A stretch of DNA of 35,501 bases, taken from Alphaproteobacteria bacterium. GTDB lineage: Bacteria; Pseudomonadota; Alphaproteobacteria; Micavibrionales; Micavibrionaceae. The stretch lies in contig JAERIN010000013.1 in NCBI GenBank assembly GCA_016757515.1, forward strand, positions 1 through 35,501. The letters are read 5' to 3'. Of the stretch, positions 1-35,501 are shown piece after piece. A model generated the notes under the pieces. That model saw only the letters and a program-made list of their open reading frames with translations, was not told the origin of the DNA and ran no database searches. Each line of letters begins with the position of its first letter. Within the stretch, counting starts at the first letter, position 1. The position numbers were made by a program, and so were the translations under genes.

Positions 1-1
1 G

Positions 2-604
2 GCCAAGGAGCTGGCCCGCCAACTCCGCGCAGACGGGCGCTATCAGGTCTACCTCACGCGGGAGGACGACCGGGCCCTGTCCCTCGCGGACCGGGTGACC
101 TTCGCCCGCACAAAAAAGGCGGACCTGTTCCTCTCCATCCACGCGGACAGCATCGGCAAGCCCGCCGTCCGTGGGGCCTCGGTTTACACCCTGTCCGAGA
201 CGGCCTCAGACGCACAGACCGCGAAGCTGGCCGTGAGGGAGAACCGGGCGGACATCCTCGCAGGCCTGGACCTGACGCACGAGGATCCGCAGGTGACCAC
301 CATCCTGATTGACCTCGCGCAGCGGGACTCCCTGAACAAGGCAGGCTTTCTGGCCGAGGCCCTGGTGCGCGTGCTCTCAGAGCGGGGGGTCACGATCTTG
401 GAGAACCCCCACCGCTACGCGGGCTTTGCGGTGCTGAAAGCGCCCGACATCCCCTCTGTCCTCATAGAGGCCGGGTTTTTGTCCAATAGGGCGGAGGCGC
501 AGGCCCTTGCAGACCCGGGGCACCGGCGCAAGATCGCCGCAGCCATAAAGCGGGGCGTGGACGCCTATGCCGCCCGGATTGTGCGGACAGCCCAGGCGCG
601 GTAG
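2..604 (+). CDS. N-acetylmuramoyl-L-alanine amidase, C-terminal part (5' end cut by window)
   Basis: This is the C-terminal two hundred residues of a zinc-dependent Amidase_3 (AmiC-type) peptidoglycan amidase, which cuts the bond between N-acetylmuramic acid and the stem peptide in the periplasm during cell separation. The frame is open from base 2, so the start lies outside. Visible landmarks are TREDDRALSLADRV, which precedes the zinc histidine in SIHAD, and VLIEAGFLSN, which holds the catalytic glutamate. The N-terminal signal peptide, any AMIN domain and the first zinc ligands are not in the window. The gene ends 11 bases before the convergent deacetylase-like gene. In many alphaproteobacteria this amidase sits next to a penicillin-binding protein, but nothing upstream can be seen. 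Family call is firm; exact paralog is not. Confidence 0.9.
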   Translation, partial: AKELARQLRADGRYQVYLTREDDRALSLADRVTFARTKKADLFLSIHADSIGKPAVRGASVYTLSETASDAQTAKLAVRENRADILAGLDLTHEDPQVTTILIDLAQRDSLNKAGFLAEALVRVLSERGVTILENPHRYAGFAVLKAPDIPSVLIEAGFLSNRAEAQALADPGHRRKIAAAIKRGVDAYAARIVRTAQAR

Positions 605-615
605 GCGCTGGGGCT

Positions 616-1629
616 CTACTCCGCGTGGGTGAACAGCCGCCCGTACCACCGCCACCGCCCCTCGGGGCCCGGCAGGGTGCAGTTCAGGCGTGTGCGGGGG
701 GCGGACAGGGGCGCGCCAGCGCGTACCTCCACCCTCTGGCCGATACGCGCGGCCTCCACCCGCCCCTGGCCGGAGACAAAACAGGCCAGGCGCGTGAGGT
801 CCAGCCCGTCCGGCGCGGTGAAGCCAATCGCCGGGTCGTCCGTGTCCAAGAGGGGGTCCGCCGGGCTCGCATCCCGCACAGGCAGGGGCAATGCGTCCAG
901 CACAAGGGCCAGGCGGTCCGGGGCTCCGTAGCCCTCTGTCATCACAAAGCGGGGCAAGGCCAGGGGGTCGCTCCCCTGGTGCGCCGCGCCGGAGTCCAGC
1001 GTCAGCGCCCAGCGGAAACCGGCGTCTCGCGCGGCGGCCTGGGCACCCAAAGACCAAGCCCCAAAGGGGTACGACACGATGTTGGCCTCTTGCCCAAAGC
1101 GGGCCGCGTGCGCCGCGCGCGCCCGGTTCAGGGACGCTAGGGCCTGTGTGTGCGGGGACCCGGCCAGGCGGGCGTAAGAGGCCGGGAGCAGGCCCAAAGA
1201 CGCACCGCGCATCCGCGCCACGCGGCGCAGGTCCGCCCAAGTGAGGTAGTCTGGGTCGCCAGAGCCCGCGGCGTCTGGGGCATAGAGCAGAGTAAAGGGT
1301 ATTCTGCGGGCCTCCAGTGCCTCCGCCGCCGGCAGGGCGGAGCGGTAGCCGCCCTCCAGCGTCACGGCCACCGCGCCGGAGGGCAGGTCCTCCCCCCCCG
1401 CGAGGGACTGAAGGGCCTCTGGCAGGGGCAAGACGGTCCGCCCTGCGAGGGTTTCTATGTGCTGGGCGAACACCTCTGCGCGCAGAGACTGGGCAGGCAG
1501 CGCGTCCTCACCCACGCGCTGATAGGCCAGGATGACCAGGGACGAGGCGTCCCCAGGCAAGGCCGCAGGGCCAGCCGCCAGAGCGGGCCAAGCGAGGAAG
1601 AGAAGAAGGACAAGGGCTTGTCTCGGCAC
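616..1629 (-). CDS. Polysaccharide deacetylase-like secreted protein, probably catalytically inactive
   Basis: A 337-residue protein with a signal peptide (VPRQALVLLLFLAWPALAA, then GP) and a NodB-like polysaccharide deacetylase fold. The fold is recognised from the order of motifs, but the key residues are changed. The usual TFDDGY metal and base motif reads TLEGGY (residues 90-95). YHR reads YQR (36-38). The HxxxH zinc-ligand stretch is replaced by LGLLPASYARL. SYPFG (186-190) is kept. This suggests a pseudoenzyme that binds rather than deacetylates a glycan; that is inference. I chose the GTG at 1629 because it places the signal peptide at the N-terminus. An ATG at 1683 would add 18 residues and would share a CATG with the start of the divergent reductase. 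It is convergent with the amidase gene. Confidence 0.7.
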   Translation of the reverse strand: MPRQALVLLLFLAWPALAAGPAALPGDASSLVILAYQRVGEDALPAQSLRAEVFAQHIETLAGRTVLPLPEALQSLAGGEDLPSGAVAVTLEGGYRSALPAAEALEARRIPFTLLYAPDAAGSGDPDYLTWADLRRVARMRGASLGLLPASYARLAGSPHTQALASLNRARAAHAARFGQEANIVSYPFGAWSLGAQAAARDAGFRWALTLDSGAAHQGSDPLALPRFVMTEGYGAPDRLALVLDALPLPVRDASPADPLLDTDDPAIGFTAPDGLDLTRLACFVSGQGRVEAARIGQRVEVRAGAPLSAPRTRLNCTLPGPEGRWRWYGRLFTHAE

Positions 1630-1681
1630 GGGCTGTGGTCCATAGTTTCCGGGCCCCTGCCCTAGCACGAAAGGCTGCGCC

Positions 1682-2263
1682 ATGCACGAGGATACACACG
1701 ATCTGCTCTTCCGCGCCGCGCGGACCCACAGCGCCTGGACGGACCGGCCCGTGGGGGAAGCGGAGATACAGGCCCTGTACGACTTGGCCAAGTGGGGCCC
1801 CACGGCGGCAAACGGCTGCCCCGGGCGCTTTGTTTTTGTGGCCTCTCCGGAGGGCAAGGCCCGCCTGAAGCCACACCTTGCCCCCGGGAATGTGGACAAG
1901 ACCATGGCCGCGCCCGTCACCGCGATTGTGGCCCACGACACGGCGTTTTTTGAGGCTCTGCCCCGCCTGTTCCCCTACACGGACGCGCGGGCCTGGTACG
2001 CGGACAGCCCTGACCTGGCCCAGGAGACAGCTTTCCGCAACGGGACCCTCCAGGCCGCCTACCTCATCATGGCCGCGCGGGCGCTGGGCCTGGACTGCGG
2101 GCCCATGTCCGGCTTTGACGCAGCCGGCGTGAAGCAGGCGTTTTTTGCCGATGCGCCCACCGTTGAGCCCAACGTCCTCATCAACCTGGGCCATGGCGAC
2201 GCCTCCAAGCTCCACCCGCGCGCGCCACGCCTCACCTTTGATGAGGCGTGCAAAATCGTCTAG
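1682..2263 (+). CDS. RutE/HadB-family nitroreductase (malonic semialdehyde reductase type)
   Basis: A complete 193-residue flavin-dependent nitroreductase of the RutE/HadB subfamily, which reduces malonic semialdehyde to 3-hydroxypropionate in the E. coli uracil-degradation pathway. Subfamily signatures are [17 protein letters not shown] near residue 38, [14 protein letters not shown] in the middle, [12 protein letters not shown] near residue 140 and the terminal NLGHGD. The length matches E. coli RutE (about 196). No other rut genes are nearby, so the physiological substrate here is open and I give no symbol. The start ATG lies immediately beside the divergent deacetylase gene. The stop TAG overlaps the proposed GTG start of tsaB by one base, so the two are probably co-translated. 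Confidence 0.85.
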
Positions 2264-2727
2264 TGGCCCTCCTGGCGATAGACACGAGCCTTAGGGCCTG
2301 CGGCGTGGCGGTCACGGTCGGCCCCTGGGCGTTGGAGGCCATGGCGCGCGGGCAGGACGCACGCCTTGTCCCCCTGGTGGGGGAGGTCCTGGCCCAGGCG
2401 GGCCTTACATATGAGGGCTTGACCGGCGTGGTCGTGGCCGTAGGGCCGGGGAGCTTCACGGGCACCCGCGTGGGACTGGCCGCCGCGCAGGGCCTCGCCC
2501 TGGCCCTGGACATTCCCGTCCACGGCGCCTCCACTCTGGACGCGCTCGGCCTGGGCCCGGACCTGACGGAGGACCAAAAGGCCGCCCTCGTTGAGGGCCG
2601 CGTGGCGCCGCCGGACCCGCGCGCCTATCTGGACCTGTTCGCCCAGGGCCGGGCGACCCTGCCCCCGCAGCCGCTCTACCTGCGCCCGCCGGGGGTCACG
2701 CCCCCCGCAAAGGGCAGAGGCCGCTAA
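2263..2727 (+). CDS. tsaB: TsaB-like tRNA t6A biosynthesis protein, unusually short
   Basis: TsaB is the non-catalytic partner of TsaD in the complex that makes N6-threonylcarbamoyladenosine at position 37 of ANN-decoding tRNAs. The N-terminal half is typical: LLAIDTSLRACGVAV at the start and VGPGSFTGTRVGLAAAQGLA near residue 60. The protein is only 154 residues against roughly 210-230 for the family. After the sequence TLDALG it jumps to a tail ending PLYLRPP, which normally closes a full TsaB. About 60 residues of the second ASKHA-type domain therefore seem to be missing. The GTG at 2263 matches the family start and overlaps the preceding stop by one base; a GTG at 2248 is an alternative. 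The 3' end overlaps ribF by four bases, tail to tail. Confidence 0.8.
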   Translation: MALLAIDTSLRACGVAVTVGPWALEAMARGQDARLVPLVGEVLAQAGLTYEGLTGVVVAVGPGSFTGTRVGLAAAQGLALALDIPVHGASTLDALGLGPDLTEDQKAALVEGRVAPPDPRAYLDLFAQGRATLPPQPLYLRPPGVTPPAKGRGR

Positions 2728-3656
2728 CCGGGTCCGGGGCGCCCAGCCAGGACCGCGCGGGCCTGATCGCAGTCCAGGGCCATCTGCGCCACCAGGGCGT
2801 CCAGGCTCGCGAAGCGTGCCTCTCCGCGCAGGCGCGCCACGGGCCGCACGCGCAGGACCTGTCCATAGAGGTCCCCCTCAAAGTCCAGGATGTGCGCCTC
2901 CACCTGTGCGACGGGCAGGGCAAACATGGGGCGTATCCCGATGTTCAGAGCCGCCGCCCGCCACGCCGCCTCGCCAGGCAAAAGGACCTGGCCCGCATAC
3001 ACGCCATAGGCCGGGTGCACGGCTGGCCCCAGAGACATGTTCGCCGTGGGATAGCCAAGGTCGCGGCCACGCTGATCCCCCCGCACGACCTCACCCCAAA
3101 CCTCCCACGCCCAGCCAAGAAGGGCTGCGGCCTCGTCCATGTGTCCATGGCGCAGGAGGCCGCGGATGCGGCTGGCGGATATGGGCTCCCCGCCATCCTT
3201 GGCCTTGTCCACCGCCGTCACAGGCAGGCCGGCCGCGCGGATGTCTGCGGGCGTGCCGGCACGGATCTGTCCAAAGCGGAAGTCTGCCCCCACGACAACG
3301 TGCGCGGAGGCAAGGCCCCGGACGAGGATATCCCGGACAAAGGCCTCTGGCGGGAGGGAGGCCACCTCCCAGTCAAAGGGCAGGCTGTAGAGCGTCTCCA
3401 CGCCCTGGGCCTCCAGGCGGTGGTGCTTGAGTGGCGCGGGGGTAAGGCGGCCAGGCGGGTCGTCAGGGCGCAGCACCGCACGGGGGTGGGGCTCAAAGGT
3501 CAGGGCGGCCAGGGGGCGCCCCTCGGCCTCCGCCACGGCGCGCGCCGCTGCCAACAGTGCCTGGTGCCCCCGGTGGACTCCGTCAAAGTTCCCCACAGCC
3601 ACCACCGCCCCCCGTGCGTCCGGCGGCAGGCCCGCATGAGTCCCATACACGCGCAT
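2724..3656 (-). CDS. ribF: Bifunctional riboflavin kinase / FAD synthetase
   Basis: A complete 310-residue RibF, which phosphorylates riboflavin to FMN and adenylylates FMN to FAD in the cytoplasm. The N-terminal nucleotidyltransferase domain shows VGNFDGVHRGHQ (residues about 20-31) and ISASRIRGLL, the counterpart of the ISSTxIR motif. The C-terminal flavokinase domain shows DLGYPTANM, NIGIRPMF and AHILDFEGDLYG. Length is normal. The start ATG at 3656 is preceded by an AGGA sequence at about six bases. No riboflavin pathway genes are adjacent. In many proteobacteria ribF lies beside ileS, but here ileS is about 30 kb away. Confidence 0.93.
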   Translation of the reverse strand: MRVYGTHAGLPPDARGAVVAVGNFDGVHRGHQALLAAARAVAEAEGRPLAALTFEPHPRAVLRPDDPPGRLTPAPLKHHRLEAQGVETLYSLPFDWEVASLPPEAFVRDILVRGLASAHVVVGADFRFGQIRAGTPADIRAAGLPVTAVDKAKDGGEPISASRIRGLLRHGHMDEAAALLGWAWEVWGEVVRGDQRGRDLGYPTANMSLGPAVHPAYGVYAGQVLLPGEAAWRAAALNIGIRPMFALPVAQVEAHILDFEGDLYGQVLRVRPVARLRGEARFASLDALVAQMALDCDQARAVLAGRPGPG

Positions 3657-3735
3657 GGGGCTTCCTAGCACCCAGGCGCAGGCGTGTGCCAGAGGCCACG
3701 ACCTCCACCGGCACGGGGCACTGCCGGACGTAAGA

Positions 3736-3765
3736 TTGACGGGCCCCGGCCCGGTGTGGGAGAAT
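3736..3765 (+). promoter_or_regulatory. Candidate promoter/operator of the toxin-antitoxin pair
   Basis: TTGACG (3736-3741) and GAGAAT (3760-3765) are spaced by 18 bases, seven bases before the antitoxin ATG. The spacer holds the palindrome GGGCCCCGGCCC (3741-3752), a plausible operator for autoregulation. The -10 match is weak and no start site is known. Confidence 0.3.
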
Positions 3766-3771
3766 GGGGCT

Positions 3772-4035
3772 ATGAAGACCTTTGCACCAGAAGGAAGCGA
3801 TGCGGGCCGGGGCCGCAAGAGCACGGCATGGGCTACGGCCTCTAGGGCTGGGCGTGATGCGGCCACGGGGCGGTTTGTTCCCGCTAAATCTAAGGGGAAG
3901 ACAACGGCCGCAAAAAGCACACTGCGCACCACTAGCCTTCTGGAGAGTGTCCAGGCCATGCGCGGCTCCCTCGCGCCAGAGTTCGCGGGCATGACCACGG
4001 CGGAGATTATGCACCTCCTGCGCGGGGATGAGTGA
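3772..4035 (+). CDS. Putative antitoxin of a VapBC-like pair
   Basis: An 87-residue basic protein directly upstream of, and overlapping by eight bases, a PIN-domain toxin gene. That order, size and overlap are typical of a type II antitoxin, which neutralises the toxin and represses the operon. The N-terminal half is rich in Lys, Arg, Ala and Thr and low in structure (GRKSTAWATASRAGRDAATG, then RFVPAKSKGK), and I see no clear AbrB, ribbon-helix-helix or helix-turn-helix domain. The C-terminal part (LLESVQAMRGSLAPEFAG then MTTAEIMHLLRG) is predicted to be helical and is the likely toxin-binding region. The assignment rests mainly on context. A strong ribosome-binding site is not evident. Confidence 0.6.
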   Translation: MKTFAPEGSDAGRGRKSTAWATASRAGRDAATGRFVPAKSKGKTTAAKSTLRTTSLLESVQAMRGSLAPEFAGMTTAEIMHLLRGDE

Positions 4036-4450
4036 TGCGGCCATGCCGGACGTCCTTGTGGACGCGAACGTTCTGATAGACATCATGGCCCCGGACCCCG
4101 TCTGGGCCGACTGGTCGCAGCAAGCCGTCCTGGAGGCTGGGCATCGGGGCCGCCTCATAATCAACCCCATCATCCTTGCGGAGGTCTCGGCCTGCCACGA
4201 GTCCCGCGAGCGGGTAGAGCGCCTCTTGCCCCCTAACCTGTTTGTGCGGGAGCACCTGCCGTGGGCGGCGGCCTTCCCGGCGGGGCAGGCCTTTGTGGCG
4301 TACCGCCGGGCGGGAGGGACCCGGACGGCCCCACTGCCAGACTTCTACATAGGGGCCCACGCCCAGGTGAAGGGGCACGCCATCCTCACCCGAGATACGC
4401 GCCGCTACCGGACCCATTTTCCCGGGGTGCCCCTGGTCTGTCCCGGCTAA
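4028..4450 (+). CDS. vapC: PIN-domain ribonuclease toxin, VapC family
   Basis: A 140-residue PIN-domain protein. VapC toxins are Mg-dependent endoribonucleases that cut tRNA or rRNA and stop growth when the antitoxin is lost. The acidic residues of the active site are in place: VDANVLIDI near the N-terminus, ILAEVSA, LPDFYIGAHA and ILTRDTRRYRTHFPGV. The fold is complete and the length is usual, so the toxin is likely functional. The start at 4028 overlaps the antitoxin stop; the ATG at 4043 (MPDVLVDAN) is an equally reasonable start. The pair sits between ribF and nadA, two housekeeping loci, which fits a small acquired module. Confidence 0.85.
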   Translation: MSDAAMPDVLVDANVLIDIMAPDPVWADWSQQAVLEAGHRGRLIINPIILAEVSACHESRERVERLLPPNLFVREHLPWAAAFPAGQAFVAYRRAGGTRTAPLPDFYIGAHAQVKGHAILTRDTRRYRTHFPGVPLVCPG

Positions 4451-4521
4451 AGGTGCGCTTTTGCCCTTGACCCGCGCCGCGCGGGGGGTACCTTTCACCC
4501 TCTGCAGCATAGGGGAACGTC

Positions 4522-5490
4522 ATGCCCACAGCACAAGAGATTTACGAGCAAAGCCTCTCCGGCGTGTATATGCCGGAGCACTGGGCCGCGCTCGCGCCGC
4601 TGGTGGACGAGATAAACACCCTGAAGCGCGCGAAGAACGCCATCATCCTTGCCCACAACTATATGACCCCGGATATCTTCTATGGCGTGGCCGACGTCGT
4701 GGGGGACTCCCTGGCCCTGGCGCAGAAGGCCGCCGCAACGGACGCGGACATCATCGTGCAGGCCGGGGTCCACTTTATGGCCGAGACGTCAAAGCTGCTC
4801 TGCCCAGACAAGACCGTCCTCATCCCAGACCTAGAGGCCGGGTGCTCTCTGGCCGCGTCCATCACGGCGGACGACGTGGCCTTGATACGAGAAAAATACC
4901 CCGGCGCGGCGGTGGTGACGTATGTGAACACAAGTGCGGCGGTGAAGGCTGCGTCGGACTATTGCTGTACTTCGGGCAACGCCCTGAAGATTGTTGAGTC
5001 CATCCCGCATGAGGAGATTATCTTTCTGCCGGACGCATACCTGGCGGACTTCGTGGCCGGCAAGACGGCCAAGACCATCCGCGCGTGGAAAGGCACATGC
5101 GAGGTGCATGAGCGCTTCACGCCTGCGGATATCACCAAGTTCCGGGCGGACTTCCCCGGCGTGGTGGTCCTGGCCCACCCAGAGTGCCCGCCGGAGGTCC
5201 TGGCCGAGGTGGACTACACCGGCTCCACGGCGCAGATGCAGGCCTATGTGGAGCGGGAGCGGCCGGCGCGGGTGGTGCTGCTGACCGAGTGCTCCATGAG
5301 CGACAACATCGCGGCGGCCAACCCGGACATTGAGATGGTCCGCACGTGCCAGCTGTGCCCGCACATGAAGCGCATCACCCTGCCCAAGATATTGCGGAGC
5401 CTGAAGGAGGGCGTGCACGAGGTGACCATCCCCGATGGGGTGGCCGTGGCCGCGCGGCGGGCCGTGCAGCGGATGCTGGAGTTGAGTTGA
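4522..5490 (+). CDS. nadA: Quinolinate synthase A
   Basis: A complete 322-residue NadA, a [4Fe-4S] enzyme that condenses iminoaspartate with dihydroxyacetone phosphate to quinolinate in de novo NAD synthesis. Clear blocks are AIILAHNYMTPDI, GDSLALAQKAA, AGVHFMAETSKLLCPDK, IPDLEAGCSLA, PDAYLADFVA, HPECPPEV and TCQLCPHMKRITL. The cluster cysteines are those in LLCPDK or GCSL, GTCEVHE and CQLC. The stop overlaps the nadC start by one base (TGATG), so the two are translationally coupled. No nadB or aspartate dehydrogenase is in the window, so the iminoaspartate source must be elsewhere. Confidence 0.96.
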   Translation: MPTAQEIYEQSLSGVYMPEHWAALAPLVDEINTLKRAKNAIILAHNYMTPDIFYGVADVVGDSLALAQKAAATDADIIVQAGVHFMAETSKLLCPDKTVLIPDLEAGCSLAASITADDVALIREKYPGAAVVTYVNTSAAVKAASDYCCTSGNALKIVESIPHEEIIFLPDAYLADFVAGKTAKTIRAWKGTCEVHERFTPADITKFRADFPGVVVLAHPECPPEVLAEVDYTGSTAQMQAYVERERPARVVLLTECSMSDNIAAANPDIEMVRTCQLCPHMKRITLPKILRSLKEGVHEVTIPDGVAVAARRAVQRMLELS

Positions 5491-6320
5491 TGCTGCCTCA
5501 CGACGCCCTTATCCACCGCGCCCTGGCCGAGGACCTGGGCGCGCGGGGGGACGTGACGAGCGCCCTTGTCATCCCCGAGTCCGCGCGGGCGGAGGCGGTG
5601 ATGCGCGCGCGCACGCCGGGCGTGGTGGCCGGGATGGCCGTGGCGGCGCGTGCGTTTGCGCTCTGCGGCGCGGTGGAGGAGGTCCTTGCGCTCGACGGCG
5701 CGGCTGTGGACGCGGGCGCGATCCTGATGCGCGTCACGGGCCCCGCGCGGGCGGTGCTGGCGGCGGAGCGCGTGGCCCTGAACCTCGCCTGCCGGCTGTC
5801 CGGCATCGCCACGGCCACGGCGGGCATGGTGGCCGAGGCTGCCGGGACAAAGGCCCGCATCGCCGCCACGCGGAAGACCGCCCCCGGCCTGCGGGCCCTG
5901 GAGAAGGCCGCCGTGGAGGCGGGGGGCGGCGCACCGCACCGCTATGGCCTCTACGACGCCATCCTTATCAAGGACAACCACATCGCCATCGCCGGGGGCG
6001 TCGCGCCCGCCCTTGCCGCCGCGCGCGGCGGGGCGGGGCACATGCTCACCGTCGCGGTGGAGGTGGACACCCTGGGCCAACTGGCTGAGGTCCTGGCCGC
6101 GCCAGCCCCGCCGGACAGCGTCCTTTTGGACAACATGGCCCTGGACGAGGCGCGGGAGGCCGTGGCCATGGTGGCCGGGCGCTTTGTCGTGGAGTACTCC
6201 GGCTCCGTCCGCCCGGGGCGCGTGGCCCCCATCGCCGCCACGGGCATGGACGTTATCTCCAGCGGCTGGCTCACCCACTCCGCCCCCGCCCTGGACCTGG
6301 GCCTGGACGTTAATACATAG
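5490..6320 (+). CDS. nadC: Nicotinate-nucleotide pyrophosphorylase (carboxylating)
   Basis: A complete 276-residue NadC (quinolinate phosphoribosyltransferase), which converts quinolinate and PRPP to nicotinate mononucleotide, CO2 and pyrophosphate. It is the step directly after NadA and is read from the overlapping ATG. Signatures are EDLGARGDVTSALV near the N-terminus, ALNLACRLSGIAT, ATRKTAPGLRALEK, GGGAPHRYGLYDAILIKDNH and LLDNMALDEA. The usual LEASGGI motif reads VEYSGSVRPG, a modest departure in an otherwise standard protein. The 3' end overlaps cydB tail to tail by 11 bases. Confidence 0.95.
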   Translation: MLPHDALIHRALAEDLGARGDVTSALVIPESARAEAVMRARTPGVVAGMAVAARAFALCGAVEEVLALDGAAVDAGAILMRVTGPARAVLAAERVALNLACRLSGIATATAGMVAEAAGTKARIAATRKTAPGLRALEKAAVEAGGGAPHRYGLYDAILIKDNHIAIAGGVAPALAAARGGAGHMLTVAVEVDTLGQLAEVLAAPAPPDSVLLDNMALDEAREAVAMVAGRFVVEYSGSVRPGRVAPIAATGMDVISSGWLTHSAPALDLGLDVNT

Positions 6321-7329
6321 GCTCCGCCCCAACCTTGCCCCGGAAGGTGTAGTGGCAAAAGGCCGTGTAGGCCAGAATAACGGGGAGCATCAGGGCCGCG
6401 CCCACCAGCATCAGGGAGAGCGAGGTCCCCGCCGCCGCCGCCCCGGCAAGGGGGATGGTGTAGGGCACGACCCACGGCCACAGGCTCACCCCTATGCCGA
6501 CAAAGCCCAGGAGGAATATGGCGGAGGACCAGACAAAGGGCCAATACTGCTCCCCCCGGATGAGGCTGCGCGAGGCTGCGAAGATGACCAAAAGCATGAG
6601 GCACGGCAGCACAGCCAGATAATAGATATTCGGCTCTGACATCCACCGATTCAACAGGTGCGGGTGCAGCGTGGGCACCCACAGGGAAACAATGCCCCAC
6701 ACCGCCGCCACGATGATGAGAGCGTACTCCGCCGCACCCCTGGCCCAGGACTGCGTGAGGCCCTCGTTTTTCATCACGGTCCATGTAGCGCCCAACAGGG
6801 CGTACCCCGCAACAACGCCCAGGCCCGTCACCATGGAAAAGGCCGTAAGCCAGTCAAACGCACCCCCGGCAAAGACCCGGCCCTGCACAACGAAACCTTG
6901 CGTTATCCCCCCCAGGATGGCCCCCTGGAAGAACGCGGCCAGGAGAGAGCCAAAGTGGAACGCCTGCCCCCACCAGAACCGCCCGCGCGCGCGCGCCTTA
7001 AACCGGAACTCAAACGCCACGCCCCGGAAGATCAGAGCCAAAAGCATGGCCATAACAGGGATGTAGAGTGCGGGCATGACGATGGCATAGGCCAGGGGAA
7101 ACGCGGCGAACAGGCCGCCCCCGCCGAGGACCAGCCAGGTCTCGTTCGCGTCCCAGAAGGGGGCGATGGAGTTCATCATCTTGTCCTGGCACTTCTCGCT
7201 GGGCGCGAAGGGGAAGAGGATGCCCACGCCCAGGTCAAACCCGTCCAGGAGGACATAGAGCAGGACGGCGGTGCCGATGAGGCCGCCCCAGATGAGGGGA
7301 AGGTCCAAGACATTTTCAAATGTGAACAT
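6310..7329 (-). CDS. cydB: Cytochrome bd-type ubiquinol oxidase subunit II, without adjacent cydA
   Basis: A complete 339-residue polytopic membrane protein of the CydB/CioB family, the haem-free partner subunit of the bd oxidase that reduces oxygen with quinol in the inner membrane. Signatures are LDGFDLGVGILFPF near residue 28, WDANETWLVLGGGGLFAAFP near 60, and FRGVAFEFR near 105. Hydrophobic segments along the whole length fit eight or nine helices. cydA normally lies immediately upstream. Here the 172 bases upstream hold no gene and are followed by the divergent lexA-like gene, so cydA is elsewhere or absent. A short CIO-type length is consistent with a cyanide-insensitive-type oxidase, but that cannot be settled from this subunit. 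Confidence 0.93.
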   Translation of the reverse strand: MFTFENVLDLPLIWGGLIGTAVLLYVLLDGFDLGVGILFPFAPSEKCQDKMMNSIAPFWDANETWLVLGGGGLFAAFPLAYAIVMPALYIPVMAMLLALIFRGVAFEFRFKARARGRFWWGQAFHFGSLLAAFFQGAILGGITQGFVVQGRVFAGGAFDWLTAFSMVTGLGVVAGYALLGATWTVMKNEGLTQSWARGAAEYALIIVAAVWGIVSLWVPTLHPHLLNRWMSEPNIYYLAVLPCLMLLVIFAASRSLIRGEQYWPFVWSSAIFLLGFVGIGVSLWPWVVPYTIPLAGAAAAGTSLSLMLVGAALMLPVILAYTAFCHYTFRGKVGAEPMY

Positions 7330-7436
7330 GATGCAAAATCTCCAAGGACAACGGTTTGCGCCTAGGCCGCTTATAAACGCTTAGGGCGGCGGGCGCTAGC
7401 CCAGCGCGCGACCAGAACCCTGCCCCGCCACATAAA

Positions 7437-7466
7437 TTGACACGCACCCCCAGCCTCCTCTAGGAA
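7437..7466 (+). promoter_or_regulatory. Weak candidate promoter of the lexA-like gene
   Basis: TTGACA (7437-7442) is followed after 18 bases by TAGGAA (7461-7466), 35 bases before the lexA-like ATG. The -35 box is perfect and the -10 box poor. I looked for the alphaproteobacterial SOS box (GTTC-N7-GTTC) here and did not find it. Confidence 0.3.
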
Positions 7467-7501
7467 GGGCCAGAGAGCGACAACCAAAGGGCCCCGCCGC
7501 C

Positions 7502-8104
7502 ATGCTGACCGCAAAGCAAAAAGATCTTCTGCTGTTCCTGCACCGCTGGACCACGGCGCAGGGCACTGCGCCTTCGTTTGAGGAGATGGCCCAGGCTCTG
7601 GGCCTAAAGTCTAAATCTGGGGTGCACCGGCTCATTTCTGCGCTTGAGGAGCGGGGCTACATTGTGCGCCTACCACACCGGGCGCGGGCAATAGAGGTCG
7701 TGCGCCTGCCCCAAGACTGCCCAGAGGCAGATCGGGGCGAGGTGGACCTCCCCCTTTTGGACGCATCTCTGGCCGAGACGGGGCGGCGCATGACAGTCCC
7801 GGCCCGCCTGCTCGGGGATGCGAAGCCTGGGACATGCTTTGCCATGACAGCCCAGGGAAGAGCTCCATCCACCACTGGCATCATGCCGGGGGACACGGTC
7901 ATCGTGCAGCGGTGCGACGCGGCCCCCGACGGAGCCCCTGTGGTGGTCTTGGGAAGCGGCGGTGCGGCCAACATAGCACAGCACACTTCTAGCTATACGG
8001 GCCCACACGCGGCGGTTGCGGGTGGTGGGCGCACCGTGGCACGGGCTATAGCCCCACTCGCCATACAGGGGCGGGTAATAGCGCTGGTGCGGTCCTACCT
8101 CTAG
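7502..8104 (+). CDS. lexA: LexA-family repressor with degenerate self-cleavage domain
   Basis: A 200-residue protein. The N-terminal winged-helix DNA-binding domain is plainly LexA: MLTAKQKDLLLFLHRW, PSFEEMAQALGLKSKSG, VHRLISALEERGYI and RLPHRARAIEVVRLP. The C-terminal S24 peptidase-like domain keeps its framework (MTVPARLLG, GIMPGDTVIVQR, QGRVIALVRSYL). The residues needed for RecA-stimulated autocleavage are gone. The EGDSM serine motif aligns with QGRAP, putting Ala121 at the Ser position. The ATLKR lysine aligns with ANIAQ, putting Ala159 at the Lys position. The Ala-Gly scissile site (GRIAAG in relatives) is missing from LPLLDASLAETG. It probably binds DNA and dimerises but cannot cut itself. 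No clear ribosome-binding site precedes the ATG. It is divergent from cydB. Confidence 0.88.
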   Translation: MLTAKQKDLLLFLHRWTTAQGTAPSFEEMAQALGLKSKSGVHRLISALEERGYIVRLPHRARAIEVVRLPQDCPEADRGEVDLPLLDASLAETGRRMTVPARLLGDAKPGTCFAMTAQGRAPSTTGIMPGDTVIVQRCDAAPDGAPVVVLGSGGAANIAQHTSSYTGPHAAVAGGGRTVARAIAPLAIQGRVIALVRSYL

Positions 8105-8256
8105 GTCCGCGTTTTATGCTGCGCCGCCGTAAAGGATTTGGCAATCTTTCCCTTCTACGCTTATAGTTGTGTTGTTCGGAGTCGGCGCACGCACGCACCT
8201 GTGCCTCGCATGCCCGATCCGGGCCTCACGCCACGATGGGGGGAGGTGCCGCACCC

Positions 8257-10095
8257 ATGGAGACCCAAGGCAATAAGCCCAAAGACCGGACCCAGGCCCG
8301 CACATGGCCGGGGGCCCTTTGCGCGCGCTTTGGTCTCATCTGGCGGGCTCGGGCTGGCCTGCGCTTTGCGCTCTTCATCTTCTGCGCAACCCTCTTGGCT
8401 GAGGGCGTCTTCTTCCTTTTCGTGCTGCGGCCTTCTGCCAGCCTCTCCCTCCCGGCCCTCCTCAGCGCAGGAGTCGTGGCTTTGGTCTTGTCCGGGGCAG
8501 TAGCAAGCATGGTCGCCTGGGCCCTCAACCACTGGATATTGGAGCCTACGGCCTTCCTGCGGGATGAACTGCTGCGCGGGGTGCATGACCCAGACGACCC
8601 CCGGCCCCGTGCCTCCCCCTTCCGGCACACGGACGAACTGGGCCAAGCCATCGCTGTGGCCCATACGCTTCTGGCGCAGAACGCTGTCAATCTCCGCCGG
8701 GTCAAGGATGCAGCCGAGGGACAGATCCAGCGCCTGGCCTATTACGACGCCCTCACCGGCCTGCCGAACCGGACTCTGTTCCTCAAGACTCTAGAGGAGC
8801 AAGCCAGGGCAGGACTGGAGCTGGAAGACACAGCCGCCGGGCGTGCGCACCCGCGCTTGGCGGTCATCGCCCTGGACGTTGACCACTTCAAGGACATCAA
8901 CGACTCCATGGGCCACGAAGTGGGGGACGCGATTCTCCGCGCCCTGGCCCGCCGCCTGCGCATGACTCTGCCGCCCCAGGCCCTGGTCGCCCGCATAGGG
9001 GAGGACGAGTTCGCAGTGATGATGGCCATAACTGGAACAATAACCAGCGCGCGCGATGTCGCGAACCGGGTCGCTGACGCCATTCGCAGCACACCCGTCA
9101 CCGTCCTGGGAGAAGAGTTCCAAGTCCGGGCCTCTGTGGGCGTGGCAACGTTCCCGGATGACGGGGTGCGCCCAGACCAGCTTTTGAAAAATGCGGACAT
9201 CGCCTTGAACAAGGCCAAGGAGGTCGGGCGGGACGCAGTGCGGGAGTACTCCCATGACTTTGACCGCGCCATCCAGTACCGTTTTCAGACCTTGCGGGAC
9301 CTACGGGCCTCCCTAGAGCACGGCGAGTTGAGCCTCCACTTTCAGCCCCAGCTCTCCCTGACCACAGGGATGGTGACGGGGACAGAGGCCCTTATCCGCT
9401 GGTGGAAACCTGACGCAAGCGCAGAGGGGGGGCGCTTCATTCCCCCGGGAGACTTTATCCCCGTTGCGGAAAACTCCGGCCTCATCCTTCCTATCGGAGA
9501 GTGGGTCTTGCGCCGGGCCTGCGAGGCCGCCGTGGCCTGGCGTGACAAGCATGGCCTCGCCTTGCGCGTGGCGGTGAACGTCTCTCCTGCGCAATTCATG
9601 CAGTCAGACCTATGCGAGGTGGTGGAGCGGGCCCTGGCCTCCTCTGGGCTGGAGGCGCGCTGGCTGGAGCTTGAGGTGACCGAGAGCCTGTTTATGGAGG
9701 ATGTGGAGCACACCATAGACACCCTCCGCCACCTCCATGCCTTGGGGGTGGACCTGGCCATCGATGACTTCGGCACGGGCTACTCCTCCCTGTCCTACCT
9801 GCGCCAGTTCCCCATAGACCGTTTGAAGATTGACAGGTCTTTCATCAAAAACGCCCTAACAGACACGGACGACGCCGCCATAGCACGGACCATCGTGGGC
9901 CTGGGACACTTCCTGGGGCTTGAGGTCGTGGCCGAGGGTGTGGAAACGGCGGAACAGGAGTCGTTTTTGCTGAACGAGGGGTGTGACGCGGTGCAGGGCT
10001 TTTTGTATGCCCGCCCAATGCCCGAGGAAGACCTTGCAAAGTTTGTGAAGGCCCACCGCCGGTCAAAGACGCCCCTCCACCTCGTCTCTGGCTAG
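8257..10095 (+). CDS. Membrane-bound GGDEF-EAL protein, probable c-di-GMP phosphodiesterase
   Basis: A 612-residue inner-membrane signalling protein. Two hydrophobic segments (about residues 37-58 and 68-89) are followed by a linker, a GGDEF domain and an EAL domain. The GGDEF signature reads GEDEF (248-252), with Glu replacing the second Gly, so diguanylate cyclase activity is doubtful and the domain may only bind GTP. The EAL domain keeps its catalytic set: EALIRW (377), NVSPAQF, ELEVTES, AIDDFGTGYSSLSYL (DD 503-504), LKIDRSF (Lys 524) and VVAEGVET. It therefore probably hydrolyses c-di-GMP to pGpG, which promotes motility. I chose the ATG at 8257 because GGAGGT lies nine bases upstream; ATGs further 5' would add up to 30 residues. 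Confidence 0.93.
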   Translation: METQGNKPKDRTQARTWPGALCARFGLIWRARAGLRFALFIFCATLLAEGVFFLFVLRPSASLSLPALLSAGVVALVLSGAVASMVAWALNHWILEPTAFLRDELLRGVHDPDDPRPRASPFRHTDELGQAIAVAHTLLAQNAVNLRRVKDAAEGQIQRLAYYDALTGLPNRTLFLKTLEEQARAGLELEDTAAGRAHPRLAVIALDVDHFKDINDSMGHEVGDAILRALARRLRMTLPPQALVARIGEDEFAVMMAITGTITSARDVANRVADAIRSTPVTVLGEEFQVRASVGVATFPDDGVRPDQLLKNADIALNKAKEVGRDAVREYSHDFDRAIQYRFQTLRDLRASLEHGELSLHFQPQLSLTTGMVTGTEALIRWWKPDASAEGGRFIPPGDFIPVAENSGLILPIGEWVLRRACEAAVAWRDKHGLALRVAVNVSPAQFMQSDLCEVVERALASSGLEARWLELEVTESLFMEDVEHTIDTLRHLHALGVDLAIDDFGTGYSSLSYLRQFPIDRLKIDRSFIKNALTDTDDAAIARTIVGLGHFLGLEVVAEGVETAEQESFLLNEGCDAVQGFLYARPMPEEDLAKFVKAHRRSKTPLHLVSG

Positions 10096-10127
10096 CGCGC
10101 CGGGGCCGGGCATGGTAGGCTTGGGCC

Positions 10128-10817
10128 ATGCTGCGGCTTTCTTTGGCTTTGGTGATCTTTGGGCTGTGCGCCCTGCCCGCCTGGGCTGTGTCCGTGGACG
10201 CTATAAACACATACACAATGGAAGGGGCATGCCGCGCCGAGGCCATGACTCAGCAGGTCAACGCCATGTTAGAGGGGCCAAGCCTTATGGATTTGATGTG
10301 CGGAGAAGGCATCCCGGACACCTTTAAGGACGTAACATCCATCTTCAGCAAGCAAGAAGGCGAAAAGTTCGTTCAGGACACATTGGGCAATATAGGCGAC
10401 TTTATAAGCCAGCTCTCTGGCGGTGCGTTCTCTCTCCCGGGCCTGGGCGGCTCTGTGTGCACCGCGATCAGCGCCCTGCAGGGTATGACCAAGTGCGCGG
10501 GTCGCGACCTTCCCCTGTCGAACTTTTCTCTGAGCGGCCTTACTGCCATGCAGGCCGCCGGGAGCCTTCCCTGCGGGGTGAAAAAAGCCTGTGATTTTGA
10601 GGATTTTCAGAAAGCAAGGAAGCAGCTCAGGGCAAAAGGAGAGGTGGCCACGGCGGACCCTCATTTGGAGATAGGCCCGGGCGCGCCGTGCTTTGCCGTC
10701 CAAACCGTCTTCGCCGTCTATGGCCCGAAGGGGGACAGGCAGCACGACGGCCAGGGCTGCGCCAACGTAAACTGCCGCTATGTAGAGGGCCAGGGCTGCG
10801 TCCGCGACGCCTCGTGA
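10128..10817 (+). CDS. Secreted cysteine-rich protein of unknown function
   Basis: A 229-residue protein that I do not recognise. It has a clear signal peptide (MLRLSLALVIFGLCALPAWA, cut before VSVDA). The mature part has ten cysteines, an even number that fits five disulfides in an oxidising compartment. The middle (about residues 60-105) is Gly/Ser/Phe rich and mildly hydrophobic. The C-terminal part has closely spaced cysteines (DGQGCANVNCRYVEGQGC). Base composition is slightly less GC-rich than its neighbours. It starts 32 bases after the EAL gene and ends 38 bases before mrdA, so it may be co-transcribed with either. Confidence 0.7.
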   Translation: MLRLSLALVIFGLCALPAWAVSVDAINTYTMEGACRAEAMTQQVNAMLEGPSLMDLMCGEGIPDTFKDVTSIFSKQEGEKFVQDTLGNIGDFISQLSGGAFSLPGLGGSVCTAISALQGMTKCAGRDLPLSNFSLSGLTAMQAAGSLPCGVKKACDFEDFQKARKQLRAKGEVATADPHLEIGPGAPCFAVQTVFAVYGPKGDRQHDGQGCANVNCRYVEGQGCVRDAS

Positions 10818-10855
10818 TGACAGACTCGGGCACCGGGGGTTAGGATGCCCCCGCC

Positions 10856-12676
10856 GTGAAGCGTGCCACCCCCATGGACAAAATCTTTACCCGCCGCGCG
10901 GTCCTCCTGGGCGCTGGGCAGGCCGCCCTCCTGGCCCTCCTCGGGGGTCGCCTGGCCTGGCTGCAGGTCGTGGAAGGCCCGCGCTACAAGACCCTTGCCG
11001 ACGAGAACCGTATTGACCTACAGATCCTCCCGCCCGCGCGGGGGGAGATTGTGGACATCACCGGCGCACCTCTGGCCAAGGGGGAGCGGGCCTTCGCCCT
11101 CCTGGCCACACCAGAGGAAGCGCACGACCTAGAGGGCATTTTGCGCCGGCTCCAGAGGGTTATCAACCTGCCTGACGAGGCTATAGAAACCGCCCTGCGC
11201 AGGGCCGGGCGGGGGCCGGGCTTTATCCCCGTTGAGGTCAAGGAGCACCTCACCTGGCCAGAGGTCGCCGCCGTCTCCGTCCGCCTGCCGGACCTGCCCG
11301 GCCTGTCCGTGGAGACCCGCCACATCCGCCGCTACCCTCTAGGGCCCGCCGCTGCACACCCCCTGGGCTATGTCGGCGCGGTGAGCCGCAAGGACCTGCA
11401 AGCCCCGGAGGCCCGGCCCATCCTGTCCGTGCCGGGGTTCAAGATCGGCAAGGCGGGCCTGGAGCGGGCACTGGAGGACGCCCTGCGCGGCAAGGCCGGC
11501 GCGGCGGAGGTGGAAATAAACGCCCGGGGCCGCCGTGTGCGGGAGCTATCCCGCCGCCCGCCCGCGCTGGGGGCCACAGTCCGGCTGACCCTCCATGCCG
11601 GACTCCAGTCCGCCGTTGCTGGGCACCTCGCGCGGGAGCGGAGCGCAAGCGCCGTGGTCTTGGACATTCCCACAGGCGCAGTCCGCGCCTTGGTCTCCCA
11701 CCCGGCGTATGACCCCAACGCCTTCGTGCGCGGCCTATCGGCAGAGGAATGGGAGGGCCTGCTCTCTGACCCTGGCCTTCCCCTGACGGACAAGGCCGTG
11801 GGCGGACTGTATCCCCCCGCGTCCACATTTAAGATGGTGACGGCCCTGGCCGCCCTGGAGGCCGGAACGATGGCAGCCCCCACGCAGGTCCTTTGCCCCG
11901 GCCACTTTGACTACGGCGGCCACCGCTTCCACTGCTGGAACCACGGAGGGCACGGGAGTTTGGACGTGGTGGGGGCCCTAACCCAGTCGTGCGACACATT
12001 TTTCTACCAGGTGGGGCTGGATACAGGCATAGACGCCATAGCCGCCATGGCCCGACGCCTCGGCCTGGGGGCCTCGCCGAGCCTTGGCCTGCCGGAGGAG
12101 AAGGCCGGCCTCGTGCCCGACAAGGCCTGGAAGGCGGCGCGCAGGCGGGACAAAGTCTGGCATGGGGGGGAGACCGTCATTGCGGCCATAGGCCAGGGCT
12201 ATCTCCAGGCCACGCCGTTGCAACTCGCCGTGATGACCGCGCGCCTGGCCTCTGGCTCTCGCGTCCGGCCTTTCCTTGTGGAGTCTGTGGGCGCGCGCGC
12301 TGCCCCCAGGTCTGCCCCGGAACCGCTGGGGTTGGACGCTGGGCACCTGGCCTTGGTCAAGACAGGGATGCGGGCCGTGATGACCGGGCCTCTGGGCACA
12401 GGCCGGGCGTCCGCCGCACCCGCCGGGGCGGGGTGGCAGATAGCCGGGAAGACCGGCACAGCACAGGTCCGGCGCATCACGCAGGCGCAAAGGGATGCCG
12501 GGATCAAAAACGAAGACCTGGTCTGGGCCCGGCGGCACCACGCCCTGTTCGTGGGCTACGCGCCCGTCGCCGCGCCGCGTTATGCCTGCTGCGTGGTGGT
12601 GGAGCACGGGATCAGCGGCGGGCGCACCGCCGCACCCCTCGCGCGGGACATCCTGGCAGACGCCATGCGCCTGTAG
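10856..12676 (+). CDS. mrdA: Penicillin-binding protein 2, peptidoglycan transpeptidase
   Basis: A 606-residue class B penicillin-binding protein of the PBP2/MrdA group, which cross-links peptidoglycan during cell elongation together with RodA and MreB. An N-terminal transmembrane anchor (AVLLGAGQAALLALLGGRLA) is followed by the non-catalytic dimerisation domain (GEIVDITGAPLAKGE; RHIRRYPLG; GYVGAVS). The transpeptidase domain has the SxxK motif in YPPASTFKMVTALAALEAG, SCD in place of SxN, and KTGTAQVRR. The insertion CPGHFDYGGHRFHCWNHGG has the Cys/His pattern of the zinc site found in PBP2 enzymes. The GTG start has AGGA ten bases upstream; an ATG at 10874 is an alternative. mreBCD and rodA, common neighbours, are not here. 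Confidence 0.93.
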   Translation: MKRATPMDKIFTRRAVLLGAGQAALLALLGGRLAWLQVVEGPRYKTLADENRIDLQILPPARGEIVDITGAPLAKGERAFALLATPEEAHDLEGILRRLQRVINLPDEAIETALRRAGRGPGFIPVEVKEHLTWPEVAAVSVRLPDLPGLSVETRHIRRYPLGPAAAHPLGYVGAVSRKDLQAPEARPILSVPGFKIGKAGLERALEDALRGKAGAAEVEINARGRRVRELSRRPPALGATVRLTLHAGLQSAVAGHLARERSASAVVLDIPTGAVRALVSHPAYDPNAFVRGLSAEEWEGLLSDPGLPLTDKAVGGLYPPASTFKMVTALAALEAGTMAAPTQVLCPGHFDYGGHRFHCWNHGGHGSLDVVGALTQSCDTFFYQVGLDTGIDAIAAMARRLGLGASPSLGLPEEKAGLVPDKAWKAARRRDKVWHGGETVIAAIGQGYLQATPLQLAVMTARLASGSRVRPFLVESVGARAAPRSAPEPLGLDAGHLALVKTGMRAVMTGPLGTGRASAAPAGAGWQIAGKTGTAQVRRITQAQRDAGIKNEDLVWARRHHALFVGYAPVAAPRYACCVVVEHGISGGRTAAPLARDILADAMRL

Positions 12677-12679
12677 CCC

Positions 12680-12967
12680 TCACTCCGCGCCCTGCATCCG
12701 GAGCATCTCGGCCTTGACCGCGTCGGCCAGGCCCAGGCCGCCCCGCGCGGCGATGGCCTTGCCGTACTCCTGCACCATCAGGGAGCGCCAGACCTCCTCC
12801 CCCCGCCCGCCGCCGAAGGGGGGGTCCGTACTCAGGCCCGCGAACATGGGCTTGAACATCTCCGCGATGAACACGGCCTCAAAATCCTGCGCGACGGCGT
12901 CCATCTCCGCTGCGCGCGCGGGGGCGAGGGGCTTTGCAGGCAGCACGGCGGCGGAAAGCGCGTCCAT
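12680..12967 (-). CDS. flgJ: Flagellar rod-binding protein (FlgJ N-terminal / CheL type)
   Basis: A 95-residue protein matching the rod-binding domain of FlgJ without the muramidase domain, as in alphaproteobacteria where it is often called CheL. It helps assemble the flagellar rod in the periplasm. Signatures are AQDFEAVFIAEMFKPMFAGL and RGEEVWRSLMVQEYGKAIA followed by GLGLADAVKAEML. In most relatives the gene follows flgI directly. Here 269 bases separate them and hold a dispersed repeat. I chose the ATG at 12967; a GTG at 12979 would add four residues. It is convergent with mrdA, three bases from its stop. Confidence 0.85.
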   Translation of the reverse strand: MDALSAAVLPAKPLAPARAAEMDAVAQDFEAVFIAEMFKPMFAGLSTDPPFGGGRGEEVWRSLMVQEYGKAIAARGGLGLADAVKAEMLRMQGAE

Positions 12968-13046
12968 GCCTGAGAGCACAGCACAAAGCGTGCCAAGCCG
13001 CCTTCACGCCCCACTGCGGCCAGGATATCGGGGCAGAGTCCGGTGG

Positions 13047-13231
13047 CAAAATGGTGGCTGAGCGGTATCTGGGCGGTAGCGCAGCGGTATCAGCGCGGTA
13101 TCTGAGCGGTGGCGGGGCGGTAGCGGGGCGGTGGCGCGATTCGGGTGTGTTTTGGGCGCGCTGGGGCCGTCTACGGGTTTGAGTATACACCATTTTTCCT
13201 CTAGAGGTCAAGGAAAAAATCTGCGGCGCAG
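13047..13231 (-). repeat. Dispersed repeat element, copy A, between flgI and flgJ
   Basis: About 185 bases that match, in inverted orientation, a second copy at 24540-24736. Reading on the minus strand the order is: CTGCGCCGCAG followed by a T-run, a TTTTTCC/GGAAAAA inverted repeat, a promoter-like TTGACC-N18-TATACT, the shared ATGGTGTAtACTCAAA, a conserved stretch ending AACACACCCGAATCGCGC, and an array of about eight imperfect TACCGCCC-like units spaced near 10 bases, ending AGCCACCATTTTG. It is transcribed in the same direction as flgI and flgJ and appears inserted between them. Confidence 0.85.
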
Positions 13232-13236
13232 CGGGG

Positions 13237-14358
13237 CTACAGCACCTCAATTTCCGCCTGCAGCGCCCCGGCGGCCTTGATGGCCTGGAGGATTGTGATA
13301 ATGTCCCGGGGCTGCATCCCCAGGCGGTTCAGGCCCGTCACAAGGTCCTGGAGGGTCACGCCCCCGTCCAGCACGGCGAGTTTGGTGTCCGGGCCTTGGT
13401 TTACCTCCACGTCCGTGCGCTCCAACACCACGGTCTCGGCCCCGCTTTGCACAAAGGAATCAGAGGCATAGACCTCCGGCTGTGAGGCCTCGGGCGTTTC
13501 GGTGACCTTAATCGTCAGGTTCCCCTGCGCGATGGCGACCTCGGAAATGCGCACATTCGCGCCCATGACGATGACGCCCGATCGCTCTGATATCACCACG
13601 CGGGCCACCTGGTCCGGGCGCACGGGGAGCTGCTCTATATCTGTGATGGTCTCCACGATGCTTTGGTCTGGTGCGGCGGACAGGCGCACGGAGGTCCCGT
13701 TCTCCGCCACGGCCAAGTCCCGGCCGGCATAGGCGTTGACGGCGTCCGCGATGCGCCGGGCGGTGGTGAAGTCCGGGTTTTTGAGGGACAGGCGCACCTG
13801 GGGCAGGTCCGCCAGGGTGAAGGCGATCTCCTTCTCCACCGTCCCCCCTCCGGGGACGCGCCCGGCCGTGGGGGTGTTCTGGGTCACCTCCTCCGCCGCG
13901 CCCCCCGCCGTGAAGCCCGCGATGTTCACAGCCCCTTGCGCCACGGCGTAGGCCTGCCCGTCTGCGGCCAGTAGTGGCGTCACAAGGAGGGTCCCCCCCT
14001 GGAGGGACGAGGCGTCGCCAAGAGCAGAGACATTGACGTCTATGGTGGTCCCCTGCCCCGCGAAGGGTGGGAGGGCCGCCGTCACCATCACCGCAGCCAC
14101 GTTCCCGGTGTTCAGGTTCTGCCCCCGTATGTTCACCCCCAGGCGCTCCAGCATGGCGATGAGGCTCTGCTCCGTAAACGGCGCGTTGCCCAGAGAGTCC
14201 CCCGTGCCGTTCAGGCCCACGACCAGGCCATAGCCCACGAGTTGGTTCTTGCGCACGCCCTCAATGTCCACGATGTCCTTGATGCGCGCGGTGTAGGCCC
14301 CGGCCGGGGGGGCCGCAAGGGCCAGGACAAACGCCAAAAGGAGGGCGTAAAACCGCAT
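13237..14358 (-). CDS. flgI: Flagellar P-ring protein
   Basis: A complete 373-residue FlgI, the periplasmic protein that forms the P-ring around the flagellar rod in the peptidoglycan layer. It begins with a Sec signal peptide (MRFYALLLAFVLALAAPPAG, cleaved before AYTARIKD). Family blocks include RIKDIVDIEGVRKNQLVGYG, VVGLNGTGDSLGNAPFTEQS, RGQNLNTGNVAAVMVTAALP, DVNVSALGDASSLQGG and the C-terminal TLQDLVTGLNRLGMQPRDI. Length is normal. A longer upstream reading frame exists but the signal peptide fixes the ATG at 14358. It ends five bases before repeat copy A and presumably shares a transcript with flgJ. Confidence 0.95.
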   Translation of the reverse strand: MRFYALLLAFVLALAAPPAGAYTARIKDIVDIEGVRKNQLVGYGLVVGLNGTGDSLGNAPFTEQSLIAMLERLGVNIRGQNLNTGNVAAVMVTAALPPFAGQGTTIDVNVSALGDASSLQGGTLLVTPLLAADGQAYAVAQGAVNIAGFTAGGAAEEVTQNTPTAGRVPGGGTVEKEIAFTLADLPQVRLSLKNPDFTTARRIADAVNAYAGRDLAVAENGTSVRLSAAPDQSIVETITDIEQLPVRPDQVARVVISERSGVIVMGANVRISEVAIAQGNLTIKVTETPEASQPEVYASDSFVQSGAETVVLERTDVEVNQGPDTKLAVLDGGVTLQDLVTGLNRLGMQPRDIITILQAIKAAGALQAEIEVL

Positions 14359-14401
14359 GGTGCCTGTGGCTTGCAAGGGCCGTGCCACCCTACCTGGGCG
14401 C

Positions 14402-15292
14402 TTACTCCTCCTCACCCTCCTCCTTTTTCTTCTTTTTGAAGAAAGCCATGGGGTTGCCGCCGGGGGGGCCTTTGGTGCGCTCTTTGGCTGCCTCCGCCGG
14501 GGCGTCTGTTTTCGGAGCCTCCACGCCTGGCCCGCCGGGCGCAGCGGGGGAGCGGCGGATGGGCGGCGGCGCGGGCGCACCCTCCGTCTTGTCCTCTTTG
14601 GCCAGTGCGGGGGGGGCCTTGTCTCCCCCCGTCTTTACAGGCGGCGCAGCCATGGACTTGGCCAAGACCTCCAGCATCGCGGCCCGCTCTGCGAATGCAG
14701 CCCAGGCCCCCTCGGGGTCCTTTGCCTCCCGGTGGCACGCAACGTAAAGCGGGGCCAGCGCCGGCAGAAGCGCGGCCTCATCCCCCGCGCCCAGAGCGGC
14801 GGACAGGGCCTCCGCCTGCGCGCGCAACTTCTCGGCCAGGTCCTTCACCAGGGCCTCTGGCTCCGCCCCCAAAGGGTCCGCTGCCACGGCACCGACCACA
14901 GGGGCAAGCGCTGCGAGGGTCGCCACAGGGCCCTCCGGCGTGGAGACCTGTATGTCCCCGAAGCCCTGGGCAAACGCCGCTACCGCCCTCATGGACTCCA
15001 CCACCTTGGCCATTGCGGCCTCGTCCGGCACGGTGTGCGCGCCCTTCTCGTACAGCCCGGCCACCAGGGGGGCTGCGAGAGCCGCAAGGGCCAGCCGCCC
15101 ACCGTCCTTCTCTGCATCTCCCCCCAAGAGGCGGCCTATATCCACCCCCGCAGTCGCCGTCCGCGCGAGGAGTGCTGCCGTAGCCTGCGCAGCCTTCTCC
15201 GCGCCATCCTCGCCGGCTGCGGCGGCCACAAGGGGGGCCGCCACGGACCGGCAGAATGTCAAGAGATCCGCAGCGCTGGGAGACTCAGCCAT
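14402..15292 (-). CDS. Uncharacterised Ala-rich protein with Pro-rich linker and Lys/Glu tail
   Basis: A 296-residue protein I do not recognise. Residues 1-210 are Ala/Leu/Glu rich and predicted to be largely helical, without signal peptide or membrane helix, so it is probably cytoplasmic. Residues 215-275 are a disordered Pro/Ala/Lys linker (GGDKAPPALAKEDKTEGAPA, PPPIRRSPAAPGGPG). It ends in PMAFFKKKKKEEGEEE, a hydrophobic pair followed by a basic and then an acidic run, which looks like a short interaction tail. It lies 43 bases upstream of flgI on the same strand and may be co-transcribed, which would suggest a flagellar or cell-envelope role; that is only positional inference. Confidence 0.65.
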   Translation of the reverse strand: MAESPSAADLLTFCRSVAAPLVAAAAGEDGAEKAAQATAALLARTATAGVDIGRLLGGDAEKDGGRLALAALAAPLVAGLYEKGAHTVPDEAAMAKVVESMRAVAAFAQGFGDIQVSTPEGPVATLAALAPVVGAVAADPLGAEPEALVKDLAEKLRAQAEALSAALGAGDEAALLPALAPLYVACHREAKDPEGAWAAFAERAAMLEVLAKSMAAPPVKTGGDKAPPALAKEDKTEGAPAPPPIRRSPAAPGGPGVEAPKTDAPAEAAKERTKGPPGGNPMAFFKKKKKEEGEEE

Positions 15293-15367
15293 AAGGGCCC
15301 CTTATCGCACGGCAGAGCGCCCGAGATAAAGGCCCGCCCCATAGACCCCCGAAACGCGCAAGCGCCT

Positions 15368-16084
15368 TTATATCCCCCCGCCACTGCCGCCGTCCCAGGT
15401 CTGGCCGTGGATGCCGCACTCGGTCTTACCGAACTCCGCCCAGCGCCCGGACCGCCGCCCCCCGCCGGGCACGGGCTCGCGCGTGCAGGGCATGCAGCCG
15501 ACAGATGTGTAGCCGAAGGGAATCATGGGGTGTTCGGGCAAGTCGCGGGCCTGCCACGCGTGGTCTATCTGGGATTGGCTCCACCGCGCGAAGGGGTTAA
15601 TTTTGACGCGCCGCCCGTCGTGCTCCAGCGTGGGCAGGGCGGTCCGCGACCCGCCGTGGACCCGCTTGCGCCCCGTCACCCAGGCGGCAAAGCCGTGGAG
15701 CGATTCCTCCAAAGGCACCACCTTGCGGAGATAGCAGCACGCGTCCGGGTTGCGCTGCCACAAAAGCCCGTCAGGGTCCGCGCCCGCGATAGCGCTGGGG
15801 TCAGGCTCCACGCTGCGCACATCCGTCAGGCCCAGGCGGGCGATAAGGGCGTCGCGGTATGCCAGGGTTTCCGGGAAGTGTTTGCGCGTGTTCAGGAAGA
15901 TAACCGGCGTGGCCGGGTCCACCTCCGCCACCATGGCCAGGCCCAGGGCGGCCTCCGCGCCGAAAGAGGACACCACCGCAATCCGCCCCGGGAAGGCCTC
16001 GTGTATCACGGCCCGCAGCAGGTCCGCACCGTCCAGCGCGCCATAGCGGGCGGCCAGATCGGCTATTTGGGCGTCTAGGTGCAT
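15368..16084 (-). CDS. cysH: Adenylylsulfate (APS) reductase, thioredoxin-dependent
   Basis: A complete 238-residue CysH. The [4Fe-4S] type found in alphaproteobacteria reduces adenosine 5'-phosphosulfate to sulfite using thioredoxin, in assimilatory sulfate reduction. The substrate-binding block is IAVVSSFGAEAALGLAMV, and RKVVPLEESL and GRKRVHGGSRTALP follow. The cluster cysteines are the CC of NPDACCYLRK and the CxxC of GCMPCTREP. The catalytic cysteine is in KTECGIHGQ near the C-terminus. The Cys pairs identify it as an APS rather than a PAPS reductase. A precorrin-2 dehydrogenase gene, which supplies siroheme to sulfite reductase, lies two genes upstream on the same strand. Confidence 0.94.
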   Translation of the reverse strand: MHLDAQIADLAARYGALDGADLLRAVIHEAFPGRIAVVSSFGAEAALGLAMVAEVDPATPVIFLNTRKHFPETLAYRDALIARLGLTDVRSVEPDPSAIAGADPDGLLWQRNPDACCYLRKVVPLEESLHGFAAWVTGRKRVHGGSRTALPTLEHDGRRVKINPFARWSQSQIDHAWQARDLPEHPMIPFGYTSVGCMPCTREPVPGGGRRSGRWAEFGKTECGIHGQTWDGGSGGGI

Positions 16085-16147
16085 AAGCCTCTATCTGGCA
16101 CGCGCGGAGGGCCCACCGCAAGGCTAATCCGGCGCACACGTTGCGAC

Positions 16148-16879
16148 CTATGCGGCGGGTGCCGGTGCCAGTTCCAGAGTGCGCGTCGCGGAAATCCATT
16201 TTTCCAAGTGCCAGATAGCGTCCTGGGCCCTATCAACGGGGACAGCGTTCAGAATTTGCAAGCAAGCTTCCTGTGAAAGAAATCCGAGGCCCGTTCTACG
16301 CCCCGCCCCCCACTCAGGCACCAGAACACGGGCCCCGGCCTGTTTTCCCTCAAAATCTTTGGGATTGTCGTCCACAATACATATATGCGCGGGGGGCACG
16401 CCCATGGCGATGAGGTGCGCCATGAGGCGCGCTTTACCAAGCAAGCCTTCGGATCTGTTGTAGTCCGGATCGCCAAAGGCCAAAACACCCGCTTTGCGCG
16501 CCTTAGGACAACGGAGGCCCCATAGGCACGCTGCATGCCAAGCGCCCTTTGGGCCCGTCGCCGTGGGCAAGGCGCCCTCGAAAGTACACCTCAGTCCTTT
16601 TTCTTCTACGAAGCGCCACGCTGACTTGGGCGATCCGCTTGTCATCAGGGCTATGCGCAGATCAATGGTTGCGTCTTCGCGCAGTGTGGTCGCCCAGTCC
16701 AGAATCGCGTTAGCCTCCGGGTAGAGAGCCTCAGTGAATTTGCTCTGCGGGTGAGCTGTAATCCCTCTAGAGGGGTACAGCGTCCTGTCCCTGTCTATAA
16801 AAAGCCAAAGGGTGGGACACGCCATGGAACACAGTGTTTTAAGGCAAAGACGCTTCAAGGCAAGCGTTTTTTTGGGCAC
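16148..16879 (-). CDS. HAD-superfamily hydrolase-like protein
   Basis: A protein of 243 residues from the GTG at 16879, or 225 from the ATG at 16825. It shows the order of haloacid dehalogenase motifs: WLFIDRDRTLYP (DxDxT, motif I), ALMTSGSPKSAW (motif II), KAGVLAFGDPDYNRSEG and ICIVDDNPKDFEGKQAGARV (motif IV region). HAD enzymes are mostly Mg-dependent phosphatases; the substrate cannot be told. The first 18 residues of the longer form are Lys/Leu rich and may not be translated. It follows the precorrin-2 dehydrogenase stop by three bases, so it is probably co-translated with it. Its base composition is less GC-rich than that of its neighbours, a hint of separate origin. Confidence 0.8.
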   Translation of the reverse strand: MPKKTLALKRLCLKTLCSMACPTLWLFIDRDRTLYPSRGITAHPQSKFTEALYPEANAILDWATTLREDATIDLRIALMTSGSPKSAWRFVEEKGLRCTFEGALPTATGPKGAWHAACLWGLRCPKARKAGVLAFGDPDYNRSEGLLGKARLMAHLIAMGVPPAHICIVDDNPKDFEGKQAGARVLVPEWGAGRRTGLGFLSQEACLQILNAVPVDRAQDAIWHLEKWISATRTLELAPAPAA

Positions 16880-16882
16880 GAT

Positions 16883-17425
16883 TTAACTGTTCCGATCAAC
16901 AGGCAACTGGGCTCTGCACTGCGTGCACAGCCATGCGTTCCCCTCCACCACGCGTGTCGTTTCCGTGGATATCTCGGCGAACCCGGCACCGCGCGCGCGC
17001 ATATCGTCCCGCAGGGTGCCCAGCCGCTCCAGCCTCTCGGCCCACACAGGGGGCAGGACGGCCTCCAGGAACTCCCGCAGCATCTTGGCCAGGGCGGGGC
17101 TCCGCCCGCCGGTGGAAATGGACAGGAGCAGGCCGCCCCGGCGGACAATGGCGGGAGTGTGGAAGTCGCACAGGGGGAGAACATCCTCCACATTCACCAG
17201 GGCCCCGGCCGCGCGGGCGGCGTTGGCGATGCGGCTGTTCTCTGCGTCGTCCAGGCCCGCCACAAAGACAACCTGCGCGGCCCGGATTTGGGCCTCTGTG
17301 GGGGTTTTGACCACAACAGGCCGGGCCCCTGCGGCCTCCAGGCCCTTGCGCCGCTTGTCCAAAAGGGGCCCCTGCCCCGCCAGGAGGATGCGCACTTTCG
17401 CGGGGTCCAGGACGATGGGAAACAT
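16883..17425 (-). CDS. Precorrin-2 dehydrogenase / sirohydrochlorin ferrochelatase (CysG N-terminal type)
   Basis: A 180-residue protein corresponding to the N-terminal Met8-like half of CysG. It oxidises precorrin-2 with NAD and inserts iron to give siroheme, the cofactor of sulfite and nitrite reductase. It begins MFPIVLDPAKVRILLAGQGP, with the glycine-rich NAD loop and a conserved Lys (LLDKRRKGLEAAGA). AGLDDAENSRIANAARAAG, NVEDVLPLCDFHTPAIVRRG and SISTGGRSPALAKMLREF are further family blocks. There is no uroporphyrinogen methyltransferase domain, so that step is elsewhere. The ATG at 17425 has AAGG five bases upstream. The role agrees with the nearby cysH. Confidence 0.88.
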   Translation of the reverse strand: MFPIVLDPAKVRILLAGQGPLLDKRRKGLEAAGARPVVVKTPTEAQIRAAQVVFVAGLDDAENSRIANAARAAGALVNVEDVLPLCDFHTPAIVRRGGLLLSISTGGRSPALAKMLREFLEAVLPPVWAERLERLGTLRDDMRARGAGFAEISTETTRVVEGNAWLCTQCRAQLPVDRNS

Positions 17426-17437
17426 GACGCCTTTCTT

Positions 17438-17520
17438 GCAATGACGTGTCGCTCCGGCGCAAGAGCCGGGGCCAGGTCCGTTCTCCAGACTCCCCGATCT
17501 CGGCATTCGCCGGGATGACG
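17438..17520. repeat. Intergenic palindromic repeat of a widespread proteobacterial type
   Basis: On the minus strand the segment opens with GTCATCCCGGCGAATGCCGA and ends with ACGTCATTGC. Both ends resemble the common intergenic motifs GTCATCCCGGCGAAAGCCGG and CGTCATTGCGAG seen in many alphaproteobacterial genomes. Internal hairpins are CGGC-GAAT-GCCG and CCGGC-GCAAGA-GCCGG. It lies between the zinc-ribbon gene and the siroheme gene. Confidence 0.5.
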
Positions 17521-17524
17521 CGCT

Positions 17525-18154
17525 TTAAAACAGCACAAACTTTAGTGTGAGTGCCGGTGCGCCCGGCAGGGCTCTCTCCACGGACAATCGAGCCTCCATG
17601 GGTACCTGCCCCTGGGCGTCCACAGCGGTGGCCTCCAGAGGCACGACCCACCGCCCGTGCTCCGCCCCCGTCGCGTCGCGCAAGACGGCCTCCACACGGG
17701 GCAAGCGCTGGCCCTGGTCCGCAAGGTTCAGGATGGTGCCAGCCAGGGCAATGCGCCCACCCTGTGCCTGGGCGGTGACGCGGTCAAACGCCAGAGACTG
17801 GGCTGGGGCCGGCGGCTCTGCCCGGAACAGGGCGTACGCCGACCGCGCCTGGGGCCAGGCCTCAGCAACGGGGCCGCGCGCCAAGAACAGGGCCAAGAGC
17901 ACGGCGGCGGCCAGAGCCGCGGCTCCGGCATACCCGACCAGGCGTGGCGTTAAGGGGCGGCGAGGCGCGGTGGCCGGGGAAGGGCGGCGAAGCGGAGTCT
18001 CTGGCCGGGGGCGGATACCCTCGGGGATGCCGCTCTCCTCCCCGCCACCCGCGCGCCAGACGTGTCCGCAGGCCCCGCACCGGACGTTGCGCCCCAGTGC
18101 ACCGGGAGGGGCAGCGAAGCGCGCGCCGCACTCTGGGCAGGTCAGGACGTCCAT
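17525..18154 (-). CDS. MJ0042-type zinc-ribbon membrane protein with DUF3426-like domain
   Basis: A 209-residue protein. It begins with a zinc ribbon, MDVLTCPECGARF then NVRCGACGHVWRA, with two CxxC pairs, the MJ0042 pattern. A Pro/Arg-rich linker follows, then one transmembrane helix (AGAAALAAAVLLALFLARG, about residues 77-95). The remainder (SLAFDRVTAQAQGGRIALAG to the end, KFVLF) matches the DUF3426-type domain thought to lie outside the membrane. Function in the cell is unknown. The ATG at 18154 overlaps the fabI stop by 13 bases, making it the last gene of the fab operon. Confidence 0.8.
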   Translation of the reverse strand: MDVLTCPECGARFAAPPGALGRNVRCGACGHVWRAGGGEESGIPEGIRPRPETPLRRPSPATAPRRPLTPRLVGYAGAAALAAAVLLALFLARGPVAEAWPQARSAYALFRAEPPAPAQSLAFDRVTAQAQGGRIALAGTILNLADQGQRLPRVEAVLRDATGAEHGRWVVPLEATAVDAQGQVPMEARLSVERALPGAPALTLKFVLF

Positions 18155-18954
18155 GCCTTCAGCGCCTCGTGCGTGGGCATGCCCACGGCGTGGAAGCCGC
18201 CGTCGACCATGAGGACCTCCCCCGTGACGGAGCCGGACAGGGGCGAGAGGAGGTAGAGCGCCGCGCCGCCGATGTCGTCCAGCGTGACGGCCTCCCGCAG
18301 GGGACTCGCGCCGATGGTGTATTTGTACGTCTTGCGCGCGCCACCGATGACCGCGCCGGCCAGGGTCTTCATGGGCCCGGCGGAGATGGCGTTCACGCGC
18401 ACCCCATCCGGCCCCAGGTCTGCCGCCAGGTACCGGACGGAGGACTCCAGCGCGGCCTTGGCCACACCCATCACGTTGTAAGACGGCATGACCTTCTCCG
18501 CGCCGTAGTAGGTCAGGGTCAAGGCGGTGGCCCCGGGGCGCATGAGGGCCCGGGCCCGGCGCATGACGGAGGTGAAGGAGTAGCACGAGATGTGCATGGT
18601 CGTCAGGAAGTTGTCCAGGGTGGTGTCCACGTACCGGCCCGCGAGTTCCTCTTTGTTGGAGTACGCGATAGCGTGCACGACAAAGTCCAGGCCGCCCCAC
18701 TCTTTGTCTATGGCCGTGAAGGCCGCGTCCAGGTCGGCCTCCTGCGAGACGTCGCAGTCCAGGACGAGGGCGGAGCCCACCGATTCGGCCAGGGGCTTCA
18801 CGCGCTTGCCGAAGGCCTCACCCTGGTAGGTGAAGGCGAGTTCGGCCCCGTGGCGGTGCAGGAACTCCGCAATACCCCAGGCGATGGACCGCTCGTTCGC
18901 TACGCCCATGATGAGGCCGCGCCGCCCGGCCATGAGGGGGGGTGTGTTAGTCAC
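18142..18954 (-). CDS. fabI: Enoyl-[acyl-carrier-protein] reductase (NADH)
   Basis: A complete 270-residue FabI, which reduces trans-2-enoyl-ACP in the last step of each fatty-acid elongation cycle. It is an atypical short-chain dehydrogenase: the cofactor loop is GLIMGVANERSIAWGIA, and the catalytic Tyr and Lys lie in YYGAEKVMPSYNVMGVAK (Tyr-x6-Lys). GPMKTLAGAVIGG and the C-terminal YLLSPLSGSVTGEVLMVDGG agree. The start is GTG, overlapping the Sel1 gene stop by eight bases, with AGGAG ten bases upstream inside that gene. FabI is the target of triclosan and diazaborines, and the residues around the active site look standard. Confidence 0.95.
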   Translation of the reverse strand: MTNTPPLMAGRRGLIMGVANERSIAWGIAEFLHRHGAELAFTYQGEAFGKRVKPLAESVGSALVLDCDVSQEADLDAAFTAIDKEWGGLDFVVHAIAYSNKEELAGRYVDTTLDNFLTTMHISCYSFTSVMRRARALMRPGATALTLTYYGAEKVMPSYNVMGVAKAALESSVRYLAADLGPDGVRVNAISAGPMKTLAGAVIGGARKTYKYTIGASPLREAVTLDDIGGAALYLLSPLSGSVTGEVLMVDGGFHAVGMPTHEALKAWTS

Positions 18955-19603
18955 TATCGGCTTTCTCCTTTTTGATGCGCTCTGCCAAAGTCCGGGATAG
19001 GGCCTGGGCTTCTAGCAAGTGTTCTGTATCCAACATCTCTGCAAACCCGTCTCTATGTTCTGCAAACTCGTCTTTCCATTCTGCAGCATCCTTAGCAGCC
19101 CCCCCTTTACCCGCTGCAGCCAGATTGAGCCATGCATAAGCCTGGACGAAGTCCTGCGGCACGCCTCGACCCAATGCATATATACAGCCCAAAATGCCCT
19201 GCGCCCCAGCCAGTCCCTGCTCCGCCGCCTTGCGGAACCAGTGGGCACCCTGCGCATAGTCCTGCTCCACACCCTGCCCCCTATAATACATCTCGGCCAG
19301 ATTATACTGCGCCTTGGCGTCCCCCTTTTCGGCGGCCTTCTTTAACTCCTCCAGCGTCTGTTTGGGCGCATCGGGGGAGTCGCCCTGCCCCATGGCGCTC
19401 ATCTTCTCCATACTTAAAGACAGGGCGGCACTACCGAACTTGCCCTCCAGCTTCACGCCGTGCTTTTGGCAAAAGCCCAGTATTCTTTTCACCCACTCCG
19501 GGTGGCACTTCAAAATATGTAGAAACGTCCCGCACACGATCCCAACAATAACAATGCTGGCAGACGGAGCGCCTACGATAAACAAGTCAACCCAGGTGCT
19601 CAT
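18947..19603 (-). CDS. Sel1-repeat protein with N-terminal membrane segment
   Basis: A 218-residue protein between fabB and fabI. Residues 6-28 form a hydrophobic helix (LFIVGAPSASIVIVGIVCG), so it is probably membrane-anchored. Two Sel1-like repeats follow, AKAQYNLAEMYYRGQGVEQD and AGAQGILGCIYALGRGVPQD with their AxxWFRKAAEQG-type ends. Sel1 repeats form alpha-alpha superhelices that mediate protein contacts. The C-terminus is charged (ERIKKEKADSD). The ATG overlaps the fabB stop as ATGA, and the stop overlaps the fabI GTG, so all three are translationally coupled. Its DNA is less GC-rich than the flanking fab genes, which suggests it was inserted into an older fabB-fabI pair. Confidence 0.85.
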   Translation of the reverse strand: MSTWVDLFIVGAPSASIVIVGIVCGTFLHILKCHPEWVKRILGFCQKHGVKLEGKFGSAALSLSMEKMSAMGQGDSPDAPKQTLEELKKAAEKGDAKAQYNLAEMYYRGQGVEQDYAQGAHWFRKAAEQGLAGAQGILGCIYALGRGVPQDFVQAYAWLNLAAAGKGGAAKDAAEWKDEFAEHRDGFAEMLDTEHLLEAQALSRTLAERIKKEKADSD

Positions 19604-20817
19604 CCCTCACCCCTCCCAAACGCGAGGGTACAGTTCGTCCCGCCGAAGCCGAAGGAGTTGGACAGCACCACGTCGTGCGCCACGCCGTCGCGCCGCTCGG
19701 TCACGATTGGCGCACCCGCCGCGCCGTCGTCCAGGGTCTCGATTCCCACGGAGGGGGATATAAAGCCCTCGGTCATCATCAGGATGCTGAACACGGCCTC
19801 CTGCGCACTCGTCGCGCCCAGGGAGTGGCCCGTCAGGGACTTTGTGGAGGACAGGGGGGGCACGCGCTCGCCAAAAACCTCTTTGATGGCGGTGAGTTCC
19901 GTGATGTCCCCGGCGGGGGTGGAGGTCCCGTGGGTGTTGATGTAGGTGACGCGGGCGGGGTCTATCCCGGAAAGGGCCTGGCGCATGCAGCGCACCGCGC
20001 CCTCCCCGCTGGGGGCGACCATGTCCGCGCCGTCCGAGGTGGCCCCGTGGCCCAAAAGCTCCGCATAAACGCGCGCGCCGCGGGCCCGGGCGCGGTCCAT
20101 GTCCTCCAGGACCAGCATCCCCGCGCCCCCGGCGATGACGAAGCCGTCGCGGTTGGCGTCGTAGGGGCGGCTCGCGGCGGCGGGCCGGTCGTTGTACCCG
20201 CACGAGAGGGCCCCCATGGCGTCGAACAGGACGGACAGGGCCCAGTCCAGCTCCTCCCCCCCGCCAGCGAGGGCGACATCGGCCCGGCCCAGACGCACCA
20301 GGTCCGCCGCGTTGGCGATGCAGTGGCCTGAGGTCGCGCACGCGCTGGAGATGGAGTAGCTGGGCCCCTGAATCTTAAGGGCCGTTGCCAGGTTCGCGGA
20401 CAGGGTGGAGCACATGCACTTTGGCACCGCGAAGGGCCCCACACGGCGGGGGCCTTTTTCCCGCGCAGTGTCGGCGGCGGCGACCTGGGCGGCTGTGGAC
20501 GGCCCGCCGGAGCCCGCGATGAGGGCGGTCTTTGGGCTGGCCACCTCTGTGGCGGAGAGCCCCGCGTTCTCAATGGCCTCCAGAGCGGCCAGGTAGGCCC
20601 ACGCCGCGCCGTCGCCCATGAAGCGCAAGAGCCTCTTGTCTATGGCGGCGGTGTCCGCCTCTGGCCGGCCCCAGACCTGGGAGCGAAAGCCTAGCTGCGC
20701 GTACTCCGGCGCGGCCGTGATCCCGCTGCGCCCAGCCTTGAGAGACTCGGCCACAGACGCCAGGTCGTTGCCGATGCACGACACGACCCCCATCCCGGTG
20801 ACAGCAACCCTGCGCAT
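19600..20817 (-). CDS. fabB: 3-oxoacyl-[acyl-carrier-protein] synthase I
   Basis: A complete 405-residue elongating ketoacyl-ACP synthase. The catalytic triad is Cys in SISSACATSGHCI, His in INTHGTSTPAGDITE, and His in STKSLTGHSLGATSAQEA; the C-terminal NSFGFGGTN is present. FabB rather than FabF is favoured by the short SACATSGHCIANAADL block and by linkage to fabI, since fabA-fabB-fabI is a common alphaproteobacterial order. FabB makes the elongation needed for unsaturated fatty acids after FabA. fabA is not upstream here: the next gene is a divergent short-chain dehydrogenase. The ATG at 20817 gives MRRVAVTGMGVVSCIGND, the family start. Confidence 0.9.
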   Translation of the reverse strand: MRRVAVTGMGVVSCIGNDLASVAESLKAGRSGITAAPEYAQLGFRSQVWGRPEADTAAIDKRLLRFMGDGAAWAYLAALEAIENAGLSATEVASPKTALIAGSGGPSTAAQVAAADTAREKGPRRVGPFAVPKCMCSTLSANLATALKIQGPSYSISSACATSGHCIANAADLVRLGRADVALAGGGEELDWALSVLFDAMGALSCGYNDRPAAASRPYDANRDGFVIAGGAGMLVLEDMDRARARGARVYAELLGHGATSDGADMVAPSGEGAVRCMRQALSGIDPARVTYINTHGTSTPAGDITELTAIKEVFGERVPPLSSTKSLTGHSLGATSAQEAVFSILMMTEGFISPSVGIETLDDGAAGAPIVTERRDGVAHDVVLSNSFGFGGTNCTLAFGRGEG

Positions 20818-21010
20818 GCCCGGAGTCTTAGCGCGGATGGCGGGGGCACGCAAGTCGGCGCGTCCCCAGAGTCGCCCCGCGCCGTCAGGGGCCGCCTGCG
20901 CTTATGCGCCAGCGCCTGGGCGCTTCAGGCTCCTGCCGGGCGCGCAACATATGCGCGATGCGCGCAGCGGGGTTGCCCGTGCTCCGGCACGGCCCGTAAG
21001 GTGCGCGGTC

Positions 21011-21724
21011 ATGGACGGGGCGATTGCGGTCATCGGCGCGGGGGGGGCGATAGGCGGGGCCTTGACCCGCGCGCTGGCCGGGCGATACCCGGGCGCGGCG
21101 CTCCACGCCTTCGCCCGGCGTGTGCCAGGGTCCCCGGTCGCGGGCGCAGCGCACCACAGCCTTGCGGACTACGTGGATGAGGACGCCATGGCACGGGCTG
21201 CGGGAATGGCAGAGGCCTGGGGCCTGGTGATCGTCGCCACGGGCATTCTGCACGGGCCGGGCCTGCGGCCCGAGAAGGCCCTGCGCGACATATCGGGCCC
21301 GGCGCTGGCGCGGGTGCTGGCGGCAAACACGGTTGCGCCCGCCCTGGCGGCCAAGCACTTCGTGCCCCGGCTGGCCCGGGGGCGGCGGGCGGTCTTCGCG
21401 GCCCTGTCAGCCCGTGTGGGCAGCATCTCAGACAACCGCCTGGGCGGGTGGTACGCCTATCGCGCGTCCAAGGCCGCGCTGAACATGGTGCTCAAAACCG
21501 CGAGCATAGAGGCCGCGCGGCGCAACCCGGGGGCGATCATCGTGGGCCTGCACCCCGGCACGGTGGACAGCCCCCTGTCCCGGCCGTTCCAGGGGGCGGT
21601 GCCGGACGGGGGCCTGCGCACGCCGGATGCAGCTGCGGCGGCCCTGCTGGATGTGCTGGATGGCCTGACGCCTGCCGACACGGGCCGGTGCTTTGCCTGG
21701 GACGGGCAGGAGGTGCCGCCATAG
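21011..21724 (+). CDS. Short-chain dehydrogenase/reductase, C-factor-like
   Basis: A 237-residue classical SDR. The Rossmann loop is IAVIGAGGAIGGALTRALAG, the catalytic Ser is in ALSARVGSISDN, and Tyr and Lys are in WYAYRASKAALN (YxxxK). VIVATGILHGPG replaces the usual NNAG. LHPGTVDSPLSRPFQGAVP resembles C-factor/CsgA-like SDRs; the substrate is unknown. The ATG at 21011 is supported by AAGGTG about seven bases upstream and by the family start. A long upstream extension of the frame lies across the fabB promoter region and is not credible. It is divergent from fabB. Confidence 0.85.
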   Translation: MDGAIAVIGAGGAIGGALTRALAGRYPGAALHAFARRVPGSPVAGAAHHSLADYVDEDAMARAAGMAEAWGLVIVATGILHGPGLRPEKALRDISGPALARVLAANTVAPALAAKHFVPRLARGRRAVFAALSARVGSISDNRLGGWYAYRASKAALNMVLKTASIEAARRNPGAIIVGLHPGTVDSPLSRPFQGAVPDGGLRTPDAAAAALLDVLDGLTPADTGRCFAWDGQEVPP

Positions 21725-21776
21725 GAGCCCGGCGCACATGTCTGCCAGGGTGCAAGCCGCTATGGTCTTTTGGGGG

Positions 21777-22262
21777 TTATGCCCCCTCACCCCACCTCCG
21801 CAGTCCCGCCAGCGCGGCCCGGCCTGGAGGGCCATAGAGGCTTGCGATGCGCTCCGCCGCGCTGGGCTCCAGGTCGTCCAGGGCGGAGCGCAGGCAGGTC
21901 GCGGCTTCCACGTCCCCCTCCACGCAGACCTCCCGCCGGAAGAACTGCGCGTCTGCGTCCGCCCGCCCGTCCACCAGGGCCAAGAGGGCCGAGAGGGGCC
22001 CGGCGATGCGCGCGTCCCAGGCGGCGCAGGCCGGCACGGGGCGGCGGTGGGCCTCCAGGGCCGTACCCGCCGGGTCCGGGGTGAGCACAAAGGCGAACGG
22101 CGCATCTGTGGGCTCTATCAGAAAGCGCTTGCCCGCGCCGGGGCCCAGGCGGGCGAAGACCTCTGGCGCGCCCTGGGCGACCGCAACGGTCCAGCCCCGG
22201 ACCAGGGCCCGGACCAAGGGCAAAGGGAGGAGGGCCAGGGCCCGGCGGGCGAGAGGGAACAT
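21777..22262 (-). CDS. SCP2 sterol-binding-domain protein, UbiT-like
   Basis: A 161-residue SCP2-domain protein like UbiT (YhbT), an accessory lipid-binding factor for oxygen-independent ubiquinone synthesis with UbiU and UbiV. Recognisable parts are the N-terminal hydrophobic/basic helix (LARRALALLPLPLVRALVRG), RLGPGAGKRFLIEPTDAPFA, AAWDARIAGPLSALLALVDG and REVCVEGDVEAATCLRSALD. ubiU and ubiV are not in the window, so the assignment rests on sequence alone and I give no symbol. The ATG at 22262 fits the family. It is convergent with the SDR gene, 52 bases away. Confidence 0.7.
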   Translation of the reverse strand: MFPLARRALALLPLPLVRALVRGWTVAVAQGAPEVFARLGPGAGKRFLIEPTDAPFAFVLTPDPAGTALEAHRRPVPACAAWDARIAGPLSALLALVDGRADADAQFFRREVCVEGDVEAATCLRSALDDLEPSAAERIASLYGPPGRAALAGLRRWGEGA

Positions 22263-22298
22263 GGCCCAGAGTCTTAGGCGCCCCGCGCTGCGCCCGCA

Positions 22299-22338
22299 AG
22301 GCCCTCGGCATAGGCCCGCGCGCTGGCGGCCAGGGCGG
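22299..22338. repeat. 40-bp direct repeat, copy 1, upstream of the secreted-protein gene
   Basis: AGGCCCTCGGCATAGGCCCG and the next 20 bases recur at 22926-22965 with 39 of 40 bases identical. The second copy is the 3' coding end of the histone-deacetylase-family gene. Here it is not part of any gene. Confidence 0.85.
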
Positions 22339-22379
22339 CGCGCTATACAAAATTGCGTGAGGGCGGTATGCATTGACCA

Positions 22380-22940
22380 ATGCGCTGCCTGACTTTTGTG
22401 CTTCTCCTGGCGTTCTGCTCCCTGCCTGCAGTGGCCCAGATCACGAAATACATGGAGGTCTGCGAGCACGGCCTCTGTCCATATTTCCGGGCCCCCCTCG
22501 CCCCGCCTGAGGGCTGGGTCTCCGGTGATCCTGGGCCAGGACGTGCGCGGGAGATGCAGCTCTTCCTGCCTGAGGGGGAGAGTTTTGACAGTGCCCCAGC
22601 GGTGATCTATGCCACAGTCACCTGGAACGCCGAGGACAAATCCCTGGATGCGCTGATCGCCGATGAGATCGCCCGTTGGCGCGACAAAAACCCGGATGCG
22701 CAAGCGGAGGAGGTGCCCTCCCTGGGCCTCTTCCGTGTCTTTGCCTTGCGCACACCGGGTGCGGGCGCGAACCCTTTTGAGTATGTGGCGTATGCCCTGG
22801 ACCACGATGGGGACGGTAATGTGTATTTCCTGGTCGTGGTGGTGTCGGCCTTAACGGCAGAGGCACTAGACGCCGCGCGCGGCGCGTATGAGGACCTTTT
22901 GCGGAACTACAGGCCCCCGCCCTTCAGGCCCTCGGCATAG
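22380..22940 (+). CDS. Small secreted protein of unknown function
   Basis: A 186-residue protein I do not recognise. It has a signal peptide (MRCLTFVLLLAFCSLPAVA, cleaved before QITKY). Two cysteines close to the mature N-terminus (EVCEHGLCPYF) may form a disulfide. The rest looks like a compact alpha/beta domain (AVIYATVTWNAEDKSLDALI; FRVFALRTPGAG; YVAYALDHDGDGNVYFLVVV). DHDGDGN resembles a single calcium-binding loop, but without the usual flanking acidic position it may be chance. The gene is bracketed by the 40-bp direct repeat: copy 1 lies 42 bases upstream, and copy 2 supplies its last codons and stop. It overlaps the convergent deacetylase gene by 34 bases. Confidence 0.7.
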   Translation: MRCLTFVLLLAFCSLPAVAQITKYMEVCEHGLCPYFRAPLAPPEGWVSGDPGPGRAREMQLFLPEGESFDSAPAVIYATVTWNAEDKSLDALIADEIARWRDKNPDAQAEEVPSLGLFRVFALRTPGAGANPFEYVAYALDHDGDGNVYFLVVVVSALTAEALDAARGAYEDLLRNYRPPPFRPSA

Positions 22941-23791
22941 GCCCGCACGCTGGCGGCCAGGGCGGTGTGGTTGTACCCCCCCTCCAGGAGGCTCAGGGTC
23001 GGCAGGGCCCCTATCTGCGCCCCAATCCAGCCGAAGTCCTGCGTCGTCAGGGCCAGCCCGCCCAGAGGGTCGTCCGCGTGCGCGTCAAACCCTGCCGAGA
23101 CAATCAGCAGGCCCGGCGCTGCGGCCCGGAGCGCGGGCAGGACCCGGTCCAAAAACGCTCTGCGGTACGCTGGACTCCCCGTCCCGGCGGGCAGGGGGAT
23201 GTTGGTCACCTGCCCGTGCGCGCCAACCTCGCCTTCCGCCCCGGTGCTGGGGTAAAAGGGCCACTGGTGCGTAGAGATATAGGCCGCGCGGGCCTCGTCC
23301 CACAGGATGTCCTGTGTCCCGTTGCCGTGGTGAACGTCAAAGTCTAAGACGGCCACGCGATCCACCCGCTCCAGGGCGTAGAGGGCAGCCAAGGCGGCGG
23401 TGCTCAGAAGGCAAAAGCCCATAGCGCGGGCGCGGGTGGCGTGGTGCCCCGGCGGCCGGACGGCGCAGAAGGCCGGGCCGCACCCAGCCAGGACGTGGTC
23501 CACCCCGGCCAGGGCGCAGCCAAGGGCCGCGAGGGCCGCGCGCCAGCTCCCCGCGCTCATGTGTGTATCAGGGTCCAGGGGGCCCGGACCATGGCGCGCC
23601 AGGGCACCCACATAGGCCGGGTCATGCGCCGCGCGCGCGGCGGGCTCCTGCGCGGGCTCCGGGGTGATTCTGGGGAACAAGTCCCCAGGCAGCGCGCCCA
23701 GAACAGCGTCCAGGCGGGCCGGGTCTTCCGGATGGCCCGCGCCAGGGTAATGCCCCGCACACGCCGGATGGGTGAAGACTGTGAGGGCCAG
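22907..23791 (-). CDS. Histone deacetylase-family (acetoin utilisation-like) amidohydrolase
   Basis: A class II-like zinc deacetylase; bacterial members remove acetyl groups from polyamines, small molecules or proteins. The active site is present: RPPGHHATRARAMGFCLLST, VLDFDVHHGNGTQDI (zinc Asp and His), SAGFDAHADDPLGGL (zinc Asp) and LEGGYN. The usual CLFNN reads CLLST. The first ATG/GTG/TTG codon in frame (TTG, 23680) would cut off the conserved N-terminus. That part is encoded just upstream in the same frame, TVFTHPACAGHYPGAGHPED, back to a CTG at 23791. Only one codon (CGC) separates this CTG from the cspA-like stop. I propose this CTG start, giving 294 residues, with translational coupling to the cold-shock gene. 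Confidence 0.88.
   Translation of the reverse strand: MALTVFTHPACAGHYPGAGHPEDPARLDAVLGALPGDLFPRITPEPAQEPAARAAHDPAYVGALARHGPGPLDPDTHMSAGSWRAALAALGCALAGVDHVLAGCGPAFCAVRPPGHHATRARAMGFCLLSTAALAALYALERVDRVAVLDFDVHHGNGTQDILWDEARAAYISTHQWPFYPSTGAEGEVGAHGQVTNIPLPAGTGSPAYRRAFLDRVLPALRAAAPGLLIVSAGFDAHADDPLGGLALTTQDFGWIGAQIGALPTLSLLEGGYNHTALAASVRAYAEGLKGGGL
22926..22965. repeat. 40-bp direct repeat, copy 2, in the 3' end of the deacetylase gene
   Basis: Partner of 22299-22338. It encodes ALAASVRAYAEGLK near the C-terminus of the deacetylase on the minus strand and contains the TAG stop of the secreted-protein gene on the plus strand. Confidence 0.85.
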
Positions 23792-23794
23792 GCG

Positions 23795-24046
23795 CTAGGC
23801 CTCCCCCTCCTCCGTGCCGCCGGAGACCTCAGAGCCATCTGCATTCAGGAGCTTGAGGTTTGTCGCCGCGTTGCGGCCCTTGCTCATCGCTATCTCATAA
23901 GAGATTTTCTGCCCGTCTTGCAGGTGTGAGAGTCCGGCTTTTTCCAGCGCGGAGATGTGGACAAAGACGTCTGAGCCCCCCTCATCCGGGGCTATGAAGC
24001 CGAATTTTTTCGTCGTGTTGAACCATTTTACTGTGCCGGTGGCCAT
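23795..24046 (-). CDS. Cold-shock-domain protein, CspA family
   Basis: An 83-residue single cold-shock domain with a short acidic tail. It binds single-stranded RNA and DNA and acts as an RNA chaperone. RNP1 reads [12 protein letters not shown], with Lys where most homologs have Gly in KGFGFI; RNP2 reads [10 protein letters not shown]. The rest ([20 protein letters not shown]) is typical, and the tail SGGTEEGEA is an extension. The ATG at 24046 has a strong AAGGAG eight bases upstream. The 106-base leader contains two GC-rich hairpins. The stop lies one codon before the proposed CTG start of the deacetylase gene. Confidence 0.94.
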
Positions 24047-24082
24047 GGGGGTCTGTCTCCTTAAAAATAATGGGTTAGCAGG

Positions 24083-24126
24083 GCCCCGCTTTCGTGCGGG
24101 GCACCCCTTATACCCCCGCTGGGGGT
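24083..24126 (-). promoter_or_regulatory. Hairpins in the hisE-csp intergenic leader
   Basis: Two stems: GCCCCGC/GCGGGGC (24083-24089 with 24096-24102, six-base loop) and ACCCCC/GGGGGT (24112-24117 with 24121-24126). They may end hisE transcription or shape the csp leader. There is no long T-run directly after either, so a classic intrinsic terminator is unlikely. Confidence 0.4.
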
Positions 24127-24152
24127 GCGGACGCAAACCCTTATTTTGAGGG

Positions 24153-24479
24153 TCAGGGCACTTCGCCCTTATGCCCCCCGGCGTCCAGGCGGCGCTCCAA
24201 GACGGAAAGAACATCGGCGGGCGCAGCGTCCAGGCGGGCCAGCAGGGCCAAGAGGTGGAACAGCAGGTCTGCGGACTCCTCAAAGAACGCCTGCCGCGCG
24301 CCGGCCTCCCCCCGCGCGGCGCGCAGGGCCTCAATGGCGGTTTCCACGGCCTCCTCGCCCACCTTCTGCGCGATATAGTCCGGGCCCCGCGCATACAGCT
24401 TGGCCACGTACGACCCCTCCGGCGCGGCGGCTTTCCGGGATTCCAGCACGGCCCATAGGCGGTCCAATGTGTCTTGCAT
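24153..24479 (-). CDS. hisE: Phosphoribosyl-ATP pyrophosphatase
   Basis: A complete 108-residue HisE, which hydrolyses phosphoribosyl-ATP to phosphoribosyl-AMP, the second step of histidine synthesis. Signatures are [35 protein letters not shown] and [17 protein letters not shown], the MazG-like metal-binding helices with conserved Glu and Asp residues. In many alphaproteobacteria hisE follows hisF; here the upstream 60 bases lead directly into dispersed repeat copy B, so the gene is separated from any his operon. The ATG at 24479 matches the family start. Confidence 0.94.
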
Positions 24480-24539
24480 GGCCGCGTGTTAGCACGCCCG
24501 GAGGCCAGTGGCCAGGGCGGCGGGGCGGCCAAATCCGTG

Positions 24540-24736
24540 CTGCGGCGCAGATTTTTTTCCTTGCCCAGCAGAGGAAAAATGGTGTACACTCAAATCCGTA
24601 GCCGGTCCCGCGCGCCCAAAAACACACCCGAATCGCGCTACCGCCCAGCCACCGCCGTGATACCGCGCTGCTACCGCCCAGACACCGCCCCGCTACCGCT
24701 GGGCCACCCCCCAGATGCCGCCTAGCCACCATTTTG
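24540..24736 (+). repeat. Dispersed repeat element, copy B
   Basis: About 197 bases, inverted relative to copy A at 13047-13231 and highly similar in its first 100 bases. Order: CTGCGGCGCAG plus T7, the TTTTTCC/GGAAAAA inverted repeat, TTGCCC-N18-TACACT (a weaker promoter match than copy A), ATGGTGTACACTCAAA, the AACACACCCGAATCGCGC block, then about eight imperfect TACCGCCC-type units near 10-bp spacing, ending AGCCACCATTTTGG. The last part forms a CCACC-ATTTT-GGTGG hairpin (24726-24740). A 48-codon reading frame starting MVYTQ runs through it and has AGAGGA just upstream. Confidence 0.85.
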
Positions 24737-24787
24737 GTGGCACCGCACAGACAGGCGTTAGGGGCGCACTAACCCCCGCGTACTATC

Positions 24788-25003
24788 ATGGAGGTGATTG
24801 GATTTTTTGAAGCACAGTCCTTTTGGCGCGCGTTCGGCCTGGCGCGCCTGCTGTCCGTGGAGGAGGAGGGAGAGTTCCGCCGTATGACGTTCGCGGCCCG
24901 GCGCTCGGCCCTCTGCGCGTGCCACGTGGACAGCCAAGGCTTTGCGCTGGGTGGGGGGCCGCACAGCCGTATGGCCGCGCCGCTACTGTCGCCGCCGCGT
25001 TGA
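24788..25003 (+). CDS. Possible small gene, perhaps frameshifted at a G-tract
   Basis: A 71-codon frame beginning MEVIGFFEAQSFWRAFGLAR, with high GC at third codon positions as expected for a real gene in this genome. The last quarter (GPHSRMAAPLLSPPR) looks unlike protein. The -1 frame just after the G6 run at 24953-24958 continues naturally as RYIEKFIAEHAKKS to a stop at 25047. One extra G in that run would join the two parts into about 86 residues. It may be a pseudogene, a sequencing error or a phase-variable gene. I do not recognise the product, and no ribosome-binding site is evident. Confidence 0.35.
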   Translation: MEVIGFFEAQSFWRAFGLARLLSVEEEGEFRRMTFAARRSALCACHVDSQGFALGGGPHSRMAAPLLSPPR

Positions 25004-25043
25004 GGTATATTGAGAAATTCATAGCCGAACATGCAAAAAAGTC

Positions 25044-25072
25044 TTGACTTGTGCTATGTGATTTTCTATAGT
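25044..25072 (+). promoter_or_regulatory. Strong sigma-70-like promoter with overlapping inverted repeat
   Basis: TTGACT (25044-25049), 17-base spacer, TATAGT (25067-25072), 40 bases before the ATG of the next gene. TTGACT and AGTCAA (25070-25075) form an inverted repeat that covers both boxes, suggesting an operator. It is the best promoter match I see in the window. Confidence 0.6.
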
Positions 25073-25112
25073 CAAACTACCAGGCCGCAACCCCCAGTTT
25101 AAGGAGAACCCC

Positions 25113-25751
25113 ATGGGCATCTGTCTCTCTCTCTCTCGCTTGTTCGGTGAAAACACTACCATAGGTATGGCCCTGAAAGAATGCGGCACCCCTGCCGCTG
25201 TTGTGCGTTTCTCAGATGCCCGCGAAGCTTTTCACATGCCCTCCAAATACACGGTTTCTAACCCTCAGAGTGAGCGGTACAATCTTCCTTGGGATGAGGA
25301 GTCTTATGTGCCCTTTATAATGAAGCCCGACACAAACGATAGTGGTTTTTATGCATACATAGAGCCTATATCACAAATTAAGAGGTCTGGTGTCTTTGTC
25401 ATGCGCCTGGAGCGCATAAATCAGTTGATACCCAGAAATCGGGCCGATACAGAGCATAAAAGGAGGCTGCCAGATTGTACAAGTTTTTATATGGAAGGCC
25501 CTGTTGAAGATGGAGATATGCGCATCTGGTCTGCGGGCTGGAGTCATGAAAGACGATGGCTGGTGCCAATGCTCTTGTCTTGTCAATCAGAGCGAGTCGC
25601 TGGACGGGACGCGGCAGATCCTAGTCCTGAGCGCCTGCGGGTCCTGATACAGGAAGCGAGAGAGTATATGCGTTCTTATTTGCCCAATCCGGATACACTG
25701 CTGGGCCTGGCGAACCCCAAAGGCACGGAGCACGCGCCTGCCACCCAATAG
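25113..25751 (+). CDS. Uncharacterised protein with CT microsatellite after the start codon
   Basis: A 212-residue protein I do not recognise. It starts MGICLSLSRLFGENTT; the LSLS is encoded by a TC repeat of seven units (25124-25137). There is no signal peptide or membrane helix. The body is a mixed soluble sequence (YNLPWDEESYVPFIMKPDTN, GFYAYIEPISQIKRSGVFVM, FYMEGPVEDGDMRIWSAGWS) and ends in a helical, charged stretch. AAGGAG lies six bases before the ATG, and a strong promoter lies upstream, so expression is likely. Its DNA is clearly richer in A+T than the surroundings, which suggests recent acquisition. Gain or loss of a TC unit would shift the frame at codon 5, so the gene could switch on and off. 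Confidence 0.75.
   Translation: MGICLSLSRLFGENTTIGMALKECGTPAAVVRFSDAREAFHMPSKYTVSNPQSERYNLPWDEESYVPFIMKPDTNDSGFYAYIEPISQIKRSGVFVMRLERINQLIPRNRADTEHKRRLPDCTSFYMEGPVEDGDMRIWSAGWSHERRWLVPMLLSCQSERVAGRDAADPSPERLRVLIQEAREYMRSYLPNPDTLLGLANPKGTEHAPATQ
25124..25137 (+). repeat. (TC)7 microsatellite
   Basis: Seven TC units inside codons 4-9 of the gene starting at 25113. The unit length is not a multiple of three. Confidence 0.9.
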
Positions 25752-25886
25752 GCAATTGGCCCGGTTCTTGCAGCCCTGACCAGGGCTATGACGGCGCCCA
25801 GGAGCACGCCACCTCGCGCCATCCGCCAGGCGATGGGGCTTTTCGCCGGGCTGTGCGTTCTTGTAAGCGGTGTTTGGGAGGGGCAT

Positions 25887-25945
25887 GGGGGCATATCTCC
25901 AGGGCCTGGGGGTATATGCCCCACATTGTGCCCCCATATGCCCCC
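25887..25945. repeat. Cluster of related inverted repeats
   Basis: GGGGGCATAT (25887-25896), GGGGGTATATGCCCC (25908-25922) and ATATGCCCCC (25936-25945) can pair in several alternative ways. The segment lies in the gene-free stretch between the unknown gene and tRNA-Arg. Further C/G runs follow to 25975. It could be a terminator region or a structured RNA. Confidence 0.5.
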
Positions 25946-26040
25946 GGCTGTCAGGGGACGCCCCCGGACACTACGAGAAGGGGAGGAAGTTAAAAACCCC
26001 ATGTTTCCGCCGTTCTCTTGGATGGTGCGGGACGGGGATG

Positions 26041-26116
26041 TGGCGCACCCGGCAGGATTCGAACCTGCGGCCTCCGCCTCCGGAGGGCGGCGCTCTATCC
26101 ACTGAGCTACGGGTGC
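26041..26116 (-). tRNA. tRNA-Arg (anticodon CCG)
   Basis: Read on the minus strand it folds into a full cloverleaf. The acceptor stem is GCACCCG with CGGGTGC followed by encoded GCCA; the D-arm is GCTCAGTGGATAGAGC; the anticodon arm is CCGCC-CTCCGGA-GGCGG; the T-arm is GCAGG-TTCGAAT-CCTGC. The loop CTCCGGA gives anticodon CCG, which reads the arginine codon CGG. It lies between an accessory stretch and the yibQ-like gene, on the opposite strand to both. Confidence 0.97.
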
Positions 26117-26163
26117 GGGCTCGCGCTTTACTACACTGCTTGGCCCTTGCTATGCAAGGCACC

Positions 26164-27165
26164 ATGATGCGACCCCCGCCGCGCCTCAGCATGGACATGG
26201 GTGCCTTCGCTCAGGGGCTGCTCCTCGTGGCTGCCGCGATCGTTGGCCTGGCTGTGTACGCCTTTATCGCGGGTCCGGCGCACCTGCGCGCTCTCCAGGA
26301 TGCCGCGCCGGCCTTGACTGTCCCTGTAGAAAGCGCAGAGCCCGCAGTGCAGACGGCCCCGGCGGACGCGTCTCCGTTCTATGGGGGGGCCTTGCCTCAG
26401 CGGGCGGAAGACGGGCGCACGCCCTTTGTGGCCTTCCGGGCCCCGGCACCGGCGGTGCCCGCCGGGCGGGGGCGCATTGCCCTTATGGTCGCGGACTTCG
26501 GCCTGTCTGAGAGCGGGAGCGCTGGAGTCTTGGAAAGCCTTCCCCCGGAGGCTGCGGTCATTCTCTCCCCCTACGCGGCGCGGGCCGATGCCTGGGCTGC
26601 GCGCGCGCGTGAGGGGGGGCGGGAGGTCTGGCTCCACCTCCCCCTCTCGTCGGGGGAGACCGAAAACGCAGGGCCCCTGTCCCTCTCGGCGACCATGGGT
26701 GTGGCCCCCGGGGCGCAGGCGCTGCGCGCCGTCTTGGGCACCGCCCGCGGCTACGCCGGGGTCGCTGGCTTTTTTCGCCGGGAGGTCTCCGCCGACGCCC
26801 CAGCCATCCGCGCCGCGCTGGGCGAGGTGCTCACACGGGGCCTGGCCCTGGCCCAGATCGCCCCGCCTGGGGCAGAGGGGGCCGAGGAGGAAGACCCCAT
26901 CGCGGCCCTGGCCCGCATGCAGGACGCGCCCTATGTCAGGGCAGACATGGTCCTCGCACCCCAAGATCCTCAGGACGTCCCCGCCGCGCTAGCCCAGGTG
27001 GAAGAGCTGGCGCACATCCGGGGTCATGCCCTCCTTGTGGTCGCGCCCTGGCCCAGCGTTGTGGGCCGCGTCGCGTCGTGGGCCGACGGCCTGCCCGCCG
27101 CGGGCCTTGCTCTCGTCCCGCCCTCGGCCCTCGCAGGAGCAACGTACGCCGATGGTGGGCCATAA
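26164..27165 (+). CDS. Divergent polysaccharide deacetylase family protein (YibQ/DUF610)
   Basis: A protein of about 333 residues with an N-terminal membrane anchor (about residues 14-34, FAQGLLLVAAAIVGLAVYAF), a Pro/Ala-rich linker and a periplasmic YibQ-type domain. Landmarks are RIALMVADFGLSESGS, LPPEAAVILSPYAARAD, EVWLHLPLSS and GYAGVAGFF. The usual VIDDLG metal motif reads MVADFG, so one of the two aspartates is replaced by Ala; activity is doubtful. The 3' end overlaps rppH by 14 bases, and yibQ-rppH is a familiar alphaproteobacterial order. Longer frames from 25870 run across the tRNA gene on the other strand and are not credible; ATGs at 26152 and 26167 are alternative starts. Confidence 0.82.
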   Translation: MMRPPPRLSMDMGAFAQGLLLVAAAIVGLAVYAFIAGPAHLRALQDAAPALTVPVESAEPAVQTAPADASPFYGGALPQRAEDGRTPFVAFRAPAPAVPAGRGRIALMVADFGLSESGSAGVLESLPPEAAVILSPYAARADAWAARAREGGREVWLHLPLSSGETENAGPLSLSATMGVAPGAQALRAVLGTARGYAGVAGFFRREVSADAPAIRAALGEVLTRGLALAQIAPPGAEGAEEEDPIAALARMQDAPYVRADMVLAPQDPQDVPAALAQVEELAHIRGHALLVVAPWPSVVGRVASWADGLPAAGLALVPPSALAGATYADGGP

Positions 27166-27670
27166 AACCATGCCTGAGAGGGGAGTCTACCGCCGCTGCG
27201 TGGGTATTGCCCTGTTTAACCAGCGGGGGGAGGTCTTCATAGGCCACCGCGTGGACGCTCCGGGGGCCTGGCAGATGCCCCAGGGGGGGATAGAGCCGGG
27301 GGAGAGCGTCCGCGCGGCGGCTCTGCGCGAGGTCGTGGAGGAGACCGGGGTGTGCCCGGCCTCCGTGGAGATACTTGAGGTCGCCGAGGGCCCCCCCCTG
27401 CTCTATGACCTTCCGCCGGAAATCCGCGCGCGCCTGTGGGGCGGGCGCTACCGGGGTCAGGAGCAAGTCTGGGTCGCCGCGCGCTTCACGGGCGCGGACG
27501 CGGACGTGGACCTTGGTCACCACGACCCGCCGGAGTTTGACGCCTGGCGCTGGGTCTCCCTGGCAAAGGCCGTGGAAACCATCGTGCCCTTCAAGCGCCA
27601 CGTCTACGCCGCCGTGGCCGCCCTGTTCGCGCGGCACGCTACGCCAGACCCAGGTGAACGACACCTTTGA
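27152..27670 (+). CDS. rppH: RNA pyrophosphohydrolase, Nudix family
   Basis: A protein of 172 residues from the ATG at 27152, or 166 from that at 27170. RppH removes pyrophosphate from the 5' end of mRNAs to start RNase E decay; related enzymes hydrolyse diadenosine polyphosphates. The Nudix box is GGIEPGESVRAAALREVVEE then TG (GX5EX7REUXEEXGU). The family N-terminus YRRCVGIALFNQRGEVFIGH and WQMPQGGIE, plus the C-terminal WRWVSLAKAVETIVPFKRHV, confirm RppH over other Nudix enzymes. AGGAG lies 12 bases before the first ATG. It is translationally linked to the yibQ-like gene. Confidence 0.92.
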   Translation: MVGHKTMPERGVYRRCVGIALFNQRGEVFIGHRVDAPGAWQMPQGGIEPGESVRAAALREVVEETGVCPASVEILEVAEGPPLLYDLPPEIRARLWGGRYRGQEQVWVAARFTGADADVDLGHHDPPEFDAWRWVSLAKAVETIVPFKRHVYAAVAALFARHATPDPGERHL

Positions 27671-27700
27671 CCCTCCTGATACCGACCACTCTAGGCGCTG

Positions 27701-27848
27701 TTATCAAAGGGCACCGCGCCGGCTTTTGAGGCATTTTTTGAGCGAAAATCGTCCTGTTTTGCGCCGCCATAGCGGGGCTATGGCAAGCAAGCCGGGGCAA
27801 TGTGCAGCCAAAAATGGCCAGAAAGGGGCGGGGACTGGCCTTTGATAA
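27701..27848. repeat. MITE-like or structured intergenic segment
   Basis: TTATCAAAGG (27701-27710) and CCTTTGATAA (27839-27848) are perfect 10-bp inverted repeats at the ends of a 148-bp non-coding segment downstream of rppH. Inside is a strong hairpin, GCCATAG-CGGGG-CTATGGC (about 27766-27784), and an A+T-richer stretch. It may be a small mobile element or a structured RNA. I could not find a second copy in the window. Confidence 0.5.
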
Positions 27849-27854
27849 AAGTGC

Positions 27855-28223
27855 CTAACGGTGGCAGACGTTGAAGTGGGTGATGAGGTCGGCGGCGCGG
27901 TAGTTGTGGGGGAGAATCTCCCCCCCGACCTCCAGCGTGGGGTACGCGATGCGCCGGCGTGCGGCGGTGGCCTTGCGCCGGAATTCCCGGTCCTTGGCCG
28001 CGTTCTTGTCCACAAAGTGCTCCGTGAAGATCACGTTGTGCGCGTTCAGGTCCGCACGCTTGCGGTCGCACGCGGGGCACCAGGTGGCCGCGTAGACCAC
28101 CAGGCTCTGGCACCCCCCGGCGGCGCGGGCTGGGGTGGTCATGACGGATTGTGGGGACTCGATGCCGCCCAGGTACCAGTAAAGCCCAAGGCCCAGGACA
28201 ACCAGGAAGAGGAGCGCACGCAT
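27855..28223 (-). CDS. Glutaredoxin/thioredoxin-like protein, membrane-anchored or exported
   Basis: A 122-residue protein with an N-terminal hydrophobic segment (MRALLFLVVLGLGLYWYLGG) that is either an anchor or a signal peptide. The rest is a short thioredoxin-fold domain: LVVYAATWCPACDRKRADLN with a CPAC active site, IFTEHFVDKN, the cis-Pro region RRRIAYPTLEVGGE and a C-terminal ADLITHFNVCHR. The spacing resembles glutaredoxins (WCPxC, then YPT). It probably reduces or exchanges disulfides outside the cytoplasm; partner proteins are unknown. It lies 15 bases downstream of glpX on the same strand. Confidence 0.82.
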   Translation of the reverse strand: MRALLFLVVLGLGLYWYLGGIESPQSVMTTPARAAGGCQSLVVYAATWCPACDRKRADLNAHNVIFTEHFVDKNAAKDREFRRKATAARRRIAYPTLEVGGEILPHNYRAADLITHFNVCHR

Positions 28224-28238
28224 GGGCCGCGTTCTACC

Positions 28239-29159
28239 CTAACTGCTCCAGGCCGGGGTAAGCACCCGGCCGGCCGGGGTGCCGCCGGACAGGGTCAGGA
28301 GCAGGGTCTGCCCCCGCCGGACCAGCGGCCCGTCCGTGACGCCCGTGGCGGCGAAGATGATCTCATCGCCAGAGGCCATATCGGTCTCCGTGTACACGCG
28401 GGCGAGGTCTGTGACTCCCGCTCTTGCGGCCCGGGCGCGCTCGTCCTCGTTGCGGAACACCAGGCGCCCGCGCATTGCCCCCCCGGTGCAGCGCAGGGCC
28501 GCCGCCGCCAGCACGCCCTCGGGCGCGCCGCCGGTGCCCATATACACGTCCACCTCCCCCCGCGCGCAGGCGATGACCGCGGCCACGTCCCCGTCCTGGA
28601 TGAGCTGGAGCCGCGCCCCGGCCGCGCGAATGTCGGCCATCAGGCCCGCGTGCCGCTCCCGGTCCAGCACGCAGACCATAAGATCCTCCACGGGCCTGCC
28701 CACCGCACCGGCAACGGCGCGGAGTGTGTCCTCCACCGGCGCGCCCAGGTCCAGCGACGCCCCAGCCGCCGCCGGGCCCACGGCCAGCTTTTCCATGTAG
28801 ACGTCCGGCGCGTGGAGCAGCGCGCCCCGTGGCGCCAGCGCCAAGACGGTCAGCGCCCCGGCCCGCGCCTGGGCCGTGAGCGTCGTGCCCTCCAGCGGGT
28901 CCAGGGCGATGTCCACCGCGGGGCCCGCGCCCGTGCCGACCTCCTCCCCGATGTAGAGCATGGGGGCCTCGTCGCGCTCCCCCTCTCCGATGACCACGCG
29001 GCCTTTCATGGGAAGGGCGTTCAGCGCCGCGCGCATGGCCTCCACCGCCGCCGCGTCCGCGCGCTTCTCCGCACCCCGGCCGACCCAGGGGACACACGCC
29101 AGCGCCGCGCGCTCGGCCACCTCGGAAACAGGCAGGGCGAGGAGAGAAAAGGCGATCAT
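28239..29159 (-). CDS. glpX: Fructose-1,6-bisphosphatase, class II
   Basis: A complete 306-residue GlpX, which dephosphorylates fructose 1,6-bisphosphate in gluconeogenesis and, in autotrophs, also sedoheptulose bisphosphate. The metal and substrate motifs are VVIGEGERDEAPMLYIGEEV and DIALDPLEGTTLTA. Other blocks are ALAPRGALLHAPDVYMEKLA, DLMVCVLDRERHAGLMADIR, DVYMGTGGAPEGVLAAAALR and RVYTETDMASGDEIIFAATG. Slightly shorter than the usual 320 or so. The ATG overlaps the thpR stop as ATGA, so the two are coupled. Confidence 0.94.
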   Translation of the reverse strand: MIAFSLLALPVSEVAERAALACVPWVGRGAEKRADAAAVEAMRAALNALPMKGRVVIGEGERDEAPMLYIGEEVGTGAGPAVDIALDPLEGTTLTAQARAGALTVLALAPRGALLHAPDVYMEKLAVGPAAAGASLDLGAPVEDTLRAVAGAVGRPVEDLMVCVLDRERHAGLMADIRAAGARLQLIQDGDVAAVIACARGEVDVYMGTGGAPEGVLAAAALRCTGGAMRGRLVFRNEDERARAARAGVTDLARVYTETDMASGDEIIFAATGVTDGPLVRRGQTLLLTLSGGTPAGRVLTPAWSS

Positions 29160-29202
29160 GGACCCCTCATAGCACGGGTGGCCCGCCCAAGGAACTGCCC
29201 CT
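29152..29202. repeat. Degenerate direct repeat at the thpR-glpX junction, copy 1
   Basis: GCGATCAT, CATAGCACGGG and AAGGAAC recur in the same order at 29699-29749, roughly three quarters identical. This copy contains the thpR stop and the glpX start. Confidence 0.55.
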
Positions 29203-29680
29203 CCGGCCCTGATCGGCCCAGGGCGACCACGGCGGGGAGATGCGCAGGCAGGGCCACAGGAACAGGGCTGACCCAGGGCGGCGCGGCCAGGCGGGCCAGG
29301 GTGATGTGCGGGACCCAAGGGTCCGGCGTGAGCAGTTCTGCGCCGTGGGCGGCCAGGAACGCCACCGCCCCTTCCCGCAGGGCGCGGAGTTCCTGCGTGG
29401 CCGCGACCTCCACCCCGGCCCAGGTGAAACCTGTGTGCCGGCCCCGCCCCGGCCAGAGATAGGGTCCAGCGCTCTCCACCCGCGCCCGCGCCCCAAGGAA
29501 CGGCGCGGCCTGGGCGGCCTCTTTCGCAAGGCCGTCAAACTGCGCCAGGGTCACATGGGCCAGGGCCCGCGTAGGGTGCAGGCAATACGCGTCGGCCATG
29601 GGCCCAAGACCCTCCGCCGCAGCGTAGAGCGCCGCCGCGTCCCTCCGCGCCAACAGCAGGGCAAAGTTCAGATGCGTCAC
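29156..29680 (-). CDS. thpR: RNA 2',3'-cyclic phosphodiesterase (2'-5' RNA ligase family)
   Basis: A 174-residue 2H phosphoesterase. Two HxTx motifs, AHVTLAQFDG (about residue 42) and PHITLARLAA (about 126), form the active site that opens 2',3'-cyclic phosphates or joins tRNA halves by a 2'-5' linkage. The start THLNFALLLARRDAAALYAA and WAGVEVAATQELRALREGAV fit ThpR/LigT. The GTG at 29680 is chosen from the family start; the frame is open further upstream to 29848 but that part is not protein-like. A second copy of the glpX start region lies just upstream. The stop overlaps the glpX ATG by four bases. Confidence 0.87.
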   Translation of the reverse strand: MTHLNFALLLARRDAAALYAAAEGLGPMADAYCLHPTRALAHVTLAQFDGLAKEAAQAAPFLGARARVESAGPYLWPGRGRHTGFTWAGVEVAATQELRALREGAVAFLAAHGAELLTPDPWVPHITLARLAAPPWVSPVPVALPAHLPAVVALGRSGPEGQFLGRATRAMRGP

Positions 29681-29698
29681 GCCACGGCGGCCTGTTCT

Positions 29699-29749
29699 GC
29701 GATCATAGGGCTCGCATAGCACGGGGGGGCGGCCTAAGGAACGGCCCGC
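29699..29749. repeat. Degenerate direct repeat upstream of thpR, copy 2
   Basis: Partner of 29152-29202. On the minus strand it contains ATGATCGC, the same first bases as glpX, now opening a nine-codon frame (MIAEQAAVA) whose TGA overlaps the thpR GTG. This may be a leader peptide or a duplication scar. Confidence 0.5.
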
Positions 29750-29781
29750 GCGTGGGCCGGGTGAGGCCTGCGCGCCGGCCC

Positions 29782-29804
29782 AAAAAAAGCGCCCGCGAGG
29801 GGGC
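29782..29804 (-). terminator. Probable intrinsic terminator downstream of dinG
   Basis: On the minus strand GCCCCC-TCGC-GGGCGC forms a stem with one mismatch and is followed directly by seven T residues. It lies about 190 bases beyond the dinG stop and before the thpR promoter region. Confidence 0.65.
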
Positions 29805-29887
29805 ATTTGCCACATTTTTTGGTTGCTTTTTGATGGTCTGTTCCGCACAATCGGTCCTCAAAAATCGCAACCCTAGGAGGACGTACA

Positions 29888-30055
29888 ATGTCTAGAATCT
29901 CTCTCTCTCTCTCTATTCCCGAACAACGTGTGGACTCCCCAGACAGAGAAGATTTAGCAGATTTTCTCGCACGTTTGGATGCGCAGAGTGCTAAACCTCC
30001 TCCTGAAGAAACCCCCCCACCTCCCGAAGAACAGCCTGAAGCCCCAGCCGCCTAA
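29888..30055 (+). CDS. 55-residue protein with CT microsatellite after the start codon
   Basis: A small gene encoding MSRISLSLSIPEQRV, an acidic helix (DSPDREDLADFLARLDAQSA) and a Pro/Glu tail (KPPPEETPPPPEEQPEAPAA). AGGAGGA lies about seven bases before the ATG, one of the best ribosome-binding sites in the window. The ISLSLS part is encoded by a TC/CT run of 17 bases (29898-29914). I do not recognise the protein; the Pro/Glu tail is likely disordered. The last 65 bases overlap the 3' end of dinG on the other strand. It shares the N-terminal microsatellite design with the gene at 25113, and a change of one dinucleotide would abolish the frame. Confidence 0.65.
   Translation: MSRISLSLSIPEQRVDSPDREDLADFLARLDAQSAKPPPEETPPPPEEQPEAPAA
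29898..29914 (+). repeat. (TC)8.5 microsatellite
   Basis: Seventeen bases of alternating T and C inside codons 4-9 of the small gene at 29888. Confidence 0.9.
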
Positions 30056-32663
30056 CCTCCACCCCTTCGGGGAAGGCGTCGGCCAGGCGGCTGGGCAGGC
30101 GCGGGTCCAGCAGCACGAACACCCCCCGGTCGCCCTCCCGCCGCACCAGGCGCCCGAAGGCCTGCGTCAGGCGCAGGCGCGTGGAGGCGTCGTCCCACGC
30201 GCGCGCGCCGAACGCCGCCCGCCGCGCCCTGTGGAGCAGGCCGGGCCTGGGCCACGGCACGCGGTCCATGACCAACAGGCGCAGCGCCCGGCCCGGAACG
30301 TCCACCCCGTCGCGCACGGCGTCCGTGCCCAGGAGGCACGAGTCCTCCTCCGCCCGGAACAGGTCCAGCAGGGTGCCGACGTCCATCTCGTCCACGTGCT
30401 GGGCGTATAGGGGCAGGCCGGCGGCCTCCAGCGGCGCGGCGATGCGCGCGCGCGTGGCCTTGAGGCGCGATATGGCCGTGAACAGGCCCAGCGCGCCGCC
30501 GCCAGCGGCCTCAAACAGGGCCCGCATGGCCCCCGCGACGGCCCCGGAGTCCGCCCGGTCTACGTCCGTGACAACAAACACGCGGGCGCAGTCTACATAG
30601 GCAAACGGAGAGGGGAATGCGGCGGTGCGGGCGTGCCCGTGGGCGAGGTGGACCGCGCCGGAGCGCAGGGTGGCCATGCCCCAGGCCCCCAGGCCCCGGC
30701 CGTCGCGGAGTGTGGCGGAGGTGAGGGCGATGCCGTCCGCACGCGGGTCGATGGCGCGGGCGAAGGGGCGCATGGGGTCCACCCAGTGGCGGGCGAGACC
30801 GAGGTCTGCCCCCGGCTCGGGCTCGGCAACCAGGATGTCGCAGAACGCCTCTTCCGACCCGGACCCGTCCAGAGCGCCCAGAGCCACGCGCCAGGGGGCC
30901 AGGTGGTGCTCCGCGCGGAAGGCCAGAGCGCGGGCCAGGGCCTCTGTGCGCGCGCGGTCGTCTGGGTCCAGGTCCGGGGCCTGCCCCAGGGCCAGCAGGC
31001 GCGCGGCCAGGCGCACCATGGGCTTTTCCAACGCCGAGAACGCCTCGGCCAGGGCGACTGCGGCCTCGGCCAGAGCAGGGGGGGCGGGGTGCGCCAGAGC
31101 CTCTTTCCCAAAACCCGCCCCATGGTGCGGCCCTGCGGCCGCAATCTGCGCCGCGCACGCGGCCAGGAACGCCTCCCCCGGCCCACGGGGGGCCGCCAGG
31201 CGCTCGGACCAGCCCGCCCCGGCCAGGTCTCGCGCCGCGCGCAGCACCGCGCGCAGGGCCTCTTCCGCCGCCTCATCCCCCTCCACGAGGCCCTCCGCAC
31301 GCCGCGCGAGGCCCTTGCGGCGGGAGCGCACGGCCCCTCCCTCCGGCCCCAGTATCCAGCGGCGCAGGTCTGCCATCTCCCGCCCCGTCACGCGAGTCGC
31401 AAAGGCGCTGTCCGCGGCGTCAAACAGGTGGTGCCCCTCGTCAAAGATGTACCGCGTGGGCAGGCTCTCCCCCGGCTGGGCCAGGGCGGCCTTGGCCATG
31501 GTCAGGGCGTGGTTCGCCACCACAATCCGGGCCCCCTCCGCCGCCCGCGCGCTGCGTTCTATGAAGCACTTCTTGTAGTGCGGGCACGCGGTGTAGATGC
31601 ACTCCCCCCGCCGGTCCGACAGGCCCAGGGTCCCCGCAAAGCCCAGGAGCGCGGGCAGCCACCCCGGGAAGGCGGCCCCAGAAAGGTCTCCGTCCGGCGT
31701 GGCGGCGGCCCAGCGGGCCATGATCCCTGCGGCCACGGCGTGGCGCGGGCTTGCCGCCAACTCCTCCAGCGACAAGAGGCACAGCGTGTTCTCCCGTCCC
31801 TTGCGCGTTGCCGCGTGCCGGGCCCGCTCCGCAGGGTCTGGCCACAGGGCCTCCAGCGCGTGGCCGATCTGCCTCTGCAAGTTCTTGGTATAGGTGGACA
31901 CCCACACGGGCTCCCCCGCCCGCTCGGCCCAGGCCGCCGCTGGGGCGAGGTAGGCCAGGGTCTTGCCCGTGCCCGTGGCCCCCTCCGCGAGGATGAGGTG
32001 CGGGGCCCCGTCTGAGCGCGGCGAGGCGAAGGCCCGCGCGATGAAGGCCGCATAGTCCCTTTGCCCCTCCCGATCCTCCGCGCCCAGAGGCAGGGCCCGT
32101 GCCAGGGCCTCCGTAGCCTCCTGCTCTGTCAGGGGGCGCGGCGCACCCTCAGGGCGCGGCGGGGCCATAGCCCAGTCCGGCAGGCCCTCCCACGCCGCGA
32201 AGGCCCTGGGGTCCGGGGGCAGGGCCGAGTCATACGCTGCGCCCGCTGCGGCCAAGATATGCCGCGTCCAGGGCCACCGCGCGCCCATGGCGGCGGCGAC
32301 AGAGACGGCGCTTTGGTCTTGTGCGGCCTCGGTGACAAGTGCCCGCGCCGCGCGCATCAGGGTGATGGTCCCGTCTTCTGGGCCCTCTGGCGCGGAGAGG
32401 CCCAGGGCCCGCGCGAGGCCCAGGGGGGAGGGCACGCACGCCGCAGCGGGCCGGGTGAAGGCGTATAGCTCCAGGGCGTCCAGGGCCCCCGGTATGGCCT
32501 TCAGGCCCAGCCGGGCCGCTGTGGCCGGGGCGTGGCATACCACAACGTCCAGCGCCCGCTCTCGAGCCTGGGCGTGGCTGAGCGCGCGCAGCGCCCCCTC
32601 TTGCGTCAGGAAGGTGGCCGAGGTCGCGTGGGCCGTGAGGGCGGGGGCGGAGAACGAGTCCAT
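29991..32663 (-). CDS. dinG: ATP-dependent DNA helicase, DinG family (XPD-like, Fe-S)
   Basis: A complete 890-residue superfamily 2 helicase of the DinG/XPD group, which unwinds DNA 5' to 3' and resolves R-loops, D-loops and G-quadruplexes. Walker A is ILAEGATGTGKTLAYL (about residue 228-243), motif Ia is WVSTYTKNLQRQIG, and the DEAH-like box is YIFDEGHHLFD. The four cysteines of the Fe-S cluster are in ENTLCLLS and ECIYTACPHYKKCF. Motif III is ITLTSAT-like (GIALTSATLRDGRG), and the C-terminal TQAFGRLVRREGDRGVFVLL is motif VI. The first 200 residues are the alphaproteobacterial N-terminal extension, without an exonuclease domain that I can see. The 3' end overlaps the small gene at 29888. Confidence 0.93.
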   Translation of the reverse strand: MDSFSAPALTAHATSATFLTQEGALRALSHAQARERALDVVVCHAPATAARLGLKAIPGALDALELYAFTRPAAACVPSPLGLARALGLSAPEGPEDGTITLMRAARALVTEAAQDQSAVSVAAAMGARWPWTRHILAAAGAAYDSALPPDPRAFAAWEGLPDWAMAPPRPEGAPRPLTEQEATEALARALPLGAEDREGQRDYAAFIARAFASPRSDGAPHLILAEGATGTGKTLAYLAPAAAWAERAGEPVWVSTYTKNLQRQIGHALEALWPDPAERARHAATRKGRENTLCLLSLEELAASPRHAVAAGIMARWAAATPDGDLSGAAFPGWLPALLGFAGTLGLSDRRGECIYTACPHYKKCFIERSARAAEGARIVVANHALTMAKAALAQPGESLPTRYIFDEGHHLFDAADSAFATRVTGREMADLRRWILGPEGGAVRSRRKGLARRAEGLVEGDEAAEEALRAVLRAARDLAGAGWSERLAAPRGPGEAFLAACAAQIAAAGPHHGAGFGKEALAHPAPPALAEAAVALAEAFSALEKPMVRLAARLLALGQAPDLDPDDRARTEALARALAFRAEHHLAPWRVALGALDGSGSEEAFCDILVAEPEPGADLGLARHWVDPMRPFARAIDPRADGIALTSATLRDGRGLGAWGMATLRSGAVHLAHGHARTAAFPSPFAYVDCARVFVVTDVDRADSGAVAGAMRALFEAAGGGALGLFTAISRLKATRARIAAPLEAAGLPLYAQHVDEMDVGTLLDLFRAEEDSCLLGTDAVRDGVDVPGRALRLLVMDRVPWPRPGLLHRARRAAFGARAWDDASTRLRLTQAFGRLVRREGDRGVFVLLDPRLPSRLADAFPEGVEVRRLGLQAVLREVGGFLQEEV

Positions 32664-32699
32664 GGCCGCAGCAGACTACACGGCCAGGGGTATCGGTGC

Positions 32700-32954
32700 C
32701 TACCGGCGGCCTTCATACGGGGTGATGGCCCCGTCGCCGTCCTGGTCAAAGGTGGAGAAGTTGTCCCGCGCGTCCTCCGCGCCGAAGGCGTCTTGGTACT
32801 CCCAGGAGTTCACGCGCCCGTCCCCGTTCGTGTCCACCACGCTTGCGGGCGCGTCATAGATGTCCGTGTCCTGGTTGTACCCCCGATCTGCGGCGAGGGC
32901 CGGGGCGGCGGCCAGGGTCAGGGCGGCCAGGGTCAGGGCGAAAAGGCGGGTCAT
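32700..32954 (-). CDS. Small exported EF-hand calcium-binding protein
   Basis: An 84-residue protein with a signal peptide (MTRLFALTLAALTLAAAPAL, then AADRG) and two canonical EF-hand loops, DTNGDGRVNSWE and DQDGDGAITPYE, each with acidic residues at positions 1, 3, 5 and Glu at 12. It is predicted to bind calcium in the periplasm. The ATG has AAGGAGA at about eight bases. It lies 42 bases downstream of ileS and 36 bases upstream of dinG on the same strand, with its own ribosome-binding site. Confidence 0.9.
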   Translation of the reverse strand: MTRLFALTLAALTLAAAPALAADRGYNQDTDIYDAPASVVDTNGDGRVNSWEYQDAFGAEDARDNFSTFDQDGDGAITPYEGRR

Positions 32955-32981
32955 GGTGGTGTCTCCTTGTGTTTTTGGGTT

Positions 32982-33000
32982 GTAGGCCCGGCGAGCCTAC
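32982..33000 (-). terminator. Hairpin at the end of ileS
   Basis: GTAGGC/GCCTAC with a seven-base loop, overlapping the ileS stop codon. There is no T-run, so it may only weaken read-through or protect the 3' end. Confidence 0.35.
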
Positions 33001-35498
33001 ACGCCCTTCTGCCCCACGACAAGGGCGCAGCGGGGGCATAGGTCACCCTCTACCTCGGGCAGGACTTTCCAGCAGCGCGCACACTTGGTGCCTGGTGCCG
33101 TGGCGAAGGTGACGGCCACCCCCGGCACGCCCTCCAGGACAAAGGCTCCCTGCGGTGCGGGGGCGAGAGCCACTGGCGCGGCGGATGTTATGCAAACCTC
33201 ATCTAAATCAACATTTTGCAGAGCGTCCTTCCAGTCCTGCGTGATGTGCACCACCGGCGCGGCCTCCAGGGACGAGCCGATGGCCTTGGCCTTGCGGTAC
33301 GGCTCAATCGCGCCCAGGACAACGCGGCGCAGGTCTCGCAGTTTGGCCCACTTGGCCTCCAGGGCCGGGTCTTGCCACGCCGGGTCAACCGCCGCATAGG
33401 TGCGCAGGTGCACGCTGTCCGCCTCCGCAAACACGCCGGGAGGGCGGTGGACCCAGGCCTCCTCCGTCGTGAAGGGCAGTATGGGGGCCATGCGCGTGAC
33501 CAGGGCGTCAAACAGGGTGGCCAGGACCGTCCGGCACGCCCGCCGCTTCGGGTCGTCCGGCGCGTCGCAGTAGAGACAGTCCTTGCGGATGTCCAGGTAG
33601 AACGCGGAGAGGTCAGCATTGCAGAACTGGTGCAGGGCGTGCGCCACAGTGCCGAAGGCATACGCCTTTTGGTGCTGCGCTATCTGTGCGTCCAGGGCCG
33701 CCAGGCGCGCGAGCATATAGCGCTCTAATGCTGGCATCTGCTCAACTGGCACGCGCTCTGCGGGCGTGTACCCGTCCAGCGCGCCCAGGAGGAAGCGCAA
33801 GGTGCCTCTTAGTCGCCGATACAGGTCCGCCACGGACTTGAGCAGGACATCGCCCACCGGCACGTCCTGGCGGTAGTCCACCGTGATGGCCCACAGGCGG
33901 ATGATGTCCGCGCCGTAGCGCTGGATGAGATCCTCAGGCGCGAGGACATTGCCCCGCGACTTTGACATTTTATAGCCCTTTTGGTCCACGATGAACCCGT
34001 GGGTGAGCACGGCCTTGTACGGCGCGGCACCCCGCGTGGCGCAAGATTCCAACAGGGAACTTTGGAACCACCCGCGGTGCTGGTCGGAGCCCTCCAGGTA
34101 CAGGTCTGCGGGCCAGGGCAGGCCGCGCTTTTCTAGGACAAAGGCGTGCGTGGCGCCGGACTCAAACCAAACGTCAACAATATCAAAGACTTGTTCGTAT
34201 TCCTTCACGTTATACTCCGGGCCCAAGAAGTCCGCCGGGTCGCGGGCCCACCAGGCGTCCGCGCCGTCTTGCCGAAACGCCTCAAGAATGCGTTCTTTCA
34301 CCTTGGAATCATTCAGGATTTCACCCGTGCCCTTGCGCACAAACAGGGCGATGGGCACGCCCCACGCGCGCTGGCGGGAGATGCACCAGTCGGGCCTCTG
34401 CGCCACCATGGCCCGGATGCGGTTTTGGCCCTGGGGCGGGACGAAGCGGGTTTTGTCTATGTCTTCCAGGGCCTTGGCGCGCAAGGACCCCCCCCTTACC
34501 CCCCCCTCTTCGCGGGGGGGGAGGGTTTTGTCCATCGCGATGAACCACTGCGGCGTGGTGCGGAACAGCACCGGCGCGCCCGAGCGCCAGGAGTGCGGGT
34601 AGTCGTGTCGGTACGACGCCTTGGCCAGCAGCGCCCCGGCGGCGGCCAGGGCCTTGATGACCGCGATGTCCGCGTCGCGCTCAGGGGCCTTGTGCAACTC
34701 GTTCGCAAACACCTGCTTGCCCGCAAACAGCGGGTGCGCGTCCGTGTAATACCCGTCGCCGTCCACGGCGGAGGCGATAGGAATCATATATTTTATATGA
34801 AGCGTATTGTATACGGTAATGCCTTTATCTGTAGGGGATATATTTTTCTTTAATCTTTTAATGACGTTATTTATAGCATAAAGAACTTCTTTGTTTTTTA
34901 GTTTCTTATCTTTCTGTTCTTTCTTTATCTTTCTTGAAATCTCAAAAGAGAAGTTATGGAGATTAACAATCTTATGATCGTCCACCCCGTGCCCCGGGGC
35001 GATATGGACAAAGCCGGTTCCTGTTTCGGCGGTCACAAACTCGGCGGGCAGGAGGGGGACGTCAAAAGCGTACCTCCCCCCCCTCGCAGAGGGGGGGGTC
35101 AGGGGGGGGTCCTCTCGCAGCGCATGCCGGATAGTTTCCGTCACGCCCTCGGGATTCTCCAAGACCTCTCTATTGGAAAAACGTATGACGCGAAACCCGC
35201 GCGCCTCTAAAAATATCGTGCGTTCTGCGTCGTGCTCCGCCGTGTCGGGGGTGTGTGTGTCCCCGTCTACTTCCACGATCAGGCCGCGCTCGGGACAGGC
35301 GAAGTCCGCGATATAGGGATAGATGGGGTACTGTTTACGGAAACTGTGCCCCGTTTGTCCCGCGCGCAAATGTGTCCATAGTTTTGTTTCGGCGGGCGTA
35401 AGAGCGTTGCGCATCTCTTTGGCGTTATTAAGGAGGGCCTGCCATTTCGGGCCCGTGCGCACGGGCCCGAAATGGCAGGCCCTCCTTAATAACGCCAA
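32997..35498 (-). CDS. ileS: Isoleucyl-tRNA synthetase (5' end missing) with in-frame DUF559 and other insertions
   Basis: One open frame of 833 codons that runs to the window edge. From about residue 142 to the end it is IleS, which charges tRNA-Ile and edits valine. Editing-domain blocks are YAFDVPLLPAEFVTAETGTG and VHIAPGHGVDD; then come CISRQRAWGVPIALF, YLEGSDQHRGWFQSSLLES and KMSKSRGN (ATP site). The C-terminal zinc motif is CARCWKVLPE then LCPRC. The HIGH motif and N-terminus lie outside. Residues about 16-127 are a DUF559 nuclease-like domain. Residues about 186-240 are a Lys/Asn/Ile-rich stretch absent from ordinary IleS. Residues 327-337 are an extra PPREEGGVRGG. All are in frame. 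The first 15 residues come from a palindrome and are probably not real. Confidence 0.88.
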   Translation of the reverse strand: MALLRRACHFGPVRTGPKWQALLNNAKEMRNALTPAETKLWTHLRAGQTGHSFRKQYPIYPYIADFACPERGLIVEVDGDTHTPDTAEHDAERTIFLEARGFRVIRFSNREVLENPEGVTETIRHALREDPPLTPPSARGGRYAFDVPLLPAEFVTAETGTGFVHIAPGHGVDDHKIVNLHNFSFEISRKIKKEQKDKKLKNKEVLYAINNVIKRLKKNISPTDKGITVYNTLHIKYMIPIASAVDGDGYYTDAHPLFAGKQVFANELHKAPERDADIAVIKALAAAGALLAKASYRHDYPHSWRSGAPVLFRTTPQWFIAMDKTLPPREEGGVRGGSLRAKALEDIDKTRFVPPQGQNRIRAMVAQRPDWCISRQRAWGVPIALFVRKGTGEILNDSKVKERILEAFRQDGADAWWARDPADFLGPEYNVKEYEQVFDIVDVWFESGATHAFVLEKRGLPWPADLYLEGSDQHRGWFQSSLLESCATRGAAPYKAVLTHGFIVDQKGYKMSKSRGNVLAPEDLIQRYGADIIRLWAITVDYRQDVPVGDVLLKSVADLYRRLRGTLRFLLGALDGYTPAERVPVEQMPALERYMLARLAALDAQIAQHQKAYAFGTVAHALHQFCNADLSAFYLDIRKDCLYCDAPDDPKRRACRTVLATLFDALVTRMAPILPFTTEEAWVHRPPGVFAEADSVHLRTYAAVDPAWQDPALEAKWAKLRDLRRVVLGAIEPYRKAKAIGSSLEAAPVVHITQDWKDALQNVDLDEVCITSAAPVALAPAPQGAFVLEGVPGVAVTFATAPGTKCARCWKVLPEVEGDLCPRCALVVGQKGV
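34485..34524 (+). repeat. 40-bp palindromic repeat, in-frame within ileS
   Basis: A C8/G8-rich unit whose right half is a hairpin (CCCCCCCC-TCTTCGC-GGGGGGGG). It matches 35073-35112 in inverted orientation with three mismatches in 40. On the coding strand it adds about 11 codons (PPREEGGVRGG) where IleS normally runs MDK-T-L-x-x-LRAKAL. Confidence 0.85.
34780..34973 (-). other. A+T-rich in-frame insertion in ileS
   Basis: About 190 bases with roughly 70% A+T inside a gene that is otherwise GC-rich. It encodes ISRKIKKEQKDKKLKNKEVL and a further Asn/Ile/Lys-rich part, between HGVDD and IASAVDGDGYYTD, where relatives have only about 15 residues. Confidence 0.8.
35073..35112 (-). repeat. 40-bp palindromic repeat at the 3' edge of the DUF559 insert
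   Basis: Inverted partner of 34485-34524. On the coding strand it encodes DPPLTPPSARGG, the linker between the DUF559 domain and the resumed IleS sequence. Confidence 0.85.
35118..35453 (-). mobile_element. DUF559 endonuclease-like domain inserted in ileS
   Basis: About 112 codons with the DUF559 (Vsr/PD-(D/E)xK-like) pattern: RNALTPAETKLWTHLRAGQ, HSFRKQYPIYPYIADFACPE, RGLIVEVDGDTH, AERTIFLEARGFRVIRFSNR and EVLENPEGVTETI. Asp in IADF and Glu/Asp in VEVDG are the likely metal ligands, so the nuclease site looks intact. The domain reads straight into IleS through the 40-bp repeat. Whether it is part of IleS, is made separately from an internal ATG (about 35414), or acts as a homing-type element is not known. 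Confidence 0.75.
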
Positions 35499-35501
35499 AG
35501 A
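35416..35501. repeat. Perfect 86-bp palindrome at the window end
   Basis: Bases 35416-35458 are the exact reverse complement of 35459-35501, centred on GTGCGCAC. The left arm is genuine DUF559 coding sequence (KWQALLNNAK). The right arm repeats it backwards up to the last base. Confidence 0.95.

Follow-up and report, generated by a model that had tools for sequence, protein, structure and literature searches.

How can the gene of an essential tRNA synthetase accommodate a nuclease domain within its reading frame, and what could have brought the domain there? This question is raised by the window analyzed here, a stretch of 35,501 nucleotides that is the entire contig C5 of a 1.75-Mb alphaproteobacterial genome. 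It touches on a wider one. Rickettsia palindromic elements (RPEs) were reportedly described in 2000, and the agent that carries palindromes into coding sequences has, to our knowledge, been an open question since then.

An uninterrupted minus-strand frame (positions 35501–32997) at the end of the window encodes 834 amino acids and is open on its 5′ side. Pfam identified in this protein a DUF559 domain (PF04480) at residues 24–128, with an E-value of 7.4e-31 and a score of 106.7 bits against a curated cut-off of 20.6, together with tRNA-synt_1 (residues 200–547) and Anticodon_1. A preliminary description had placed DUF559, an A+T-rich stretch and an 11-residue segment in a single ileS frame with the downstream landmarks kept. 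The open frame and the Pfam matches agree with this, and both the KMSKS motif and the C-terminal Cys motif are present in the translation. One ileS was found in the genome; its N-terminal part lies on contig C38, as a frame of up to 276 amino acids open at the contig end, and its C-terminal part lies on C5. An intact second copy, which would have spoken against the description, was not found in a search of the 1.75-Mb genome. The contig end in the window is probably an assembly fold-back palindrome, and the 5′ side of the ileS DUF559 unit is therefore hidden. The features are listed in Table 1.

Table 1. Features of the interrupted ileS gene, in window coordinates.
Feature	Position	Strand	Basis
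C-terminal part of ileS (stop codon 32997–32999); contains the A+T-rich insert and the solo palindrome	32997..35072	-	
Solo palindrome, opposite in orientation to the 35073..35118 copy; in-frame product PPREEGGVRGG	34479..34524	-	
A+T-rich in-frame insert, about 59 aa	34790..34967	-	
Palindromic repeat (hairpin and tail) on the 3′ side of DUF559; encodes PPLTPPSARGG	35073..35118	-	inverted pair I2
Nuclease domain DUF559 (PF04480), in frame with ileS	35118..35432	-	genome search and Pfam
Perfect 43+43-nt palindrome at the contig end	35416..35501	.	

The window protein was aligned with the IleS of 29 relatives. DUF559 and its adjoining repeat lie in the editing region, as had been proposed, directly ahead of YxFDVPLL. 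At this site, 27 of the 29 relatives have at most a few additional residues, and L037 and L040 carry different repeat-like inserts. The solo palindrome (TLPPREEGGVRGGS) is located in a loop of variable length, with at least 10 additional residues in L031, L044 and L049. It matches, in inverted orientation, the repeat at the end of the DUF559 segment (89% over 46 nt); therefore, the palindrome and the DUF559 segment belong together. The proposal of frame-preserving palindromic elements in ileS, one of which adjoins a DUF559 nuclease domain, is supported. The further suggestion that such elements target ileS in particular was not supported, because the repeat also occurs in frame in hisS and serS of the same genome, and the DUF559 domains of relatives lie in priA, mfd, trpF and other genes. 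Repeat matches on contigs C14, C18 and C90 had three mismatches and were not counted as copies, the backward control giving one per strand.

The A+T-rich insert follows HGVDDHKI. The GC content of positions 34775–34985 is 28%, and GC3 differs between the insert (0.29) and the later part of ileS (0.82). Two of the 29 relatives (L040 and L044) have longer, unrelated loops at this site. The preliminary description took this stretch for an element of the same kind, which the data do not support. It is not a repeat copy because it occurs once in the genome (two other matches, of 14 and 32 nt with an E-value of 3.9, were taken as chance), nor does it appear to be a known IleS extension, since none of the 27 aligned class-level loci has a counterpart (29 were returned with the window's own locus excluded, and L268 and L294 were left out). 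As a query it matched 309 of 385 class genomes, mostly through its flanks. The matches of G470, G295, G164 and G244 that extend into it proved to be the normal loop upon alignment; further matches of this kind came from G398 and G475 (35%).

The DUF559 domain of the window agrees with all 15 positions that do not vary among 33 aligned DUF559 sequences (A2), and the conserved acidic and His residues are present. In fold comparisons, its structure model (pLDDT 88.1) gave Z-scores of 15.0 with 3hrl, 12.0 with the homing endonuclease I-Bth0305I (3r3p) and 10.6 with Vsr (1cw0), and the catalytic fold thus appears to be common to DUF559, Vsr and the EDxHD homing endonucleases. A profile built from a 12-row alignment (A1, in which the row of L063 differs from its source by one residue) matched I-Bth0305I with an E-value of 0.00096. 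The domain accordingly resembles the homing-endonuclease family in sequence and fold, a likeness that by itself does not speak for function. DUF559 is under purifying selection, with a dN/dS of 0.07 in a pair borne by rimM. VsrA of Caulobacter is also a DUF559 protein predicted to be Vsr-like; as far as the accessible text of PMC12907096 goes, it is the product of its own gene and is linked both to a cytosine methyltransferase and to the SOS response, and no mobile unit is mentioned there.

DUF559 is inserted in frame in many other genes. Within the same family, it was found in priA of 10 genomes from eight genera, recurring at two sites, and also within trpF and mfd. Outside the family, it lies in frame in valS, mfd, recO, ispE, cca, and the genes of a ligase-associated DEXH helicase and an M14 peptidase. 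Further hosts, irrespective of family, are murA, rimM, cobH, recF and ruvC. Most embedded units have palindromes at their ends. DUF559 is located between inverted repeats inside priA of G072, a one-contig genome, and inside a core gene of Mucilaginibacter sp. OK268, whose record has no MAG label. The 50 priA loci comprised the best 30 of 116 matching genomes and 20 hand-picked ones, chosen partly for long frames; because they were selected rather than random, the insertion rate among them is not a population rate.

In genus g30, sister DUF559s (100/98) occupy different priA sites, site B in G029 and site A in G077, and G077 has a solo unit at site B. The underlying tree (67 rows of relatives, a chosen part of all matches; 120 columns; L091 and L117 left out as lacking a usable segment) has 29 of 65 inner branches open and, being poorly resolved, was used for well-supported sister pairs only. 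In two genera, a diverged flank adjoins the insert on its downstream side, not upstream, and the best match of this tract in G072 is the insert-free genome G024. These flanks may have been imported, as co-conversion would bring about. The closest empty sites are too diverged at the insert junction for a target-site duplication to be read.

The association with palindromes was quantified with a cut-off score of 14 or more for inverted repeats. Among the best 80 of at least 578 confirmed DUF559 stretches, which cover many phyla, 59 loci were flanked by inverted repeats, compared with 5 of 393 other ORFs (N scored as mismatch) and 0 of 240 random positions. In the comparison with random positions, one of the 59 (L192) owed its score to a run of N; with N as mismatch, the count was again 59 of 80. 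Among the relatives, the figures were 44 of 65 DUF559 loci versus 0 of 150 other ORFs, with L072 and L118 (contig edges), L091 and L117 left out. A clear inverted repeat was absent at 21 loci in each set. Embedded units below the cut-off include those in priA of G035 and G064 and in mfd of G096, as well as the one in cca, with a score of 9.5, and no repeat was seen after DUF559 in G035 and G077. The repeat tails pointed inward in 107 cases and outward in 45, with 73 unclear and 69 without a stem, and a strict consensus of tail orientation was not obtained.

Solo palindromes are more plentiful in genomes with DUF559. The tested palindrome was present in 46 of 53 DUF559 genomes (best E-value of 2.0e-26 or lower; the next best was 6.4e-13) versus 24 of 140 other genomes. 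It was absent from seven of the 53, among which G000 has a variant; G022 has eight copies without DUF559. Within 12 mixed genera, palindromes in excess of two per unit were found in 20 of 27 genomes with DUF559 versus 8 of 43 without it, an association reached in 14 of 20,000 permutations (p ≈ 0.0007) with DUF559 as the predictor compared. The direction of cause between DUF559 and palindrome abundance is one that we infer.

The explanation that we favor, with a probability of about 0.6, is that the DUF559 segment and its palindromes form a mobile unit that is unspliced and preserves the frame, and that its own nuclease probably spreads. The unit would be a short open frame for an endonuclease of the Vsr/I-Bth0305I type, typically between inverted, GC-rich hairpin-plus-tail repeats. 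The nuclease may be produced fused to the host protein or be translated separately from an internal start, and it would most likely cut or nick cognate palindromes or alleles that lack the insert. With the unit-bearing copy as the repair template, the unit would then be installed with a stretch of flanking DNA. Units would persist where they fall in frame into host-gene loops that tolerate them, because the host protein still functions with the additional domain, and solo palindromes may be landing sites or remnants. The analysis shows the anatomy of the unit, its in-frame position in many genes, its repeated occurrence at the same sites, its association with repeats, the conserved nuclease fold and purifying selection, whereas cleavage, mobility, the part played by the palindrome and tolerance by the host enzyme are inferred. 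Points that weigh against the mobile unit are the DUF559 loci and embedded copies without a clear inverted repeat, the DUF559 genomes without the palindrome and the other genomes with it, the mixed tail orientation, the match of the G072 tract to insert-free G024, and the hidden left end of the unit in ileS. The diverged flanks, if they stem from co-conversion, would recall I-Bth0305I-type homing endonucleases. Unlike these enzymes and Vsr, the DUF559 unit is without an intron or intein and has flanking palindromes, the host protein apparently retains the domain, and cleavage is a prediction.

Another enzyme, such as a RAYT or IS200-like transposase, or a replication process might instead spread the palindromes, with DUF559 as a passenger between the repeats or as a nuclease homing into repeats of other origin. 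This would fit the palindromes in genomes without a strong DUF559 match and the approximately one-quarter to one-third of DUF559 loci without a clear inverted repeat; REPs within genes and RAYT-bearing REPtrons are, moreover, established (PMC3733652). However, palindrome excess tracks DUF559 within genera, inverted repeats adjoin most sampled DUF559 genes in many phyla, and GTAG, the REPtron tag, is absent from both 46-nt repeat arms of the window. We consider this explanation less likely than the favored one, though more likely than the others below. A domain acquired and kept for the benefit of the host enzyme, for example as a nuclease arm of PriA, would be consistent with purifying selection and with hosts in DNA repair and replication (priA, mfd, recO, recF and ruvC). 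It is improbable given such unrelated hosts as ileS, valS, trpF, murA, rimM, ispE and cobH, the patchy presence within genera, the different sites in one gene of sister species, and the repeats at most junctions.

Removal of the unit before or during translation, whether the inverted palindromes fold in the RNA, the ribosome bypasses the unit or a cryptic protein splicing takes place, would leave a normal host protein, and the inverted palindromes could indeed pair in mRNA. However, no splicing (Hint) domain or other intein-type domain was listed by Pfam for the window protein (E up to 1) or for 10 host proteins (E up to 1e-5), and the reading frame continues without a stop across the unit, something that removal would not call for; we regard this as very improbable. 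Least probable of all is an assembly chimera at the DUF559 junction. The junction does lie at a self-complementary, folded-back contig end, in an ileS divided between two contigs, but similar architectures recur at other genes of many genomes, G072 and Mucilaginibacter sp. OK268 among them, the frame runs on into ileS, and the inverted partner of the junction repeat is in the same gene.

The mobile unit that we favor has counterparts among known palindromic systems. RPEs are likewise short palindromic DNA in frame in core genes, but the nuclease gene here adjoins, and typically sits between, inverted palindrome copies, whereas we know of no nuclease partner of RPEs. REP elements and REPtrons share the palindrome-bounded gene, the hairpin and tail, and many solo and intragenic copies. 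REPtrons carry GTAG-tagged repeats and the tyrosine transposase RAYT, whose association with REPs is known; the present unit has a DUF559 nuclease instead and, unlike REPtrons, lies in frame inside host genes with its gene included. RPE-4 and RPE-6 are members of the CGTC-tagged repeats (PMC3733652), and CGTC is absent from both 46-nt repeat arms of the window. The history of RPEs is cited in PMC10969869. Our literature search found no paper tying DUF559 to palindromic repeats.

Units of nuclease and palindrome in core genes suggest a route by which protein-coding palindromes spread. More tentatively, and with considerable doubt, DUF559 nucleases may drive a third, unrecognized class of bacterial palindromic mobile elements beside the RAYT/GTAG and CGTC/RPE repeats, in which unspliced units of many phyla home into essential-enzyme loops while keeping the frame, make host-nuclease-host fusions and leave protein-coding palindromes. 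With a nuclease that is physically linked to the palindromes and whose presence goes with their abundance within genera, the question of the palindrome mover becomes testable. If the proposal is true, mobility would be a function of the large DUF559 family, the existence of helicase-DUF559, ValRS-DUF559 and similar in-frame fusions would be explained, and essential enzymes would be able to take up a selfish nuclease domain without splicing.

The genome that carries the window, G000 (G, C and L denote genomes of the same family, contigs and extracted loci), comprises 1.75 Mb in 90 contigs, and the entire contig C5 is the window. Its ileS is split over two contigs. On the minus strand of C5, a frame of 834 aa that runs off the contig end carries a DUF559 (PF04480) domain ahead of the C-terminal part of IleS. 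The N-terminal part is located at the end of C38, where its frame spans at most 276 aa. Profile positions 254 to 313, about 60 residues of the editing region, are missing between the two parts, and the same gap hides the DUF559 unit on its 5' side. The C5 terminus is a perfect palindrome of 43+43 nt, which was taken for an assembly fold-back. A profile search of the contigs of G000 detected no second ileS; weaker matches on C56, C20, C23 and C1 scored far below and, on reading, belong to other synthetases. The only ileS found in this genome thus has the inserts. In-frame palindromes in serS mark the start of contig C35, and C5 similarly terminates close to a palindrome in ileS; the assembly may break at such repeats.

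The three in-frame inserts of the preliminary description (DUF559, an A+T-rich stretch and the Pro/Gly-rich 11-mer PPREEGGVRGG) proved real when the ileS frame was checked against IleS of 29 relatives. In this alignment, DUF559 is placed in the editing region, ahead of YxFDVPLL. Two of the 29 relatives have other repeat-like peptides at the same site, of the CHPERSEGS (L037, G010) and WIPASAGMT (L040, G035) types, names that are descriptive only. PPREEGGVRGG is encoded by an inverted copy (89% over 46 nt) of the repeat ending the DUF559 segment. The A+T-rich insert, with 28% GC compared with 68% for the window, is single copy in G000; a class-wide search supplied 27 IleS loci for alignment, and none of them has a counterpart. 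At the loop bearing this insert, 2/29 relatives have unrelated longer loops. The window has a further A+T-rich stretch, with a GC content of 0.38–0.47 in 100-nt windows, around a 212-aa frame.

DUF559 matches were found in 73 of the 193 family genomes, G000 included, and many lie within long frames. The hosts were identified by profile at eight scanned loci (priA, mfd, trpF, sufD, rimM, murA, sufS) and by reading translations at the remaining loci. An inverted repeat with a score of 14 or more, the threshold for a clear repeat beside DUF559, accompanies 44 of the 65 scored units of relatives and none of 150 other ORFs. Among the ten priA carriers, the pair is clear in G002, G028, G029, G032, G072 and G088 and below the threshold in G035 and G064; the units of G077 and G058 were left out of the scoring owing to contig edges. 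In other bacteria, scanned with each species represented by one genome, at least 578 DUF559 stretches were confirmed. In the best 80, which were kept, 59 have an inverted repeat at this threshold, compared with 0/240 random positions and 5/393 other ORFs of at least 150 aa at the same loci. All seven hosts with DUF559 flanked on both sides reach the threshold except cca. Embedded units without two clear repeats exist (cca, priA of G035 and G064, mfd of G096, for example), and the association of unit and repeat is not weakened by them because the scores over all loci carry it. The usual repeat is a C/T-G/A hairpin plus a tail, which points toward the gene on 107 and away from it on 45 of the 294 sides examined. 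Several of the hosts (priA, mfd, recO, recF and ruvC) are genes of recombination, repair and replication, a recurrence that may be due to chance. The valS and mfd genes of AM-377-L16 contain additional repeat-like peptides, several in tandem in mfd.

DUF559 hosts and other located features
Feature	Genome or locus	Coordinates	Arrangement	Repeat score
priA, first site	G002, G028, G032, G035, G064, G072, G088		host on both sides	
priA, first site	G077		host sides on C125 and C17, joining inferred	
priA, first site	G058		host visible on 5' side only	
priA, second site	G029			
trpF	G016		DUF559 inside	14.5
mfd	G096		DUF559 inside; contig stops after domain	9.0
rimM, sufS, sufD, murA	family		DUF559 fused in frame to 5' side	
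ruvC	family		DUF559 fused in frame to 3' side	
valS, mfd	Rickettsiales genome AM-377-L16 (L170, L172)		host on both sides	
recO	other bacteria		host on both sides	
ispE	Gastranaerophilales		host on both sides	
ligase-associated DEXH helicase	Mucilaginibacter sp. OK268		host on both sides	
cca	other bacteria		host on both sides	9.5
M14 peptidase	other bacteria		host on both sides	
recF, cobH, ruvC	other bacteria		DUF559 fused at one end	
serS palindromes	L255, G000:C35	1-80	in frame	
hisS, A+T-rich tract	L254, G000:C12	locus 1621-1920	after palindrome pair	
A+T-rich stretch	window	24981-25520		
212-aa frame	window	25113-25751		

The priA units show signs of possible movement. G029 and G077, both of genus g30, have DUF559 copies that are tree sisters (100/98) and occupy different priA sites. 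At its second site, G077 has a solo palindrome unit that resembles both the unit at the C125 end, at the first site, and the repeat adjoining DUF559 of G029. The priA genes of G022 and G072 are about 90% identical, but only 46–62% over about 170 nt directly downstream of the insert. Over the 60 nt that follow the insert in G028, identity with congeners is 55–58%, and these congeners are 93% identical to one another. The closest sequence to this tract is from G072, a carrier of a different genus; the tract of G072 is closest to insert-free G024 and then G028, with its own congener 16th of 49. Judged from the sequences, these diverged flanks look like co-conversion, but two cases are few and their upstream flanks have no such divergence. 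A SLRAQRSNL-type repeat peptide lies in frame in priA of G083 (L160), at the site occupied by DUF559 in other genera. In priA of G000 (L163), the second site holds a short insert, MSPPPKGEPLQKSPG, which may be a decayed palindrome.

In G000, the palindrome core was found at nine places with up to three mismatches (backward control, one per strand). Three synthetase genes account for six of these, each with a pair: two copies in ileS, an in-frame inverted pair in hisS and two in-frame copies at the contig start in serS. The other three were discounted as single, weak matches. After the hisS pair, about 300 nt have 25–43% GC in an otherwise G+C-rich gene. By reading, this tract still encodes HisRS, and it was possibly replaced by DNA of an A+T-rich donor.

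The palindrome pattern CCCTCTCCC-N(1-9)-GGGAGAGGG is present in 70/193 genomes; G000 has none of this form, and its own palindrome is a variant. Where the DUF559 match is strong (best E no higher than 2.0e-26), 46/53 genomes have the pattern, compared with 3/20 with a weak match and 21/120 with none (means of 12.5, 0.3 and 0.6 copies). Within 12 mixed genera, at least three copies are present in 21/27 DUF559 species versus 5/43 others, which was equalled in 0/20000 within-genus permutations. After subtraction of two copies per unit, the excess is still seen in 20/27 versus 8/43 species (14/20000 permutations). DUF559 presence and palindrome abundance are correlated; cause may run in either direction, and RAYT, the enzyme associated with REPs, may be a confounder.

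The ileS DUF559 domain retains all 15 positions invariant among 33 DUF559 sequences. In structure comparisons, Foldseek among them, its predicted model (pLDDT 88.1) matches 3hrl (Z 15.0), I-Bth0305I, which is a homing endonuclease (Z 12.0), and Vsr (Z 10.6). The DUF559 profile matches 3hrl and, weakly, 3r3p (E 0.00096), annotated as a mobile intron protein. EDxHD enzymes are described as one of six homing endonuclease families (PMC6083498). The dN/dS ratio is 0.07 for the rimM-borne pair and 0.07–0.11 for four other pairs. For the g30 priA pair (dN 0.15) and one stand-alone pair (dN 0.12), dS was not computable, and one nearly identical stand-alone pair gave 0.99 from very few changes. A Caulobacter DUF559 protein is reported to be required for the SOS response in cells without a cytosine methyltransferase (PMC12907096), which fits a DNA-cutting activity.

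REPs inside genes and Rickettsia palindromic elements are already known (PMC3733652, PMC10969869). Among the open-licence papers listed, no title or abstract links DUF559, COG2852 or PF04480 with palindromic repeats. The main idea of the preliminary description, frame-preserving mobile elements of which one carries or exploits DUF559, was right in kind: most probably, the DUF559 unit is a mobile element that preserves the reading frame and encodes a predicted nuclease of its own.
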